64,000 nucleotides of DNA from an uncultured Prevotella sp. (GTDB taxonomy: Bacteria > Bacteroidota > Bacteroidia > Bacteroidales > Bacteroidaceae): positions 22,558-86,557 of the forward strand of contig OMXO01000023.1 in assembly GCA_900315035.1 (NCBI GenBank), written 5' to 3'. The notes under the pieces are model-generated. The model had not been told where the DNA came from, made no database searches, and saw only the letters and a program-made list of their open reading frames with translations. Of this stretch, positions 1-64,000 are shown piece after piece. Position numbers and translations under genes: made by a program. How positions within the stretch are numbered: position 1 is the stretch's first letter; the number at the start of each line of letters is the position of its first letter.

Positions 1-160
1 CATCTACATAGTCTTCTACCTTTTCGTAACCGCCAGTCTTGATGGCTGTTGTTGCTTTGATTTCACCACGGGCATCTACAATGCCGAAGACGGAGTTTGT
101 TCCTCCTAAGTCCAAGCCTATAACGTAAGGCTTGATTCCTGCGTTCTGTTCGTTCATCAT
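1..160 (-). CDS. ROK-family sugar kinase (glucokinase-like), N-terminal part only
   Basis: The first 53 codons of a minus-strand gene are visible; the rest lies beyond the left edge. After two adjacent ATG codons and a short leader comes GLDLGGTNSVFGIVDARG, the phosphate-1 loop of the ROK (repressor/ORF/kinase) sugar kinases, with the DLGGTN signature that binds ATP. Bacteroidota glucokinases of this family phosphorylate free glucose in the cytoplasm. Substrate cannot be decided because the HxxGH/zinc region is outside the window. A TAnnTTTG box (194-201, minus) sits 33 bases upstream, so this is the first gene of its transcript and is divergent from the LysE gene. A ROK repressor is less likely because no helix-turn-helix precedes the ATP loop. 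Confidence 0.8.
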   Translation of the reverse strand, partial: MMNEQNAGIKPYVIGLDLGGTNSVFGIVDARGEIKATTAIKTGGYEKVEDYVD

Positions 161-193
161 TATAGTTTTATGTTTGATTTTGCAAATTCGGCA

Positions 194-201
194 CAAATTT
201 A
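194..201 (-). promoter_or_regulatory. -7 promoter box for the ROK kinase gene
   Basis: The minus strand reads TAAATTTG, matching the Bacteroidota -7 consensus TAnnTTTG, 33 bases before the start codon at 160. No convincing -33 element was identified. Confidence 0.5.
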
Positions 202-265
202 GTAAAAAACCTCTATTTACCACCCTTTTTTACGGAAATTAACCATTCTTTCCGAATATTTTTTG

Positions 266-273
266 TACCTTTG
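266..273 (+). promoter_or_regulatory. -7 promoter box for the LysE gene
   Basis: TACCTTTG matches TAnnTTTG. Only 8 bases separate it from the ATG at 282, so a message from this box would have almost no 5' leader. Confidence 0.6.
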
Positions 274-281
274 CACCCGTT

Positions 282-944
282 ATGCCATTTCATGTACCTA
301 TTAATATATTGGATTTCATCTTCAAGGGGATGATGATCGGGGTGATAGCCAGTGCTCCGATGGGGCCTGTCGGTATCCTTTGTGTACAGCGTACACTTAA
401 CAAGGGTCGCTGGTATGGTATGGCTACCGGTCTGGGGGCTGCAGTGAGTGATATCATCTATGCTGGCTTTGCAGGCTTCGGTATGTCGTTTGTCATGGAT
501 TTTATCACCAATACACAGAATCGTTTCTATCTGCAGCTGGTGGGTAGCGTGATGCTGCTCGGCTTTGGTCTCTATACCTACCGTTCCGACCCTACGCGTA
601 AGATGCACCAGTCGGGCCAGCAGAAGGGAACCATCTGGTATAATGCGTGGACGGCCTTTCTGGTGACGTTCTCCAATCCGCTGATCATCTTCCTGTTCCT
701 GGCGATGTATGCCCAGTTTGCGTTTGTGCTGCCTAACCATCCTTTCGAGATGCTGGTAGGTTTTGCCAGTATTGTGGGCGGTGCCTTGCTCTGGTGGTGG
801 GGGCTGACCTGGCTGGTGGATAAGATCCGTACGAAGTTTGATACTAATGGTATCAAGATTATCAATCAGATCATCGGTGTGGCCGTGATAGTCGGATCGG
901 TTATTATGTTGTTGGGCACAACAACCAATTTGCTGAGATTTTAG
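282..944 (+). CDS. LysE-family amino-acid/metabolite exporter
   Basis: The 220-residue protein is almost wholly hydrophobic with about six predicted membrane segments. It begins with the LysE/RhtB signature: FKGMMIGVIASAPMGPVG at about residues 14-31, then a cytoplasmic CVQRTLNKGR loop. The family exports basic or neutral amino acids and related solutes across the inner membrane; the substrate here cannot be told. The ATG at 282 gives the usual short N-terminus. An ATG at 330 has a better ribosome site (AAGGGG), but starting there would cut the first helix. DUF4924 follows after 3 bases, so the two are probably cotranscribed. Confidence 0.85.
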   Translation: MPFHVPINILDFIFKGMMIGVIASAPMGPVGILCVQRTLNKGRWYGMATGLGAAVSDIIYAGFAGFGMSFVMDFITNTQNRFYLQLVGSVMLLGFGLYTYRSDPTRKMHQSGQQKGTIWYNAWTAFLVTFSNPLIIFLFLAMYAQFAFVLPNHPFEMLVGFASIVGGALLWWWGLTWLVDKIRTKFDTNGIKIINQIIGVAVIVGSVIMLLGTTTNLLRF

Positions 945-947
945 ATT

Positions 948-1493
948 ATGTTTGTAGCACAAGAGTTAAGAAAGAAGAATATTGCCGAATATCTGCTGTA
1001 TATGTGGCAGATAGAGGACACGATACGTGCCTTCGACTGTTCGCTGTCGAGGATCAAGCGTGAGTATGTGGAGCGTTTCGATTTCTCGGAGGAGCAGAAG
1101 GAAGAGGAGACCGACTGGTTTGGCAACCTGATCAGGATGATGAATCAGGAAGGCTGCAGGGAGAAGGGACATCTGCAGATAAACAAGGTGACGATGCAGA
1201 TGCTGATTGAACTGCACCAGCAGTTGCTGCAGTCGCCCAAGTTCCCCTTTTATAACACGGAGTACTATAAGGTGCTGCCGTTTATCGTGGAACTGCGTAA
1301 TCGTGGGGCGAACAAGGAGGAAAACGAGATTGAGACCTGTTTTAACTCGTTGTATGGGGTGATGATGCTCCGTCTGCAGAAGAAGGATATCTCGCCCGAC
1401 ACGCAGCATGCCGTGAAGGAAATCAGTACCTTTATCGGTATGCTCTCTGACTATTACAAGAAGGATAAGGAGGAAGGATTGAAATTTGAATAA
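948..1493 (+). CDS. DUF4924 family protein
   Basis: A 181-residue soluble protein with no signal peptide. It is rich in charged helices and starts FVAQELRKKNIAEYLLYMWQ, the pattern I associate with DUF4924, a Bacteroidota-restricted family without known function (family match from memory). It is predicted to be mostly alpha-helical and cytoplasmic. It lies 3 bases after the LysE gene, and its end abuts rfbD, so a LysE-DUF4924-rfbD transcript is likely. The surroundings do not point to a specific role. Confidence 0.75.
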   Translation: MFVAQELRKKNIAEYLLYMWQIEDTIRAFDCSLSRIKREYVERFDFSEEQKEEETDWFGNLIRMMNQEGCREKGHLQINKVTMQMLIELHQQLLQSPKFPFYNTEYYKVLPFIVELRNRGANKEENEIETCFNSLYGVMMLRLQKKDISPDTQHAVKEISTFIGMLSDYYKKDKEEGLKFE

Positions 1494-1494
1494 T

Positions 1495-2352
1495 ATGAAT
1501 ATATTGATAACGGGCTGCAATGGCCAATTAGGAAACGAGATGCAACTGCTGGAGAAGGAGAATCCCCAGCATACCTATTTTAATACGGATGTGGCTGAGC
1601 TCGACATCACCGACCAGGCTGCTGTGGAGACATTCGTGAGCGATCATGAGATCGACGGTATCGTGAACTGTGCCGCCTATACGGCTGTAGATAAGGCTGA
1701 GAGCAATAAGGAACTCTGCACGACGCTGAACACGGTGGCACCCGCCTATCTGGCTGCTGCCGTTGAGAAGCGTGGGGGATGGATGATCCAGATATCAACA
1801 GACTATGTGTTCAACGGCACGAAGCACACACCTTATGTGGAGACAGACACGCCTTGTCCTGACAGTGTGTATGGTTCGACGAAGCTGGCTGGTGAGTTGG
1901 GTGTGACGAAATTCTGCAAGCGCACGATGATTATCCGTACTGCCTGGCTCTATTCGACCTTCGGCAATAACTTTGTCAAGACGATGATACGTCTGGGGAA
2001 AGAGCGCCCTGAACTGGGTGTCATCTTCGACCAGATTGGTACGCCTACTTATGCGCGCGACTTGGCTGTGGCTATCTTTGAGGCTATCAAACAGGGTGTG
2101 GTTCCTGGTGTGTACCACTTTAGTAATGAGGGTGTTATCTCGTGGTATGACTTTACGAAGGCTATTCACCGTATTGCTGGTATCAAGGACTGCAGGGTGC
2201 GCCCCTTGCATACGGAGGAGTATCCTACGCCAGCCAATCGCCCTCACTACAGCGTGCTCGACAAGACGAAGATCAAGCAGACGTATGGCATCGAGATTCC
2301 ATATTGGGAGGATAGTCTTGCTGAGTGCATTAAACTTTTAGGCAAAGATTAA
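1495..2352 (+). CDS. rfbD: dTDP-4-dehydrorhamnose reductase
   Basis: A 285-residue short-chain dehydrogenase. The N-terminal MNILITGCNGQLGNEM is the Rossmann NAD(P)H loop; ISTDYVFNG and the YGSTKLAGE catalytic Tyr/Lys block are typical of RmlD. It reduces dTDP-4-keto-L-rhamnose to dTDP-L-rhamnose for surface polysaccharide. An in-frame TTG at 1486 would add three residues and overlap the previous gene; the ATG at 1495 fits family N-termini, with AAGGAGGAAGGA about 16 bases upstream. Its pathway partner rfbA is about 8.6 kb away on the other strand, so the rhamnose genes here are not a compact rml cluster. Confidence 0.93.
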   Translation: MNILITGCNGQLGNEMQLLEKENPQHTYFNTDVAELDITDQAAVETFVSDHEIDGIVNCAAYTAVDKAESNKELCTTLNTVAPAYLAAAVEKRGGWMIQISTDYVFNGTKHTPYVETDTPCPDSVYGSTKLAGELGVTKFCKRTMIIRTAWLYSTFGNNFVKTMIRLGKERPELGVIFDQIGTPTYARDLAVAIFEAIKQGVVPGVYHFSNEGVISWYDFTKAIHRIAGIKDCRVRPLHTEEYPTPANRPHYSVLDKTKIKQTYGIEIPYWEDSLAECIKLLGKD

Positions 2353-2383
2353 TCTTTTAGGCACGGATTAACAAAGATTGTTT

Positions 2384-3973
2384 ATGAATCAGGAGATAGA
2401 AAGAAGACGAACATTTGCGATTATATCGCACCCGGATGCGGGTAAGACAACACTGACAGAGAAGTTCCTGCTGTTTGGTGGACAGATACAGGTGGCAGGT
2501 GCTGTCAAGAACAATAAGATCAAGAAGACTGCCACATCCGACTGGATGGACATCGAGAAGCAGCGCGGTATCTCGGTATCGACCTCTGTCATGGAGTTCG
2601 ACTATACCCCCGACGGCTCCAATATAGAATACAAAGTAAACATTCTCGATACCCCAGGTCACCAGGACTTCGCAGAAGATACCTTCCGTACGCTCACAGC
2701 CGTTGACTCGGCTATTATCGTGGTAGATGGTGCCAAGGGTGTAGAGACGCAGACACGTAAACTGATGACCGTCTGTCGCATGAGAAAGACGCCCGTCATC
2801 ATCTTCATCAATAAGATGGACCGCGAGGGCCGTGACCCCTTTGACCTGCTCGACGAACTGGAACAGGAACTCGAGATCAAGGTGCGCCCCCTGAGCTGGC
2901 CTATCAACCAAGGAGCAAAGTTTAAGGGCGTCTATAATATCTACGAACAGAAACTCGACCTCTTTACACCTGACAAACAGCGCGTTACAGACAAAGTGGA
3001 GGTAAATATTGACAGCGAGGAACTCGACCAGAGAGTAGGCGAGGACAATGCCGCCAAGTTGCGCGAAGACCTGGAACTCGTAGATGGCGTCTATCCGGAA
3101 TTCGACGTGGAGACCTATCGCTCGGCAGAGGTGGCACCCGTATTCTTTGGCTCGGCCCTGAATAATTTCGGTGTCCAGGAACTGTTGAACTGCTTCGTGG
3201 AGATAGCCCCCAGTCCGCGTCCGACAAAGGCTGAGGAGCGCGAGGTGGAGCCCGAGGAGAAGAAATTTACAGGCTTTATCTTCAAGATTACAGCCAACAT
3301 TGACCCCAACCATCGCTCGTGTATCGCCTTCTGTAAGGTATGTAGCGGACAGTTCCGCCGCAATCAGCCTTATCTGCATGTGCGTCAGGGTAAGACCATG
3401 CGTTTTACCTCGCCTACACAGTTTATGGCGCAGCGAAAATCGACCATCGACGAAGCCTGGCCAGGTGATATCGTAGGTCTGCCAGATACGGGTGGCGTCT
3501 TTAAGATCGGCGACACACTCACTGAGGGTGAACCTCTGCATTTCCGCGGACTGCCATCTTTCTCGCCAGAACTGTTCAAGTATATCGAGAACGACGACCC
3601 GATGAAAGCCAAGCAGTTGCAGAAGGGTATCGACCAGCTGATGGACGAGGGTGTGGCCCAGTTGTTCGTCAATCAGTTTAATAACCGTAAGATTATCGGC
3701 ACCGTAGGTCAGCTGCAGTTCGAGGTGATACAGTATCGTCTGGAGAACGAATACAACGCCAAGTGCCGCTGGGAGCCCGTCCATCTCTACAAGGCTTGTT
3801 GGATAGAGAGTGATGACGACGCAGAACTGGAGAACTTCAAGAAGCGCAAGTACCAGTATATGGCCAAAGACAAGGAGGGACGCGATGTGTTCCTCGCCGA
3901 CTCGGGCTATGTGTTGTCGATGGCTCAGGAAGACTTCAAGCATATCAAGTTCCATTTTACAAGTGAATTCTAA
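2384..3973 (+). CDS. prfC: peptide chain release factor 3
   Basis: A 529-residue translational GTPase, the same length as E. coli RF3. GTP-binding motifs are in order: [13 protein letters not shown] (G1, about residues 16-28), DTPGHQDF (G3) and [10 protein letters not shown] (G4). Beta-barrel and RF3 C-terminal domains follow. It recycles RF1/RF2 from the ribosome after peptide release. A TTG six bases upstream is in frame, but the ATG at 2384 gives the standard N-terminus. The stop codon overlaps the next start (TAATG), implying translational coupling with the Sua5/YrdC gene. Confidence 0.96.
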
Positions 3974-4554
3974 TGACAAGAGAAGAAGATATACGTCAGG
4001 CCGTCGAGACGATGCGGAAGGGTGGGGTGATACTCTATCCTACGGATACCGTCTGGGGAATAGGCTGTGACGCTACGAATGCGGAGGCCGTTAAGCGGGT
4101 GTATGAAATCAAGCAGCGTGACGACTCCAAGGCGCTGATCTGTCTGGTGGACAGTGATGCCCGTCTGCAGCGCTATTTCAGGAATGTGCCTGATGTAGCC
4201 TGGCAGCTGATCGACAGTCTGAAGGAGGGAGATGCCAAACCGACGACTCTGATCCTCGACGGTGCCATCAACCTGGCAGAAAACCTGATTGCTGAAGACG
4301 GAAGCTTGGGTGTGCGCATCACAAACGAGCCTTTCTCGAAGGAACTCTGCTATCGCTTTCAGAAAGCCATCGTCTCGACATCGGCCAATATCAGCGGTGA
4401 GCCTGCTGCACAGAACTACTGTGACATCGACCAGCGCATCCTCGATGCTGTGGACTATGTGTGCTGGAGCCGTAGGCAGGAGCATAAGCCCCATACCCCG
4501 TCGAGCATTATCAAACTGAAGGAAAACGGCGAAGTAACGATTATCAGGAAATAA
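3973..4554 (+). CDS. threonylcarbamoyl-AMP synthase (Sua5/YrdC/YciO family)
   Basis: A 193-residue single-domain YrdC-type protein. It shows GGVILYPTDTVWGIGCDATN near the N-terminus, KQRDDSKALICL, and later VSTSANISGEPA, the nucleotide/threonine pocket of the family. Members make threonylcarbamoyl-AMP for the t6A37 modification of ANN-decoding tRNAs. The C-terminal Sua5 extension is absent, so it is TsaC-like in size. A YciO-type paralogue cannot be excluded. The start overlaps the prfC stop by one base, placing two translation-related genes in one transcript; the ClC gene follows after 3 bases. Confidence 0.88.
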   Translation: MTREEDIRQAVETMRKGGVILYPTDTVWGIGCDATNAEAVKRVYEIKQRDDSKALICLVDSDARLQRYFRNVPDVAWQLIDSLKEGDAKPTTLILDGAINLAENLIAEDGSLGVRITNEPFSKELCYRFQKAIVSTSANISGEPAAQNYCDIDQRILDAVDYVCWSRRQEHKPHTPSSIIKLKENGEVTIIRK

Positions 4555-4557
4555 CTC

Positions 4558-6360
4558 ATGGAAGCAGCCATTTCGGAAAAACCGACGATGCTCCATCAAC
4601 TGCACGAGTGGCAGAAGGAACATATCAGTGAGCGGATGTTCATGATCATCCTCGCACTGATAGTGGGTTTTTTTGCTGCTGTCGCTGCCTTTTTCCTGCA
4701 CTGGATCATTAACCAGATCGTCATCCTGCTTACCAGCTCGTTTGACCGTACTGGTGCCAACTGGCTCTATCTGGTCTATCCTGTAGTGGGTATCTATCTG
4801 ACATCGCTCTTTGTGAGATATGTCGTGAAGGATAATATCTCGCACGGAATCACGCGTATCCTGTATGCCATCTCGTCGAACAAGTCGAGACTGAAGTCGC
4901 ATAACTGCTGGTCGTCAGTCATTGCCTCAGCCATCACCATCGGCTTTGGCGGTTCTGTGGGAGCCGAGGCGCCTATCGTATTGACGGGCTCTGCCATCGG
5001 TTCTAATCTGGGACAGATATTCCATCTGGACCGTAAGATGCTAATGACGCTGGTAGGCTGTGGTGCGGCGGGTGCCATTGCGGGTATCTTCAAGGCGCCG
5101 ATTGCCGGACTGGTGTTTACACTGGAGGTCTTGATGATCGACATGACGATGTCGGCCTTGCTGCCCATCCTGGTGTCGTGCGTGACAGCCACCTGTTTTA
5201 CCTATATCTTCAGCGGGGATGCCGCGCTCTTTACCTTCCATCTCGACAGCGAGTGGTCTGTGCAGCGTATCCCGGCTTGTGTCTTATTAGGCATTGTCTG
5301 TGGTCTCGTCTCTCTCTATTTTATTCGTATGATGGGTGTTTGTGAGGATGTGTTCGCACGTTTCAAGGATCATCCGCATATCAAGTTGGCGATTGGCGGA
5401 ACGGTGCTCAGTCTGCTCATCTTCCTCTTTCCCGCCCTTTATGGTGAGGGCTATAGCAGCATCAACCTGCTGCTGAACGGACGGACAGAAGCCGACTGGA
5501 ACCAGATTCTGAACAACTCTCTCTTCTCTGGTCTCGGCTATATGCTGATACCCTATATCGCTCTGGTGCTGTTTACGAAAGTGATGGCTACCTCTGCGAC
5601 CAATGGCGGCGGAGGCTGTGGCGGTACCTTCGCACCGTCGCTGTTTATCGGCTGTTTTACGGGGTTCCTCTTCTCTCGTCTGTGGAATATCCATCAGATA
5701 GGTGTCTATGTGCCAGAGAAGAACTTTGCCCTGCTCGGAATGGCTGGTGTGATGTCGGGGGTGATGCATGCACCGTTGACAGGCATCTTCCTGATAGCCG
5801 AACTGACAGGCGGCTATAGTTTGTTCATGCCATTGATGATCGTCAGTGTGTGTGCCTATCTCACTATCATCATCTTCGAACCCCATAGTATCTATGGTTC
5901 CCGACTGGCCAAACAGGGAAAGTTGCTGACTCACCATACCGACCATGCTGTGCTGACGCTCATGAACCTGGATTCTGCTATTGAGAAAGACTACCTGTCG
6001 GTAGCGCCAGATATGGAACTCGGACAGATTGTGCATAAGATCAGTCGTAGTCATTCTACTGTGATCCCTGTGCTGGATGCCGCAGGTATGCTGTTGGGTG
6101 AGATAGACATTATGAAAATACGGAATGTGGTGTTCCGTATCGAACTTTACCACCATTTCACTGCCGCCCAACTGATGACAGACCCGAAGGCCCGTCTTAG
6201 TGATGCGACACCTATGGCCGAAGTGATGCAGGCCTTTGACAGTACAGGAGCCAACTGGTTGCCTGTCTTCGATGTGGAGAATCATCTGAAGGGCTACGTC
6301 TCGCGCCAGCGTATTTACACGATGTACCGAAAGATGGTGGCTGATATGAGTGAAGACTAA
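4558..6360 (+). CDS. ClC-family chloride channel/transporter with CBS pair
   Basis: A 600-residue integral membrane protein with a full ClC core and C-terminal CBS domains. Selectivity-filter motifs are visible: GFGGSVGAEAPIVLTG, with the gating glutamate in GAEAP, and GGGGCGGTFAPSLFIG, equivalent to the GxFxP region. Two CBS motifs occupy roughly residues 460-595 and usually sense adenine nucleotides. The family moves chloride or other anions (sometimes fluoride) across the inner membrane; the glutamate favours an ordinary Cl-/H+ type rather than the fluoride clade. The proton-path glutamate could not be assigned by eye. It is probably cotranscribed with its upstream neighbours. Confidence 0.92.
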   Translation: MEAAISEKPTMLHQLHEWQKEHISERMFMIILALIVGFFAAVAAFFLHWIINQIVILLTSSFDRTGANWLYLVYPVVGIYLTSLFVRYVVKDNISHGITRILYAISSNKSRLKSHNCWSSVIASAITIGFGGSVGAEAPIVLTGSAIGSNLGQIFHLDRKMLMTLVGCGAAGAIAGIFKAPIAGLVFTLEVLMIDMTMSALLPILVSCVTATCFTYIFSGDAALFTFHLDSEWSVQRIPACVLLGIVCGLVSLYFIRMMGVCEDVFARFKDHPHIKLAIGGTVLSLLIFLFPALYGEGYSSINLLLNGRTEADWNQILNNSLFSGLGYMLIPYIALVLFTKVMATSATNGGGGCGGTFAPSLFIGCFTGFLFSRLWNIHQIGVYVPEKNFALLGMAGVMSGVMHAPLTGIFLIAELTGGYSLFMPLMIVSVCAYLTIIIFEPHSIYGSRLAKQGKLLTHHTDHAVLTLMNLDSAIEKDYLSVAPDMELGQIVHKISRSHSTVIPVLDAAGMLLGEIDIMKIRNVVFRIELYHHFTAAQLMTDPKARLSDATPMAEVMQAFDSTGANWLPVFDVENHLKGYVSRQRIYTMYRKMVADMSED

Positions 6361-6377
6361 TTTCAGGAGGATAGAAT

Positions 6378-7355
6378 ATGAAGAAAGAAGATTTGCGAAT
6401 CGTGTTTATGGGCACACCAGAGTTTGCCGTAGAGACACTGAAGGCCCTTGTGGAGAACCAATACAAGGTGGTGGCAGTGGTGACGCAGCCTGACAAGCCT
6501 GTGGGTCGTCATCAGGACACAGTACAGCCTTCGGAAGTAAAGAAATTCGCTTTGGAGCACGACTTACCCGTACTGCAGCCAGAGAAGATGAAAGATCCGG
6601 CATTTGTAGAGCAATTGCGCAGTTATAAGGCCAACCTGCAGGTGGTTGTTGCTTTCCGTATGTTGCCTGAGGTGGTATGGGATATGCCTGAATATGGCAC
6701 ATTCAACGTCCATGCTGCCCTGTTGCCTCAATATCGTGGTGCTGCTCCCATCAACTGGGCAGTCATCAATGGCGAGAAACAGACGGGTGTCACGACCTTT
6801 TTCCTGGACAAGGATATCGACACTGGCCGCGTGATTCTGCAGAAGACATTCGACATCCCTGATACGGCTAATGTGGAGTTTGTCTATGACGGACTTATGC
6901 ATCTGGGTGCACAGATCTGCCTGGAGACCTTAGATAAGATCATTGCTGCCGATGGCCATCCAGAGAGTATTCCGCAGGAGGAGTTAGAGGGCAAGTTCAA
7001 ACGGCTGTATGATGCACCTAAACTTTTTAAGGATGTCTGTGAGATCGACTGGAGCCGTCCTTCGAAGCGCCTCTATGACTTCATCCGTGGACTCAGTCCG
7101 TATCCTGGTGCCTGGACCACCTTGCTTGGACCCGACGGCAAGAGTGTTGACCTGAAGATCTTCAAGACCACAAAGACAGAGAAGAACGTGGGTATGCGTC
7201 CTGGTACTATTGTCGTCTATAAAGGTGTGCTTTATATCACGACTGGCGACTATATGCTCCAGATAGACGAACTCCAGTTGGCAGGAAAGAACCGTATGAA
7301 GGCTCGTGACTTCCTGAATGGAAATAAAAATATTGAGAACTATATAATAAAATAG
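6378..7355 (+). CDS. fmt: methionyl-tRNA formyltransferase
   Basis: A 325-residue protein with the formyltransferase core. It has VFMGTPEFAVETLKAL at the N-terminus, VAVVTQPDKPVGR, then NVHAALLPQYRGAAPINWA (catalytic Asn and His) and the GVTTFFLDKDIDTG block. A C-terminal oligonucleotide-binding domain follows. It formylates initiator Met-tRNA from 10-formyl-tetrahydrofolate. TCAGGAGGA lies just upstream of the ATG as a clear ribosome site. It follows the ClC gene by 17 bases and belongs to the same plus-strand run. Confidence 0.96.
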   Translation: MKKEDLRIVFMGTPEFAVETLKALVENQYKVVAVVTQPDKPVGRHQDTVQPSEVKKFALEHDLPVLQPEKMKDPAFVEQLRSYKANLQVVVAFRMLPEVVWDMPEYGTFNVHAALLPQYRGAAPINWAVINGEKQTGVTTFFLDKDIDTGRVILQKTFDIPDTANVEFVYDGLMHLGAQICLETLDKIIAADGHPESIPQEELEGKFKRLYDAPKLFKDVCEIDWSRPSKRLYDFIRGLSPYPGAWTTLLGPDGKSVDLKIFKTTKTEKNVGMRPGTIVVYKGVLYITTGDYMLQIDELQLAGKNRMKARDFLNGNKNIENYIIK

Positions 7356-7404
7356 AGGTGTATTGCGTTTTTTAGGTGTAAACAATTCAAAATTGTGATT
7401 GCCT

Positions 7405-7509
7405 ATGAAGATTTCTACTCCGAAACCCAAAGAGCGCACGCTCGACATCATTCGACAGATAGCATACACCTATCGACCAAACGTAAAAAAGACGTATTGT
7501 CTGAATTGA
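7405..7509 (+). CDS. 34-residue small ORF between fmt and rpe
   Basis: ATG at 7405 opens a 34-codon frame ending in TGA, four bases before the rpe start. The peptide begins MKISTPKPKERTLDIIRQIA and ends CLN. From memory, its layout (basic Pro/Lys start, TLxxIRQxA core, short tyrosine-rich tail, LN end) resembles short peptides that recur in Bacteroidota genomes and usually escape annotation. It has no membrane segment. The position suggests either a translated leader coupled to rpe or a member of that small-protein family. No function is known to me. Confidence 0.5.
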   Translation: MKISTPKPKERTLDIIRQIAYTYRPNVKKTYCLN

Positions 7510-7513
7510 GAAA

Positions 7514-8161
7514 ATGACATTAGTATCTCCTTCATTACTCGCAGCCGATTTCCTGCATCTCGACCGCGATATCGACATGATTAATCGCAGTGAGGCCGAT
7601 TGGCTCCACTTGGATGTGATGGACGGTTCGTTCGTCCCCAATATATCTTTTGGCTTCCCCGTTCTTGAAGCGGTGGCAAAGGCCTGTAAGAAACCGCTTG
7701 ATGTTCATTATATGATAGAACGTCCAGAACGTTATATCGCACAGACAGCCAAGTTGGGCGCCATGATGATGAACGTGCATTATGAAGCCTCTGTCCACCT
7801 TCACCGTACTGTGCAGGAAATCCACAATGCTGGTATGAAGGCTGGCGTCACACTCAATCCTTCTACGCCAGTTTCCATGCTTGAAGACATTATCGGCGAT
7901 GTGGATATGGTCTTGCTCATGAGCGTCAATCCTGGTTTCGGTGGACAGAAATTCATTGAGAACACCATCGAAAAAGTGCATCGCCTGCGCAGGATGATTG
8001 CAGAGAAGGGGTGTCAGACGCTTATCGAAGTGGATGGCGGTGTGCAAGGTGAGACGGCTCCTCGTCTGGTAGGAGCGGGAGTCGATGTGCTGGTCAGTGG
8101 CAGTTATGTCTTTAATGCTCCCAAACCAGAAGAGGTCATCCACCAGCTTAGGACTCTATAG
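7514..8161 (+). CDS. rpe: ribulose-phosphate 3-epimerase
   Basis: A 215-residue TIM barrel. Metal and catalytic motifs are present: SPSLLAADFLHL, HLDVMDGSFVPNISFG, DVHYMI, MSVNPGFGGQKFI, and EVDGGV with its catalytic aspartate. It interconverts ribulose-5-phosphate and xylulose-5-phosphate in the non-oxidative pentose phosphate pathway. The ATG lies 4 bases after the small-ORF stop and lacks a strong Shine-Dalgarno of its own, which fits translational coupling. Its last 14 bases overlap the convergent ECF sigma gene. Confidence 0.96.
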   Translation: MTLVSPSLLAADFLHLDRDIDMINRSEADWLHLDVMDGSFVPNISFGFPVLEAVAKACKKPLDVHYMIERPERYIAQTAKLGAMMMNVHYEASVHLHRTVQEIHNAGMKAGVTLNPSTPVSMLEDIIGDVDMVLLMSVNPGFGGQKFIENTIEKVHRLRRMIAEKGCQTLIEVDGGVQGETAPRLVGAGVDVLVSGSYVFNAPKPEEVIHQLRTL

Positions 8162-8747
8162 TCAGGTTTACCCCATATTCACGGGTCAGTTTCCGCAGAT
8201 TAATCAGGGCGTAGCGCATACGTCCTAAGGAGGTGTTGATGCTGACCTTCGTCTGCTCGGCTATCTCTTTGAATGACAAATCCTGATAATAGCGCATGAA
8301 GACAACCTCTCGCTGAGTTTCAGGCAAGGAATCCATTAGTCGTTTGACATCCTTCATGACCTGCTCGTTGGCAAGCTCACTCTCACGATTAATGTCGAGG
8401 AGGCTGTTGTTGCTCAACTTAGAGAGATCATTGTCTTTTCCCTGCTCAGTGATCTTGTTGCTCTTCACTGCCCTGAAATGGTCAATAATGACGTTATGGG
8501 CAATACGGGTTGCCCACCAGATAAACTTGCCGGAATCTGTATATCGGCCATTCTGCATCTTGGTGATAATCTTCAGAAAGGTTTCCTGAAACAGATCGTT
8601 TGCCAGATCCTCATCCTTTACTACATACATGATGTAGCTGAAAATCTTGTCCTGACTACGCGATAAGAGTTCGTCGAATGCCCTGTTATTACCATAGATA
8701 TAAGCCAATGCCAACTGTTCGTCGGACATACTCTTCAAGTTACTCAT
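8148..8747 (-). CDS. ECF-type RNA polymerase sigma factor
   Basis: A 199-residue sigma-70 family protein with only regions 2 and 4. Region 2 covers about residues 15-90 (DEDLANDLFQETFLKIIT, then KFIWWATRIAHNVIIDHFR). Region 4 covers about 140-190 (LPETQREVVFMRYYQDLSFK, then the EIAEQTKVSINTSLGRMRYA helix-turn-helix). Such factors redirect RNA polymerase to stress or envelope promoters. No anti-sigma or FecR-like gene is adjacent, so it is not the SusCD/FecR-coupled type. A TAnnTTTG-like box lies at 8821-8828. The 3' end overlaps rpe tail to tail by 14 bases. Confidence 0.92.
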   Translation of the reverse strand: MSNLKSMSDEQLALAYIYGNNRAFDELLSRSQDKIFSYIMYVVKDEDLANDLFQETFLKIITKMQNGRYTDSGKFIWWATRIAHNVIIDHFRAVKSNKITEQGKDNDLSKLSNNSLLDINRESELANEQVMKDVKRLMDSLPETQREVVFMRYYQDLSFKEIAEQTKVSINTSLGRMRYALINLRKLTREYGVNLTIES

Positions 8748-8820
8748 ACTTCAATCATTTTGTTCTGAGTAGATATGTTTCTATAGGCAATAACTGATTA
8801 AAATTGTTAATATTCTGCCA

Positions 8821-8828
8821 CAAAAGTA
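8821..8828 (-). promoter_or_regulatory. -7 promoter box for the ECF sigma gene
   Basis: The minus strand reads TACTTTTG, a TAnnTTTG match, 73 bases before the ATG at 8747. Confidence 0.45.
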
Positions 8829-8934
8829 TGTATTTTTGTTGAAACTTCCAAGAAAAATGAGGAAAAACTGAGTAAAATTCCTATGCTGCGCTAAAAAAAA
8901 GGCATCTTTTGTTATCAAATTGTGTTTTTTTTCC

Positions 8935-8942
8935 TAATTTTG
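8935..8942 (+). promoter_or_regulatory. -7 promoter box for the kinase/nucleotidyltransferase fusion
   Basis: TAATTTTG in an AT-rich stretch, 28 bases before the ATG at 8971. The 8748-8970 gap holds this box and its divergent partner and otherwise shows no gene. Confidence 0.6.
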
Positions 8943-8970
8943 CAGACCATAACTTAATAATAGATTTTTT

Positions 8971-10902
8971 ATGAAGCTATTTGTCCCTGGCCGCCTTTGT
9001 CTTTTTGGCGAACATACAGACTGGGCAGGTCATTATCGTACGATGAATGCTGATATAGCGCCTGGTGCCGCCATCGTGACAGGTATCGAGCAAGGTATCT
9101 ATGCCGAAGTCGAGAAGTCAAGTGTCTTTGAGATGGTGAGTGATGCCGAAGAGATGAAAGGCGTGTGGCAGAATTTTTCCTGTCGGATGGACGAGGTAGA
9201 ATTAAAACGTATCGCCAAGTCGGGCTCATTCTTCTCATATTGTGCAGGTGTCGTCTCATACATGCTCGAATGGTATAAGGTAGGTGGTGTCCGTATTCGT
9301 ATTACGTCGATGACCCTGCCTATGAAAAGCGGTCTTTCTAGCTCGGCAGCCATCTGTGTACTTGTTGCTCGCGCCTTTAACCAGTTGTATGGCTTGAATC
9401 TGAACACACTGGGTGAGATGAATATCGCCTATCTGGGCGAACTTCGTACGAGTAGCCGTTGTGGTCGTCTGGATCAGGCTTGTGCCTTTGGCGTGAAACC
9501 AAATCTGATGACTTTCGATGGAGATGAGATCGAGGTGCGCTCGCTCAATGTGAAGAAGCATCTTTATTGGGTCTTTGCAGACTTGTGTGCTGAGAAGGAT
9601 ACCATCAAGATCCTTTCTGATCTGAATAAGGCTTATCCATTCCCTGATAGTGATGCTGCCCGAGCAGAGCATGAGGCACTTGGTAAGCTGAACCTTGAGA
9701 TTATCGACAGGGCTGTGAAATATATGGCTGAAGGGGACGCAGAGTCACTTGGAAAGCTGATGAACGAGGCAGAGGCTATCTTCAATGAAAAGGTAGTGCC
9801 GATGTCATCAGCCTTGCAGTCTCCCAAACTGAACGCTGTGCTGGCAGATCCCAAGATTCAACCCTTAGTGTGGGGTGGTAAGGGCGTGGGCTCTCATGGT
9901 GACGGCTCTGTACAGTTCCTGGCACGCAGTGAAGAAGCCCAGAAGCAGTTGGAGGACTATCTGAATAATCAGGGCATGAAAGCGTATTCGCTGACTATCA
10001 AGCCTGTACATACAGTCCGTAAGGCTATCATCCCTGTGGCTGGTTTTGGCACTCGTCTCTATCCGGCCACCCGCGCATTGAAGAAAGACTTCTTCCCGAT
10101 TCCTTGTCCTGATGGCATGGTCCGCCCTGTTATTCTCATCCTGCTTGAGGAACTCGTCAAGAGTGGCATCGAGGAAATTTGTCTGGTGCTTGGCTCTGAG
10201 GAAGAGCGTCAGATGTATGCAGACTTCTTTGAGCGTCCTCTCTCAGATGAACATTTGCGCAAGTTGAACCCTGAAGCTCAAGAATATGAGAACAGGATCC
10301 TGAGCATTGGCAAACGGCTCCGTTATGTTTATCAGCGCGAAAAGCGCGGCTTTGGCCATGCCGTTTATCAGGCGGCTCACTTTGCAGGTAATGAGCCTGT
10401 ACTGCTGATGTTGGGTGACACACTCTATCGTAGTAACACGAGTAAGCCCTGTGCTCTGCAGATGGTCGAAGAATATGAACGCTATAATTGTCTGATGGTC
10501 AGCATCCATCCGATTCCACTCGGAGAGGTGAGTCGCTATGGTATACTTCATGGTGTCTGGGAAGATAATGCACATACTATCCTTAACGTCTCAACGATGT
10601 ATGAGAAACCCAAGGCTAACTATGCAGAGGAGTTCCTCGGTGTTCGTAATAATAATGGTGAAAAGGAGTATTATAGCGTGTTTGGTCAGTATATCCTGAC
10701 ACCAGATGTTTTCGCTCAACTGCATCATGATATCATGCAGGCAGAAATAGAAGAGGATCATGTCAGGGAGATTGAACTGACATCTGCCTTGGAAGCCGTT
10801 CGCCAACGAAGTGGTATGATGGGTATCTGTTTGAATGGCCGTATGTATGATATGGGTAATCCTGCGGCTCTTGCCAGGGCTGTAGAGGAATTCAGCAAAT
10901 AA
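8971..10902 (+). CDS. Fused GHMP sugar kinase / sugar-1-phosphate nucleotidyltransferase
   Basis: A 643-residue two-domain protein. Residues 1 to about 345 are a GHMP kinase: PGRLCLFGEHTDWAG (sugar-binding, galactokinase-like), LPMKSGLSSSAAICVL (ATP loop, 121-127) and GKGVGSHGDGSVQF (third motif). Residues from about 350 on are a GalU-like nucleotidyltransferase: IIPVAGFGTRLYPATRAL, then KKDFFPIP. The arrangement predicts one-polypeptide salvage of a free sugar to sugar-1-phosphate and on to an NDP-sugar. It resembles Bacteroides Fkp in logic, but Fkp carries the pyrophosphorylase first and the kinase last. The sugar and nucleotide are unknown. No stop or frameshift separates the domains. A hairpin terminator follows, then convergent rfbA. 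Confidence 0.88.
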   Translation: MKLFVPGRLCLFGEHTDWAGHYRTMNADIAPGAAIVTGIEQGIYAEVEKSSVFEMVSDAEEMKGVWQNFSCRMDEVELKRIAKSGSFFSYCAGVVSYMLEWYKVGGVRIRITSMTLPMKSGLSSSAAICVLVARAFNQLYGLNLNTLGEMNIAYLGELRTSSRCGRLDQACAFGVKPNLMTFDGDEIEVRSLNVKKHLYWVFADLCAEKDTIKILSDLNKAYPFPDSDAARAEHEALGKLNLEIIDRAVKYMAEGDAESLGKLMNEAEAIFNEKVVPMSSALQSPKLNAVLADPKIQPLVWGGKGVGSHGDGSVQFLARSEEAQKQLEDYLNNQGMKAYSLTIKPVHTVRKAIIPVAGFGTRLYPATRALKKDFFPIPCPDGMVRPVILILLEELVKSGIEEICLVLGSEEERQMYADFFERPLSDEHLRKLNPEAQEYENRILSIGKRLRYVYQREKRGFGHAVYQAAHFAGNEPVLLMLGDTLYRSNTSKPCALQMVEEYERYNCLMVSIHPIPLGEVSRYGILHGVWEDNAHTILNVSTMYEKPKANYAEEFLGVRNNNGEKEYYSVFGQYILTPDVFAQLHHDIMQAEIEEDHVREIELTSALEAVRQRSGMMGICLNGRMYDMGNPAALARAVEEFSK

Positions 10903-10918
10903 ATACAGCAAATAAGAA

Positions 10919-10945
10919 ACCCGCCGTTTGGCGGGTCTTTTTATT
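10919..10945 (+). terminator. Terminator shared by the fusion gene and rfbA
   Basis: Perfect 7-bp stem ACCCGCC/GGCGGGT with a 4-base loop, followed by CTTTTTATTTT. The opposite strand also ends in a T-rich run, so it can serve rfbA, whose stop codon lies inside the T-tract. Confidence 0.85.
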
Positions 10946-11813
10946 TTGTGAGGTTCAACAGGTATTTGCCGTAATCGTTTTTGGCCATAGGCTTGGCAAG
11001 TTCTGCCAGCTGTTCTTTGTTGATCCAACCGCGTTTGTAGGCAATCTCCTCGATGCAGGCAACTTTCAGGCCTTGGCGCTTCTCTATGACCTCAATGAAT
11101 GTTGATGCCTCTGAGAGCGAGTCGTGAGTGCCAGTATCGAGCCAGGCAAAACCGCGCTGTAGGGTTTGTACCATCAGATTCTTGTCTTCTAAATATTTCT
11201 GGTTCACCGTAGTAATCTCCAGTTCTCCACGGGCAGACGGCTTGATGTTCTTTGCTATCTCAACCACACTGTTCGGATAGAAATAGAGTCCTACGACAGC
11301 GTAGTTTGACTTGGGATGCTCTGGCTTCTCCTCAATGCTCAAGCAGTTGCCGTCTTTGTCGAACTCTGCCACACCATAGCGCTCAGGATCGTTCACGTAA
11401 TAGCCGAAAACAGTGGCACGTCCGTTCTGTTCTGCGTTAGCAACAGCCTGTTTCAGCATACCGGTGAATCCGCCACCATAAAAGATGTTGTCGCCAAGAA
11501 CAAGGCAAGCGCAGTCATTGCCAATAAATTTCTCGCCGATAATAAATGCTTGTGCAAGTCCATCAGGTGAGGGCTGCTCAGCATATTCAAAACGGACACC
11601 AAGATCGCTGCCGTCACCAAGCAGACGCTTGAAACCAGGCAGATCATATGGTGTGGAGATAATCAGAATCTCACGTATGCCTGCCAGCATCAAGGTCGAA
11701 ATGGGATAATAAATCATCGGCTTGTCAAAGATGGGAATCAATTGCTTGCTGATACCTTTTGTGATAGGGTAGAGGCGCGTGCCTGAACCACCTGCTAATA
11801 CAATTCCTTTCAT
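10941..11813 (-). CDS. rfbA: glucose-1-phosphate thymidylyltransferase
   Basis: A 290-residue nucleotidyltransferase, the normal RmlA length. It has [20 protein letters not shown] (nucleotide loop), [16 protein letters not shown], and [11 protein letters not shown] with the catalytic aspartate. The C-terminal [14 protein letters not shown] is the RmlA allosteric/dimer region. It makes dTDP-glucose, the first step to dTDP-rhamnose. It stands alone with its own -7 box (11837-11844) and is convergent with the kinase fusion. rfbB and rfbC are not in the window. Confidence 0.95.
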
Positions 11814-11836
11814 GATGTTTATGAGTTTGTTGGGTG

Positions 11837-11844
11837 CAAAGATA
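11837..11844 (-). promoter_or_regulatory. -7 promoter box for rfbA
   Basis: The minus strand reads TATCTTTG, 23 bases before the rfbA ATG at 11813. Confidence 0.6.
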
Positions 11845-11929
11845 GTGTTTTTTATTCACAAAGTATACAAAGGGGGCGAAAAATTGCGAATAATTTGTAC
11901 TTTACATAACCTTTATGGATATTTTTTTG

Positions 11930-11937
11930 TAATTTTG
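11930..11937 (+). promoter_or_regulatory. -7 promoter box for the 206-residue hypothetical gene
   Basis: TAATTTTG, 29 bases before the ATG at 11967, in an AT-rich divergent region with rfbA. Confidence 0.6.
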
Positions 11938-11966
11938 CACACGAAATTTGATTTGATAAAGTTATT

Positions 11967-12587
11967 ATGGGATTTTGGAATAAATTATTCGGAAATAGTG
12001 ACGAAAAGAAAGTTGGCGGCATGGAAGACTTCATGACCCTTATCCGTGTGTATTTCCAGGCAGCGATGGCTGCTGACCTCGGAATTACTAATTTGGCAGC
12101 ACTGCCTGATTTACGGGTCTTTAAGGCAACATTGAAGGTTCCTACAGTCAATAATAAACTCGGTGTAGGTGAGCGAACCCGTTGTAAGAAGATGCTCATA
12201 GATATGTATGGTATGGAGGACAGCTTCTTCAAGGAAATCGATTCAAGCCTGCGTAAGCGTTGTAAAAAGGTGCAGGATGCACAGACCTATCTGCTTCAGT
12301 TCCAAGGCTTCACACAGGACATCATGATGCTGACAGGTAATCTGATGAAGTTCAAACTTCGTCTGCCAGGCTTTATGAAGAAAGCCCTCTATTCGATGAC
12401 AGAAAAGACAGTGAATGACATCTTTACCAAAAACGATTTCTCGGATGCCTCTGTGATGAAAACCGTGGTGGCTGTGCGTGAATATAACCGCCGTTTAGGT
12501 TTCTCGCAGAAGTGGGTCACAGACTTTGTGTATAAAGTGGTGATGCTGGCAAAGAAAGAACCAAGACCTTCTGGTGACGATCAATAA
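11967..12587 (+). CDS. Conserved hypothetical protein, 206 residues
   Basis: I do not recognise a named family. The protein starts MGFWNKLFGNSDEKK, a soluble amphipathic start without signal peptide. It is basic and helical, with a central KKMLIDMYGMEDSFFKEID block and a RKRCKKVQDAQTYLL helix. No cysteine pairs, nucleotide loops or catalytic motifs stand out, and no strong membrane segment is visible. It has its own promoter and a weak hairpin after it, so it is probably monocistronic. Length and clean coding pattern support a real gene. Confidence 0.7.
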   Translation: MGFWNKLFGNSDEKKVGGMEDFMTLIRVYFQAAMAADLGITNLAALPDLRVFKATLKVPTVNNKLGVGERTRCKKMLIDMYGMEDSFFKEIDSSLRKRCKKVQDAQTYLLQFQGFTQDIMMLTGNLMKFKLRLPGFMKKALYSMTEKTVNDIFTKNDFSDASVMKTVVAVREYNRRLGFSQKWVTDFVYKVVMLAKKEPRPSGDDQ

Positions 12588-12596
12588 ATTAAATTT

Positions 12597-12630
12597 TCTT
12601 AAAAGATAGGCCCGACCTAATTCTTTAAGA
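12597..12630 (+). terminator. Possible terminator hairpin after the 206-residue gene
   Basis: Imperfect inverted repeat: left arm TCTTAAAAGATAGG, right arm CCTAATTCTTTAAGA, 5-base loop, then AAGATTTTAT. One arm has an unpaired base and the T-run is short. Confidence 0.4.
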
Positions 12631-12641
12631 AAGATTTTATA

Positions 12642-12649
12642 TAATTTTG
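12642..12649 (+). promoter_or_regulatory. -7 promoter box for the coiled-coil/zapA/rny unit
   Basis: TAATTTTG, 19 bases before the ATG at 12669. Confidence 0.6.
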
Positions 12650-12668
12650 TACAGCAAATAGTTACGTA

Positions 12669-12965
12669 ATGAATCCAAACGAGAAGGCAATATCTACTTT
12701 CGAGACCCGTGTACGGCAGATGATTCTTCGTTTTCAGGAATTGAAGAAGGAGAATCAGGAGTTGTATTCGATAGTTGAGAAAAATGAACAGGCTATCAAA
12801 GACCTTCAGGATAAACTGACTCAGGCGGACAACGACTATAACTCGCTAAAGATGGCTAAAATGATGGAAATCACTGATGGTGACTTGGAAGGAGCAAAGG
12901 CGCGGATTTCCAAGATGATCAGGGAAGTGAACAAGTGCATCACCATCTTAAGCGGTGAACAGTGA
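12669..12965 (+). CDS. Small coiled-coil protein upstream of ZapA
   Basis: A 98-residue charged protein whose first two thirds form a heptad-rich helix (RQMILRFQELKKENQELYS, then KNEQAIKDLQDKLTQ). The tail is shorter and less charged. No signal or enzymatic motif is present. The gene overlaps zapA by 11 bases, so the two are translated together. By size, coiled coil and linkage it may be a ZapA partner with the role of ZapB in proteobacteria; this is inference from context, not a sequence match. Confidence 0.7.
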   Translation: MNPNEKAISTFETRVRQMILRFQELKKENQELYSIVEKNEQAIKDLQDKLTQADNDYNSLKMAKMMEITDGDLEGAKARISKMIREVNKCITILSGEQ

Positions 12966-13275
12966 AATAAGAAAAATAGCAGAAGTGAACAGTGAGAAAC
13001 TCCATATAAGGCTGCACGTTTATGATGAGGAAATCGAAGTGACCATTCCTCGTCAAGACGAAGAATACTATCGTAAGGCAGCCAAGCTCATAACAGACCG
13101 TTATAATGCCTATGCACAGGCTTATAAAGGTAAGAAGGGCGAGCATACTATCGCGTTGATGACGCTGATAGACATCGCTCTGTTGTTTGAGCGGGAGAGT
13201 GCCAAGAATGACACGGCTCCCTATGATGATGTTCTTACCAAGTTGACTTCTGAGATTGAGGAAGCAATGAAGTAA
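12955..13275 (+). CDS. zapA: cell division protein ZapA
   Basis: A 106-residue protein with the ZapA fold pattern: a short beta start (LHIRLHVYDEEIEVTIP), then EEYYRKAAKLITDRYNAYAQ and a C-terminal helix with LIDIALLFERESAKND. ZapA binds FtsZ and bundles protofilaments at the division ring. The longest frame starts at GTG 12955. A second GTG with the same 11-base context (GTGAACAGTGA) lies at 12985 and gives a 96-residue protein closer to the family's usual N-terminus. It sits between the coiled-coil gene and RNase Y in one unit. Confidence 0.85.
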   Translation: MNSEIRKIAEVNSEKLHIRLHVYDEEIEVTIPRQDEEYYRKAAKLITDRYNAYAQAYKGKKGEHTIALMTLIDIALLFERESAKNDTAPYDDVLTKLTSEIEEAMK

Positions 13276-13306
13276 GAGTAATCATCTTTAACAATATAGA
13301 TTTAAT

Positions 13307-14848
13307 ATGGATTTAATTTTTGTACTACTGATTGCCGCTGGCGCCCTCGCTTTAGGAGGCGTCTGTGGATATTTAATTTTCCGTTATGTCCTGAAAGGGA
13401 AATATCAGGAGATGATCGATGCTGCAGAAAAGCAGGCGGAGGTCATCAGAGAAAAGAAACTGCTTGAAGTAAAAGAGAAGTTCCTCAATAAAAAGAGTGA
13501 ACTAGAGAAGGAGGTTCAGCAACGTAATCAACACATCCAGCAAAGTGAGAACAAGTTGAAGCAGCGCGAAATATCGTTGAATCAGCGTCAGGAGGAGTTG
13601 GGACGTAAAAAGAATGAACTTGACAATCAGCAACAGCGCATCGATAATGAGAAGAAACTCCTTTCTGTAAAAGCAGAAGAGCTGGAGAAGATGCAGCTGA
13701 AGGAGCGTGAAAAACTTGAGGAAGTATCTGGACTGAGTGCTGAAGAAGCAAAGACGCGTTTGGTGGAGTCGATGAAAGATGAGGCCAAAACTGCTGCAGC
13801 CAGTTATATCAACGAGATTATGGACGAGGCGAAACTCAATGCAAACCAGCAGGCACGTAAGATAGTGATTCAGACAATCCAGCGTGTGGCTACAGAAACG
13901 GCTATTGAGAATTCTGTCAGTGTTTTCCATATTGACAACGACGAGGTTAAAGGACGTATTATTGGACGAGAAGGACGCAATATTCGTGCTTTAGAGGCCG
14001 CTGCAGGTGTCGAAATTGTTGTTGACGATACGCCTGAAGCTATTGTTATCTCAGGTTTTGATCCTGTTCGTCGTGAGGTTTGCCGTCTGGCACTTCATCA
14101 GCTTGTTAGTGACGGACGTATTCACCCTGCCCGTATCGAGGAGGTCGTCGCTAAGGTGAAGAAACAACTCGACAACGAGATTATTGAGACTGGAAAGCGG
14201 ACAGCTATCGACTTGGGTATCCATGGCCTGCATCCAGAACTTATCCGCATTATCGGTAAGATGAAATATCGTTCATCTTATGGACAGAATCTGTTACAGC
14301 ATGCACGTGAGACTGCAAATCTTTGTGCAGTGATGGCTTCTGAGTTGGGACTGAATCCGAAGAAGGCTAAACGTGCTGGATTGCTTCATGATATTGGTAA
14401 AGTGCCCGATGAGGAAAGTGAATTGCCACACGCTATTTACGGTGCGAAACTCGCTGAGAAATTCAAGGAGAAGCCAGATATCTGCAATGCGATTGGTGCG
14501 CATCATGATGAGATGGAGATGCAGACGTTGCTTGCACCGATTGTTCAGGTTTGTGATGCTATCAGTGGTGCCCGTCCTGGTGCCCGTCGTGAGATCGTTG
14601 AGGCTTATATCAAACGCCTGAATGATTTGGAGGCTATCGCAATGAGTTACCCAGGTGTGACAAAGACTTATGCAATACAAGCTGGTCGTGAACTTCGTGT
14701 CATTGTTGGTGCTGACAAGATGAACGATGCAGAGAGTGAGGCTCTGAGTGCGGATATCGCCACAAAGATTCAAAACGAAATGACTTATCCGGGACAGGTG
14801 AAGATCACTGTCATCCGAGAGACAAGGTCTGTTGCATATGCCAAATAA
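13307..14848 (+). CDS. rny: ribonuclease Y
   Basis: A 513-residue membrane-anchored endoribonuclease with the standard order. One N-terminal transmembrane helix (about residues 4-24) is followed by a long coiled coil (about 25-190), a KH RNA-binding domain ([20 protein letters not shown]), then an HD domain with [14 protein letters not shown] and GAHHDEME metal ligands. It starts decay of many mRNAs. It lies 31 bases after zapA and is followed by a 10-bp-stem terminator, so coiled-coil/zapA/rny looks like one operon ending here. Confidence 0.96.
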
Positions 14849-14853
14849 AATGA

Positions 14854-14883
14854 GAATCCCGCCAATTGGCGGGATTCTTGTTT
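14854..14883 (+). terminator. Terminator between rny and the FMN-protein operon
   Basis: Perfect 10-bp stem GAATCCCGCC/GGCGGGATTC with AATT loop, followed by TTGTTT. It lies between two convergent units; in the minus direction the stem is followed by TCATTTTATTTG, so it may stop both. Confidence 0.85.
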
Positions 14884-14912
14884 ATGATAGGAAAGATAAC
14901 TATTACATCTTT

Positions 14913-15302
14913 TTACTTATGGCTCTGGTAATAGTCGATGGCAAGCTGAACATTCTGGATGACTGCGGTAGAGGAATAAGTCGCTCCTGTTACAGCATCG
15001 ACCTGCAAAGTCTTGGCATTCTTTACTTTGAGACCATTCCATTTGTCTTGTAGTTCTTTCTTTACTTTGGCGTAGTATTTTGGCGATTCAACGTTTTTCA
15101 AGAACTCAATCTTCTCCACTTTATTATTCTTGATATATACTTTTAGTGGGGTGGGTCCATTGTAACCCTCAATATCTTTGCCAATAGTAGTGGTGTTAAT
15201 AATATAGACCCCATTCTCCTTTATCATAGTGTCATTGTTAGTCGTAAAACCTTGCAAAGCAAGAACACCAACGATAATGATAATTGCTCTTTTAAAAATC
15301 AT
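14913..15302 (-). CDS. Exported FMN-binding domain protein
   Basis: A 129-residue protein with an N-terminal hydrophobic segment (RAIIIIVGVLALQGF) that looks like a signal peptide or anchor. An FMN-binding domain as in NqrC/RnfG follows. VDAVTGATYSS at about 101-111 matches the ApbE flavinylation motif, in which Thr108 would carry FMN through a phosphoester bond. Such small proteins relay electrons on the outer face of the inner membrane. It is the last gene of the minus-strand operon that starts with the SpoIIAB-like kinase, 14 bases after the Rid-family gene. No ApbE gene is in the window. Confidence 0.8.
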   Translation of the reverse strand: MIFKRAIIIIVGVLALQGFTTNNDTMIKENGVYIINTTTIGKDIEGYNGPTPLKVYIKNNKVEKIEFLKNVESPKYYAKVKKELQDKWNGLKVKNAKTLQVDAVTGATYSSTAVIQNVQLAIDYYQSHK

Positions 15303-15316
15303 TTTTATCAGTTTGA

Positions 15317-16459
15317 TTAAAATTTGGGCAGGTTGGGAAGTTCGATGGTTTTAACTGCCATGCATTCCATTTCAATCAGCCATCCTGAACGACAGACGGG
15401 AGCGTGGACAATGATATAGGGCTTGCCAGGGAATTGTGTATCAAAAACGTTCCTTACCAAATCGTAGTCTGCAATGTCACGTAAATACACCACCATCTCC
15501 CCAACTTCGTCAAAAGAACAATCTGCCTCCTTGAGCAGAACTTCCACATTTTCTATCATGCGTTGTGTCTGCTTCTCGATGTCTTTGGGAAACATGATTT
15601 CGCCCTTGTTATTGATGGAGGCTGTACCTGAGATAAATACGTGGCGACGATCGGCATAGTCAATATAGGTGCCACGCTCGAAACTGACACCATAATCGCT
15701 GGTACGGTTTAGGTGGGTAGGAGCGTAAAGGTAGTGAATCTGTTCTTGCTTGATGCCTGCAACAGCATAATTGTCCATTTGTGTGAGAACATTAGGATCC
15801 TGCTGTCGTCCACCAATGCCTGTAGAAGAGATAAAGTGGGTATGAACAGTGAGGCCTTGGGTGAAAAATACTTGGTTCCTAGCACGAACAACACCACCAT
15901 AATTCAGGTCAATATCATTTACGAAAAGCCATGTGCGGATGCAATTCTCAGATAGCGTACAGCCTTCTTCTGCCAATTGCATAATATACTCGTTGAAGAG
16001 TAATCGCATCTGGTATTCAGAATTCGCAGCAAGGTTGTGGGCTGAGGCATTGAACAGATGACGGAACTCTCCGTGACTTACTTCGTAGAGTCCACTTTTG
16101 GTTATACTTGTTTGAATGTTAGTCATCAGATATACCCAGAGAGCAATCTTAGTGCCATCAAGCGGAGCCTGTTGTATGATACTTTTGGCGCAATCCGTGA
16201 CATCTGCCATGATGACATCGTCAGCTTGGTTGGCAGCATCACTCAGAAAGTAACGCTTAAATACGGCTCGTGCATTGGGTATTTGGCTTAATAATCCGTT
16301 ATAAGCATTCATCACGGCCTCAAGTTGCTTGGCATATGGCATCCCCTTCTCGACGACGTGAATCATCGCATGGTATTCTTTAACCTCAGTGCCATTGTCA
16401 AAGCAAAACACATCGGCTGAGGCATCTTCGTAAGTATAATGTGAGAGGTTTTCGTTCAT
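15317..16459 (-). CDS. Rid/YjgF-like two-domain protein (chorismatase-like?)
   Basis: A 380-residue soluble protein. The C-terminal part (from about residue 255) has Rid/YjgF features: RHVFISGTASINNKGEIM, a long helix with QTQRMIENVEVLLKEA, and FPGKPYIIVHAPVCRSGWLI. The N-terminal half is a second domain of about 250 residues with no clear motif. Size and layout recall the FkbO/Hyg5 chorismatase group, whose domains have YjgF folds, but the active site was not verified. The ATG at 16459 is preferred over an adjacent TTG. It lies 8 bases after the LuxR-type gene and is cotranscribed with the partner-switch genes. Confidence 0.65.
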   Translation of the reverse strand: MNENLSHYTYEDASADVFCFDNGTEVKEYHAMIHVVEKGMPYAKQLEAVMNAYNGLLSQIPNARAVFKRYFLSDAANQADDVIMADVTDCAKSIIQQAPLDGTKIALWVYLMTNIQTSITKSGLYEVSHGEFRHLFNASAHNLAANSEYQMRLLFNEYIMQLAEEGCTLSENCIRTWLFVNDIDLNYGGVVRARNQVFFTQGLTVHTHFISSTGIGGRQQDPNVLTQMDNYAVAGIKQEQIHYLYAPTHLNRTSDYGVSFERGTYIDYADRRHVFISGTASINNKGEIMFPKDIEKQTQRMIENVEVLLKEADCSFDEVGEMVVYLRDIADYDLVRNVFDTQFPGKPYIIVHAPVCRSGWLIEMECMAVKTIELPNLPKF

Positions 16460-16467
16460 CAAACCTG

Positions 16468-17073
16468 TTAGATTTTATTAATGTCAACATAACCGTGCAT
16501 CACGGCATAGATGGTCAGTGCGCTTACACTCTTCATCCCTAGCTTGTCCATAATGTTCTTTCGGTGAGTGATAACAGTAGCGAGACCGATGTTCAACTTG
16601 TCAGCAATTTCTTTATTGATAAAACCTTGAACAATCAGAGACATGACCTCGATTTCTCTGTCGCTCAATATTTTCTGTTTCAGAATATTCGGCATTGGTG
16701 GTAAGTTCTTCCCATCGCCATGAGCGTGCTGCTGAAGCATAAGGATACTACGTACAAGCTCCTTCTCAGGAACATTGGTGCAGAGACAGTTGAAATCCGA
16801 CAATTGTGACATCGTGTCGAGCGACAGTGTCAGAACTATTGTTTTCCTCCTATGCTCTGTGAAAAAGTCCTTATTCTCAAGTACAATATTCATGGCTACA
16901 AAATAGTGGAAATAGTCATCGGGCTTGTTAACCATTAGTTCCACAAACGAACCAAAAGTATCCACTCTCATAATAGGCAGAACATTTTGTAATATCTGCT
17001 TAAGCCCCAACACCGTTAGGGTGTTGGGGTCTATGATGGCAACCTTCGGTCGGCCGGAGTTGCTATTATGCAT
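16468..17073 (-). CDS. LuxR-type transcription regulator with degenerate receiver
   Basis: A 201-residue protein. Residues 134-200 are a LuxR/FixJ helix-turn-helix: ILSDREIEVMSLIVQGFINK, then EIADKLNIGLATVITHRKNI. The N-terminal 115 residues have receiver-like spacing (VAIIDPNTLTVLGLKQIL). However, the phosphoacceptor position in the beta-3 region (HYFVAMNIVL) is not aspartate and the usual acidic pair is reduced to one residue. It probably does not work by phosphorylation. The ATG at 17073 overlaps the STAS stop by 8 bases; a TTG at 17085 would add four residues. Coupling to the kinase/antagonist pair suggests it belongs to the same signalling unit. Confidence 0.82.
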   Translation of the reverse strand: MHNSNSGRPKVAIIDPNTLTVLGLKQILQNVLPIMRVDTFGSFVELMVNKPDDYFHYFVAMNIVLENKDFFTEHRRKTIVLTLSLDTMSQLSDFNCLCTNVPEKELVRSILMLQQHAHGDGKNLPPMPNILKQKILSDREIEVMSLIVQGFINKEIADKLNIGLATVITHRKNIMDKLGMKSVSALTIYAVMHGYVDINKI

Positions 17074-17374
17074 TCCTGATTTCAAACAGATTGAAGAATC
17101 CGGTCATCATGAAGACTTTCCGAATCTCGTCATTGATGTTCTCAATGATGATTTTCCCACCTTTGGCAGAAGCCTCCTTACGGAGTGTCAGGAACAGGCG
17201 AAGGCCAGAACTACTGATATACTCAAGCTTAGTGCAATCGAGTATGATCTCTTTGTCTGCATTCTCCAGAAGCGGATTAATCTCCTGTTGAGCCTTTACT
17301 GCTGCAGGGGTGTCGAGACGTCCGTCGAAATTGGCTCTCATTCCACCATCCTGTTCTTTGATTTCGATAGTCAT
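17066..17374 (-). CDS. STAS-domain anti-anti-sigma factor
   Basis: A 102-residue single STAS domain of the SpoIIAA/RsbV type. The phosphorylation loop DCTKLEYISSSGLRLFL is intact, with the target serine in the SSSG stretch (54-56). In known systems the unphosphorylated antagonist binds the SpoIIAB/RsbW-type kinase and frees its partner; phosphorylation by the kinase ends this. The kinase gene lies 11 bases upstream. No SpoIIE/RsbU phosphatase gene is adjacent, so the activating input is missing from this locus. Confidence 0.88.
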   Translation of the reverse strand: MTIEIKEQDGGMRANFDGRLDTPAAVKAQQEINPLLENADKEIILDCTKLEYISSSGLRLFLTLRKEASAKGGKIIIENINDEIRKVFMMTGFFNLFEIRNA

Positions 17375-17385
17375 AGTGTTTTATT

Positions 17386-17841
17386 TTATTTATTGTTTAT
17401 TATTTTTTCTAATGTCAGAATATTCTGCTTGTCTGTATATTGGTAACTAATCTTATCCATAATCTGTCTTACAAGATGGATACCAAGACCACCAATAGGA
17501 CGTTCCTCTGCTGAGAGTGTGGTGTCAACCTCTTTCTGTTTTGTGGGGTCGAAAGGTGTTCCTGAGTCTCTGATGACTATAGTGAACTTCTGGTTGTCTG
17601 CCTGTACATCGAGATTCACTTCTCCATACGTCCCTTTGGGATAGGCATAATTGACAACATTTACTACAGCTTCCTCTATGGCGAGGTTTAGGTTCATCGT
17701 CGTCATCATGTCAAACCCCAACTCTTCACAGATAGTATCAATAAAGATACTCATCTCTGAGATGGCGTCGATTTCATTAGGAAGTGTAAGACTGCGATGC
17801 AGCATTGCTCCTTCTTGTTTGACTGAGGTTTCTTGTGACAT
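17386..17841 (-). CDS. SpoIIAB/RsbW-like serine kinase (anti-sigma type)
   Basis: A 151-residue GHKL ATPase of the HATPase_c_2 group. N-box NLAIEEAVVNVVNYAY (about 52-67), G1 box RDSGTPFDP (91-99) and G2 box IGGLGIHLVR (116-125) are all present. Family members bind a partner (usually a sigma factor) and phosphorylate the STAS antagonist. This is the first gene of the operon, with a -7 box at 17880-17887. Gram-positive SigB is not expected in Bacteroidota, so its target is unknown; the LuxR-type regulator two genes on is a candidate (inference). Confidence 0.88.
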   Translation of the reverse strand: MSQETSVKQEGAMLHRSLTLPNEIDAISEMSIFIDTICEELGFDMMTTMNLNLAIEEAVVNVVNYAYPKGTYGEVNLDVQADNQKFTIVIRDSGTPFDPTKQKEVDTTLSAEERPIGGLGIHLVRQIMDKISYQYTDKQNILTLEKIINNK

Positions 17842-17879
17842 TACGAACGATTTATTCCTATTATTCTCCGTTTTGTTGG

Positions 17880-17887
17880 CAAAATTA
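17880..17887 (-). promoter_or_regulatory. -7 promoter box for the partner-switch operon
   Basis: The minus strand reads TAATTTTG directly after the terminator of the decarboxylase operon and 38 bases before the ATG at 17841. Confidence 0.6.
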
Positions 17888-17892
17888 ATAAA

Positions 17893-17928
17893 AAATCCCG
17901 TTTCAACAAAATAAAACGGGATTTTTTT
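17893..17928 (-). terminator. Terminator of the sodium-pump decarboxylase operon
   Basis: An 11-bp stem AAATCCCGTTT/AAACGGGATTT with a 10-base loop. On the minus strand the stem is followed by TTTATTAATTTT, 15 bases past the stop of the beta-subunit gene. Confidence 0.85.
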
Positions 17929-17943
17929 GTGATTTACTATCTT

Positions 17944-19101
17944 TTATGAGAGGAATCCAAGCAAGGCACCTGCTGCTACAGCAGATCCAATGACACCTGC
18001 AACGTTCGGACCCATCGCATGCATGAGCAGGAAATTGTGGCGATCGTACTCTAAGCCTAGGTTGTTGCTTATACGTGCTGCCATTGGAACAGCCGACACG
18101 CCAGCATTACCAATCAGTGGGTTCAGTTTCTTTCCCTCTGGCAAGAAGAGATTCATGATCTTCACAAAACATACACCTGAGGCTGTAGCAATCATAAAGG
18201 CCATTGCACCCAAGGCAAAGATCTTGATGGTATTGAAAGTCAGGAACTCAGAGGCCTGTGTTGAACAACCTACGGTAAGACCCAACAGCATCACCACGAT
18301 ATCATTAAGCGCTGCTCCTGCAGTCTTAGCAAGACGAGTGGTTTTGCCACTCTCCTTTAATAGATTGCCGAAGAACAACATTCCTAATAGTGGCAGACCA
18401 GACGGCACAATGAAAGTCGTCAGCAACAATCCGATAATGGGGAAGAGGATACGCTCAGTCTGTGATACTTCGCGTCCTGGCTTCATCTTGATGACGCGCT
18501 CCTTCTTTGTAGTAAGTAGACGCATGATGAAAGGTTGGATCACAGGCACGAGAGCCATGTAAGAATAAGCACAGACAGCAATAGCGCCCATCAAGTTTGG
18601 TGAAAGTTTGGAGCTCAAGAAAATAGCCGTAGGTCCGTCTGCACCACCAATGATGGCGATGCCGGCAGCTTGAGAAGGTTCGAAACCCATTGCCAATGCC
18701 ACCATGTACGCACCAAATATACCAAACTGGGCAGAAGCGCCAATCAGCATTAATTTAGGATTGGCCAGTAGAGCCGTGAAATCTGTCATCGCTCCAATGC
18801 CCAAGAAGATAAGTGGGGGATACCAGCCCTGTCTCACACCTTGATAGAAGATGTTGAGCACTGAGTTGTCTTCATATAGTCCAATCTCCAATCCAGCATC
18901 AGCGCGGAAAGGAATATTGCCAAGAATAATACCCAAACCGATGGGTACGAGCAACAGCGGCTCAAAATCTTTCTTAATGGCAAGCCAAATGAAGAAAGCA
19001 CCCACCGCAATCATAATGAGGTTCCCTACTGTGGCATTTGCGAATGCCGTGTAAGTGAGGAACTCATAGAAATTCTGTATGATAAATTGTCCGAGGTCCA
19101 T
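17944..19101 (-). CDS. Sodium-translocating decarboxylase beta subunit (OadB/MmdB family)
   Basis: A 385-residue integral membrane protein, the family's usual length. It carries GGADGPTAIFLSSKL with Asp155, the residue equivalent to the sodium-coupling aspartate, and a FVPSGLPLLGMLFFGNLLKE block. The subunit decarboxylates carboxybiotin and exports sodium. With mutA/mutB divergently adjacent, methylmalonyl-CoA decarboxylase in succinate-to-propionate conversion is the likely enzyme, although oxaloacetate or glutaconyl-CoA decarboxylase cannot be excluded. It follows the biotin carrier gene by 3 bases. The carboxyltransferase (alpha) gene is not in the window. Confidence 0.93.
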   Translation of the reverse strand: MDLGQFIIQNFYEFLTYTAFANATVGNLIMIAVGAFFIWLAIKKDFEPLLLVPIGLGIILGNIPFRADAGLEIGLYEDNSVLNIFYQGVRQGWYPPLIFLGIGAMTDFTALLANPKLMLIGASAQFGIFGAYMVALAMGFEPSQAAGIAIIGGADGPTAIFLSSKLSPNLMGAIAVCAYSYMALVPVIQPFIMRLLTTKKERVIKMKPGREVSQTERILFPIIGLLLTTFIVPSGLPLLGMLFFGNLLKESGKTTRLAKTAGAALNDIVVMLLGLTVGCSTQASEFLTFNTIKIFALGAMAFMIATASGVCFVKIMNLFLPEGKKLNPLIGNAGVSAVPMAARISNNLGLEYDRHNFLLMHAMGPNVAGVIGSAVAAGALLGFLS

Positions 19102-19104
19102 AGC

Positions 19105-19563
19105 TTATCCAATTGTGAGAAGTACGGCGCCCTCCATGACTGTCTCACCTTGTTGTACGGTGATAGAGGTCACGGTGCCATCGTATTCTGATTCAATGTT
19201 GTTCTGCATCTTCATAGCCTCAAGTACGAGCACTACATCACCCTGTTTTACGGTATCACCTACTTTTACTTTCAGCTCTGTAATAGTGCCAGGTAATGGT
19301 GCCTTAATAGGAGAACCGGCACCAGTAGGTGCTGCAGCTGGAGCAGCAGCCACAGGAGCAGCAGCGGGAGCTACAGATGGACGGGCAACGGGCTTCGGAG
19401 CCTCGACATGCACTTTCTTCAGGGTGCTGGTTGGATTGATGGGTTGCTTCAATTCAACGTCAAAACGGATACCGTTAACGTTTACCTTGGCAACGTTTCC
19501 CTCTACTTCTTCAATCTCTACGTCGTAATCGACGCCTTGTACTTTATATTGATATTTGTTCAT
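19105..19563 (-). CDS. Biotin carrier subunit of the decarboxylase
   Basis: A 152-residue protein. The N-terminal domain is followed by an Ala/Pro-rich linker (about 56-85) and a biotinyl domain (PLPGTITELKVKVGDTVKQG, then LEAMKMQNNIESEYDG). Lys118 in AMKM is the biotin site. It shuttles carboxybiotin between the soluble carboxyltransferase and the membrane beta subunit. The linker is shorter than in many OadA/GcdC proteins but normal for Bacteroidota carriers. It is flanked by beta and gamma subunit genes with 3-base gaps, so translation is likely coupled. Confidence 0.93.
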   Translation of the reverse strand: MNKYQYKVQGVDYDVEIEEVEGNVAKVNVNGIRFDVELKQPINPTSTLKKVHVEAPKPVARPSVAPAAAPVAAAPAAAPTGAGSPIKAPLPGTITELKVKVGDTVKQGDVVLVLEAMKMQNNIESEYDGTVTSITVQQGETVMEGAVLLTIG

Positions 19564-19566
19564 TGT

Positions 19567-20589
19567 TTAACGTATTTCTGGTGTTGTTGGAATTCTGGGT
19601 GCATTGTGCGAAGTCGGAATCATCGGCTTAGAGAAGTGGGTCATCTGACTGCCTTCGTCTGTCCAGTCAGTATTTTTTGTTTTGATGGTGATAATACCTG
19701 ACTCCACGTCGTGAACATCATCTTGATACTGCTTGAGGGCCATCGAAATGACTGCGATATAAACTTCCTTGTCGATACCCTTCGTCTTTAAACCGTCTTG
19801 CAAGATATTACCAGTGGCGTGTGCAATATCATGAGTTATCTCCACAGTCTTGGTGATAGGTTTGATAGGCTGAGTGTTTGCCACCTTCTTTGCTGTGTCG
19901 ATATGGCGCATGATAAGACCAAAAAGCCAGAAGAACAGGAATAGTACTGCTAAACAGAAGAACACGATGCCCATGGCTAAGAGAGTGATGCCGAATCCGT
20001 GTGGATCTTCACGCTTTAACTTGGCATCTTTTGTCTCATCAGTAGCAATGAAGTTCTCTGTGTCGGGAGTAACGTTCTCTGATGACTTTACTGACCAACT
20101 GTTGCCATGACGGGCGTAACTTTGGTCTGCAGCGAGTGCAGGTACCGTGACAGAGTCAATCAGTTCAACGGCATTACCATTATAGAACCCAATCCATACT
20201 GGCTCCGACATAGGAACTTGTAACGTAAGATGCAACTTGCCCTTAGAGGGGTTAGAGTTGGTAAAGAACACAAGGTGTTGCCTGCCACCGAGTTGCGTCC
20301 TTGGGTCACCATTAGGGATGACGCTCATGCGTTTAATTCGCTCAGGCACACTCATCTTTGGATCGAGGACACTGCGGTCTGTTGTGAGATACATACCTCG
20401 GATATTGTAGGTGGTGAACGATGTGTTCTCCAACTCAATCCAGGCCTCACGGTTGCCGTACTCATCCACAATGCTAGCGGTATTATTGGTTAGAACCTCG
20501 TTGAGACGGATGTTCTTGGCTCCTTGAGCCATTACCGCAGAGGCACTTGCCAACAAGATTCCGCTGAGCAATAGTCTGAAGTTATTCAT
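19567..20589 (-). CDS. OadG-like gamma subunit with N-terminal lamin-tail-like domain
   Basis: A 340-residue protein, far longer than ordinary OadG (about 80-100). It has a signal peptide (residues 1-21, ending VMAQ), then a periplasmic domain (about 24-185). This domain starts NIRLNEVLTNNTASIVDEYG and contains REAWIELENTS, which fits a lamin-tail (LTD) fold. A single membrane helix (about 199-226, FGITLLAMGIVFFCLAVLF) and a cytoplasmic tail follow, as in OadG. The gamma subunit anchors and assembles the pump. The extra domain would lie outside the inner membrane. The gene is 3 bases upstream of the carrier gene. Confidence 0.82.
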   Translation of the reverse strand: MNNFRLLLSGILLASASAVMAQGAKNIRLNEVLTNNTASIVDEYGNREAWIELENTSFTTYNIRGMYLTTDRSVLDPKMSVPERIKRMSVIPNGDPRTQLGGRQHLVFFTNSNPSKGKLHLTLQVPMSEPVWIGFYNGNAVELIDSVTVPALAADQSYARHGNSWSVKSSENVTPDTENFIATDETKDAKLKREDPHGFGITLLAMGIVFFCLAVLFLFFWLFGLIMRHIDTAKKVANTQPIKPITKTVEITHDIAHATGNILQDGLKTKGIDKEVYIAVISMALKQYQDDVHDVESGIITIKTKNTDWTDEGSQMTHFSKPMIPTSHNAPRIPTTPEIR

Positions 20590-20621
20590 TTTACTTAATA
20601 GTGTATTATTATGTGTTGATA

Positions 20622-22313
20622 TTATCCACAGAAGAATAGCACAATAATCTGTGCCGTGAAAATTCTCAGGAACATTGACAGTGGGTAAACTGTTGAATAG
20701 CCAATAGCAGGTGCTTCTTTGGAACAGATGCTGTTAGCATAAGCCAGAGCAGGGGGATCGGTATAGGTGCCCGCAATCATGCCCGCAATAGTGAAGTAAT
20801 TGAACTTAAACTTCATACGGGCAATGGGACCAACAATCAGAATTGGTATGATGGTAATCAGGAAACCTGTCAGTACATAGAGCAGACCGTCTCCTTCAAC
20901 TACCGTCTCAAAGAAGTTTGCCCCAGCCTTGATACCTACTGATGCCAGGAAAAGCACCAATCCGATCTCTCGTAACATCATATTGGCCGATGTGGTGGTA
21001 TAAGTTACCAAATGAATCTTATAGCCATAGCGGCCTATGAGGATGGCTATGATAAGTGGACCTCCGGCCAAACCCAGTTTTACGGGTACGGGCATGCCTG
21101 GAATCACCAAGGGGAATGATCCGAAAATCAGACCGAGGAATATGCCCACAAAGATTGTGGCAATGTTGGGCGCGTTCAGTTTCTTTATTGAATTTCCCAT
21201 CTGGTTAGCTACGCGATCAACTGCATCTTCTGGTCCAACAACCATAATCTTGTCACCCACCTGTAAAGGAAGGGCAGCGGAGGCGAAGAGGTCAAGACCA
21301 TGACGGGTTAATCGGGTGACGTTCACACCATGTACACTTGAGAAATGCATAGAAGCAAGCGTCTTTCCGTTGATCTTTGGATTGGTAATAAGAATGCGCT
21401 TCGAAACCAATGGCTGATCTTGCTGCTCGAAATCGATGTCGAGTTTCGGCCCTATAAATGCCATGATAGCTTCCTGATCAGCTTCTGCACACACAATCAG
21501 CATTTGGTCACCTACATGGAATACTGTATCGCGATTAGGGATGCACAACTCTCCTTGGTGGACGAGTCTTGAAACCACAAAGTCACGGTTTAAAAAGTCA
21601 TGAACTTGTAACAGCGACTTCCCTTCCAGATATTTGTTGGTCACCTCCAAATGCATCTTATAAGGTTTCTTGTTCGTCTTGGTGCCTTCCATGCTTTCCA
21701 GTTCAGCCTCTTCTTGCTCCAGTTTCACTTTACACATGTACCTTATTAATATAGTAGCGCCGATAATTCCCAGTACACCAAGTGGATAAGCACAAGCATA
21801 AGCCGATGCAATCTGCGGAGCACCATTGGGGAATACCGTTGTCAGTGCCTCGTTCGCAGCACCAAGACCTGGGGTGTTAGTAACTGCGCCGTAGAGCGTA
21901 CCAACCATCATTGGTAGGTTCGTTACGATACTTGTGTCGAAGAAGATGTAATAGCAGGCAAACATCACCAGAATGTTCAGCAAGATAGCACTTGCTGCCA
22001 GCCCGTTCAACTTGATGCCTGCTGTGCCAAAACTCTCAAAGAAACCTGGTCCCACTTGCATACCGATCATGAACACGAAAAGAATCAGTCCGAAATCTTG
22101 TACGAAAGTAAGGATTGGTGTTGGGGCAGTAAATCCGATATGCCCGGCAAGAATACCAGCAAAAAGTACGAAGGTTACGCCAAGAGAGATGCCGAAGACC
22201 TTAATTTTACCGAGATAGACACCTATAGCGATGACAATTGCATAGAGTAACGTGATATGCGCTACCGAATCAGTTGTCAGGAATAGGTCTTTTAACCATT
22301 GAAATGACTCCAT
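20622..22313 (-). CDS. AspT/YidE-type transporter with two RCK_C domains
   Basis: A 563-residue protein with membrane blocks at both ends (about five to six segments each). Two TrkA-C-like domains lie between them (each with a [13 protein letters not shown]- or [13 protein letters not shown]-type start). This is the layout of the AspT aspartate:alanine exchanger family, which also includes the Corynebacterium succinate exporter SucE (from memory). The longest frame starts 42 bases further up, but a -7 box at 22353-22360 overlaps that start, so the ATG at 22313 is chosen. Its place ahead of the decarboxylase genes and divergent from mutA suggests a dicarboxylate substrate (inference). Confidence 0.85.
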
Positions 22314-22352
22314 AATCTTTACTAACTTTTCCTTTCTCTCATTTTTACGCTG

Positions 22353-22360
22353 CAAAGTTA
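22353..22360 (-). promoter_or_regulatory. -7 promoter box for the transporter/decarboxylase operon
   Basis: The minus strand reads TAACTTTG, 39 bases before the ATG at 22313. It rules out the longer frame that opens at 22355. Confidence 0.65.
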
Positions 22361-22465
22361 CTCAAAAATTGCGCATTATTAGCATTTCTGTGCATTTAAT
22401 TTTGAATAAAAAGTGATTTTTTATTTCTTTCACAATTCAAACGGCCGATTTGGGCAAAAAGTTTG

Positions 22466-22473
22466 TATCTTTG
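22466..22473 (+). promoter_or_regulatory. -7 promoter box for mutA/mutB
   Basis: TATCTTTG, 52 bases before the mutA ATG at 22526. About 105 bases separate it from the divergent transporter promoter. Confidence 0.65.
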
Positions 22474-22525
22474 TCGGCTGTTAAGTGAAACTTAAAACAA
22501 ACTTATATAATAATTTAACGCAATT

Positions 22526-24379
22526 ATGGCAGACAAAGAAAAACTCTTTACCGAGTTTACTGCGCCAACCACCCAAGAGTGGCTTGACAAAATCGAAGTG
22601 GACCTGAAAGGTGCCGACTTTCAAAAACGCTTGGTATGGAGAACCAATGAAGGTTTTAATGTACAGCCCTTCTATCGCCGTGAAGATCTGGCGAATCTGA
22701 AAACTCCCGATGCTCTTCCTGGAGAGTTCCCGTACGTACGTGGTAATAAGAAGGACTCAAATGTATGGTATGTTCGGCAGAACATATTGGTAGATGATCC
22801 TAAAGAAGCTAACAAGAAGGCGCTTGATATCCTTAACAAGGGTATCGACTCTCTTGGGTTTAAGCTCCCGGGAAAGTTGGTCTCAAAGGATACTGTAGAG
22901 GCTTTGCTTGACAATATCTTCTGTGATATCGTTGAAGTGAATTTCTGTACATGTCCGCGCCATTCTGTTGAATTGGCTCAGATTCTTGTTGAATATTTCA
23001 GCAAAAAGGGCTATGACAAGGAAAAGGTGGTAGGCTCTATTGAGTGGGATCCTATGCAAAAGCTGGTGATGAAGGGTAAGGATGTGACTCCAGTCTTAGC
23101 GATTGCTCCTCAGTTAGTAGAGGCTCTGAAAGATTATCCAAATTTCCGTTGTGTTGCTGTCAATTCTAATGCCTTGAATAATGCAGGTGCTTATATCGTC
23201 CAGGAGTTGGGCTATGCTCTAGCATGGGGTAATGAGTATCTTCAGCAGCTCACGGATGCAGGTGTGGATGTGGATCTCGCAGCTAAGAGCATCAAGTTCA
23301 ATATGGGCGTTAGCGAGAACTACTTCATGGAGATTGCTAAGTTCCGTGCTGCCCGTTTACTCTGGGCTCAGATTGTTAAGCAGTACGAGCCTAAGTCAGA
23401 TTGTGCCTGCAAGATGATTGTCAATGCAACAACCTCTACATATAATCAGACGCTGTTTGATTCTTATGTGAATCTACTTCGTTCTCAGACAGAAGCTATG
23501 AGTGCTGCTTTGGGTAGTGTTCATTCGATGGTGGTTACGCCGTTTGATGCGCCTTATGAAGAGGCAACCGATTTCTCAGAGCGCATCGCCCGCAACCAGC
23601 AGTTGCTGATTAAGGAGGAAAGCCATTTCGATCGCATTGTCGATCCATCTGCCGGTTCTTACTATATTGAGCACCTTACTGATGCGCTGGCTACTGAGGC
23701 TTGGAAGATATTCCTGAAGGTAGAAGAGGAGGGAGGCTTCCTCGCTGCTGTTAAGGCAGGAACTATCCAGGATGATATCAACGCCACCAATGTGAAGCGT
23801 CATGGCGATGCTGCCAAGCGTAAGGAGTTCTTGCTGGGTACTAACCAGTTCCCTAACTTCACAGAGAAGAGCGAGGGCAAGAAAGCTAAGGCTTGTGGCT
23901 GCTGTTGCGGTCATGCAGATGAAGAGGAGCATCCCTTCAAGGCTATCTCTTCAACCCGTTTGGCTGCAGACTTCGAGGATCTCCGCATCCACACCGAGGA
24001 GACCAAGGTTCCTACCGCTTTCATGCTGACAATAGGTAATCTTGCTATGCGTCAGGCTCGTGCACAGTTCTCTTGCAATTTCCTGGCATGTGCAGGTTAT
24101 AAGGTTATTGACAACCTAGGTTTCAAAACTGTTGAAGAGGGTGTAGATGCAGCGCTCGAGGCTAAAGCAGACATTGTTGTTATCTGTTCTTCGGATGATG
24201 AGTATGCTGAGTACGCTATCCCTGCTTTCAAGTATTTGAATGGCCGTGCGATGTTCGTCGTAGCTGGTGCTCCAGCTTGTATGGAGGACCTGAAGGCTGC
24301 TGGTATTGAGAACTATATTCACGTAAAATGCAACGTTCTTGAGACTTTGAAAGAATATAATCAGAAACTTGGTATTTAA
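22526..24379 (+). CDS. mutA: methylmalonyl-CoA mutase small (beta) subunit
   Basis: A 617-residue protein with a mutase-type TIM barrel (AALGSVHSMVVTPFDAP, RIVDPSAGSYYIEHLTD) and a C-terminal cobalamin-domain relic. The relic has no DxHxxG motif, as expected for the non-catalytic subunit. With MutB it interconverts succinyl-CoA and methylmalonyl-CoA. A Cys/His-rich insert (KACGCCCGHADEEEH, Cys 457-461) lies in the linker between barrel and C-terminal domain. The ATG follows a -7 box by 52 bases. mutB starts 19 bases downstream. Confidence 0.95.
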   Translation: MADKEKLFTEFTAPTTQEWLDKIEVDLKGADFQKRLVWRTNEGFNVQPFYRREDLANLKTPDALPGEFPYVRGNKKDSNVWYVRQNILVDDPKEANKKALDILNKGIDSLGFKLPGKLVSKDTVEALLDNIFCDIVEVNFCTCPRHSVELAQILVEYFSKKGYDKEKVVGSIEWDPMQKLVMKGKDVTPVLAIAPQLVEALKDYPNFRCVAVNSNALNNAGAYIVQELGYALAWGNEYLQQLTDAGVDVDLAAKSIKFNMGVSENYFMEIAKFRAARLLWAQIVKQYEPKSDCACKMIVNATTSTYNQTLFDSYVNLLRSQTEAMSAALGSVHSMVVTPFDAPYEEATDFSERIARNQQLLIKEESHFDRIVDPSAGSYYIEHLTDALATEAWKIFLKVEEEGGFLAAVKAGTIQDDINATNVKRHGDAAKRKEFLLGTNQFPNFTEKSEGKKAKACGCCCGHADEEEHPFKAISSTRLAADFEDLRIHTEETKVPTAFMLTIGNLAMRQARAQFSCNFLACAGYKVIDNLGFKTVEEGVDAALEAKADIVVICSSDDEYAEYAIPAFKYLNGRAMFVVAGAPACMEDLKAAGIENYIHVKCNVLETLKEYNQKLGI

Positions 24380-24398
24380 ATGATAGGAGACTTGAATT

Positions 24399-26474
24399 AT
24401 GCGTAAACAATTTAAAGATATTGATATCTATGCAGGCATCAAGGCTCAAGATGGTGCCAAGTGGATTAAAGACAATGGAATGAGGTTAGACCCGTTTATA
24501 CAAAAGAAGACCTGGAAGGTATGGAACACCTCGACTTCACAGCAGGTATTCCTCCTTATCTGCGTGGTCCGTATTCGATGATGTATCCCTTCCGCCCGTG
24601 GACTATCCGTCAGTATGCCGGATTCTCTACCGCTGAAGAGTCGAATGCATTCTATCGCCGTAATTTGGCTTCTGGTCAGAAGGGCCTTTCTGTAGCCTTT
24701 GATTTGCCTACTCATCGTGGTTACGACCCGGATAATGCTCGTGTAGTAGGTGATGTGGGTAAGGCCGGCGTATCTATCTGTAACGAGGAAAACATGAAGG
24801 TGCTCTTCTCTGGCATCCCCTTGAACAAGATGTCCGTCTCTATGACAATGAACGGTGCCGTATTGCCTATCTTGGCATTCTACATCGTAGCAGGTCTGGA
24901 GCAGGGCGCTCAGCTCGAGGAAATGGCGGGAACTATCCAGAACGATATCCTTAAGGAGTTCATGGTGCGTAACACCTATATTTATCCTCCTGCTTTCTCG
25001 ATGAAGATTATTGCAGATATCTTCGAGTATACCTCACAGAAGATGCCAAAGTTCAACTCTATCTCTATCTCAGGCTATCACATGCAGGAGGCTGGTGCTA
25101 CTGCAGATATTGAGTTGGCTTACACTTTGGCTGATGGTATGGATTACCTGCGCACAGGCGTAAATGCCGGCATTGATGTAGATGCTTTCGCTCCTCGTCT
25201 GAGCTTCTTCTGGGCCATCGGCATGAACCACTTCATGGAGATTGCCAAGATGCGTGCTGGTCGTCTGTTGTGGGCTAAGATTGTGAAGAGCTTTGGTGCC
25301 AAGAATCCTAAGTCGCTGGCACTCCGTACTCACTCACAAACTTCTGGTTGGTCACTCACGGAGCAGGATCCTTTCAACAATGTTGGTCGTACCTGTATCG
25401 AGGCTATGGCTGCTGTGCTGGGTCATACTCAGTCATTGCATACCAATGCTCTTGATGAGGCTATTGCTCTTCCTACCGATTTCTCGGCTCGTATCGCTCG
25501 TAATACCCAGATTTATATTCAGAACGAAACAAAGGTGTGCAAGCAGATTGACCCATGGGCAGGCTCTTACTATGTGGAGACGCTGACCAACGAACTGGTT
25601 CACAAGGCTTGGGAGCATATCCAGGAGATTGAGAAGCTGGGTGGTATGGCTAAGGCTATTGAGACTGGTCTTCCCAAGATGCGTATCGAGGAGGCTGCAG
25701 CCCGTACTCAGGCTCGTATTGATAGTGGTGTGCAGACCATCGTAGGTACCAATAAGTATCGCCTGGAGCATGAGGATCCTATTGATATCCTCGAGGTGGA
25801 TAATACAGCAGTTCGTAAGCAGCAGGAGGAGAGCCTGGCTCAGGTTCGTGCTTCTCGCGATGAGGCTGCTTGTCAGGCAGCACTCAAGGCTATTACCGAT
25901 TGTGTGCGTGAGTTTAACGAGGGCAAGAAGAGCGAGAACAACCTGCTCGATCTCGCTGTTAAGGCTGCTCAGTTGCGATGCACATTGGGTGAGATTTCAG
26001 ATGCCTGCGAAGAGATTGTAGGCCGTTATAAAGCAGTAATCAGAACAATTTCAGGCGTGTATAGTTCAGAATCAAAGAACGATAGCGACTTCGAGTTGGC
26101 TTGCAAGCTGACTGATTGGTCACGACCGTGGTGCAAAGGTCGTTGCTACGGGTTATGCCGACTGTGGTTTCGATGTCGATATGGGACCATTGTTCCAGAC
26201 TCCAGAAGAGGCAGCCCGTGAGGCTGTCGAGAACGATGTTCATTGTGTAGGTTGTTCTTCACTCGCAGCTGGTCACAAGACTCTTATTCCGCAACTTATT
26301 GAGGAACTCAAGAAACTGGGTCGTGATGATATTATGGTGATTGCAGGTGGTGTGATTCCCGCACAGGACTATGACTTCCTCTATAAGGCTGGTGTCGCAG
26401 CTATCTTTGGTCCAGGTACTTCTGTGGCTAAGGCCGCTGTCGAGATGATGAAGATATTGCTCGATAAAGAGTAA
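24399..26474 (+). pseudogene. mutB: methylmalonyl-CoA mutase large subunit, broken by two frameshifting deletions
   Basis: Almost the whole catalytic subunit is recognisable but in three pieces. The N-terminus (24399 to about 24480, MRKQFKDIDIYAGIKAQDG) is in one frame. The barrel (about 24482-26116, [17 protein letters not shown] onward, with [19 protein letters not shown]) is in a second. The cobalamin domain (from about 26118, [27 protein letters not shown]) is back in the first. At both joints residues conserved in the family are missing: roughly ten before VRPVYTK and roughly twenty before GHDRG. The rest is well preserved, so assembly error or very recent loss fits better than old decay. 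An intact gene would be expected for propionate formation. Confidence 0.9.
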
Positions 26475-26483
26475 ACAAAAAGA

Positions 26484-27530
26484 ATGAGAAGAATTGAAGT
26501 GTTAATTATCGGAGCCGGCCCTGCCGGCTCCGTGTGTGGAAGCCTGTTGATAAAGAATGGGGTAGAGTGTGCCATTGTCGATCACGCTACATTCCCTCGT
26601 GATAAAGTGTGTGGTGGTGGACTTACTGTAAAGGCTTGGCGCCTGCTCGATATGCTGTTGCCAGGTATTAAGTATGATTATCGTCCCATCTATCGCATGC
26701 GTTGCCAGTTTGAGAATGATCCTGTCTGCGAGTTCCGTTCTGAGTTCGAGATTCGCATGACACGTCGTGACGAGTTCGACAATACCCTGGTAGAGTACTA
26801 TAAGCAATTAGGGGGTGAACTTATCAAAGGCTCTTTTGCCCGTTTTGAGCAGGAGGCCGATGGTCGCATATTAGTTACCCTTAAGTCTGGCGAACAGTTC
26901 TCTTGTCGCTACCTGGTAGCCGCAGATGGTGCCAATAGCCTGATCCGTCGTCAGATGCATGGTGCACCAAAGTTGCATGCTCTTTTTCTCGAACAGTATA
27001 ACGAGGGTGAGACCGACGACGATGTATTCGTCCATTTCTCCAACAACTATAAGCCAGGTGTGTTCTATAAGTTTTCAAGTAAGGGACGTGATATGTATGG
27101 CTTTGCTTCTTTAGAGTCCAACGAGGATTTTCCCCGTCATGCAGAGACTTTCCATAAGACACTTTCCAAATTTGGTATTCCTTTAGGTCATACCCGTGGG
27201 GCATTTATTCCTCTGAATACTGTTAAGAGTACTGTCCCTAATGTTATCCTCATTGGTGATGCTGGAGGTTTTGCGAATAAACTGACGGGTGAGGGGCTTT
27301 ATGACGCTTTTAAGACTGCTGCCAATGCCCAGCGTGCTATTGTTGAAGGAAAGCCCTTCGAGGAGACTAATAGCGAAGAATTCACCAAGATGGAACATCA
27401 GGTTAATGTCTTCAAATTCTTCTTCAGCCCCTTTGGCTGGCGACTCATTCGCTTCTGCATGCGTTATCCTAAAGTTATTAAATGGCTTTTTGATGCAAAA
27501 ATGAAGCGCGAGACATTTAGGGTAAAATAG
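26484..27530 (+). CDS. Geranylgeranyl-reductase-family FAD oxidoreductase
   Basis: A 348-residue flavoprotein. The N-terminal VLIIGAGPAGSVCGSLLI is the FAD dinucleotide loop; FPRDKVCGGGLTVKAW is the conserved block of the geranylgeranyl reductase/FixC-like family; LIGDAGGFANKLTGEGLYDA is the second FAD motif. No transmembrane helix is evident apart from hydrophobic stretches near the C-terminus (FKFFFSPFGWRLIRF). The family reduces isoprenoid double bonds or oxidises related substrates; the target here is unknown. It starts 9 bases after mutB and ends at a terminator, so it is probably in the same transcript. Confidence 0.85.
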   Translation: MRRIEVLIIGAGPAGSVCGSLLIKNGVECAIVDHATFPRDKVCGGGLTVKAWRLLDMLLPGIKYDYRPIYRMRCQFENDPVCEFRSEFEIRMTRRDEFDNTLVEYYKQLGGELIKGSFARFEQEADGRILVTLKSGEQFSCRYLVAADGANSLIRRQMHGAPKLHALFLEQYNEGETDDDVFVHFSNNYKPGVFYKFSSKGRDMYGFASLESNEDFPRHAETFHKTLSKFGIPLGHTRGAFIPLNTVKSTVPNVILIGDAGGFANKLTGEGLYDAFKTAANAQRAIVEGKPFEETNSEEFTKMEHQVNVFKFFFSPFGWRLIRFCMRYPKVIKWLFDAKMKRETFRVK

Positions 27531-27551
27531 CATGAGTTTACTATAAAGAAT

Positions 27552-27584
27552 GAATCCCAGCCATCACGGCTGGGATTCTTGTTT
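27552..27584 (+). terminator. Terminator after the mutA/mutB/FAD unit
   Basis: Perfect 11-bp stem GAATCCCAGCC/GGCTGGGATTC with a 5-base loop, then TTGTTTTA. Confidence 0.88.
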
Positions 27585-27651
27585 TACCCTGTTTACTTTC
27601 TTTTTAACCTTTTTACTTAAATACCTTCTCTCAATTTAGTATTCTTAGTAT

Positions 27652-27897
27652 TTAGGATTGGAAGGAGTCACGCTCATCAGGCTTATAAGCCTTGTTGTCT
27701 TCCTTCATATATATCTGCAGGTCACTAAAATAACCCGTTTCTTGAATCTTCTTCAGATTGGCAGTTGCCTCTTCTTCTTTCAGATACTCCTTAGCAGTTG
27801 CCAAGTGATTGGTAAACTCAAGTTTCTTATTCTCAGTGTCGAGCACAGAGATCCATTCATCCTTCAGACGATCTCCGATTACGAATTTCTTACTCAT
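27652..27897 (-). CDS. Small hypothetical protein, 81 residues
   Basis: I do not recognise the family. The peptide is soluble and highly charged, starting MSKKFVIGDRLKDEWISVLD and ending with an acidic/serine tail. A helix around residues 30-55 contains AKEYLKEEEATANLKKIQE. No signal peptide, cysteine or membrane segment is present. It has its own -7 box (27936-27943, 38 bases upstream), which supports expression. The gene stands alone between two minus/plus terminators. Confidence 0.6.
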   Translation of the reverse strand: MSKKFVIGDRLKDEWISVLDTENKKLEFTNHLATAKEYLKEEEATANLKKIQETGYFSDLQIYMKEDNKAYKPDERDSFQS

Positions 27898-27935
27898 AGT
27901 TGTCTATCTTTTTAAAGTATGTTTATTCCTGTGTG

Positions 27936-27943
27936 CAAAGATA
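27936..27943 (-). promoter_or_regulatory. -7 promoter box for the 81-residue gene
   Basis: The minus strand reads TATCTTTG, 38 bases before the ATG at 27897. Confidence 0.55.
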
Positions 27944-28034
27944 CACACTTTTCTCTAACCTTGTACGTTTTTTCTTGCAAAATATTGTGAAAACGTTTGA
28001 GTTATAACAGATTTTAATGGTTAACGTACAAAGA

Positions 28035-28059
28035 AAGCAGGGTCTTTTGAACCCTGCTT
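28035..28059 (-). terminator. Terminator of pgk
   Basis: A 9-bp stem AAGCAGGGT/ACCCTGCTT with a 7-base loop. On the minus strand it is followed by TCTTTG, 63 bases past the pgk stop. Confidence 0.75.
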
Positions 28060-28121
28060 ACTTATAATGCTATTTGGTGAATGGTTAATTCACTTTCGAG
28101 AATAATAATATTCAATCTTGA

Positions 28122-29426
28122 TTATTCGCCTTTAATGGCTGCAACACCGGGGAGAACCTTACCCTCGATGGCTTCGAGCAGCGCGCCACCACCAGTAGAG
28201 ATGTAAGATACCTTGTCTGCCAAACCGAACTTGTTCACGCAAGCTACAGAGTCACCACCACCAATCAGTGAGAATGCCCCCTCTGCAGTAGCCTTTGCGA
28301 TAGCCTCGCCGATAGCACGTGAACCAGCAGTGAAGTCGTCGCATTCGAATACACCAGCAGGACCGTTCCACAGAATGGTCTTTGCACCAGCGATAGCTTT
28401 ACGGAAATCCTCCTGAGAAGCAGGACCGGCATCAACACCCTCGAAACCTGCAGGAACATTGTTGGCAGGGCAGGTGATAATCTCAGAACCAGGCTTTACG
28501 GTCATTGTATCGAAATCAAGACCGTTGGTTGCTGTGCAGTCGCTACCCAGAACCAACTCAACACCGTTCTTCTTAGCCAGTTCCTCAACACCGAGAGCTA
28601 CGTCCAGCTTGTCGAGCTCAACAATAGAGTTTCCAATCTCACCATTGTGAGCCTTGGCGAAGGTGTAGGTCATACCACCGCAGAGGATGAGCTTGTCAAC
28701 CTTACCGAGCAGGTTCTCAATGATACCAATCTTAGAAGAAACCTTAGAACCACCCATGATGGCAACGAAAGGACGCTTGATGTTAGAGAGAACGGCGTCA
28801 ACAGCCTGAACCTCTTTCTCCATCAGCAGACCGAGCATCTTGTTGTCAGCGTCGAAGTAGTCGTAACAGCAGTAGAAGCGTGCTTGCGGTGAGCTGTACC
28901 GAAGGCATCCATTACGTAGCAGTCAGCGTAAGAAGCAAGAGTCTTAGCAAACTCCTTCTGGCTGGCCTTCATAGCCTTCTTAGCCTCGTCGTATGCAGGA
29001 GGCTTTCATGGCCTTCTTGGCTTCGTCATAAGCGGGATCAGCCTTGTCGATGCCAACGGGTTTGCCTTCCTCCTCAGGATAGAAGCGGAGGTTTTCAAGC
29101 AGCAGAGCCTCACCCATCTTCAGAGCCTTGGCAGCATCCTGAGCCTTGGCGCAGTCGGGGGCAAAAGCAACGGGAACTCCAAGTGCCTTCTCAACAGCGG
29201 CACGAATCTGACCCAGTGATTTCTTCATGTCAACCTTACCTTTAGGCTTACCCATGTGCGACATGATGATGGTTGCACCACCGTCGGCCAGAATCTTCTT
29301 CAGAGTGGGCAGTGCACCGCGGATACGGGTGTCGTCAGTGATGTTTCCGTTCTCGTCTAGGGGTACGTTGAAGTCTACACGTACGATTGCCTTCTTACCG
29401 GCAAAGTTGAATTCGTTAATTGTCAT
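28122..29426 (-). pseudogene. pgk: phosphoglycerate kinase, broken by a tandem allelic duplication and a small deletion
   Basis: The N-terminal half (from ATG 29426: [31 protein letters not shown]) and the C-terminal half ([29 protein letters not shown]) are textbook PGK of glycolysis. At 28964-29033 the stretch encoding [11 protein letters not shown] occurs twice, 37 bases apart, in two versions that differ only at third codon positions; this shifts the frame to a stop. About 100 bases further on, at 28855-28870, roughly 4 bases are missing and the original frame returns. Removing the duplicate and restoring the gap would give one normal enzyme of about 420 residues. A central enzyme is unlikely to be lost, so an assembly joint of two strains is favoured. 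Confidence 0.92.
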
Positions 29427-29473
29427 AATTGTATTATTATTAATAATGTGAGAAATGTCTTTAAAAGCGATTG

Positions 29474-29481
29474 CAAAGTTA
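29474..29481 (-). promoter_or_regulatory. -7 promoter box for pgk
   Basis: The minus strand reads TAACTTTG, 47 bases before the pgk ATG at 29426. Confidence 0.6.
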
Positions 29482-29588
29482 CTGATTTTCATTGAACATT
29501 AAACATTGTACATTGAACATTTATATTTTTTTTGCGTAGATAGACAAATAATGTAAGGCGGAGTTGGCAAAAACTCAGCATTTATGTG

Positions 29589-29596
29589 TAACTTTG
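29589..29596 (+). promoter_or_regulatory. -7 promoter box for queC
   Basis: TAACTTTG, only 8 bases before the ATG at 29605. It lies inside the longer reading frame that opens at 29584, so that earlier ATG is not the start. Confidence 0.65.
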
Positions 29597-29604
29597 CAGC
29601 CGAC

Positions 29605-30261
29605 ATGAAGAAAGATACGGTTTTGATATTGAGTGGCGGACTGGATTCGGTGACGTTGCTCTATGACCAACAAGAGAGAATTGCGTTGGCCGTCACGTTT
29701 GATTATGGCAGTAACCATAATGCGAAGGAAATCCCTTTTGCCCGTCTTCACTGTGAACGGTTGGGTATCAGGCATATCGTCATTCCTTTGGAGTTTATGG
29801 CAAAGTATTTCAAGAGTTCATTGCTCGAAGGGGCAGAGGCCATTCCTGAGGGAAGCTATGCTGATGACAATATGAAATCGACTGTGGTGCCTTTCCGCAA
29901 TGGCATTATGCTCTCGATAGCGGTAGGTATAGCTGAAAGCAATGAATTGAAGTATGTGATGATGGCCAATCATGGAGGCGACCATACCATCTATCCTGAC
30001 TGCAGACCGCAGTTTGTTTCTGCATTCGATGAGGCTGCAAAGGCAGGGACTTATGTGAACGTTGGACTGTTGTCACCGTTTACAAACTGGACAAAGGCGG
30101 ATATTGCACGTCGAGGCAAGGAATTAGGCATCAACTATGCCGAAACATGGTCGTGCTATAAGGGTGGAGAAAAGCATTGCGGCAAGTGCGGTACCTGCGT
30201 GGAGCGCAAGGAGGCATTGACTGAGGCAGGGATTGAGGATCCTACGGTTTACGAGGAATGA
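29605..30261 (+). CDS. queC: 7-cyano-7-deazaguanine synthase
   Basis: A 218-residue PP-loop ATPase. ILSGGLDSVTLLYD is the ATP loop at the N-terminus. The C-terminal CYKGGEKHCGKCGTCVERKEA holds the zinc cysteines. It converts 7-carboxy-7-deazaguanine to preQ0 for queuosine. The start at 29605 is set by the promoter box, which would give a message with a leader of only a few bases. No other queuosine gene is adjacent; radA follows convergently after 24 bases. Confidence 0.95.
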   Translation: MKKDTVLILSGGLDSVTLLYDQQERIALAVTFDYGSNHNAKEIPFARLHCERLGIRHIVIPLEFMAKYFKSSLLEGAEAIPEGSYADDNMKSTVVPFRNGIMLSIAVGIAESNELKYVMMANHGGDHTIYPDCRPQFVSAFDEAAKAGTYVNVGLLSPFTNWTKADIARRGKELGINYAETWSCYKGGEKHCGKCGTCVERKEALTEAGIEDPTVYEE

Positions 30262-30285
30262 TTTCATGCCTGGGCTCAGTGAATG

Positions 30286-31671
30286 CTATCCAAACAATGC
30301 GCGGAGTGCTTCTTCGACCTTGCGCACAGGATGAAGCGTGATGTGGTACTTTTCCGCATCGAAGCCCTGAAGATTATATTTCGGAATAATCATATCGCTG
30401 AAGCCTAACTTCTCGGCTTCGGCGATTCTTTGTTCTATACGATTTACTGGTCGGACTTCGCCTGACAGACCTACCTCACCACACATGCACCAGCCCGATT
30501 CAATAGGGGTATCGACATTCGACGAGAGAACGGCAGCAATAATAGAGAGATCCATGGCCAGATCGGTAACGCGCAACCCACCGGCAATATTGATAAAGAC
30601 GTCTTTTTGCATGAGCTTGAAACCGACACGTTTCTCTAGTACAGCGAGCAACATATTGAGTCGTCGCTGGTCAAATCCTGTAGCAGAGCGTTGTGGCGTA
30701 CCATAGGCAGCTGTTGATACGAGGGCCTGTGTCTCAACGAGGAAGGGGCGCACTCCCTCGATAGCAGAAGAGATGGCGATGCCAGAAAGTCCATCATGAT
30801 CTTGTGAAAGCAACAATTCTGACGGATTGGATACCTGTCTCAGACCGTTCTGTTGCATCTCGTAGATGCCTAACTCGGCAGTCGATCCGAAACGGTTTTT
30901 CATCGAACGAAGAATGCGATACATATAGTGCTGGTCGCCTTCGAATTGAATGACGGTGTCAACAATATGTTCTAAGATTTTCGGACCAGCAAGCGTCCCC
31001 TCTTTTGTGATATGGCCGATGAGGATGACAGGTACACCACTGGTCTTGGCGAATCGGAGTAGGGATGAGGCACATTCGCGCACTTGGGCTATAGAGCCTG
31101 CCGACGACTCTACGTCTTCGGTCATGATGGTTTGGATTGAGTCGATAATGACCAGTTCGGGCGCCTCATCTTTAATATGGTCGAAGATGTTCTCTAAGGA
31201 ATTTTCGCAGAGGATGAGAAATTTGTCGTTCTCCTCATGAGAGATACGGTTTGCTCTCATCTTTAGCTGATGGGCACTTTCCTCACCGCTGACGTAAAGA
31301 ATCTTCTTCTCGGGCATTCGGAGCATCGTCTGCAAGGAAAGTGTGGATTTGCCGATACCTGGCTCTCCACCAAGTAGTACGATACTGCCAGGGACAAGAC
31401 CGCCGCCAAGGACGCGGTTCAGTTCTTCGTCGTGCATGTCAATGCGCGGATCGTCGTGGTTGGAAATGTCGCGCAGTTTCAGCACTTTATTCTTCCTCAG
31501 AGCATGTCCGGCTGAGGCTGCAGAAGTTGTAGCGGCTTGTTGCTTGGTGTCGGCTGCTACACGGATTTCCTTAAACGTGTTCCATTGCCCACAACTGGGG
31601 CATTTCCCTATCCACTTCGGCGATTCCTGGCCGCAGTTGGAGCATACATAAGCGATTTTGTCTTTTGCCAT
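30286..31671 (-). CDS. radA: DNA repair protein RadA
   Basis: A 461-residue protein with the RadA/Sms layout. An N-terminal zinc ribbon (CSNCGQESPKWIGKCPSCGQ) is followed by a RecA-like ATPase (LLGGEPGIGKSTLSLQ Walker A; LVIIDSIQTI Walker B), the RadA KNRFG motif (SMKNRFGSTAELGIYEM) and a C-terminal Lon-like domain. It promotes branch migration in recombination. The longest frame starts 27 codons earlier but would cover the -7 box at 31681-31688, so ATG 31671 is chosen. The gap from box to ATG is 9 bases. Confidence 0.95.
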   Translation of the reverse strand: MAKDKIAYVCSNCGQESPKWIGKCPSCGQWNTFKEIRVAADTKQQAATTSAASAGHALRKNKVLKLRDISNHDDPRIDMHDEELNRVLGGGLVPGSIVLLGGEPGIGKSTLSLQTMLRMPEKKILYVSGEESAHQLKMRANRISHEENDKFLILCENSLENIFDHIKDEAPELVIIDSIQTIMTEDVESSAGSIAQVRECASSLLRFAKTSGVPVILIGHITKEGTLAGPKILEHIVDTVIQFEGDQHYMYRILRSMKNRFGSTAELGIYEMQQNGLRQVSNPSELLLSQDHDGLSGIAISSAIEGVRPFLVETQALVSTAAYGTPQRSATGFDQRRLNMLLAVLEKRVGFKLMQKDVFINIAGGLRVTDLAMDLSIIAAVLSSNVDTPIESGWCMCGEVGLSGEVRPVNRIEQRIAEAEKLGFSDMIIPKYNLQGFDAEKYHITLHPVRKVEEALRALFG

Positions 31672-31680
31672 AATTGAATA

Positions 31681-31688
31681 CAAAGGTA
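31681..31688 (-). promoter_or_regulatory. -7 promoter box for radA
   Basis: The minus strand reads TACCTTTG, 9 bases before the radA ATG at 31671. Confidence 0.6.
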
Positions 31689-31741
31689 CGAATAAAAATT
31701 GAAAAATGGTAATTGAAAATTGATAATTTAAAAAAAAGTTG

Positions 31742-31749
31742 TATCTTTG
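31742..31749 (+). promoter_or_regulatory. -7 promoter box for the lipoprotein/TPR pair
   Basis: TATCTTTG, 8 bases before the ATG at 31758. It excludes an in-frame start at 31713. Confidence 0.65.
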
Positions 31750-31757
31750 CACGCGTT

Positions 31758-32675
31758 ATGAAGAGATTCTTTCTGTTTTTATCAATAATATCATTGATTG
31801 TCGCTTGTGGACAGTCGTATGAGGAGACGAAACGCCTCTCTCGTGCCCAACGCATGAAAATGGCTAAGGAGGATTCTGCTGCTCTCAAGATTGCGGTGAT
31901 GCCGACACTCGATTGTCTGCCCCTGTTCATCGCAAAGGATCACCACCTCTTCGACACGGTAGCTGATATCCGTCTGAAATATTATACTGCACAAATGGAT
32001 TGCGATACGGCTATTATGAACGGTAGGGTTGAAGGCAGCATCTCGGATTTGGTAAGGGCTGAGCGGATGATGCAGCAAGGTGCGTCTCTGAGGTATTTTG
32101 CGGCAACCAATGCTTACTGGTTATTAATAGCGAACCGTCATCAACGCATTAAGCAGTTGAAACACCTTGACGATAAAATGCTGGCTATGACGCGTTATTC
32201 TGTGACGGATCTGCTGGGCGATTTGGCTGTGGACAGTGCTAAACTGAAGACAGAACGTGTTTTCCGTATTCAGGTAAACGATGTGAATATCCGTCTGAAA
32301 ATGTTGGAGAATAATGAGATGGATGCACTGCTGTTTACTGAACCCCAAGCAACCCAAGCCTTGCTGCAGAAGCATCAGGTGCTCTTGGATACACGCAAGG
32401 AAGACTTGCAGATGGGGGTCATTGTGCTAAATAAGAAAACGACGGCCGGTAGGAAGCGTCAGGAGCAGATCAAAGTACTGCTGAAGGGCTACAACGATGC
32501 CTGCGACTCACTGAACAAGTACGGGGTGCGTCAGTATAAAGATGTTATCCGTAAGCGTTATAAAATATCAGAGCAGGCCTTGAATGCATTGCCCGATTCA
32601 TTGAAGTTCCCACATGCTATAGGTCCCCGTCAGAAGGATATCGAAAGGGCTCAGGCATGGTTGAAGAAGAAATAA
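31758..32675 (+). CDS. Solute-binding-protein-like lipoprotein
   Basis: A 305-residue protein with a lipoprotein signal (MKRFFLFLSIISLIVACGQ; lipid on Cys17). The mature part looks like an NMT1/SsuA-type periplasmic binding fold: LKIAVMPTLDCLPLFIAKDH, then NGRVEGSISDLVRA and ENNEMDALLFTEPQATQALL. Such proteins bind small molecules, for example thiamine precursors or sulfonates, for ABC importers. No ABC permease or ATPase is adjacent, so transport is unproven and a sensing role is possible. A TPR protein follows immediately (2 bases after the stop, or overlapping if its earlier ATG is used). Confidence 0.75.
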   Translation: MKRFFLFLSIISLIVACGQSYEETKRLSRAQRMKMAKEDSAALKIAVMPTLDCLPLFIAKDHHLFDTVADIRLKYYTAQMDCDTAIMNGRVEGSISDLVRAERMMQQGASLRYFAATNAYWLLIANRHQRIKQLKHLDDKMLAMTRYSVTDLLGDLAVDSAKLKTERVFRIQVNDVNIRLKMLENNEMDALLFTEPQATQALLQKHQVLLDTRKEDLQMGVIVLNKKTTAGRKRQEQIKVLLKGYNDACDSLNKYGVRQYKDVIRKRYKISEQALNALPDSLKFPHAIGPRQKDIERAQAWLKKK

Positions 32676-32677
32676 CT

Positions 32678-34861
32678 ATGGATACACATCAAAGCTTGAA
32701 GAATGTATTCTCGCATTTGGATAATAGAAATCTTAGTGCTGCTATAGTGGAACTGGAGAACTATCTCTCGGTCCATCCTCATCAGGTTAACTCCGACAGA
32801 CTGCATGCCCTTAAAACGGATTATCAGTTGATGGCTGATTATTGGAAACGTGGATTCAAAGACCCGCAATTGCCAGCACTCTACCAGTCGTTGTTGCAGC
32901 GCATGTATGTGCTCTGTGCCAATATCAGTAAGCATTATGGGTTAGGCCATTCGGCATTTATGTCCTCGGTATATATGCGTCTGAGGATGACTGCCCGCGA
33001 CTGGTCGCCACAGAATATCCGCGAGGAACTGGAGGCTTTTGTCTCTGAGACGGCTCTTTTGGAACTGGAGCCAGAACATCTGCGTAAGCCTAAAATGCAG
33101 GAGCTTTATCGGCAGCATCAGCATCAGATGAACGTATTGTTCGATTATGTCTATACTTCCGATATCTGGAGTGACGGCAAAGCAACAGCGATGGAAGAAC
33201 TATTATTGTCGCCGACGGTAGATAGCAACGACCAACAACTGATAGTAAGTGCAGTCATGCTTTCGCTATTGGAGCATTTTGATATTTCAAAGTTCCGTAC
33301 TCTGGTGCATGTATATCAGCAGGCTACAGACGAAAGGGTGCGACAAAGGGCACTTGTTGGATGGGTACTATCGCTTGACAGCCGTTTGGCCGTATCTGTC
33401 TATCCGGAACAGAAAGCCCTGGTTGACAAGCTTTTGGAGGATGAGAATTGCTGCAAGGAACTGGTGGAACTGCAGAAACAGTTTATCTTTTGTATTAATG
33501 CAGAGCAAGATACTCAGACCATTCAGCGGGAGATTATGCCCGACTTGATCAAGAACCAGAATATCCGTTTGACCCGAAACGGTATTGAAGAACAGGAGGA
33601 TAATCCAATGGAGGATATCCTTAACCCAGAAGCCCAAGAGAAGAAATTGGAGCAGCTAGAGGAGAGTTTCCAGCGGATGATGAACATGCAGAAGCAGGGA
33701 TCTGACATCTATTTCGGGGGATTCTCGCAAATGAAGCGTTTCCCTTTCTTCAACGAGCTGAGTAGCTGGTTCACACCTTTCTATATGAATCATCCGTCGG
33801 TAACCGATGCCATCGGTAGGCTGGAATCTGATAAGTTCGTGAACTCGATGGTTGAGAAAAGCCCGTTCTGTAATAGCGATAAGTATTCTTTTGTACTGGC
33901 TTTCAAAGAGGTCGCACAACATATTCCCAAGAATATGCTCGAGATGTTTAACAGGGGTGAGATTACCGTCAATGAGATTTCCCAGGAGGAGCAGGAGAGC
34001 ACGCTTTATATCCGCCGGATTTACTTGCAGGATCTCTATCGGTTCTTCAGGCTCTTCCCCCAACGGGCAGAGTTCGTGAATCCTTTCGATCGTGAAGAGT
34101 TACGTTATCTGTTCTGTGCCGATCCTATTTTCTCGAAGACCCATTTGGAAGCATCTTTTAATGAGATTGCTGCATTCCTGCTGAAACAGAAGCGTACAGC
34201 AGAGACTGCCAAGGTGTTGGCCAATTATGGGGAGGCCAGACGTGACTTCCAGTTCTGGATGATGGCTGGCTATCTCATCCAGCATCAGAAGGCAAATGCA
34301 TCATCCATGAATGTCGGTGATGATTTGTGCTGTTACGGCGAGGCGCTAAAACTGCAGCCTGAGAATGAGCGGGCTCTTGCTGGTTATGCCAGGGCTCTTT
34401 TTGCAAGAAGCCGTTATCAGGAGGCATTGAAAACCTATAATCTGTTGTTGACGATTAATCCCGATAAGAAGAGTTATCGACTGAATCGTGCAGTCAGCAT
34501 GACAAACCTTGGACAATATGCAGGAGCGCTGAAGGATTTGTACAGACTCGACTACGAGTCGCCCGACGATAAGAACGTGAGCCGAGTGCTTGCCTGGACG
34601 CTTGTCTGCGAGGGAAAGTATGAAGCGGCAGAGAAGATTTATAGTGAGTTGCTGAAAGGTGATACACAGTCCGACGACTTGCTGAACTATGGCTATTGTC
34701 TTTGGTTTAGCGGACATATTGATGATGCGGCCGACTGCTTCCATCGTTTCCTGAAAGAGACTGGTTGCCAGCCGCAGTATATTCTTGAAAACGAAGCCGA
34801 ACTGTTAAGAGAGAAAGGTATTACTGAGCCTGAGCAGCAACTGATGCTTTATATCCTCTGA
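32678..34861 (+). CDS. Large TPR-containing protein
   Basis: A 727-residue soluble helical protein. The C-terminal third holds tetratricopeptide-like repeats (YGEALKLQPENERALAGYAR, then LFARSRYQEALKTYNLLLTI, YEAAEKIYSELLKGD). The N-terminal 450 residues have no motif I can name and no signal peptide. TPR proteins scaffold complexes; the partner is unknown. An ATG at 32657 inside the previous gene is in frame and adds seven residues. The 3' end overlaps the convergent acyltransferase gene by 41 bases. Coupling to the lipoprotein gene suggests related roles (inference). Confidence 0.75.
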   Translation: MDTHQSLKNVFSHLDNRNLSAAIVELENYLSVHPHQVNSDRLHALKTDYQLMADYWKRGFKDPQLPALYQSLLQRMYVLCANISKHYGLGHSAFMSSVYMRLRMTARDWSPQNIREELEAFVSETALLELEPEHLRKPKMQELYRQHQHQMNVLFDYVYTSDIWSDGKATAMEELLLSPTVDSNDQQLIVSAVMLSLLEHFDISKFRTLVHVYQQATDERVRQRALVGWVLSLDSRLAVSVYPEQKALVDKLLEDENCCKELVELQKQFIFCINAEQDTQTIQREIMPDLIKNQNIRLTRNGIEEQEDNPMEDILNPEAQEKKLEQLEESFQRMMNMQKQGSDIYFGGFSQMKRFPFFNELSSWFTPFYMNHPSVTDAIGRLESDKFVNSMVEKSPFCNSDKYSFVLAFKEVAQHIPKNMLEMFNRGEITVNEISQEEQESTLYIRRIYLQDLYRFFRLFPQRAEFVNPFDREELRYLFCADPIFSKTHLEASFNEIAAFLLKQKRTAETAKVLANYGEARRDFQFWMMAGYLIQHQKANASSMNVGDDLCCYGEALKLQPENERALAGYARALFARSRYQEALKTYNLLLTINPDKKSYRLNRAVSMTNLGQYAGALKDLYRLDYESPDDKNVSRVLAWTLVCEGKYEAAEKIYSELLKGDTQSDDLLNYGYCLWFSGHIDDAADCFHRFLKETGCQPQYILENEAELLREKGITEPEQQLMLYIL

Positions 34862-35972
34862 TTTTATTGGAGATCTTTTCCTGAATCCAGTAGAGGGCGA
34901 GGGGCAACCCTACGCCTGCTATGCTGTATGCTATCCAGAAGAGGTCTTCTTGTGAATGCTCATGAATCACCATGTGGCAGCCTACCTGCCGGATGTTGAG
35001 GCCGTAATACCAGATTTTGAGCAGACTGACCGTCTTGTATGCTATGATGTGGAAGATAAAGATGTAAAGCGTGTGGTCGCCGATATAGGCCAGTGCTCTT
35101 TTGAGCCATCCTTCATGTCGGTCGAGCCATTGGCTGATGTTATAGGTCATCAGGAATCCTAGTAGGGCCGGAACGGGTAAGGATAGGAATTGAGTATAGG
35201 TAGAGCGCCAGTTCATGTTGGCTGTCAGGTATTTTGAAAAAAGGAACACGATGATGCCGAAGCCTACAGAGGTCCAGACGTAGGCATAGTGTCGGTTGAT
35301 GATGGTTTGGTAGCGTTCAACGAACTGCCGGAAAATAAAGCCGCAGCCGAAGAAGAAACAGCCCATCATGTCGCGATATCCACCTTGCACGAGGTTGACC
35401 ACCTTCAGTCCTTCATAAGTCTTCCAGGCGCAAAGCAGCAGCATGATGATGCAGACGAGGTATGGGATGGACTTCTTGCTTGTCATTGTCGTCTTGGAGA
35501 GAGCGACATCCAGCATCTTATATATAATAAGGTATAGGATGCTGGCCACGAAGAGTCCTCTGAAGAACCAGAAGGCACCACATAGGAACTGATCGTAACC
35601 TCCCATAGCTGTTATGATGTTCCAGAGGTTCTGCTGAATCTGATGCCAGGAGTAGGGGTGTGTCACACCGCCAGCCTCGTTGCCATATTGTTCGTTGAGT
35701 ACACCGATGGAGAACATCCAGTTATGGATGAGAAGGAAAAACACAGACCATTTCACGAAAGGCCAGTAGAGTCCCTTCACGCGTTTCTTCACGAAGGTTA
35801 CCTCGTCGTTCAGGTACTTCAGTGAGAAGAAATAGCCCGCTGTGATGAAGAATAAGGGCATGTGGAACTCGAAGATAAACTTGCAGAGCCATCCCGGCGC
35901 TTCGGCATGGGCGATAACCATCAGGATGATGGCAATACCTTTGCAGATGGATATGGTCGTGTTGCGCTTCAT
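34821..35972 (-). CDS. Membrane acyltransferase (acyltransferase-3 family)
   Basis: A 383-residue integral membrane protein with about ten hydrophobic segments. It starts SICKGIAIILMVIAHAEAPG (the ISxxKGIAIxLMVxxH pattern with the active-site histidine), followed by FEFHMPLFFITAGYFF. The family transfers acetyl or other acyl groups to surface sugars or lipids. It is the last gene of the minus-strand kdsA operon, 3 bases after the phospholipase-D-type gene, so envelope glycan or lipid modification is likely. It overlaps the convergent TPR gene by 41 bases. Confidence 0.88.
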   Translation of the reverse strand: MKRNTTISICKGIAIILMVIAHAEAPGWLCKFIFEFHMPLFFITAGYFFSLKYLNDEVTFVKKRVKGLYWPFVKWSVFFLLIHNWMFSIGVLNEQYGNEAGGVTHPYSWHQIQQNLWNIITAMGGYDQFLCGAFWFFRGLFVASILYLIIYKMLDVALSKTTMTSKKSIPYLVCIIMLLLCAWKTYEGLKVVNLVQGGYRDMMGCFFFGCGFIFRQFVERYQTIINRHYAYVWTSVGFGIIVFLFSKYLTANMNWRSTYTQFLSLPVPALLGFLMTYNISQWLDRHEGWLKRALAYIGDHTLYIFIFHIIAYKTVSLLKIWYYGLNIRQVGCHMVIHEHSQEDLFWIAYSIAGVGLPLALYWIQEKISNKIRGYKASVAAQAQ

Positions 35973-35975
35973 CTA

Positions 35976-37211
35976 CTAAATTAGGAATGTAAGCAGACTG
36001 CCGAGCCAGCCCTTGAACTTATGCCAGGCGTTCTGACTTTTTCGCCATTCTTCTTCCGTCATGTAGTCACACTTTTGCAAGTCTTGCATGAACCGTTCGT
36101 CGAGTTGCTTGGTTGTCTCGGGATCAATAGCCAGGGCGTTGATCTCATAGTCGTAGCGCAGACTGCGGCTATCGAGGTTCGTACTGCCGACGGTACAGAA
36201 GCGCCCGTCAACCATCATGATTTTAGAATGGTGGAATCCGGGGCGGTAGCGCCAGATATGGACGCCGCTCTTATATAGTTTACGCGTCTTCCTGAGTACC
36301 ACATCGGGCATGAGTGGCACGTCGTATTTCGATGAGATGAGGATATCCACTTTCACACCTCGTTTGGCGCAGCGCTTCAGAGCGTTCATGATAGAACGGG
36401 TAGGTACAAAATAAGGATTCACGATCTTAACGGAGTCCTTGGCATTGTCGAGGGCATGGACATAGAGGCGGCGCATAATCGCGGTGACGGTGCGAGGCTC
36501 GCGGTTGGCTATACCTATCATCTTGTTGCCGACAGGTTTACCCTGGAAGTATTTCGGGTCGCTGAGCTCCTCTTTTGTCACGTGCTTCCACATTCGGGCA
36601 AAGATAATCTGCAGCTCGTTAACGGCTGGTCCCTCGATACGGCAATGCATATCGCGCCATTCACCTACCTGTTCTGTGCCTACGATATAGTAGTCGGCCA
36701 CGTTCATGCCTCCTGTATAGCCTATCTCTCCGTCGATGACCACTATCTTGCGATGGTCGCGCGGCCAGATGTGGTTTATCCAGGGGAAGCGGATTGGGTC
36801 GAACTCGTAGATCTCGATGCTGTCGGCTCGTAGTTTGCGTAGGTGCTCTTTCTTCAGCGGCTTGTTGTTCGAGTCGTTCCCGAAGCCGTCGAAGAGACAT
36901 CTTACCTCCACGCCCTGACGTCGCTTTTCCCTAAGCAGGTCGTAGAGCAGATTGCCAATGGAGTCGTTTCGGAAGTTGAAGTACTCCATGTGGATGCTGC
37001 TTTTGGCCTGCCGGATGACTTCGAACATATCGGCAAACTTATCTTTGCCCGACATCAGCAGGTGAATCTTGTTGTGGTTTGTAAAACTGATGCCCTCTTG
37101 TCGCATCTCCTCTACAAAGAGTGAGTCGCTCGTCTGGGCATATCCATAGTGTGATATCAGCAGGAATAGCATGGTGACTATTCCTGCTGACCATTTTGAT
37201 GTTGTTGTCAT
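35976..37211 (-). CDS. Phospholipase D / cardiolipin-synthase-like protein
   Basis: A 411-residue protein with an N-terminal signal-like helix (about 8-26, ending YAQTS) and two PLD HKD motifs: DHRKIVVIDGEIGYTGG (His153, Lys155, Asp160) and HHSKIMMVDGRFCTVGSTN (His328, Lys330, Asp335). Both active sites are complete. Cardiolipin synthases usually have two N-terminal membrane helices; only one is visible, so it may be secreted or singly anchored and may act on lipids in the periplasm. Its ATG overlaps the stop of the upstream regulator (ATGA). Confidence 0.88.
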   Translation of the reverse strand: MTTTSKWSAGIVTMLFLLISHYGYAQTSDSLFVEEMRQEGISFTNHNKIHLLMSGKDKFADMFEVIRQAKSSIHMEYFNFRNDSIGNLLYDLLREKRRQGVEVRCLFDGFGNDSNNKPLKKEHLRKLRADSIEIYEFDPIRFPWINHIWPRDHRKIVVIDGEIGYTGGMNVADYYIVGTEQVGEWRDMHCRIEGPAVNELQIIFARMWKHVTKEELSDPKYFQGKPVGNKMIGIANREPRTVTAIMRRLYVHALDNAKDSVKIVNPYFVPTRSIMNALKRCAKRGVKVDILISSKYDVPLMPDVVLRKTRKLYKSGVHIWRYRPGFHHSKIMMVDGRFCTVGSTNLDSRSLRYDYEINALAIDPETTKQLDERFMQDLQKCDYMTEEEWRKSQNAWHKFKGWLGSLLTFLI

Positions 37212-40200
37212 TTACGGTGTTTGAGTCTGTATTCGAGCGGGGTCATTCCCATCTTCTCCCTGAAGATATTGATAAAGTTCTCAGCTGTCATGAAGCCGAT
37301 ATTCGTGGCCAGCTCGCTCATATTGATGTTTGTTTGTTTCAACAGGATGCATGCATGCTTCAGCCTGATGTCACGAATCAGCTCTGCTGGCGTTTTCGTA
37401 GTAAGGCTGCGCACTCTGTGGAAGAAGGGCACTCGGCCCATGCCCATGGCGCTGGCCATCTCCTCAAGACTGATCTGGCCTCGGCTCATGTTCTGCATCA
37501 CGTACTGTTCGATGTTCTTGATAAGTTGCTGATCCATGGCGTCGAGCATCGAGTAGTCCGACAGGTTCATCTCGCTCATCGCCTCTTCCTGCTCTACCTG
37601 AATGGTAGCAAGCTGGTTGGTAGCCTTCACAATCTTTGTATCGACGCGGTTCATCGGGTCGTCGGCATTGTCCTCTGCGCTTTGTGGCTTAATCTCGCCC
37701 ATATCGATGCTCTCTGTTGCAGTCGTCATACTTGAGTTGCGGTCTTCGAGCATGCGGGTTTCGGCACCTTCGATAAGGTTGCTGTTCACCTCGATAGGAC
37801 CGAGACCGAGCAGTTTGTTGAATCGCATGGTAGCATCCTGCAGGTTGAACGGCTTGGCCAGGTAGTCATCGGCCGAGAGGGTGATGTTCTGGTTGCGCAT
37901 GTCCTGCGGGGTGAGCATGCCTTCTGTCATCAGCACGAACTTGATGCGCTGGGTGTTGATGCTTGTCTTCAACTGGTTACAGAGGTCGCTACCTGTCATG
38001 CCAGGCATGTCCTGCTTACAGATTACGAGGTCGCATTGCATCTCGTCGAGGTCATCGGCGGCCTTCTCAATGTCGTTATAGGCATGGAAGTTATAGACAT
38101 ACTTGAAACGCGAGGTGGCGAACTTCAGGAACTCTTCGTTGTCGTCGATCATAACAACCGAGAACTTCATCGTTGGCGAGTCGAGGGCTGCTCTCGACGG
38201 TCTGGTAGCATCCGATGTCAAAGAGTGGCTTACAACATCTGGCAGGTCGATCTCTCCGCGTCCGTTGAGTTCCAGACGGTCGTGCACGGCATTCTTGGCT
38301 TTCTCCTCGGGGTTCTCCAGATTAGTCTGCATGTCGCTCACGCGGGTGATGATCTGCAGCATCTGCGAGTGGAGGGCGTTCAACTGCTCGCGTTCTTCGA
38401 GTGATTGCTCTTTCTCAGAGAGGTTACCGATAATCGATGTCATGCGTGCCATAGGCTGGCGCAGGTCTTCGCTGGCAGCCTTGATCTCTTCACGCTGCAT
38501 GGCCAGTTCTTCGATTACGGCTTTCTTCCTGGCCTTGATGACCGACAACTGCTTGATGCCGATACGCCAGAAATAGATGATTGTGGCAGCGATGAGTATA
38601 TAGGCCAGGATCATCCACCATGAGAGCAGCCAATGGCGCTCGATGGTGATGACAAGGGTGCGTTCCTGGTTGCTGACGGCACCCTCGGCGCTGATGGCTT
38701 TCACGTGGAGCGTGTATGAGCCGCTTGACAGGTCTTTGAAGGTGACACCGTGGGTCAGGGCATTACCGTTGCGCCAGTCTTCGTCCTTGCCTTCCATCCA
38801 ATACATGAACTGCAGGCGTTCGCTCTGGTTGTAGTTACCTGCGGCAAACTTGATGGTAAAGGAGTTCTGGTTATGACCTAACTCCAATTTGTTGGTCTCG
38901 TTAAGAGCCTGAGGCAGCACCACGCGATCGTCGTATTCGTGTCCAGTCAGAATTTCTTCCTCGCCGATATACAACTGGGTAAGCATCACGCGAGGCAGGG
39001 CTTCGTTTTCGTCTGAGGTGCGCTGGAACTCCCAGTTTACACCGTACAGTCCGCCCAGCAACACGTTACCGTCTTGTCTGGTCATGATGGCACCCGGGTT
39101 AAACTCGTTACTCTGCAGTCCGTCGGCTGTGGTGTAGTTATACAGACCGAAGTTGTTAGTTCCGTCCTCATGGTTACGTTGTACCACGATGCGGCTGACG
39201 CCACTGCTAGTCGATACCCAGATATTGTGGTTCTTATCCTCGGCGATACCGCAGATGTTATTGTTGCAGAGACCTTGCTTTTCGGTCAGATAGTTCAGGT
39301 CATCGTTCTCAAGGTTCAGAATGTTCAGACCTTCGCGGGTACCGATCCACAGCAAGCCACGAGAGTCTTGCAACACCTGGGTGATGAAGTTGTTCGTAAA
39401 CGACTTGTCGTTTGCTACGTTACCTGTCAGCACTTTCTTCTCAGTCGTCGAGAGGTTCAGCACGACAAGTCCTTCGGCCGTACCGATATAGAGGTTGTTG
39501 ACCTTGGCGTCTTTGTTATAGAAAAGGCTCGTGATGTTGTTCGTGTTCAACTTGCCGTTCTCGCGAGTGTATGACGAGAAGGTGTTCATCTTCGGGTTAT
39601 ACACTTGCAGACCACCGTTGGTGGCTATCCAGAGGTTGCCCACTTTGTCGGTACAGAGTGCATTGATATGGTCATCGATGAGCGTGGCCGTACTGTCCTT
39701 GGCCAGTGAATAGATGGTAGATGAGCCGTTCTTGATACGGGTAAGACCATTACGCTTCGAACCGATCCAGAGACTTCCTTCAGAGGTGACAGCCATTGTC
39801 GATACCTTCAGACTGGCCAGCGGACCGTCGTAGCCGATAACGCCTTGGTCGCTTGTGCCGTACCATACCTTGCCGTCGGCATCTTGTGCCATGGCCGTGA
39901 TGTCACCGATATGGTCAGAGCCGAAACGATAGATATACTTACCAGAGTAGGCAACGCCCGATTTCTCGGTGCCGACCCATATCAGGTCGGTATCGTCCAC
40001 ATAGACGCTCTGAATGCTGACGTTCTCCTTGATCCACTGGTTGTCGTTGATGTTTCGTGGCTGCACTTGCTCTGTCTCGTGGGTGTTGATGTCCATTTTG
40101 AGCAGTCCCAGTTGGTCGGAACCGATCCAGATGTTTCCGCTGCGGTCGCCAGCCATGCCGTTGATGTTGCGATCGACGCCCATGCCTTTCATGCCCAGGC

Positions 40201-40981
40201 GCTCGCCAATGCTGCTGTCCCAGGTGTTGCTCGTCTTGTTATACATGCAGAGCGTCCCCTGACCGTAGAGCCAGATGTTGTCCTGCTGGTCGGCAAAAGC
40301 CTTGAGCGACTTGTTCTTGCGAGAACTTACCGATGGTGCTGCTTCGGCAGCCCATACTGTATGCTGCTGATGCATGACGTCGCAGCATACTATGCGTCCG
40401 TCGTCATAGACGATGATGGCGCCGTCGCGGCATTCGCTGATAGAGCATACCACTCCCTGCGGCACGCCGTGCGCATCGTCGGTATAGCCGAACTCGAAGA
40501 GCAGTTGCTGCTGCTGGTTGTAGCAGACGACACCCTTGTTAGGAATGGCGCCCCAGAGGTTCTTGTGCTGGTCGATATAGACCACACTCGGAATCGTCTC
40601 GATACCCATGCGTGCAAAAGTCTGCTTCATGTCGCGTTCGAAAGTCTCTGTCTGGTGGTGATAGATACAGTAGCCCGAGGTTGTCTCTATCAGCAGGTTA
40701 CCGTCGAGCATTTCTTGGATCGAGATGATATAACTGTCGTTCAGCGATGAGCCGTCCTGCGAGTCGCTCTGGAAATTCCTGAAGGTATAGCCGTCGAATC
40801 GGTACAGACCGGCAGGCGTACCGAACCAGACGTAACCGCGGCCGTCTTTCAGGATACAGTTTACCTGACTGGATGTCAGACCGTCGCGCGCGTCGAGCGT
40901 CTTGAAAAGATAATCAGCAGCTGCTGCGAAGGGCAGTGCCAACAACATGATTATCAATAGTCTTTTTATCGTTTTCATCAT
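37208..40981 (-). CDS. Reg_prop/Y_Y_Y membrane regulator with AraC domain but no working phosphorelay
   Basis: A 1257-residue protein built like a hybrid two-component regulator. It has a signal peptide, two-component-regulator propeller repeats (many WIGT/WIATNGG motifs), a Y_Y_Y domain, one transmembrane helix (about 783-806), a short helical region, a receiver (938-1060) and an AraC-type HTH (about 1145-1257). Key residues are lost. The HisKA site reads SEDLRQP, with Glu838 where His is expected. Fewer than 50 residues lie where the ATPase domain should be. The receiver phospho-Asp is Lys989 (DLVICKQDMPG). The receiver Asp pair (946-947) and Lys1043 remain. It likely acts by conformation alone. 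It is cotranscribed with kdsA/kdsD. Confidence 0.88.
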   Translation of the reverse strand: MMKTIKRLLIIMLLALPFAAAADYLFKTLDARDGLTSSQVNCILKDGRGYVWFGTPAGLYRFDGYTFRNFQSDSQDGSSLNDSYIISIQEMLDGNLLIETTSGYCIYHHQTETFERDMKQTFARMGIETIPSVVYIDQHKNLWGAIPNKGVVCYNQQQQLLFEFGYTDDAHGVPQGVVCSISECRDGAIIVYDDGRIVCCDVMHQQHTVWAAEAAPSVSSRKNKSLKAFADQQDNIWLYGQGTLCMYNKTSNTWDSSIGERLGMKGMGVDRNINGMAGDRSGNIWIGSDQLGLLKMDINTHETEQVQPRNINDNQWIKENVSIQSVYVDDTDLIWVGTEKSGVAYSGKYIYRFGSDHIGDITAMAQDADGKVWYGTSDQGVIGYDGPLASLKVSTMAVTSEGSLWIGSKRNGLTRIKNGSSTIYSLAKDSTATLIDDHINALCTDKVGNLWIATNGGLQVYNPKMNTFSSYTRENGKLNTNNITSLFYNKDAKVNNLYIGTAEGLVVLNLSTTEKKVLTGNVANDKSFTNNFITQVLQDSRGLLWIGTREGLNILNLENDDLNYLTEKQGLCNNNICGIAEDKNHNIWVSTSSGVSRIVVQRNHEDGTNNFGLYNYTTADGLQSNEFNPGAIMTRQDGNVLLGGLYGVNWEFQRTSDENEALPRVMLTQLYIGEEEILTGHEYDDRVVLPQALNETNKLELGHNQNSFTIKFAAGNYNQSERLQFMYWMEGKDEDWRNGNALTHGVTFKDLSSGSYTLHVKAISAEGAVSNQERTLVITIERHWLLSWWMILAYILIAATIIYFWRIGIKQLSVIKARKKAVIEELAMQREEIKAASEDLRQPMARMTSIIGNLSEKEQSLEEREQLNALHSQMLQIITRVSDMQTNLENPEEKAKNAVHDRLELNGRGEIDLPDVVSHSLTSDATRPSRAALDSPTMKFSVVMIDDNEEFLKFATSRFKYVYNFHAYNDIEKAADDLDEMQCDLVICKQDMPGMTGSDLCNQLKTSINTQRIKFVLMTEGMLTPQDMRNQNITLSADDYLAKPFNLQDATMRFNKLLGLGPIEVNSNLIEGAETRMLEDRNSSMTTATESIDMGEIKPQSAEDNADDPMNRVDTKIVKATNQLATIQVEQEEAMSEMNLSDYSMLDAMDQQLIKNIEQYVMQNMSRGQISLEEMASAMGMGRVPFFHRVRSLTTKTPAELIRDIRLKHACILLKQTNINMSELATNIGFMTAENFINIFREKMGMTPLEYRLKHRK

Positions 40982-40997
40982 AGTGAATTATTTTCTG

Positions 40998-41945
40998 TTA
41001 TACCATACACGAATAGTGATCGACCACGCCGAGCAGGTGATTGTGCTCGTCGGTTACCAGCACCGAGTGTACTTTATATTTATTCATGATTCTCTGTATC
41101 TCTGTGATTTTGGTGTCGGGCCTGACAGCTTTTGGTGTGCGGGTCATGATGTCGCTGACCGTCCGGTCGAAGAATTCGGCCTGCCATTTCTCCATGGCGC
41201 GACGGATGTCGCCGTCGGTGATCAGACCGACAATCTCGCCGTTCACCTCTGCGATACCCAGTCCGAGTTTGCCCTTGCTCACGAGGATGATAGCCTCGCC
41301 CAGATGCATCTCTGGCGGCAGCACGGGCAGGTCGTCCTTGAACATCACGTCCTGGGCCGTGGTCAGCAGCCGCTTGCCGAGTTCTCCGCCCGGATGGAAC
41401 TGGGCGAAGTCGCGCGGCTGGAAGTTACGCTTCTCCATCAGGGCTATTGCCAAAGCGTCGCCCATGGCCAGCTGGGCCATGGTAGAACTGGTAGGTGCCA
41501 GGTTCATCGGACAGGCTTCTTTCTCTACACTGACGTTCAGGTGGCAGGTGGAGTATTTCGCCAGCAGCGATTCGGGGTTGCCGCTCATGCCGATAATGGG
41601 TATCTGCATGTGGAGCACCATGGGGATGAAGCGCAGCAGTTCGTCGGTCTGTCCTGAATTGGAGATGGCGAGCACCACGTCGTCGGAGGTCATTACGCCA
41701 AGGTCGCCGTGGAACACGTCCAGCGGATTGATAAAAAACGAGGGGGTACCTGTGCTCGACAGTGTGGCGGCTATCTTGGCTCCGATATGTCCGCTTTTGC
41801 CCACACCGGTAACGATAATCTTTCCTTTACACTCAAACATCAGTCTGACTGCCTCGTCGAAGCGCTCGTCGAGTTGCGGAATCAGCCCCATCACGGCTTC
41901 GGCCTCGTCCTTAAAGCATTGTATCGCGTATTCTCTGCTATTCAT
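40998..41945 (-). CDS. kdsD: arabinose-5-phosphate isomerase (KpsF/GutQ family)
   Basis: A 315-residue protein with an N-terminal SIS domain (IIVTGVGKSGHIGAKIAATL, AISNSGQTDELLRF, and the catalytic-loop SVEKEACPMNLAPTSSTM) and two C-terminal CBS domains (DGDIRRAMEKW and VHSVLVTDEHNHLLGVVD). It makes D-arabinose-5-phosphate from ribulose-5-phosphate, the first committed step to Kdo. It starts 4 bases after kdsA, whose product uses this metabolite, so the two act in sequence. Confidence 0.94.
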   Translation of the reverse strand: MNSREYAIQCFKDEAEAVMGLIPQLDERFDEAVRLMFECKGKIIVTGVGKSGHIGAKIAATLSSTGTPSFFINPLDVFHGDLGVMTSDDVVLAISNSGQTDELLRFIPMVLHMQIPIIGMSGNPESLLAKYSTCHLNVSVEKEACPMNLAPTSSTMAQLAMGDALAIALMEKRNFQPRDFAQFHPGGELGKRLLTTAQDVMFKDDLPVLPPEMHLGEAIILVSKGKLGLGIAEVNGEIVGLITDGDIRRAMEKWQAEFFDRTVSDIMTRTPKAVRPDTKITEIQRIMNKYKVHSVLVTDEHNHLLGVVDHYSCMV

Positions 41946-41949
41946 TTTC

Positions 41950-42735
41950 TTATTTCTCCTCGGTATAGTCCGTAGGTTTGATTAACTCTCTGACCAGCGC
42001 CTCGAGCTTGCGTAATTCGAGCATGTTGGCGGCATCGCTCAACCCCTCGTCGGGATTCGGATGCACCTCGAAGAAGTAGCCTGTGGCACCAAAGGCCTTG
42101 GCTGCCAGGGCCATCTGAGGCACGAAACGGCGGTCACCGCCCGTCTTGCCGTCGCTGCCTCCAGGGCGCTGCACGCTGTGGGTGCAGTCCATGATGACTG
42201 TCGGCACGAGTTCCAGCATGTCGGGAATGTTGCGGAAATCGACCACGAGGTTGTTATAGCCCATCATGTTGCCGCGCTCTGTCAACCATACATCCTTGGC
42301 ACCGGCCTCGCGGGCTTTCTCTACCGGATATTTCATGTCCTTGCCACTCAGGAACTGGGCCTTCTTGATGTTGACCGTCCGCCCGGTCTTGGCAGCAGCC
42401 ACAAGCAGATCGGTCTGACGGCAGAGGAAGGCGGGTATCTGGATGATATCGCAGACCTCGCCGACGGCAGGGGCCTGACAACTCTCGTGAATATCGGTCA
42501 GCAGGCGCAGACCGTACTTTGCCTTGACGTCGGCCAGCATCTGGAGTCCGCGCTCCAGTCCGGGGCCGCGAAACGAGCGGATAGAGGTGCGGTTGGCCTT
42601 GTCGAACGAGGCCTTGAAGATAATGTCGGTTCCTAACTTGGTGTTGATTTCCACCAACTTTTGCGCCACAGTGTCGAGCAGTTCGGCCGACTCTATGACG
42701 CATGGACCAGCTATGATCGTAGTCTTGTTACTCAT
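41950..42735 (-). CDS. kdsA: 3-deoxy-8-phosphooctulonate synthase
   Basis: A 261-residue DAHP/KDO8P synthase-type barrel. IAGPCVIESAELL at the N-terminus, FKASFDKANRTSIRSFRGPG (the KANRTS phosphate loop) and DCTHSVQRPGG are diagnostic for KdsA. It condenses arabinose-5-phosphate with phosphoenolpyruvate to Kdo-8-phosphate for lipopolysaccharide. It is the first gene of the operon kdsA-kdsD-regulator-PLD-acyltransferase. A -7 box at 42746-42753 lies 10 bases upstream of the ATG. Confidence 0.96.
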   Translation of the reverse strand: MSNKTTIIAGPCVIESAELLDTVAQKLVEINTKLGTDIIFKASFDKANRTSIRSFRGPGLERGLQMLADVKAKYGLRLLTDIHESCQAPAVGEVCDIIQIPAFLCRQTDLLVAAAKTGRTVNIKKAQFLSGKDMKYPVEKAREAGAKDVWLTERGNMMGYNNLVVDFRNIPDMLELVPTVIMDCTHSVQRPGGSDGKTGGDRRFVPQMALAAKAFGATGYFFEVHPNPDEGLSDAANMLELRKLEALVRELIKPTDYTEEK

Positions 42736-42745
42736 AATGATGATG

Positions 42746-42753
42746 CAAAAATA
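42746..42753 (-). promoter_or_regulatory. -7 promoter box for the kdsA operon
   Basis: The minus strand reads TATTTTTG, 10 bases before the kdsA ATG. It is a weaker match in an A-rich stretch. Confidence 0.45.
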
Positions 42754-42780
42754 AGAAATATATTCTATTCTGCCAAATTT

Positions 42781-45120
42781 TTAATCATTTTTAATCAGAT
42801 GAACATCGCGCTGGGGGAACGGAATCGAGATGCCGTTCTCGTACAGGGTATCATAGACACATTTTAGAACATCGCTGATGACATAGGATTTCTTCGGGGC
42901 ATCGGCCCACACGAACAGGTTGAAATTGACACTCGATTCGGCCATTTCCGAGCAGACGCATTTTACCTGCTTCGACTGGTCCATCCACCTGTGGTGAAGG
43001 TTGTTGAGCGCATCCTCCACGAGTGTCGTTACCTGTTTCAGGTTAGAGCCGTAGGCCACGCTGAAGGGCACCACGGCCAGCACGTAGCCGTGATTTCTCG
43101 TCAGGTTCTTATAGTTCTTCGTGAAGAGTTGTGCGTTCTGGAAGGTGATCACCTCACCGTAGAGCGACTCGACGACGGTCGATGTGTAACTGATAGAGGC
43201 TACCTTACCCATGCGGCCATCCACTTCGATCCAGTCACCTACCTTGATGCGGCCGGCCATCAGCGTGGCACCGTAGTAGATGTTCTCGATGATGTCTTTC
43301 GAGGCGAAACCGATACCAGTTGACAGACCGCCCGAGATAGCCAGCAGCCAGGCCACACTGATATGGAAGAGCGAGAGTGAGATCATCAGCCACACACCCC
43401 AGACGAATACCTGGATGACGTTCTTGCCCATCACCTCGCGTGAGGCGGCCGTCGAGGGGTCGCTGCTCTGGTAGTGCATGCGCAGCAGGGCCAGGATGGT
43501 GCGGGCAATCCAGCGGAAGAGGAACCACATCGTGATGACCATCGAGAGCTTCAGGATTGATACCTGCAGGTTCTCCAACTCGATGAAGTTGTATTTGAAG
43601 ATACGCCAGCAGAGCTCACTCAGGTTGAACACCTTGGCAGCCCAATAGATGCTCAGCATCACCGAGTTCACGCTCAGCGCTGGCATCACCACCTTCTCCA
43701 CGAAACTGTAGTGCCAGGTCTGGGTGACGGGTTTGGCCTCGAGCCGCTTCTTGATGGCGTAGAGCTCCAGATAGCGGGTGCCGCAGGTAATCGTGAGGAT
43801 ACACGTCAACTGCATGATCCACCAGATGAGCAGTTGCACGGCCAGCAGGGTGTAGCCCGACCATGAGCAGCCAACACTGGCGATGAACACCACGAGCGAC
43901 ACATAGGTGTAGAAGATGTCCGACTTCGGGATGTTCTGGTTGTGGCGCCTGATGACCACCCACTGCCAGATAGCGCAGGCGAGCAACACGGGCGGCAGTA
44001 CGATGTTGACTAGTTCGTTTGGTATCAGGATGATGCGACAGCCGATGACGATGAATCCCATTGCTATAAGCGGGGCGTAGATGCGGAAAGCCGAACCTAT
44101 CTGGTCGCCCTTCACGCGGAGCAGCAGCGAGATGAGAATCACGCCCAGCAGCCAGGCATATTCCACCAGTAGGTTAGAGGCCATGATGAGGAAGTTCTGC
44201 GACGAGTTGCCCATCAGCAGGCCTTGTATCAGGGCAAAGGTGATGGTCGTGGTAGCCATCGTGATGGCTGTCTGTTTGCGCTTGAAGTCCTCCGTCTTAT
44301 AGCGGCGCGGCAGCATGAACCTGAAGAAGAGCAGATTGAGTACGGTAGCCAGGACTACGTAGATAGCGATGGCGATGAACATACCGAATATCCATTGCGC
44401 GCTCCATTGCGAGTTGTCGTTGTTGTTGGTCGTGTATTTCTTCCTGACGGTCTCGGTCATCGTGTTCCAGCGCCGGCCGAGGTTGCTCAGCAGGGTGGGG
44501 TAACTGTCGCCACCGTTCACAAAGATGCTCTTCTGGATGTCGGTATAGCGCTTCTGGGCATAGTCGTTAAGTTCACTCAGCCGTTGTGCCGTCTGGTTGT
44601 AGTAGCGTATGTTGCGCTTCAGCATCTGCTGGTTGCGGGCCAGCGTGTTGCGGATGTTGCGGGCCAGCCTGAGGCATGAGTCGCGCCGGCTGCTGCCGTA
44701 TTTCGTGGTCATCATGTCGGGCATTGACTGCAGTCGTACGATGATGCTGTCGTAGCGCGCCAGGTCGGCCTGACTCTTTTCTAAGAATTGTGCGAAGGGC
44801 AGCTGTCGCTTGTTGAACTCGCGGTAGAGCTTGGTGGCCTCCTGACAGGCATAGGTCATGTCGAACACGTTCTCCGTCTGCTGCGAGTAGAGCATCAGCG
44901 CGTTCTGGTCGGCTTGCTTCAGCGTGAGCAGCAGTTGGGTAATCATCGTCTTCGTGAGTTCCTGACGCCTCGCCGAACGCACCGTCAACTCATTGTTGTA
45001 TTGCTCCAGCTCGGCCTGCAGGATGGTGAGTGTCTGTTCGAGATCCTTCTCCTTCAGCACGGCTCCCGCCTCGGCGATGAATGCCATGATGACGACAAAT
45101 GTCAGTAAGATACGTTTCAT
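42781..45120 (-). CDS. Large MscS-family mechanosensitive channel
   Basis: A 779-residue protein with a signal peptide (residues 1-20), a periplasmic helical/coiled domain (about 22-240), around ten membrane helices and a C-terminal MscS domain. The pore region reads ISGGLSTGIGFASKDIIENI and the beta domain GRIKVGDWIEVDGRMGKV. This is the size class of the MscK/YnaI-like channels that vent solutes under osmotic downshock. It has its own -7 box (45154-45161). It lies 45 bases downstream-side of the kdsA operon start but is transcribed toward it, so it may read through into kdsA. Confidence 0.9.
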   Translation of the reverse strand: MKRILLTFVVIMAFIAEAGAVLKEKDLEQTLTILQAELEQYNNELTVRSARRQELTKTMITQLLLTLKQADQNALMLYSQQTENVFDMTYACQEATKLYREFNKRQLPFAQFLEKSQADLARYDSIIVRLQSMPDMMTTKYGSSRRDSCLRLARNIRNTLARNQQMLKRNIRYYNQTAQRLSELNDYAQKRYTDIQKSIFVNGGDSYPTLLSNLGRRWNTMTETVRKKYTTNNNDNSQWSAQWIFGMFIAIAIYVVLATVLNLLFFRFMLPRRYKTEDFKRKQTAITMATTTITFALIQGLLMGNSSQNFLIMASNLLVEYAWLLGVILISLLLRVKGDQIGSAFRIYAPLIAMGFIVIGCRIILIPNELVNIVLPPVLLACAIWQWVVIRRHNQNIPKSDIFYTYVSLVVFIASVGCSWSGYTLLAVQLLIWWIMQLTCILTITCGTRYLELYAIKKRLEAKPVTQTWHYSFVEKVVMPALSVNSVMLSIYWAAKVFNLSELCWRIFKYNFIELENLQVSILKLSMVITMWFLFRWIARTILALLRMHYQSSDPSTAASREVMGKNVIQVFVWGVWLMISLSLFHISVAWLLAISGGLSTGIGFASKDIIENIYYGATLMAGRIKVGDWIEVDGRMGKVASISYTSTVVESLYGEVITFQNAQLFTKNYKNLTRNHGYVLAVVPFSVAYGSNLKQVTTLVEDALNNLHHRWMDQSKQVKCVCSEMAESSVNFNLFVWADAPKKSYVISDVLKCVYDTLYENGISIPFPQRDVHLIKND

Positions 45121-45153
45121 CTGTTTCGTTTATTGCTTCTTTAATTTAGGGCG

Positions 45154-45161
45154 CAAAGGTA
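45154..45161 (-). promoter_or_regulatory. -7 promoter box for the MscS gene
   Basis: The minus strand reads TACCTTTG, 33 bases before the ATG at 45120. Confidence 0.6.
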
Positions 45162-45226
45162 CATAAAAAATCATAGTTTTAAGAAAAAAACTGCCACAAA
45201 CCTTGTGTATTTAAATCTTTTTTGAT

Positions 45227-45234
45227 TACTTTTG
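45227..45234 (+). promoter_or_regulatory. -7 promoter box for the BadF-type kinase gene
   Basis: TACTTTTG, 29 bases before the ATG at 45264. It rules out an in-frame TTG start at 45222. Confidence 0.55.
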
Positions 45235-45263
45235 CAGCCATAACCATAAAAAAGATTAGAAAA

Positions 45264-46145
45264 ATGTTACTTATAGCTGATAGTGGAAGCACCAAAACCG
45301 ATTGGGCAATCGTTACTGCTGCCTCTCAACCTGTGGTGCTCAATACCCAGGGTATCAATCCCGTTCACCAGTCGCGTGAGGAGATCGTTCAGATTATCCG
45401 TGAAGAGTTTGTCGGACTTATGGGCTCTACTCCCGAGGTCCAGAAATTGAGAAGTGCAGCCATCCTGACTCCCGAGTTCCCGATGGCTGTATATTTTTAT
45501 GGTAGTGGTATCCGTCCCGAGATGGAGGCACTGATGACCTCGCTTCTTCGCGAGTCGTTCCCCCAGGCCGAAATCGTCGAGGCCCACAGCGACCTGCTGG
45601 GTGCGGCGCGTGCTCTTTGCGGCCATAAAGAGGGTATTGCCAGTATTTTAGGAACAGGTGCTAATTCTTGCCTTTATAATGGTGAGGAGATTGTTGAGCA
45701 CATGCCAGCCCTCGGTTATATCCTTGGCGACGAGGGTAGTGGATCGGTACTTGGCAAGCGCTTTGTTCACGACCTCTATGGCGGACTTTTGTCAGAAGAA
45801 ATCAAAGAGACTTTTGAGAAGGAGACCAAACTCAATCTGGCTGAGATTATCCGTCGCGTCTATCGTCAGCCATTGGCTAACCGCTTCCTGGCATCGCTCT
45901 CAGAGTTTATCTCTGGTCATCTCGACGACCCAGGTGTGCGTCAGGTAGTAGTCCGTAATTTCGAGGATTTCCTGAGTCATCATATCAAGTCGTATAAGCG
46001 TCCCGATCTGCCCGTATCATTCGTCGGCAGCGTGGCTTGGCATTATAAGGAACAGTTGCAGGAGGCAGCCGCCAACCTTAATTTCAGTCTCGGCGCCATC
46101 CTGAAGACGCCACTCGCTGGCTTGATTGCCTATCATAAACTCTAA
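45264..46145 (+). CDS. BadF/BadG-family sugar kinase (N-acetylglucosamine kinase-like)
   Basis: A 293-residue ASKHA-fold kinase. MLLIADSGSTKTDWAIV is the phosphate-1 loop; ASILGTGANSCLYNGEEIVE and LGDEGSGSVLGKRFVHD are the phosphate-2 and hinge motifs of GlcNAc/glucosamine kinases. It most likely phosphorylates an amino sugar in the cytoplasm; the exact sugar is not proven. The start was set at the ATG after the -7 box. The M13 peptidase gene begins 4 bases after its stop, so they are cotranscribed. Confidence 0.85.
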   Translation: MLLIADSGSTKTDWAIVTAASQPVVLNTQGINPVHQSREEIVQIIREEFVGLMGSTPEVQKLRSAAILTPEFPMAVYFYGSGIRPEMEALMTSLLRESFPQAEIVEAHSDLLGAARALCGHKEGIASILGTGANSCLYNGEEIVEHMPALGYILGDEGSGSVLGKRFVHDLYGGLLSEEIKETFEKETKLNLAEIIRRVYRQPLANRFLASLSEFISGHLDDPGVRQVVVRNFEDFLSHHIKSYKRPDLPVSFVGSVAWHYKEQLQEAAANLNFSLGAILKTPLAGLIAYHKL

Positions 46146-46149
46146 ATAT

Positions 46150-48198
46150 ATGAGGAAAATCTTCAGATTTCGATGGATGCCGGCTGCCATCCTTACCTGT
46201 GGCCTTCTAACGACCTCTTGTGACGATGTGCTGAATGTGATCGACAACTCCTCGACTGTGCCCGAGGAGGCTTCGGCCGTGGACAATGGCAAGTGGACTA
46301 TCGACGAAAGTTTCGTTGACACTTCTGTGAAGCCCGGCGATGACTTCTATATGTACCGCATCGGTAAATGGTGGGCGGCGGCGACTGTCGATGACAATGC
46401 GAAACTTCCCCTGACTGCAGGATTCTTGACCGACCTTGAGGCAGGAGTTGCACAACTGACGACAGAAAAACCGGGAAGTGCCATCATTTTCTATAACCAC
46501 TTGAATGCCTTACTCGACCAGACACAAGAGCCTATCATGGCTACGAATGCCTTGGTCTATACTGGGAATGTATATACGGAGTGTGGCTATAACCAGGCCT
46601 GCAAAGAAGCTGAGGCCCAGAACGATCCTACCCCCATCTGGAAGGCTATGGGCCGACTGATGGCCAAGGGTGCTCCGATACCCTTCATGTTCCAGCACCT
46701 CGGCTATGAAGGCAAGACCATCTTGGTCATGTATATCGCTGAAAGCTTGATGCCCTATGCGAAATCGTCTCTGCTACCCGACAATCTGCGCAGTGACGGT
46801 CAGTTCGTCAAGGCGCTCGTCCCCCTAACATCGAAGGCTGGCACGCGCGGCCTCGACGAAAGCAAGTGGCCCCATCTGGTGGCGATGGTCAAGGAAGCTG
46901 GCATCGACCCAGCCGATGTATATCTTTGGTCTGAGAGATCTTCTTACTATAACCTAAAACCTGATGTACTGAAATGGATAGAAGAAAACACGCAGATCAT
47001 CAAAGACCTGAACAACTGTTCACCAGTCGATTTAGAAATACAGTTGCAGAAATATGCCTCCGAAGCAACGGTACTCTATTCCTATGAGAATTATCAGAAA
47101 GTAGTAGATTCTTATCGTCAGTCGGGTTTGGATTTCAGCATCAACAATATCTACACTTACTTCTACAATAATTTTATGCAGTATGAGGTGTCGCACGATG
47201 TAGGCATGAAAAACATGACGCCTGAAATGCGACAGGAGGGCATCGAACGCAGCAAGGAACTTATCTACGTGTTTGCCGAGCGCATCAAGGCCAACCAATG
47301 GCTCAGCGACGAAGGTAAGAAGGTTGCACTCGAGAAGCTTGACAACATGATCATCAACGTGGGCTGTCCCGAGAAGTGGATCACAGAGGCCATCCCCGAC
47401 CTCAGCAATAGCCAGTCGCCCGTCGAAGATTCATACCTGCTCAGAAAGGCCGCCTTCAACTTTTCGAAGTATGTGGCTGGCAAGCCGCTCAAGGAAACTT
47501 CATTCCACCTGCTCCTTGAACCGAGCTCAAAGTCTTCGCTAGCTCTCCTTAACGCCTACTATACCCCATATTTTAACGCTATCAACATCTATCCCTGGTG
47601 GCTTATGATGCCGCTTTACGATTCCACGCAAAACCAGGCCATCAACTATGCATTCTTGGCCGTAACAGCCCACGAAATCACCCATGGCTTCGATAGCCAA
47701 GGCTGTAAGTATAACAAGAATGGCGACTACGTGGATCTCTTCACCAATGCGGCTGACAAGGATGCCTTCGATCAACTCAGCAAGCAGCTCATCGATCGCT
47801 TCAATGAACTCGACATCATGGTGATACCCGGCGAGAAGAGCCACGGCGAGTTCTGCCTGGCTGAGAATATTGCCGATCTGGGCGGTGTGGAGATTGCCTT
47901 CGACGCTTATACCCGTTATCTCGAGAACCACGGATTCAAGGGCGAAGAGATGGCCAGGCAACAGGCTTCCTTCTTCTGCGCCTTCACAGAACTCTACCGC
48001 GAGAAGTACGGGCCTAACTTCGCCAAATATCACCTCTATGGTAACCCCTATAACAATACCCAGCCCGACATCCATTCGCTGGATCGCGAACGCATCAACG
48101 GCACCTTCCGCAACATCGATGCCTGGTACCATTTCTTCGACGTGCAGCCGGGCGATAAGCTCTACCTCGCACCAGCCGACCGCGTGCATATCTGGTAA
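46150..48198 (+). CDS. M13-family (neprilysin-like) metallopeptidase lipoprotein
   Basis: A 682-residue protein with a lipoprotein signal (MRKIFRFRWMPAAILTCGLL then TTSC, Cys24). Near the C-terminus are the M13 zinc motifs: VTAHEITHGFDSQG (HEITH at 508-512) and LAENIADLGGVEIAFDA (third ligand Glu572). The N-terminal part carries SVKPGDDFYMYRIGKWW, a form of the M13 start. M13 enzymes cleave short peptides; this one would sit in the periplasm or on an outer surface. A very strong terminator follows. An in-frame ATG at 46126, before the kinase stop, is less likely because it spoils the signal peptide. Confidence 0.92.
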   Translation: MRKIFRFRWMPAAILTCGLLTTSCDDVLNVIDNSSTVPEEASAVDNGKWTIDESFVDTSVKPGDDFYMYRIGKWWAAATVDDNAKLPLTAGFLTDLEAGVAQLTTEKPGSAIIFYNHLNALLDQTQEPIMATNALVYTGNVYTECGYNQACKEAEAQNDPTPIWKAMGRLMAKGAPIPFMFQHLGYEGKTILVMYIAESLMPYAKSSLLPDNLRSDGQFVKALVPLTSKAGTRGLDESKWPHLVAMVKEAGIDPADVYLWSERSSYYNLKPDVLKWIEENTQIIKDLNNCSPVDLEIQLQKYASEATVLYSYENYQKVVDSYRQSGLDFSINNIYTYFYNNFMQYEVSHDVGMKNMTPEMRQEGIERSKELIYVFAERIKANQWLSDEGKKVALEKLDNMIINVGCPEKWITEAIPDLSNSQSPVEDSYLLRKAAFNFSKYVAGKPLKETSFHLLLEPSSKSSLALLNAYYTPYFNAINIYPWWLMMPLYDSTQNQAINYAFLAVTAHEITHGFDSQGCKYNKNGDYVDLFTNAADKDAFDQLSKQLIDRFNELDIMVIPGEKSHGEFCLAENIADLGGVEIAFDAYTRYLENHGFKGEEMARQQASFFCAFTELYREKYGPNFAKYHLYGNPYNNTQPDIHSLDRERINGTFRNIDAWYHFFDVQPGDKLYLAPADRVHIW

Positions 48199-48214
48199 GA
48201 GAGGATAGCCATAA

Positions 48215-48260
48215 CAGAGAGAGCCTGCGATATCGACAATCGCAGGCTCTCTCTGTCTTT
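48215..48260 (+). terminator. Strong hairpin terminator after the M13 peptidase gene
   Basis: A perfect 17-bp stem (CAGAGAGAGCCTGCGAT against its complement at 48239-48255) with a 7-base loop, followed by TCTTT. Confidence 0.85.
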
Positions 48261-48299
48261 GGACACTATGACGGTATTGACAGTATTTTTATAAACTTT

Positions 48300-48357
48300 T
48301 CACGCGTACCGTGCAGGAACCTTATAATATACGTGCGGGTGTGCGCGGTACGCGTGA
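48300..48357. repeat. Long-spaced inverted repeat in the 415-base intergenic region
   Basis: TCACGCGTACCG (48300-48311) and its exact complement CGGTACGCGTGA (48346-48357) are 34 bases apart. The region 48199-48613 has no convincing gene; it holds two terminators, this repeat, a minus-strand -7 box and a repeat pair. Confidence 0.6.
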
Positions 48358-48428
48358 GAATTCTTGGAAAAATGTGTCATTACTGTCCATCTGTCCACGA
48401 ATGAACCAACTGCCAAAGAACTCAAGTG

Positions 48429-48436
48429 CAAAGATA
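48429..48436 (-). promoter_or_regulatory. Orphan -7 promoter box on the minus strand
   Basis: The minus strand reads TATCTTTG, but only short frames (about 20-26 codons) lie downstream of it. It may drive a small RNA across the inverted repeat or be a relic. Confidence 0.3.
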
Positions 48437-48506
48437 CAACATTTTTCGGCCATTTGCAAGTTTTCTGGCAAAAAAGTGGTTAGTGAGGCAGAATTTACTG
48501 GTAGGT

Positions 48507-48553
48507 GTAGGAAAACTTTTTCCTACGTGTACTAAAAAGAACTCCTACGTGTA
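48507..48553. repeat. Hairpin plus direct-repeat pair CCTACGTGTA
   Basis: A 9-bp hairpin GTAGGAAAA/TTTTCCTAC (48507-48526) merges into CCTACGTGTA (48522-48531). The same ten bases recur at 48544-48553, 22 bases on, about two helix turns. It lies just downstream of the PI-PLC gene's terminator. Confidence 0.55.
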
Positions 48554-48562
48554 GCAGAAAAA

Positions 48563-48589
48563 AAGCCCCGCCAACAACCGGCGAGGCTT
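48563..48589 (-). terminator. Terminator of the PI-PLC-like gene
   Basis: A 10-bp stem with one mismatch (AAGCCCCGCC/GGCGAGGCTT, 7-base loop). On the minus strand it is followed by seven T residues, 25 bases past the stop codon. Confidence 0.8.
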
Positions 48590-48613
48590 CTATTTTTCAT
48601 GAAATACTTGTGA

Positions 48614-50155
48614 TTACTCCTTCCAGTTCTGCTTGATTACGGCATCAACCAGCTTCATGCCGACGGTGTTGTAGAGTTTCGTCGATGTGTAGTCGGGACT
48701 CTCGTCCATACCGGCAAAGTCCATGTAGATGATACCTACAGAGCCCGTGTGACTGCTCAGCCAGTCGATGGTCTTCTGGTTGGTGACGACGGCATTCTCA
48801 CGATAACTGTCGGAGAACGGAATGAGGTAGGCCGACGGATAGTTGATGACCCATGCGGGCTTCTCGGCGGTCATGTCGCGCTTGACAGAGGCCTCCAGCA
48901 TGCGGATAAGGGCCGCATCCTTGTTGGCGCGCGTGATGCCTTTCCAGTAGTCCTGCACCCAGAGCGGTGTCTCGCTGCCGTCGGCTGCGGTGATGTGGCC
49001 CTTCTGCTGCTGCTCCAGTTCCAGATAGGAATCCCAACCATAGCAGTAGCCGCCAAGCGGCTTGTCGGCATAGACCTCCTTCGAGAGCATCAGCACCTTA
49101 CCACGCATCTCGCCGACGCTAAGGCGGGCCTTGAAGTCGGCAAACAAACTCTTCAGTTCAGCACCATTGACAAGCGCGTTGAAGTCCTTGCCCCAGGCAT
49201 CCTTTTTCTCGGTGTTGCTTAGATCGATGGTCACCACGCAGAACTCCGAGGGGTTGTCGGCCAGGAACTGCTTCAGTGTCTTGAAGAAGTCGGCGACATA
49301 CATCTTGGTGCCGGCCATGCCGTGACTGCAGCGCAGCACGTAGTTCTTACCGTCGAGGTCGTGCTTAGGGCGCAGGTCGAACACGCGCACGCCAGCCTTC
49401 AACTGCTCCTTGATGGTCAGGTCCTGGCACTTGGCGGTCATCTCGAAGGCGAAGGCCAAGTAGGGGTTGTGCCAGCCCTCGGCCGTACAGGCATCGTGGC
49501 TGCCGGGCAGCGAGAGGTCGGCCACGAACCGGTCGTCCTTCAGTTGCTTCATCCACTGGCTGTTGTCCACATTCTTAGGCTTATAGTCGGCAGCATTGTA
49601 TTTATCCTTGTCGCCGCCGTTCTGCTCCAGCAGTGAGTTCAGCACCTCCTGCATCTCCTGGTCGGCGCGTTCCAGCAGCAACACTTGTCCGTCAACGCCC
49701 TTCACCGTGATCTGGTCGTTGGCATAGCTGGCCTCCCAGCTCTTCGGATAGCTTTGTCCGAAGTCGTTGACTAAGGTCATGCTCACCTGACCGTCGGCTG
49801 TCGATGTGTAGTTGAATTGGCCGTAGCCCAGGCTTCCATGCACCATGACCGGCTCCGTGTCATCGCGGAAGAAGCAGCGCTGCAGCGAGCCGAAGCCCTC
49901 AGAACTGAAGTCGTAGATATCGACCACCATGTCGTAGTCGGCCTTCTGGTTGCTACCGTCCTCGGCCATGGCTGTGCCCGTGGCGTCGTAGGCGCAGTAC
50001 CAGGTGCCGCTCAGTTGTCCGGCCAACGGTTCGGGGGTAGGGGTGGTGGCGTTATCTTCATTGTTGCACGATGTGAGCATCGCCATACTGCTGATGACGA
50101 TGGCGAGCATTCCTTTCAGGCGGGCGCTCGTCTTTCTTAATTCGATTGTTTTCAT
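48614..50155 (-). CDS. PI-PLC X-domain lipoprotein
   Basis: A 513-residue protein with a lipoprotein signal (MLAIVISSMAMLTSC, Cys30). An N-terminal beta-rich domain (about 45-165) precedes the catalytic domain (about 200-510). LSLPGSHDACT (His220), FDLRPKH (Arg262) and VLRCSHGMAG (His278) match the PI-specific phospholipase C X-box, with the two catalytic histidines present. It would cleave phosphatidylinositol-type or related phosphodiesters at the cell surface. Prevotella-group cells may face host or own inositol lipids; the true substrate is unknown. It is monocistronic. Confidence 0.85.
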   Translation of the reverse strand: MKTIELRKTSARLKGMLAIVISSMAMLTSCNNEDNATTPTPEPLAGQLSGTWYCAYDATGTAMAEDGSNQKADYDMVVDIYDFSSEGFGSLQRCFFRDDTEPVMVHGSLGYGQFNYTSTADGQVSMTLVNDFGQSYPKSWEASYANDQITVKGVDGQVLLLERADQEMQEVLNSLLEQNGGDKDKYNAADYKPKNVDNSQWMKQLKDDRFVADLSLPGSHDACTAEGWHNPYLAFAFEMTAKCQDLTIKEQLKAGVRVFDLRPKHDLDGKNYVLRCSHGMAGTKMYVADFFKTLKQFLADNPSEFCVVTIDLSNTEKKDAWGKDFNALVNGAELKSLFADFKARLSVGEMRGKVLMLSKEVYADKPLGGYCYGWDSYLELEQQQKGHITAADGSETPLWVQDYWKGITRANKDAALIRMLEASVKRDMTAEKPAWVINYPSAYLIPFSDSYRENAVVTNQKTIDWLSSHTGSVGIIYMDFAGMDESPDYTSTKLYNTVGMKLVDAVIKQNWKE

Positions 50156-50242
50156 ATCTTTTGATGTTTAATTGATTACCATATCTTTACGCGGTCGGCG
50201 GGTTTGCGGTAGAGAATGCGGGATTTTTATTTATTTCGATGG

Positions 50243-50250
50243 CAAAGATA
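50243..50250 (-). promoter_or_regulatory. -7 promoter box for the PI-PLC-like gene
   Basis: The minus strand reads TATCTTTG, 87 bases before the ATG at 50155. Confidence 0.5.
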
Positions 50251-50311
50251 CGAAGATTTTCAGAATGAACAAAAAGATTCCAGAGAATTTTGCAGTCTCG
50301 CTTTTTCTTCA

Positions 50312-50319
50312 TAACTTTG
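50312..50319 (+). promoter_or_regulatory. -7 promoter box for the first DUF3667 gene
   Basis: TAACTTTG, 39 bases before the GTG start at 50359. Confidence 0.55.
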
Positions 50320-50358
50320 CAGCGGAAACCAATAACAGGGAATTATTGAATCAATCTG

Positions 50359-51306
50359 GTGAATAAAGAGCAGTTATTACAATATTACCACCGCTTCTGC
50401 CGCTGGCAACAGGCCGTACCGCATTATGTCAATCGTCATCAGGACACCGTCCAGTGCTGCCATAACTGCGGCACCCGGTTTGCCGACAATTTCTGTCCGC
50501 GCTGCGGTCAGCGTGCCGAGGTGGGACGTGTGGGGTGGAACTCCATCAAGGATAACATCGCTATTCTGTGGGGACTGGACTCCCGCTCGCTCACTTATAC
50601 GCTCGTCCAGCTGCTGGGGCGTCCAGGTTATCTGGTACGCGACTACATCAGTGGCCATCGTCAGGTATCGTTCCCGCCTGTCAAGATGTTGGTCATTGTC
50701 TGTCTTTTCGTTGTTATTTTCGAGGCGGTGTTCCATCTGAAGAATAATGTCTTGGAGATTAAGTTCAACGTTAAGGAGATTGACGATGTCATCGGATGGA
50801 TCAATGCCCAGAAAAGTTGGGCAACGCTGTTCTTCCAATCTCTCTATATCCTGCCTACATGGCTGGTGTTCCGCTTTGCCCCTGACTACCCCCGACATAT
50901 GCTGCCTGAGGGTTTCTTCCTGCAAGTATTCTTGAGCGTCCAGGCTCTCCTCTTGAGTCTCTTTGGCTACTGGAGCGGAACTGTCGAACTCGTGCTTTGG
51001 CTCATTTATATGTATATTACCTACCGCCAGCTCTTCGGCTACGGCTGGTGGGGTACACTGTGGCGATTGGCCGTCGTTATGCTGACGCAAATGGCAGTCA
51101 TGCTGATTATTGTCATAGTTGTGATATATTTCTTTGGCTATGATGAAGAATCCAGATCAGATGTCAATACGATTAGGATCCTCTTGTCTGTTTTTGCCGT
51201 CACAGTCGTGCTCGTGGCTGTCATGCTCTCTGTTACCCATCGTATCAACGCTGGCCGAATACCGCAGCAGCATGCCTCTTATAATCTTATGCCGATAGAG
51301 GAGTAG
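50359..51306 (+). CDS. DUF3667 membrane protein, copy 1
   Basis: A 315-residue protein. Near the N-terminus is a zinc-ribbon-like CHNCGTRFADNFCPRCGQ. Then come the DUF3667 block (LLGRPGYLVRDYISGHRQVS, FPPVKMLVIVCLFVVI) and about five membrane helices. The function is unknown. It starts at GTG 50359; no in-frame ATG lies near the cysteine ribbon. Its 3' end overlaps the convergent DUF4421 gene by 28 bases. A second, diverged copy lies at 52440-53417. Confidence 0.82.
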   Translation: MNKEQLLQYYHRFCRWQQAVPHYVNRHQDTVQCCHNCGTRFADNFCPRCGQRAEVGRVGWNSIKDNIAILWGLDSRSLTYTLVQLLGRPGYLVRDYISGHRQVSFPPVKMLVIVCLFVVIFEAVFHLKNNVLEIKFNVKEIDDVIGWINAQKSWATLFFQSLYILPTWLVFRFAPDYPRHMLPEGFFLQVFLSVQALLLSLFGYWSGTVELVLWLIYMYITYRQLFGYGWWGTLWRLAVVMLTQMAVMLIIVIVVIYFFGYDEESRSDVNTIRILLSVFAVTVVLVAVMLSVTHRINAGRIPQQHASYNLMPIEE

Positions 51307-52412
51307 ATGAACCAGTCGTTCAGATAGCCGTTAGAGTTGTTGTGGTGATAACGGATATTATTGAATTGTCCATAGACATTGAAGAAATAGCGCCCTATGT
51401 TGTAAGTAATCGATGCTCGCGTGTCGAAACCAATGCTGAGACCGCTGTTGAATGTCTGGTCACCCATGGGCTTGATGCGTACATTCTCGTAGTACCATTT
51501 GTCCCACTCATCATAAGGTATCGTGTCGTCCCAGAATTCGGGTTCAAGCATCATTTCCTCTATGTTGGTTCCGTAATTGTAGGCCTTGAGTTTGTTGACA
51601 AAAGTCAGCATGGGCATGGCCATCACGTTCACGAGCAGGCCGCGGACCGGCACCCAGTTGTAGGCATAGCCCACGCCTACGCTACCTTGCCATAGTTTCA
51701 CACGCCCCAGTCCTCCCATCAGATAGATGAGGTCGCCATTAGAGTCGGAGGCATAGTTGATGTCGGTATAGTTATACATCAGTCCTGCCATCAGCGAACC
51801 GGCCGAACGCTTCTGAATGACCGATTGGTCGTAGGCAGCGGCATAGGAGAATTTCTTGCCATTGAACATATAGTATCCGTCGGCGATGATGGTTTTCACA
51901 TGGATGGGGTCGATCAGCATCACATTTTTCATCTCCTCCATGTCTTCCTCGGTAAGGAGTTCGCTGTCCATGTCCATATTGGGCTTACTGTTTTCGAACG
52001 AGTGGATGCGTACGTTGATGCCAAACGCTCCTCCCGTGGCGCCAAAGGTAAGATAACTACCCTTGTCACCGCCAACGTTTACCGTGTAGCCGATGCCATA
52101 GCCTCTGTAGCCTGCCCACAGACCTATATACTGCGAAGGAACGGTCTTGAGTTTCGCATTGACGTCGTATTCCTCGCCGGCCGCGACTCCATCGCCCTTC
52201 ATACTCACGATGGTCTGGCTGATATTGCCTCTTAAGATGAGTTGCCAGGGCTTCTCTGGAGCATCGATATACCGGCGGTCAACCCCCTTAACCGACATGG
52301 AGTCGATCATGGTTCCTACTTTCTTGAGAAGTGAAAACACTCCACCTTCTGCCTTCATCTGCCCGCAGAGGCTGAGACAAAAGATGATAATGATGTACTT
52401 TAATGCTTTCAT
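51279..52412 (-). CDS. DUF4421 family outer-membrane-like protein
   Basis: A 377-residue protein with a signal peptide (about 1-21). It then shows YIDAPEKPWQLILRGNISQT and many alternating aromatic/glycine strands, ending YSSIGIRL, which suggests an outer-membrane beta-barrel. The pattern fits DUF4421, a Bacteroidota family without known function (from memory). It lies 27 bases after the second DUF3667 gene on the same strand, so the two are probably cotranscribed, and it is convergent with the first DUF3667 gene. Confidence 0.75.
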   Translation of the reverse strand: MKALKYIIIIFCLSLCGQMKAEGGVFSLLKKVGTMIDSMSVKGVDRRYIDAPEKPWQLILRGNISQTIVSMKGDGVAAGEEYDVNAKLKTVPSQYIGLWAGYRGYGIGYTVNVGGDKGSYLTFGATGGAFGINVRIHSFENSKPNMDMDSELLTEEDMEEMKNVMLIDPIHVKTIIADGYYMFNGKKFSYAAAYDQSVIQKRSAGSLMAGLMYNYTDINYASDSNGDLIYLMGGLGRVKLWQGSVGVGYAYNWVPVRGLLVNVMAMPMLTFVNKLKAYNYGTNIEEMMLEPEFWDDTIPYDEWDKWYYENVRIKPMGDQTFNSGLSIGFDTRASITYNIGRYFFNVYGQFNNIRYHHNNSNGYLNDWFIYSSIGIRL

Positions 52413-52439
52413 ACGATATGTTTGTTTGCAGGTGTCGGT

Positions 52440-53417
52440 TTAAACAGTTATTTTTAAATATAAGATCATGATGAAGATGGAGGCTAAGAACAGCGCTACC
52501 ATCATAAAGATGAAGGGAATGAAGGCCACGAGTATTCGCCAAATAGTGCTCATGTAACTATAGCCCGATAGTTGCTTGATGGGAATGATGGCCAGCAGCA
52601 AGGTCAGCAGGCTGTAGGTCAAATCCGCCTTCAGGCTGAAGCACAGTAATGGCGGGATGATGCTATAGATAGCGAGCATGTTGGTGATATAGACCATCGC
52701 CACGAAGCATTCGGAAAGACGCAAGTCGGGGATGGCAGGACTATGGCGGAAAAGCAGCCAGAGCGGCACGGAGAAAATCAGCAGGCTGGCGAGAAACATG
52801 ACCGACAAGTGATTCTCGCCCCAGTTGAAGGCATCATCAATAATTTGATTAGCCATTTCATCCATCTTTTCCTTTTTCTTCTCCTTTTCTGTAAGTTTTA
52901 TGCCAGACTGTTCTTTCGCCTTTTTCTCAGCCTCTTTCTCTTTCGACTTTTCGAGTCTCTCCTTTTTCAGATTATTTGTGACCTCATCCAGATGGAATAA
53001 TTCCTGAAACTCCTTCTCGGTCTGCTTATCGTAGTTGATACCCTGGATATTCAAGCCTGAATCGATGAGCAGCGTTAGGGCGCAGAGCAAGAAGAACATC
53101 TTGAATGGCGGGAAGTAGGCCATCTGCATGCCTCGCAGATAGTCGCGTATCATGTAGCCGGGGCGGAGTATTAGGTCGCGAATGCTGCGGAACATGCCGC
53201 GGTTGCCCAATCCCCAGACATCAAGATAGAGCAACAGGGCATTCTTGAAGGAGTAGCGGGCTATCTTGCACGACTGTCCGCAACGGGGGCAGTAGTTGCC
53301 TTCGTAGTGGGTGCCACAGGTAGGGCATTCGTGGTGATCCTCTGAGAGGGGTGCCACTTGATGTGGCTGCTGCTCCCATTCCTTGAATCGCTTGTATCTG
53401 TTCCGAAGATTACTCAT
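52440..53417 (-). CDS. DUF3667 membrane protein, copy 2
   Basis: A 325-residue paralogue of the protein at 50359. It keeps the ribbon (CPTCGTHYEGNYCPRCGQ) and the block LILRPGYMIRDYLRGMQMAY then FPPFKMFFLLCALTLL. It has a long charged insert (about 130-185, rich in EK repeats such as KSKEKEAEKKAKEQS) that copy 1 lacks. About five membrane helices are predicted. Function unknown. A -7 box lies at 53463-53470. Confidence 0.82.
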   Translation of the reverse strand: MSNLRNRYKRFKEWEQQPHQVAPLSEDHHECPTCGTHYEGNYCPRCGQSCKIARYSFKNALLLYLDVWGLGNRGMFRSIRDLILRPGYMIRDYLRGMQMAYFPPFKMFFLLCALTLLIDSGLNIQGINYDKQTEKEFQELFHLDEVTNNLKKERLEKSKEKEAEKKAKEQSGIKLTEKEKKKEKMDEMANQIIDDAFNWGENHLSVMFLASLLIFSVPLWLLFRHSPAIPDLRLSECFVAMVYITNMLAIYSIIPPLLCFSLKADLTYSLLTLLLAIIPIKQLSGYSYMSTIWRILVAFIPFIFMMVALFLASIFIMILYLKITV

Positions 53418-53462
53418 TGAGGATAAAGACTGTCTTCAGGTCGTTTTAATTATTCTGGGGTG

Positions 53463-53470
53463 CAAATTTA
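53463..53470 (-). promoter_or_regulatory. -7 promoter box for the DUF3667/DUF4421 pair
   Basis: The minus strand reads TAAATTTG, 45 bases before the ATG at 53417. Confidence 0.5.
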
Positions 53471-53643
53471 TAGACTTTTTTTGAATCAGCCAAGAAATAG
53501 GGCGAAAAGTTTGAAAAGTGCAGTCCACGATGCTCCGACAACCTTGTGTTCTTGGAATGAATATTGGATGAATGTATATGCAGAAAGTGTTAATGTCCTA
53601 TAAAAATAAGGTATATAGTGAATAATTTTATAGAAAAAATTAT

Positions 53644-53651
53644 TATATTTG
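53644..53651 (+). promoter_or_regulatory. -7 promoter box for the 35-residue small ORF
   Basis: TATATTTG in a very AT-rich stretch, 46 bases before the ATG at 53698. Confidence 0.6.
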
Positions 53652-53697
53652 CACAAAAGCAAACAGATAACTACTATTTTAAGAGGAGGAATTGCTT

Positions 53698-53805
53698 ATG
53701 CTTATGTCAACTAAGGCCGAAACGAAGAACGAGAACGTGAAGATCAACACCAAGTTGGTCGAGTCGGGTACCCCCAAACAGTTACCATCAATCTGGTATA
53801 CTTGA
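53698..53805 (+). CDS. 35-residue small ORF with its own promoter and terminator
   Basis: The ATG is preceded by AAGAGGAGGA at 8 bases' spacing, one of the best ribosome sites in the window. The peptide starts MLMSTKAETKNENVKINTKL and ends PSIWYT. It is soluble and charged, with no signal or membrane helix. A second ATG two codons in is also possible. A -7 box stands upstream and two hairpins follow before the mannanase promoter, so it forms a separate small transcription unit. I know no family for it; a regulatory or leader peptide of the mannan operon is one idea. Confidence 0.55.
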   Translation: MLMSTKAETKNENVKINTKLVESGTPKQLPSIWYT

Positions 53806-53814
53806 ATCAACAAA

Positions 53815-53845
53815 AAGCGCGGCGCCTATCGGATGTGTCGCGCTT
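53815..53845 (+). other. GC-rich hairpin after the small ORF
   Basis: AAGCGCGGC (53815-53823) pairs with GTCGCGCTT (53837-53845), with one G-T pair. No T-run follows, so it may be RNA structure rather than a terminator. Confidence 0.45.
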
Positions 53846-53895
53846 GACGTCTTCTCACATCATTGAATTTAAGTTTTTATATTATACAGAAGTAG

Positions 53896-53932
53896 GGGCG
53901 GTTCTAATGGAAAAGAAGCGCCCTTATTGTTT
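53896..53932 (+). terminator. Probable terminator of the small-ORF unit
   Basis: GGGCG pairs with CGCCC; a one-base mismatch is followed by TTCT/AGAA. TTATTGTTT follows the stem. It lies 51 bases before the mannanase promoter box. Confidence 0.55.
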
Positions 53933-53982
53933 GAACTGCAAAATAATAAACCATTTTTCTTGGTTTTTTCTTTGATTCTTAT

Positions 53983-53990
53983 TAACTTTG
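53983..53990 (+). promoter_or_regulatory. Promoter of the mannan operon
   Basis: TAACTTTG, 31 bases before the ATG at 54022. CTTG at 53959-53962 could be the -33 element with a 20-base spacer. Confidence 0.65.
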
Positions 53991-54021
53991 CAGCCAATAG
54001 ACTAAAAACGGACCTATAACA

Positions 54022-55311
54022 ATGAAACTCAAACTGATTATTGCAAGTATGATGGCAGCTGTAACGCTTCCGCTGGCAGCCCAGTCGAAATTCGTTTCCG
54101 TCAGTGACGGACACTTCGTCAAGGATGGTAAACCCTATTATTATGTAGGAACAAACTTCTGGTATGGTGCTATCCTCGGTTCGGAAGGACAGGGCGGCGA
54201 CCGTAAGCGACTCTGTAAAGAACTCGACCTGATGAAGTCGATGGGTATCGACAACCTGCGCATCCTCGTAGGATCGGACGGTGAACGTGGCGTGACCACA
54301 AAGGTGGAGCCCACGCTGCAGGTACAACCCGGTGTGTATAACGATACGATTCTAGCTGGACTCGATTTCCTGATGCAGGAGATGGGCAAGCGGAAGATGG
54401 TGGCCGTGCTCTATCTGAACAACTCCTGGGAGTGGAGTGGGGGCTATGGCTTCTATCTGCAGCATGCCGGAGCAGGCAAGGCCCCGCGCCCTAACGAAGA
54501 CGGCTATCCGGCCTTCATGAACTTCGTGGCGCAGTATGCCACCAATCAGAAGGCCCACGAATTGTTCTACGACTACGTGCGTTTCATCCTGACGCGAACC
54601 AACCGCTATACAGGACTGGCCTATAAAGACGACCCGGCCATTATGTCGTGGCAGATAGGCAACGAGCCGCGCGCCTTCTCGAAAGAGGCACTGCCCGCCT
54701 TTGAGAAATGGCTCGCAGAGGCTTCGGCCCTTATCCGCAAACTCGACCCCAACCATCTGATCTCCATCGGCAGCGAGGGCGCCTGGGGGTGTGAGAATGA
54801 TTTCGGCTGTTGGGAGCGTATTTGCTCTGACAGTAATATCGACTATTGCAACATCCACCTCTGGCCCTATAACTGGAGCTGGGCCCGGCAAGACCATCTG
54901 ATAGAAGACCTGCCCCAGGCCAAGGCGAACACGAAGGAGTATATCGACCGCCATCTGGATATCTGTGCCAAGATTAGGAAGCCGCTCGTGATGGAGGAGT
55001 TCGGTTACCCGCGCGACGGCTTCAAGTTTGCCCTCGGCACCCCGACGAAGGGCCGCGACGGCTTTTACGAATATGTGTTCTCGCTGGTGGGCGACAATGC
55101 TGAGCAGGGCGGCTATTTTGCTGGTTGTAACTTCTGGGGCTGGGGAGGCCTGGCCAAGCCCAAGCATGCCGAGCAATGGCAGGTGGGTGATGACTATACC
55201 GGTGACCCTGCTCAGGAGGCTCAGGGGCTGAATTCGGTATTCGCAGGCGACACCTCGACGCTGAAGGTTATCAGGTCGCAAGTGGCACGCATGAACAAAT
55301 TAGTAAAATAG
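54022..55311 (+). CDS. GH5-family endo-beta-1,4-mannanase
   Basis: A 429-residue secreted protein (signal peptide 1-20, ending LAAQ) with a single GH5 barrel. SWQIGNEPRAF holds the acid/base Glu215; VMEEFGYPRDG holds the nucleophile (Glu325/326). The NWYG/FWYG start (YVGTNFWYGAIL) and the WGW end are typical of the GH5_7 mannanases. It would cut mannan, glucomannan or galactomannan outside the cytoplasm. No carbohydrate-binding module is attached. It is the first gene of the mannan operon. Confidence 0.9.
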   Translation: MKLKLIIASMMAAVTLPLAAQSKFVSVSDGHFVKDGKPYYYVGTNFWYGAILGSEGQGGDRKRLCKELDLMKSMGIDNLRILVGSDGERGVTTKVEPTLQVQPGVYNDTILAGLDFLMQEMGKRKMVAVLYLNNSWEWSGGYGFYLQHAGAGKAPRPNEDGYPAFMNFVAQYATNQKAHELFYDYVRFILTRTNRYTGLAYKDDPAIMSWQIGNEPRAFSKEALPAFEKWLAEASALIRKLDPNHLISIGSEGAWGCENDFGCWERICSDSNIDYCNIHLWPYNWSWARQDHLIEDLPQAKANTKEYIDRHLDICAKIRKPLVMEEFGYPRDGFKFALGTPTKGRDGFYEYVFSLVGDNAEQGGYFAGCNFWGWGGLAKPKHAEQWQVGDDYTGDPAQEAQGLNSVFAGDTSTLKVIRSQVARMNKLVK

Positions 55312-55358
55312 TATCTGCATTGAGCAAGAAAAAGTACTGGGGTTTGCTGATTTTGTCG

Positions 55359-55366
55359 TACCTTTG
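55359..55366 (+). promoter_or_regulatory. Internal -7 promoter box before the esterase gene
   Basis: TACCTTTG, 38 bases before the ATG at 55405. The 93-base gap suggests a second start within the mannan operon. Confidence 0.55.
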
Positions 55367-55404
55367 CACCCGATAACTTTAACGTTCAAAACTTAAGACC
55401 AAAA

Positions 55405-56691
55405 ATGAAAAAACTGCTGGCATTATTCCTGTGTGTGATGGCGTTCTCTTCGCTATCGGCACAAATCCGTGGAAACGAGATTGCTGTGACTGTACAGCCC
55501 GACCATCAGGACTGGACGTATAAGACGGGCGAAGAGGCAACCTTCGTCGTCAGCGTGCTTAAATCAGGCACTTTGCTCGAAAACGTGAGCATCGACTATG
55601 CTGCCGGACCGGAGATGTATCAGGATGTCAAGAAAAACGTAGTCTTGAAAGATGGTACGCTGAAATTGACCGGTAAGATGACCCAACCCGGTTTCTATCG
55701 TGTCGATGTGACAGCCCATGTCGGTGGTAAAGATTATAAGGGAGCCTGCGGTGCGGCTTTCTCACCTGAGAAGTTGCAGCCATCGACGGTGATGCCCGAT
55801 GACTTCTCGGCATTCTGGCAGAATGCCATCAAAGAAGCCCGCAAAACCGACCTTGATCCTACTAAGCGGCTATTGCCGGAGCGTTGTACGAAAGATGTGA
55901 ATGTGTATGAGGTCAGTTTCCAGAACATACAGCAGGGCTATCGTACCTATGGCATCCTTTGCGTACCTGTAAAGGAAGGAAAGTATCCTGCTCTTTTGCG
56001 TGTGCCGGGGGCCGGTGTGCGTCCTTATGGTGGCGATGTGTGGACGGCCGCTCAGGGTGCCATCACGCTTGAGATCGGTATCCACGGCATCCCTGTAACG
56101 ATGGAGCAGAAGGTCTATGACGATGTGTTCAACGGTGCCTTAATGGGTTACTGGGAATTTAATATGGACAATCGTGACAAGCACTATTATAAACGCGTGG
56201 TGTTGGGCTGTATCCGTGCACTCGACTATATTGAGGCATTTACCCCATGGAACGGCAAGGAACTGGGCGTGACGGGTTCAAGTCAGGGAGGCTTCCTGAC
56301 ACTCGCTACGGCAGCCCTCGACAAGCGTATTACCTATTATGCCCCTGTGCATGCCGCCCTCTGTGACCACACGAACTCCCTGAAGGGCGTTGCCTGTGGC
56401 TGGCCACATTATTTCTATTATAATAAGGGACAAGGACAGGAGAAACAGATTGAAGTGTCGCGCTATTACGATGGCATCAACTTTGCCCGTCTGATTACCA
56501 ATCAGCAGAAGGGCTGGTTCTCGTTCGGCTATAACGACGATGTGGTGCCCCCGACAACGGCCTGGGCTACCTATAATACGGTGAATGGGCCGAAGGAGAT
56601 TTCTCCCTATCGTGCTACATGGCACTTCTGGTTCCAGGAGCAATGGGATGAGTGGGAAAACTGGTTGTTGAAACAAATGAAATTAAGATAA
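55405..56691 (+). CDS. CE7-like acetyl esterase (acetyl-mannan/xylan type)
   Basis: A 428-residue secreted protein (signal 1-19). An N-terminal beta domain (about 20-120) precedes an AXE1-type alpha/beta hydrolase. The nucleophile motif is VTGSSQGGF (Ser293); Asp379 in GYNDDVVPPT and His407 in ATWHFW complete the triad. CE7 enzymes remove acetyl groups from short oligosaccharides. Within this operon the likely substrate is acetylated mannan, which would clear the way for the GH5 and GH26 enzymes. GH26 follows after 3 bases. Confidence 0.85.
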   Translation: MKKLLALFLCVMAFSSLSAQIRGNEIAVTVQPDHQDWTYKTGEEATFVVSVLKSGTLLENVSIDYAAGPEMYQDVKKNVVLKDGTLKLTGKMTQPGFYRVDVTAHVGGKDYKGACGAAFSPEKLQPSTVMPDDFSAFWQNAIKEARKTDLDPTKRLLPERCTKDVNVYEVSFQNIQQGYRTYGILCVPVKEGKYPALLRVPGAGVRPYGGDVWTAAQGAITLEIGIHGIPVTMEQKVYDDVFNGALMGYWEFNMDNRDKHYYKRVVLGCIRALDYIEAFTPWNGKELGVTGSSQGGFLTLATAALDKRITYYAPVHAALCDHTNSLKGVACGWPHYFYYNKGQGQEKQIEVSRYYDGINFARLITNQQKGWFSFGYNDDVVPPTTAWATYNTVNGPKEISPYRATWHFWFQEQWDEWENWLLKQMKLR

Positions 56692-56694
56692 TAT

Positions 56695-57816
56695 ATGAAG
56701 AAGATTCTAGCAGTGGCACTAACGACGATGGCAATAGTAGCCTGTTCGACGACAAAGAAAGCAGAGCCCGCCAAGACCGGGGCACAACAGTTGATAGAGC
56801 GTTTGGACACCCTTCGGCAGAAAGGTATCATGTACGGACATCAGGACGACCCGTTCTATGGCTTGACGTGGGAATACCAGCAGGACTCCAGCGACGTCAA
56901 GAATGTATGTGGCGACTATCCAGCCATCATGGGTTTTGAACTTGGTGGTATTGAGATGGGTGACGAGAAGAGTCTCGACAGCGTGCCTTTCACCAAGATC
57001 ACTCAGGAGGCAATCGCCCACTATCAGCGAGGCGGTATCATCACCATCAGTTGGCATCCACGTAACCCCGTCACGACGATTGAAGGAGGCGGTCTGGCAG
57101 GGCAGCAGTTCCCGCAAGGAACAGCCTGGGACGTGACCGACTCAGCGGTCGTGAAGAAAATCCTGCCTGGAGGTGAGAAGCATGAATTGTTCCTGACCTG
57201 GATGCAGCGCCTCTCGGATTTCCTTGCAACACTGAAGACTACAGACGGACAGCGAATCCCTTTGATGTTCCGCCCCTGGCACGAGAACTCGGGCTCATGG
57301 TTCTGGTGGGGCGAGAAACTCTGCTCTGTCGAGGAGTATAAGGCCCTGTGGAACATGCTTCAGGACAAGTTGCTGGCCGACGGCTTTGACAATATTGTTT
57401 GGGCTTACTCGCCTGGTTGCCAGGATAATCTGACGGCAGAGCGCCTGTTGGACCGCTATCCCGGCGACGACCGCGTGGATATGCTCGGTCTCGACGGCTA
57501 CCAGTGGGTTCCTGAAGAGAAGGATGCCTTCATTGCCAGGACCAAGCAGAACCTCGAAGTGCTCTGCCAAGTAGCCAAGGATCACAACAAGATACCTGCC
57601 CTCACGGAGTGCGGCATGAAGAACATGACAGAGCCTACCTGGTGGACATCGACCCTGCTGCCTGCCGTAGAGCAGTATCCCATCAGTTATCTGCTCACAT
57701 GGCGTAACTATAAGACAGAGTGGTTCGGTCCGTCGCCCTCAAAGCCCGATGCTCCCTATTTCGTGGAGTTCTACCAGAGCGACAAGACCATGTTCCTGAA
57801 AGATATCGCAGACTAA
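56695..57816 (+). CDS. GH26-family beta-mannanase lipoprotein
   Basis: A 373-residue lipoprotein (MKKILAVALTTMAIVACSTT, Cys17). The GH26 barrel carries FRPWHENSGSWFWWG with acid/base Glu197 and PALTECGMKN with nucleophile Glu305. Family members release mannobiose or longer products from mannan. The lipid anchor suggests it works in the periplasm or at the outer membrane, downstream of the secreted GH5 enzyme. GH130 begins 23 bases later. Confidence 0.92.
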   Translation: MKKILAVALTTMAIVACSTTKKAEPAKTGAQQLIERLDTLRQKGIMYGHQDDPFYGLTWEYQQDSSDVKNVCGDYPAIMGFELGGIEMGDEKSLDSVPFTKITQEAIAHYQRGGIITISWHPRNPVTTIEGGGLAGQQFPQGTAWDVTDSAVVKKILPGGEKHELFLTWMQRLSDFLATLKTTDGQRIPLMFRPWHENSGSWFWWGEKLCSVEEYKALWNMLQDKLLADGFDNIVWAYSPGCQDNLTAERLLDRYPGDDRVDMLGLDGYQWVPEEKDAFIARTKQNLEVLCQVAKDHNKIPALTECGMKNMTEPTWWTSTLLPAVEQYPISYLLTWRNYKTEWFGPSPSKPDAPYFVEFYQSDKTMFLKDIAD

Positions 57817-57839
57817 TCAATTCATAAAACCATATAACA

Positions 57840-59003
57840 ATGACAGAGTTTGAACAGAAAGTTGCGGCCCTGCGCGCACATCATGAGGAGTTGCTGAGCC
57901 GCAAGAACGAACCCATAGAGTGGGGGAATGGTATCTATGTGAAGTATAAGAACCCAGTGGTGACCGCAGCTCATGTACCCCTGGAGTGGAAATACGACTT
58001 CAACGAAGAGGACAACCCCTACCTGATGCAGCGCATTATGTGTAATGCAGCCCTGAACTCGGGGGCCATCAAGTGGAATGGCAAATATGTACTGGTGGTG
58101 CGCGTTGAGGGAGCCGACAGAAAGAGTTACTTCGCTGTGGCTGAGTCGCCCAATGGTATCGACAACTTCCGATTCTGGGACGAACCCATCACCATGCCCG
58201 ATGACGTGATTCCCGCTACGAACATCTACGATATGCGCATCACACAGCATGAGGATGGGTGGATTTACGGTGTGTTCTGTGCCGAGCGTCACGATGACTC
58301 AGAGCCTGGCAATCTCTCGGCTGCCACGGCTACGGCTGCCATCGCCCGCACGAAGGACCTGAAGACCTGGTATCGCCTGCCCGATCTGAAGACCAAGTCG
58401 CAGCAGCGTAACGTGGTGCTCCATCCGGAATTTGTAGATGGTAAATATGCCTTCTATACCCGTCCGCAAGACGGTTTCATCGATACAGGTTCTGGCGGCG
58501 GTATCGGCTGGGCTCTCGTCGATGACATTACCCATGCCGAGATCAAGGAAGAGAAGATTATCTATGAGCGCAAATACCACACCATTACCGAGGTGAAGAA
58601 TGGAGAGGGGCCTCACCCCATCAAGACCTCGAAGGGCTGGCTGCATCTGGCTCATGGCGTGCGCGCCACAGCCGACGGCCTGCGCTATGTGCTTTATATG
58701 TATATGACTGCCCTCGATGATCCCGCAAAGGTGATTGCCCGTCCCGGTGGTTTTTTCCTCGTGCCTGAAGGCGACGAGTATCTGGGTGACGTGATGAACG
58801 TGGCCTTTGCCAACGGATGGATTGCCGATGAGGATGGAAAGGTGTTTATCTACTATGCTTCGGCAGATACCCGGATGCATGTGGCCACATCGACCATCGA
58901 CAAACTTATCGACTACTGCGTTAACACGCCAGAAGACGGCTTGACAACTGCAGCCAGCGTTGAGACCATCAAGAAACTCATTGCAAAAAACAAAAAAGCA
59001 TAA
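57840..59003 (+). CDS. GH130 beta-1,4-mannosylglucose phosphorylase
   Basis: A 387-residue cytoplasmic five-bladed propeller. It shows VRVEGADRKSYFAVAESPNG, IYDMRITQHEDGWIYGVFCA (with the catalytic Asp), and GGGIGWALVDD. This matches the GH130_1 type acting on 4-O-mannosyl-glucose, releasing mannose-1-phosphate and glucose. In Bacteroides fragilis the homologue works with mannobiose 2-epimerase, and the epimerase is two genes on. No signal peptide, as expected. Confidence 0.92.
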   Translation: MTEFEQKVAALRAHHEELLSRKNEPIEWGNGIYVKYKNPVVTAAHVPLEWKYDFNEEDNPYLMQRIMCNAALNSGAIKWNGKYVLVVRVEGADRKSYFAVAESPNGIDNFRFWDEPITMPDDVIPATNIYDMRITQHEDGWIYGVFCAERHDDSEPGNLSAATATAAIARTKDLKTWYRLPDLKTKSQQRNVVLHPEFVDGKYAFYTRPQDGFIDTGSGGGIGWALVDDITHAEIKEEKIIYERKYHTITEVKNGEGPHPIKTSKGWLHLAHGVRATADGLRYVLYMYMTALDDPAKVIARPGGFFLVPEGDEYLGDVMNVAFANGWIADEDGKVFIYYASADTRMHVATSTIDKLIDYCVNTPEDGLTTAASVETIKKLIAKNKKA

Positions 59004-59006
59004 TCT

Positions 59007-60404
59007 ATGGCTAAATCTAAGTTAATTGAGAAGATCGGCTATGGCTTCGGCGATATGTCGTCTTCGACCTTCTGGAAAGTATTTTCTTACTATCTGCCTA
59101 TTTTCTATTCAAACATCTTCGGACTCTCGCTTATCGATGCGGGTGTGCTCGTGCTTGTTACTCGTATCTGGGATGCTGTGTCTGACCCGATGATGGGTAT
59201 CATCGCCGACCGAACGAACACCAAGTGGGGTAAATATCGTCCATACCTGTTGTGGGTGGCTCCTTTGTTCAGTATCTGTGGTATCCTGTTGTTTACGACG
59301 CCTGACTGGAACTATGGGGCCAAACTTATCTGGGCTTATGTCACCTATATCATGATGATGACCGTCTATACGGGAATCAACGTGCCTTATGGCGCCATGC
59401 TCGGTGTGATGACCGACGACTCCAACGAGAAAACGGTGTTCTCGTCGTTCCGAATGTTCTTTGCTTATGGTGGCTCGTTCCTGGCACTCTTCCTCTGGGA
59501 ACCGCTGACGAACATGCTGGGTGGCTATAAGTCGCCCGATGGCTGGTTCTGGGCTATGGTCTGCATTGCTTCTGCCTGCTTTGTGATGTTTATCCTCTGC
59601 TTCCTGTTGACCAGGGAGCACCTGAAGACGGTCTCTACGGTGAGTGTGGGTAGCGACTTCAAGTCGTTGCTCTCCAATAAGCCCTGGTGGCTGCTGATCG
59701 GTGCGGCTCTCTGCTCGAACCTCTTCAATACGGTTCGTGGTGCGACGGTAGCTTATTTCTTCCTCGATATCATCGGTCCTGACGTCCAATTGTCATTTTT
59801 CGGTATCATGTTCCTCTTCTACTCAGGTCTGTTCCTGGGTATCGGCGAGGTGTCTAACATGGCCGGTGTGGCTCTTTGCGTGCCTATCGCCAATAAGATG
59901 GGTAAGAAGACTACCTTTATCTTCGTGAATGCTGCTCTGGTGGTGCTCAGTATTGCCTTCTTCTTTGTGCCCTGCACACCTTCGGGTTTCTGGACCATGC
60001 TGATTCTGCAGATTGTCATCTCCATCTTCACGGGTATCATGTCACCGCTGATCTGGAGTATGTATGCCGACGTAAGCGACTATGCTGAACTGAAGTTCAA
60101 GACAGCCTCTACGGGTCTGATCTTCTCTTCAGCCTCTATGGCTCAGAAGTTCGGTGGTGCCATCGGCGGCGCTGCCGTTCTGTGGCTTCTCTCAGCCTTT
60201 GGCTATATTACTGATGCCGCTCAGCTCGAGACAGGCGTGGAACAGCCGGAGAGTGCTCTCCTGGCCTTGCGCTGGCTGATGAGTTTTATTCCTGCTGCCG
60301 TTGCTGCTTTGGCCATCCTTGTCGTTTGGTTCTATCCGTTGACGACAAAACGGGTTGATGAGATTGGCGAGCAGTTGAAGAATATTCGTGCCCTTGACAA
60401 TTAA
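59007..60404 (+). CDS. GPH-family sugar:cation symporter (mannobiose importer)
   Basis: A 465-residue membrane protein with about twelve helices. The N-terminal KIGYGFGDMSSSTFWKVFSY and the loop DPMMGIIADRTNTKWGKYRP are the glycoside-pentoside-hexuronide symporter signature. It brings small oligosaccharides in with sodium or protons. Between the GH130 and epimerase genes, mannobiose or short mannosides are the likely cargo. It starts 3 bases after GH130 and the epimerase follows 14 bases on. Confidence 0.9.
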   Translation: MAKSKLIEKIGYGFGDMSSSTFWKVFSYYLPIFYSNIFGLSLIDAGVLVLVTRIWDAVSDPMMGIIADRTNTKWGKYRPYLLWVAPLFSICGILLFTTPDWNYGAKLIWAYVTYIMMMTVYTGINVPYGAMLGVMTDDSNEKTVFSSFRMFFAYGGSFLALFLWEPLTNMLGGYKSPDGWFWAMVCIASACFVMFILCFLLTREHLKTVSTVSVGSDFKSLLSNKPWWLLIGAALCSNLFNTVRGATVAYFFLDIIGPDVQLSFFGIMFLFYSGLFLGIGEVSNMAGVALCVPIANKMGKKTTFIFVNAALVVLSIAFFFVPCTPSGFWTMLILQIVISIFTGIMSPLIWSMYADVSDYAELKFKTASTGLIFSSASMAQKFGGAIGGAAVLWLLSAFGYITDAAQLETGVEQPESALLALRWLMSFIPAAVAALAILVVWFYPLTTKRVDEIGEQLKNIRALDN

Positions 60405-60418
60405 AAAGAGACAAAACA

Positions 60419-61702
60419 ATGTGCGATATCAAGAATATGAGGCAGGAAATGCAAGATGTTCTCCAGCAGAACATCCTATACTTTTGGCTTGAGAAAATGC
60501 AGGACCATGAGCATGGTGGCTTTTATGGCCGTATCGATGCCGACGAGGTGCTACATCCCGAAGCAGAGAAGGGTGCCATCCTCAATGCCCGTATCCTCTG
60601 GTCGTTCTCGGCTGCCTATCGTGTACTGGGGAACCCGGAATATCTCGAGGCCGCTACCCGTGCTAAGGACTATATCATCGACCACTTTATCGACAAGGAG
60701 TATGGTGGCGTGTATTGGAGTCTGGATTATCTGGGTAATCCCCTCGATACCAAGAAACAGTTCTATGCCATCGGCTTCGTGATCTATGGCCTGACCGAAT
60801 ATGCTCGTGCTACGGGCGACAGAGAGGCCTTGGACTATGCCCTGCAGTTGTATGATTGCATCGAGGAACATGCACTCGACCGTGAACGTAACGGCTATAT
60901 CGAGGCTTGTACGCGAGAGTGGGGCGAGATAGCAGATATGCGCTTGTCGGAACTGGATGCCAACTATCCCAAGTCGCAGAATACCCATCTGCACATCATC
61001 GAACCCTATACCAATCTGCTCAGGTGTCTGAAAGAGATGCGGGCGCAAGAGACTTGTGATTACGTGCCTGCCATTGGTGCCGTGCTGCCGGTGGGTATTA
61101 GCGTACCTATGGAGACTATCGTGAGCGTGGAGGCATCGTTGCGTAACCTGATAGACATCTTTACCGATCGCATCTTGAACCCAGAGACGCATCATCTCGA
61201 CCTCTTCTTTGAGATGGACTGGACTCGAGGTGCAGGACATCTGGAGAGCTACGGCCACGATATCGAGTGCTCCTGGCTGATGCATGAGGCTGCCCTCGTG
61301 CTGGGTGACAAGGATGTGCTTGCCAAGGTGGAACCCATCGTGCAGATGGTCGCCAAGGCCTCTGAGAAGGGACTGCGCCCCGACGGATCGATGATTCATG
61401 AGGCAAACCTGGATACGGGATATGTCGATGATGATCTCCATTGGTGGGTTCAGGCTGAGAACGTCGTAGGCTGGTTCAATATCTACCAGTATTTTGGCGA
61501 CAAGGAGGCACTCCGGCGGGCTGACCGCTGCTGGAACTACATCAAGAATCAGATCATAGACTGGGAGAATGGGGAATGGCATTGGAGCCGCCATCCAGAT
61601 GGTACCCTGAATACGGTTGACGACAAGGCCGGCTTCTGGAAATGCCCTTATCACAATAGCCGGATGTGTCTCGAAATCATAGAAAGAACTGCGGAAATGT
61701 AA
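60419..61702 (+). CDS. Mannobiose/cellobiose 2-epimerase
   Basis: A 427-residue (alpha/alpha)6-barrel of the N-acylglucosamine 2-epimerase group. HEHGGFYGRIDADE, LNARILWSFSAAYR, SQNTHLHIIEPYTNLLR and DDLHWWVQAENVVGWFN hold the histidines of the cellobiose 2-epimerase family. It would turn mannobiose into mannosyl-glucose for the GH130 enzyme. It is the last gene of the mannan operon. An in-frame ATG six codons downstream is an alternative start. nuoA follows with its own promoter. Confidence 0.92.
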   Translation: MCDIKNMRQEMQDVLQQNILYFWLEKMQDHEHGGFYGRIDADEVLHPEAEKGAILNARILWSFSAAYRVLGNPEYLEAATRAKDYIIDHFIDKEYGGVYWSLDYLGNPLDTKKQFYAIGFVIYGLTEYARATGDREALDYALQLYDCIEEHALDRERNGYIEACTREWGEIADMRLSELDANYPKSQNTHLHIIEPYTNLLRCLKEMRAQETCDYVPAIGAVLPVGISVPMETIVSVEASLRNLIDIFTDRILNPETHHLDLFFEMDWTRGAGHLESYGHDIECSWLMHEAALVLGDKDVLAKVEPIVQMVAKASEKGLRPDGSMIHEANLDTGYVDDDLHWWVQAENVVGWFNIYQYFGDKEALRRADRCWNYIKNQIIDWENGEWHWSRHPDGTLNTVDDKAGFWKCPYHNSRMCLEIIERTAEM

Positions 61703-61753
61703 CGTTCTGAAAAGTTTTTTATAAATATTCGGAAGATTTACAATTTTTTGTTG

Positions 61754-61761
61754 TACCTTTG
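61754..61761 (+). promoter_or_regulatory. -7 promoter box for the nuo operon
   Basis: TACCTTTG, 84 bases before the nuoA ATG at 61846. The long leader in between shows no ORF or clear hairpin. Confidence 0.65.
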
Positions 61762-61845
61762 CAGCTGAAAAGCCGTGAAGGTACTTCTTTTTTGCCGTAA
61801 CTGCTTAGAAACGAGAACAATATTGTTATAACATTATATAGTTTT

Positions 61846-62196
61846 ATGAATTTTGCTTTGTTAATTACCGTCTTGGTGACGGCTATTACATTGGTGGTAG
61901 CGGCTTACGTGATGGCCAAGCTGTTGGGACCAAGGTCCTACGCGAAGGTGAAAGGCGAGCCGTATGAGAGTGGTATTCCAACCCGAGGCAGTTCGTGGCT
62001 GCCCGTCTCTGTAGGGTTCTATCTCTTCGCCATTTTGTTTCTCATGTTTGATGTGGAAACGGTGTTTCTGTATCCGTGGGCAGTAGTAGTGAAGGATTTC
62101 GGTGCGATGGCATTGCTGAGCATCGGCTTCTTCTTGGTGGTTCTTGTTTTAGGCTTGGCTTATGCCTGGCGGAAAGGAGACTTGGAATGGAAGTAA
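61846..62196 (+). CDS. nuoA: NADH-quinone oxidoreductase subunit A
   Basis: A 116-residue membrane protein with three helices. It contains KVKGEPYESGIPTRG (the loop between helices 1 and 2 that joins the quinone site) and FLMFDVETVFLYPWAVV (conserved acidic pair). It is part of the membrane arm of complex I. The nuoB start overlaps its end by 10 bases. The Bacteroidota complex often lacks NuoE/F/G, but the downstream genes are outside the window. Confidence 0.95.
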   Translation: MNFALLITVLVTAITLVVAAYVMAKLLGPRSYAKVKGEPYESGIPTRGSSWLPVSVGFYLFAILFLMFDVETVFLYPWAVVVKDFGAMALLSIGFFLVVLVLGLAYAWRKGDLEWK

Positions 62197-62921
62197 GAAA
62201 GCCGCACATTAAGAGTATCCCCTACGAGGAGTGGAATGATAACTCGTCGTTGGAGAAGATTGTTGACGAGCTCCATGAGGGCGGTGTCAATGTGATTACG
62301 GGCTCGCTCGACCAGTTGATTAACTGGGGTCGAAGCAACTCGCTGTGGTCACTTACCTTTGCCACATCATGCTGTGGTATCGAGTTCATGGCTTGCGGTT
62401 GTGCCCGTTACGACTTTGCACGTTTCGGTTTCGAGGTAACTCGTAACTCTCCCCGTCAGGCCGACCTGATTATGTGTGCAGGAACCATTACCCATAAGAT
62501 GGCTCCGGCGCTGAAGCGTTTGTATGATGAGATGGCTGAGCCGAAATATGTGATTGCCGTCGGTGGCTGTGCCATCAGTGGTGGTCCGTTCAAGTCAAGC
62601 TATCATGTCGTGAAGGGCATTGAGGAGATTGTGCCCGTAGATGTGTTTATTCCTGGTTGCCCTCCGCGCCCCGAGGCTATCATGTATGGCATGATGCAGC
62701 TGCAGCGCAAGGTGAAGATTGAGAAATTCTTTGGCGGTGCTAACCATAAGCAGACCGCTGAGGAGCGCGAACTCGGCGTTTCCAACGAGGAACTGACATT
62801 CCGTTCAAAGCATCATGATCATCGTCGTGAACCAGTGGTGATTACTGATGTTCCCCAGGCATTTGTAGAAGAAATGAAGGCTGTTCAGGCAGAAACTAAA
62901 GCAGAGGAGAATAAGGCATGA
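62187..62921 (+). CDS. nuoB: NADH-quinone oxidoreductase subunit B
   Basis: A 244-residue iron-sulfur subunit. TFATSCCGIEFMACG with its double cysteine, VGGCAISGGPF, and VFIPGCPPRPEAIMYG supply the four ligands of cluster N2. It is longer than usual at the C-terminus (extra about 50 charged residues ending ETKAEENKA). The ATG at 62187 lies within nuoA; an earlier in-frame ATG at 62076 belongs to the nuoA region and is rejected. nuoCD overlaps by 4 bases (ATGA). Confidence 0.94.
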   Translation: MEVRKPHIKSIPYEEWNDNSSLEKIVDELHEGGVNVITGSLDQLINWGRSNSLWSLTFATSCCGIEFMACGCARYDFARFGFEVTRNSPRQADLIMCAGTITHKMAPALKRLYDEMAEPKYVIAVGGCAISGGPFKSSYHVVKGIEEIVPVDVFIPGCPPRPEAIMYGMMQLQRKVKIEKFFGGANHKQTAEERELGVSNEELTFRSKHHDHRREPVVITDVPQAFVEEMKAVQAETKAEENKA

Positions 62922-64000
62922 AATTAGAGTTCTTATCATTCGATTTTGACAAGTTCGCCTCTGAGATGCAGAACTTGAAAGACAAGAAAGGCTTCGACTA
63001 TCTTGTTACCATCGTAGGCGAGGACTTTGGTGCCCAAGAAGGAAATGGTCAGACCGGTGAATCCAGTCTCGGATGCGTGTATATCCTTGAGAATACCACT
63101 ACTCATGAGCGCTGCTCAGTCAAGATGTTGGCTAAGACGCAGGTTTGCGGCGACGGCATGTCTAGTAATGGTACCAGCGAACTGGAAGGACAGATGGTTC
63201 CCTTTATCCCGACCGTTTCCAATATCTGGCGCGTAGCTGACCTGTTGGAGCGCGAGGTTTACGATTTCTATGGCATCGTGTTCCTAGGCCATCCCGATAT
63301 GCGCCGTCTTTTCTTGCGTAGCGACTTTAAGGGCTATCCTTTCCGTAAAGACTGGGAGTTCAATGACAAATATACACTTGAGGACGACGTAGAGCCCGAC
63401 TATGGTTTGGAGTTCTACCTCGACAAGGATGGTGTTCTGCAGAGCAAGCAGAACAAACTGTTTGGCCCAGATGACTATGTGATTAACATTGGTCCTCAGC
63501 ACCCTGCAACTCACGGTGTGCTCCGTTTGCAGACCGTGCTGAACGGTGAAACAGTCAAGCGCATCTATCCTCATCTGGGTTATATCCATCGTGCTATTGA
63601 GAAGATGTGGGAAGGAATGACCTATCCCCAGACACTGGCTCTGACCGATCGTCTGAACTATCTGGGGGCCATGCAGCATCGTCATGCATTGGTAGGCGTG
63701 ATTGAGGAAGGCATGGGCGTAGAACTGACCGACCGCATCAAGTATATCCGTACCATTATGGATGAACTTCAGCGTCTTGACTCTCACTTGCTCTACACCT
63801 CGTGTGTGGCTCAGGACCTTGGCGCTCTCACTGGTATGCTGTATGGCATGCGCGATCGTGAGCACGTATTGAACATCATGGAGGAGACCACTGGTGGACG
63901 TCTGATTCAGAATTATTATAGAATAGGTGGTCTGCAGGATGACATCGATCCTAACTTCGTCAAGAACTGTAAGGATCTGGTGAAGTATCTGCGTCCTACC
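62918..64000 (+). CDS. nuoCD: NADH-quinone oxidoreductase subunits C and D fused, 3' end outside window
   Basis: 361 codons are visible, starting MKLEFLSFDFDKFASEMQNL. The NuoC part ends with WRVADLLEREVYDFYGIVF and the NuoC signature DMRRLFLRSDFKGYPFRKDW. The NuoD part begins YVINIGPQHPATHGVLRLQ, then HLGYIHRAIEKMWEGMTYPQ. No stop separates them, so this is the fused form. It forms the peripheral arm near the quinone site. The ATG overlaps the nuoB stop. The frame is open to the right edge. Confidence 0.95.
   Translation, partial: MKLEFLSFDFDKFASEMQNLKDKKGFDYLVTIVGEDFGAQEGNGQTGESSLGCVYILENTTTHERCSVKMLAKTQVCGDGMSSNGTSELEGQMVPFIPTVSNIWRVADLLEREVYDFYGIVFLGHPDMRRLFLRSDFKGYPFRKDWEFNDKYTLEDDVEPDYGLEFYLDKDGVLQSKQNKLFGPDDYVINIGPQHPATHGVLRLQTVLNGETVKRIYPHLGYIHRAIEKMWEGMTYPQTLALTDRLNYLGAMQHRHALVGVIEEGMGVELTDRIKYIRTIMDELQRLDSHLLYTSCVAQDLGALTGMLYGMRDREHVLNIMEETTGGRLIQNYYRIGGLQDDIDPNFVKNCKDLVKYLRPT

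Follow-up and report, generated by a model that had tools for sequence, protein, structure and literature searches.

The open reading frame at 37208..40981 on the minus strand of the window (the whole 64,000-nucleotide stretch of DNA analysed, from an uncultured Prevotella sp.) probably encodes a membrane regulator of one-component type that works independently of phosphate and arose from a hybrid two-component system (HTCS) through removal of the phosphotransfer steps. That relatives in rumen-type Prevotella preserve it almost without change within an envelope-building operon, in spite of these losses, suggests that it carries outside signals to DNA purely mechanically. Replacement of the receiver aspartate by lysine, absence of the kinase ATPase domain and replacement of the phospho-acceptor histidine recur together in all 168 distinct orthologues, a pattern beyond chance. 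The parts of the protein to which the argument refers are:

37208..40981, minus strand: HTCS-derived membrane regulator without kinase, 1257 aa (open reading frame and translation, Pfam, 168 distinct orthologues)
39002..40909, minus strand: Reg_prop beta-propeller sensor, residues about 25-660 (PF07494, E 3e-33)
38642..38836, minus strand: Y_Y_Y domain, residues 716-780 (PF07495, E 2e-10)
38564..38635, minus strand: putative membrane helix, residues about 783-806 (hydrophobic stretch, read by eye in the translation)
38330..38497, minus strand: degenerate DHp hairpin, residues 829-884 (HisKA E 0.052, below threshold; hhalign in register)
38468..38470, minus strand: Glu838, at the phospho-acceptor His site (D 137, E 28, N 2 and G 1 of 168 orthologues)
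38168..38317, minus strand: short spacer at the place of HATPase_c, residues 889-938 (length across orthologues)
37835..38158, minus strand: receiver (pseudo-receiver), residues 942-1049 (PF00072, E 4e-13; hhalign E 2e-26)
38015..38017, minus strand: Lys989, at the phospho-acceptor Asp site (Lys in 168/168 orthologues)
37940..37951, minus strand: alpha3-beta4 loop QRIK, residues 1011-1014 (site of S/CHIP in most Bacteroides HTCS)
37226..37459, minus strand: HTH_18 AraC-type DNA-binding domain, residues 1175-1252 (PF12833, E 1e-14)

Pfam matches were counted when above the gathering score, with weaker ones shown to E<=1. Reg_prop, Y_Y_Y, Response_reg (942-1049) and HTH_18 (1175-1252) exceed that score, as does SGL, a propeller-like match; in the PDB, the propeller matches by sequence 4a2l and 3v9f, which are HTCS sensor entries. 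A periplasmic sensor, a membrane helix (by eye), a DHp region (HisKA sub-threshold), a receiver and HTH_18 stand in a single chain, and this anatomy, with sensor and DNA-binding domain in one predicted membrane protein, would be that of a one-component transmembrane transcription regulator. A sequence-only reading of the same DNA had listed propeller sensor, Y_Y_Y, membrane helix, receiver and AraC domain, all of which are present (the helix by eye, the others by Pfam); it had also described the ATPase domain as absent, the HisKA histidine as replaced by Glu838 and the receiver aspartate as Lys989, and on these points the comparison with other sequences agrees with it.

No HATPase_c match appears in the regulator in Pfam at E<=1, and the spacer at its place cannot hold an ATPase domain because it is only 49 residues long (890-938), as against 183-228 in the same columns of ten intact homologues. 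Columns 886 and 940 are separated by 51-60 residues in 168/168 orthologues, leaving no room; a hidden ATPase domain was rejected on the absent Pfam match together with the insufficient space. The sequence ASEDLRQPM stands at the H-box position, where Glu838 aligns with the phospho-acceptor His in an in-register hhalign profile-profile comparison with ten intact HTCS (E 9e-5, probability 59%, one profile searched), and Lys989 aligns in the same way with the phospho-acceptor Asp (E 2e-26). The former site is Asp or Glu in 165/168 orthologues and the latter invariably Lys; a change from Asp to Lys requires at least two base changes. The ten intact rows, hand-chosen from this genome and related ones, retain both His and Asp (10/10, read by eye). 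With a receiver fold, as judged by sequence, and no phospho-Asp, the domain belongs among the pseudo-receivers or aspartate-less receivers; to our knowledge, such a receiver inside an HTCS scaffold is unusual.

Orthologues were found in 156/398 genomes sampled from the genus and in 1/30 genera of the family sample (both samples automatically drawn and including the genome of the window, with scoring restricted to the four best first-look candidates of each genome). The 216 loci read, which cover 128 of the 156 genus-sample genomes with a match plus 80 named loci and a few from the family sample, represent 168 distinct sequences, since some genes entered the set more than once through different collections; G145, whose 118-aa frame lies where a contig ends, was excluded. 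At one locus (L181, genome G163) the frame is split before the HTH, by a broken copy or an assembly error, and since it leaves the frame there, counts on the HTH side are out of 167. Loci with piecewise matches in G068, G163, G262 and G265 were considered as intermediates and rejected, all having Lys at the Asp site; the open frames in G068, G262 and G265, at 1295-1345 aa, are longer than the regulator of the window.

Rates of nonsynonymous and synonymous change were compared by a Nei-Gojobori type method in 25 non-overlapping sister pairs of 85-97% protein identity, with pairs of saturated or very low dS dropped per segment (20-24 left). Median dN/dS was 0.039 for the propeller, 0.036 for the DHp, 0.034 for the receiver and, lowest, 0.020 for the HTH (residues 1145-1257). 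All segments are under purifying selection, which points to maintenance of the sensor as well as of the output. The absent domain and the single split-frame orthologue among 168 are what a sequencing error, an assembly error or a pseudogene might leave behind, but the same losses appear in 216 loci and 168 distinct sequences, dN/dS is low and synteny is fixed. Orthologues with intact sites were sought and none was found among the 168, so the losses are no local error; the low dN/dS and the synteny dispose of that explanation, to which we give practically no credence.

The sequence-only reading had gone further and called every phosphorelay step lost. This holds for the histidine, the ATPase and the phospho-Asp; of the other receiver residues, most are kept: the first acidic Mg residue and the active-site Lys in 168/168 orthologues, the switch Thr in 165/168 and the beta-5 Tyr in 163/168, with the second acidic residue variable (Asp in 106/168). 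Receiver Thr, Tyr, Lys and first acidic residue are usually tied to phosphorylation-driven switching, and their conservation here counts against the phosphate-free reading, in that a receiver acting as a purely inert spacer would have no need of them. Cys988, adjoining Lys989, is conserved in 165/168. Activity might instead depend on the pseudo-receiver being modified covalently in another way or binding a ligand, for example through acetylation of Lys989, phosphorylation of Ser/Thr or uptake of a small molecule: the accessible part of PMC12632262 names covalent modification, ligand binding and a shift in multimeric state, redox dimerisation among them, as modes of pseudo-receivers, and the conserved Cys988 would fit. 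We regard this as unlikely, however, as the sequence points to no particular modification and control of this kind would make the large conserved sensor redundant.

The alpha3-beta4 loop of most Bacteroides HTCS carries the S/CHIP motif (PMC11253607, in the excerpts available). The S/CH pair is found in 0/168 orthologues of the regulator, and the fourth position of the motif is Lys in 163/168. The nearest intact HTCS rows (L204-L206) are also without S/CH, reading QSIP, CDIP and RNIP, so loss of this part of the REC-DBD latch is not specific to the regulator family; latch loss as an innovation of the family was rejected for the same reason, and only the change from Pro to Lys at the last position looks specific to it. 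The missing pair could also mean that the protein is a constitutive DNA-binding protein at the membrane, for example a repressor, whose sensor no longer signals: in excerpts of PMC11253607, HTCS fragments with S/CHIP substitutions bind DNA without phosphate, and the natural S/CHIP deviant BT2391 represses its target genes. This is highly improbable, given that the sensor is constrained about as strongly as the receiver (median dN/dS 0.039 against 0.034), with 133/636 propeller columns at least 98% one residue.

Descent from a hybrid system, which had been proposed from the DNA alone, is supported by a sensor tree of 39 hand-chosen rows. Eight regulator representatives cluster on a single branch (100/100), whose sister clade contains the intact HTCS L204-L206 (grouping 99/97), and it is this position that places the origin of the regulator in a hybrid system. 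GH31 and GH5 genes stand beside two of these three intact relatives and an arabinofuranosidase gene beside one. The same genome also contains three proteins (L262, L264, L265) of propeller-Y_Y_Y-HTH_18 type with no DHp, ATPase or receiver match at E<=0.01 (Y_Y_Y being below its cut-off in L264), which indicates that no relay is needed to join a propeller sensor to an AraC domain. Another ATPase-less HTCS is present in that genome as well. In the PBP-type ATPase-less HTCS family, His and Asp are kept in 20/20 sequences read, so that loss of the ATPase alone does not cause their replacement.

A further paralogue, T2, has propeller, Y_Y_Y, membrane helix and HATPase_c (E 4e-16) and no DHp His, receiver or HTH. 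It retains exactly the domain that the regulator lacks, raising the possibility that the regulator works with another protein, forming mixed dimers with T2 or with a kinase-bearing HTCS and receiving ATPase-driven conformational input in trans. Of 92 genomes in which T2 has a match, 85 carry the regulator gene (2x2 table 85/71/7/235; Fisher p 2e-34, uncorrected for ancestry), or 78 of 82 after dropping ten genomes whose match falls within a frame of 1369-1419 aa and perhaps belongs to other proteins; shared ancestry within the genus can, however, account for the association. T2 moreover falls in the tree with intact HTCS, apart from the regulator family, and in the genome of the window it adjoins a GH31 gene and a LacI-like ORF (the latter by eye), outside the regulator's operon. 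The regulator has no phospho-acceptor, so ATP could drive only changes of shape. An obligate partnership with T2 was set aside as the main reading, a match at E<=1e-20 being absent from 71/156 genomes with the regulator, and partnership in the wider sense seems improbable.

The regulator lies in a conserved gene neighborhood, for which the window contains, from upstream to downstream:

42781..45120, minus strand: MscS-type channel, upstream of kdsA, less constant (PF00924; 69/100 loci, some maybe too short to reach it)
41950..42735, minus strand: kdsA, 3-deoxy-8-phosphooctulonate synthase, upstream (TIGR01362 above cut-off; 97/100 loci)
40998..41945, minus strand: kdsD-type (KpsF/GutQ subfamily) arabinose-5-phosphate isomerase, directly upstream (TIGR00393 above cut-off; 99/100 loci)
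35976..37211, minus strand: cardiolipin synthase, PLD type (TIGR04265 above cut-off; 100/100 orthologous loci)
34821..35972, minus strand: acyltransferase-3 family protein, downstream, less constant (PF01757; 55/100 loci)

The KdsD equivalog model scores the kdsD-type ORF below its cut-off. In 99/100 loci the regulator gene is flanked by kdsD and the cardiolipin synthase gene; the latter overlaps its end by 4 nt in the window, and the gap to kdsD is about -4 to 91 nt (99 loci; extrapolated from tblastn ends). In genomes without the regulator (20, hand-chosen, mostly complete and non-random), kdsD and the cardiolipin synthase gene are adjacent in 18/20, and the best reading is that the regulator was recruited into a KDO/cardiolipin operon. 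From this setting, its role is likely control linked to the state of the outer membrane (KDO/LPS, cardiolipin). A match to the promoter pattern TTTG-N18..23-TAnnTTTG occurs upstream of kdsA in 50/96 loci with the regulator and 8/19 without; it carries no information on the regulator's target.

A working model for phosphate-free signalling can be outlined. A dimer of propeller and Y_Y_Y domains would sense something periplasmic, and the resulting change would cross the membrane along the helices and reach the DHp hairpin, which has been retained and would now serve only dimerisation and transmission (the hairpin as a dimer being a sequence inference, from the hhalign result of E 9e-5 and probability 59%). 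The receiver, with its invariant Lys, may act as a docking and spacing domain that positions two AraC-type domains on DNA. A more tentative and, in our view, doubtful extension is that the His-Asp pair has been turned into a permanent acid-base pair: Asp/Glu838 (and Asp/Glu839) of the DHp helix would meet Lys989 at the former phosphotransfer interface, and the salt-bridged contact between DHp and receiver would mechanically couple sensor movement. Conserved opposite charges at the two sites (Asp/Glu in 165/168 at 838, Lys in 168/168 at 989), the two or more base changes that separate Lys from Asp, and the intact His and Asp of the ATPase-less PBP-type family support such a pair and are no proof of it.

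Under the preferred reading, as a phosphate-free regulator, the family amounts to nature's own test of which features a two-component scaffold requires for signalling: the catalytic steps are gone, and this is fixed in many species, with sensor, DHp, receiver fold and DNA-binding domain under strong selection. Together with the PBP-type proteins (ATPase lost, His and Asp kept) and T2 (ATPase kept, output lost) of the same genus, it forms a graded series suited to testing mechanical signal passage through DHp and receiver. If confirmed, it would also link an HTCS-type regulator with the synthesis of LPS core and cardiolipin rather than with glycan foraging.

Bacteroides HTCS such as BT4663 and BT4124 share its domain order, from the propellers through Y_Y_Y, membrane helix, DHp and receiver to the AraC-type domain; the regulator differs in lacking ATPase, phospho-His and phospho-Asp, and in lying in a KDO/cardiolipin operon with no glycoside hydrolase genes alongside. 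In the HTCS BT4236, Gln occupies the His site and S/CHIP is altered; the regulator resembles it in that both places are changed, and a phosphorylation-independent mechanism was suggested by the authors; only the His and motif changes are reported in the excerpted text (PMC11253607), whereas the regulator is also without ATPase and Asp, clade-wide. No description of this protein, or of an HTCS that has lost His, ATPase and Asp at once, was found among the matches listed from the openly licensed PMC literature, itself represented in part.

Aspartate-less receivers, as portrayed in excerpts of PMC4395418 and PMC12632262, have the phospho-Asp replaced and mostly keep the first acidic residue, Lys and Tyr/Thr, as here; a basic residue seldom takes the place of their Asp (Arg, Lys and His account between them for 4% of replacements; PMC4395418), whereas Lys is fixed in the regulator family. 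The pseudokinase DivL likewise has its phospho-acceptor His replaced (by Tyr), with the DHp fold kept in a non-catalytic role, but unlike the regulator it keeps an ATP-binding-type domain and acts with a separate response regulator, DivK (PMC4211667, in part). Transmembrane transcription regulators (TTRs) are membrane-anchored DNA-binding proteins, termed hybrid TTRs when they include a receiver domain. In the portion of PMC10269533 available, hybrid TTRs are recent and lack conservation at genus level, in contrast to a regulator found in 156/398 sampled genomes of one genus, and no case with all catalytic residues replaced appears in that portion of the account. Single losses are known in other systems; the complete, fixed set is new.

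The loss of the ATPase domain, the phospho-acceptor His and the phospho-acceptor Asp, proposed in the sequence-only reading for a regulator of hybrid two-component (HTCS) type, is confirmed. The gene concerned is:

37208-40981, minus strand: regulator gene, an ORF encoding 1257 aa

Reg_prop repeats, Y_Y_Y, receiver and HTH_18 are matched in the Pfam search, with HisKA below threshold and no HATPase_c match at E<=1. The H-box reads ASEDLRQPM, placing Glu838 where His is expected, and the receiver reads DLVICKQDMPGM, with Lys989 where Asp is expected; both registers come from profile-profile alignment against 10 intact HTCS (E 9e-5, 59% probability, for Glu838; E 2e-26 for Lys989), all ten of which, five from the same genome as the window, have both His and Asp. 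The solved structures closest by sequence are the HTCS sensor entries 4a2l and 3v9f, and for the C-terminus 12aw, whose chain is labelled hybrid two-component system protein. In NCBIfam the protein (window 37211-40981, minus strand) matches best, at 83.6 bits against a cut-off of 260, the model for PorZ, named as a T9SS protein delivering anionic LPS; common propeller ancestry is probably the whole explanation, though next to KDO genes the match is suggestive.

Far from being local, the losses are conserved. A first search, covering 40 genomes, showed a full-length orthologue (62-86% identity) in 6 of the 23 others of the genus; the C-terminal part is matched at E<=1e-30 in 156 of 398 congeneric genomes, including the regulator's own, and a family sample gave matches in 9 of 399 genomes, all from this one of 30 genera. 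Scanning named genome contigs yielded 218 relatives, and the best 80 of these 218, which were taken on, mostly bear titles of uncultured Prevotella or Prevotellaceae, many of them naming the rumen or a ruminant; Xylanibacter ruminicola Ga6B6 is also among them. Sites were counted in 168 distinct sequences from 216 loci. The His site is Asp (137), Glu (28), Asn (2) or Gly (1), followed by Asp (110) or Glu (58), and the phospho-Asp site is Lys in every one. The receiver's first acidic residue (Asp) and active-site Lys are likewise present in all 168, the Thr in 165 and the beta-5 Tyr in 163, whereas the second acidic residue is Asp (106), Ser (33), Asn (21) or Thr (8). The spacer, columns 886 to 940, holds 51-60 residues in all 168, too few for a hidden ATPase domain. 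At one draft-genome locus (L181, G163:C182) the orthologue frame is split before the HTH, through either damage to this copy or misassembly.

The low dN/dS of all domains of the regulator argues against decay and against an idle sensor: over 25 sister pairs, of which 20-24 could be used for any one segment, the medians are 0.039 (propeller), 0.036 (HisKA-type hairpin, DHp), 0.034 (receiver) and 0.020 (HTH), the only looser segment being the receiver-HTH linker (0.121). Changing Asp (GAY) to Lys (AAR) takes at least two base changes; since Lys989 is also invariant beside a drifting second Mg-binding residue, it looks selected, beyond mere tolerance.

Descent from a hybrid system is supported by a sensor-region tree, in which eight regulator representatives share a single branch (100/100). 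This branch groups (99/97) with a clade made up of the intact HTCS L204-L206 together with T2 and T3, two other degenerate families. Scanned neighbors of the intact members include GH31 and GH5 genes (L204, L205) and an arabinofuranosidase gene (L206), and with the tree grouping these point to a plant-glycan HTCS as the probable ancestor. The degenerate families of the genus include:

L203 2407-5502 (same genome as the window, G000:C114), minus strand: T2, membrane protein with propellers and Y_Y_Y, ending in HATPase_c
L198 722-3832 (G015:C90), minus strand: T3, 1036 aa, with propellers, Y_Y_Y and HTH_18
L266 3-2192 (same genome, G000:C107:26802-28991), plus strand, and L350-L368: PBP-type HTCS, with periplasmic-binding-protein sensor, HisKA with His, receiver with Asp, and HTH_18

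T2 is the complement of the regulator, keeping HATPase_c and lacking the DHp His, receiver and HTH (domain search of L203: no HisKA, receiver or HTH match). It is matched in 92 of 398 genomes, 85 of which have the regulator, or 78 of 82 if ten matches in frames of 1369-1419 aa, which may be other proteins, are set aside; the L203 gene adjoins a GH31 gene and, by eye, a LacI-like ORF. The domain search of L198 (T3) gave no HisKA, ATPase or receiver match, and by eye its DHp-like stretch, NEELRQP, has Glu replacing His. The PBP-type HTCS (37 of 150 genomes, E<=1e-150) is a second ATPase-less family: L266 has no HATPase_c match in the domain search, and all 20 sequences read have a short DHp-receiver spacer and keep His, Asp and the [S/C]H[I/V]P motif. 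It may get phosphate in trans. ATPase loss alone thus does not bring His and Asp loss, and by these residues the regulator family has degenerated further. The same genome also encodes propeller-Y_Y_Y-HTH_18 proteins that lack relay domains (L262, L264, L265).

The order kdsA, kdsD, regulator, PLD-type cardiolipin synthase gene is nearly constant in 100 orthologous loci (PLD 100, kdsD 99, kdsA 97; kdsA is missing at L105, L137 and L170, and kdsD also at L170, all loci starting near or within the gene), with kdsD-regulator gaps of about -4 to 91 nt (99 loci). KdsA and the cardiolipin synthase score above their NCBIfam cut-offs, and the isomerase scores above that of the KpsF/GutQ subfamily and below that of the KdsD equivalog. 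Of 20 selected genomes that lack the regulator, 18 have PLD immediately after kdsD (spacing about -13 to 122 nt). Either the regulator gene was added to a pre-existing envelope operon or it was lost from the operon elsewhere; insertion is preferred, because the gene is seen in one genus only. Upstream of kdsA (window 42746-42777, minus strand) is a match to TTTG-N20-TATTTTTG, the Bacteroidetes promoter pattern, and comparable matches occur in 50 of 96 loci; although mscS precedes, the kdsA-kdsD-regulator-PLD transcript may begin at this candidate promoter. Elsewhere in the window (48614-50155, minus strand) lies a PI-PLC-X domain protein with, by eye, a lipoprotein-like start.

The best reading of these sequences is that the regulator would signal mechanically, from sensor dimer to DNA-binding dimer, without phosphate. 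A standing ionic contact between Asp/Glu838 and Lys989 at the old phosphotransfer interface, replacing phosphotransfer, is an unlikely refinement. In Bacteroides HTCS, as described in PMC11253607, an S/CHIP-DK contact is the receiver's hold on the DNA-binding domain, S/CHIP substitutions allow phosphate-free DNA binding, and a phosphorylation-independent mode of action is suggested for BT4236, whose His site carries Gln. The S/CH pair occurs in none of the 168 orthologues (final motif position Lys in 163), while Asp1150 and Lys/Arg1189 on the DNA-binding side are kept in all 167 in frame there; S/CH is also missing from the closest intact HTCS, so its loss would be a weak pointer to phosphate-free DNA binding.

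Single phosphorelay losses are known from other systems, BT4236 among them (PMC11253607). New in the regulator is the complete, selected loss across a clade, with the Lys and the KDO/cardiolipin operon position both fixed, a combination not found in the literature searched (titles and abstract starts). In aspartate-less receivers, kept and lost residues are patterned much as in the regulator, but basic residues make up 4% of Asp-site replacements (PMC4395418), against Lys in 168 of 168 here. Precedents for retained but altered relay domains appear in two further sources: DivL retains its DHp despite a lost phospho-His (PMC4211667), and pseudo-receivers are able to bind a DHp domain, as in ShkA, or can be ligand- or redox-controlled (PMC12632262).
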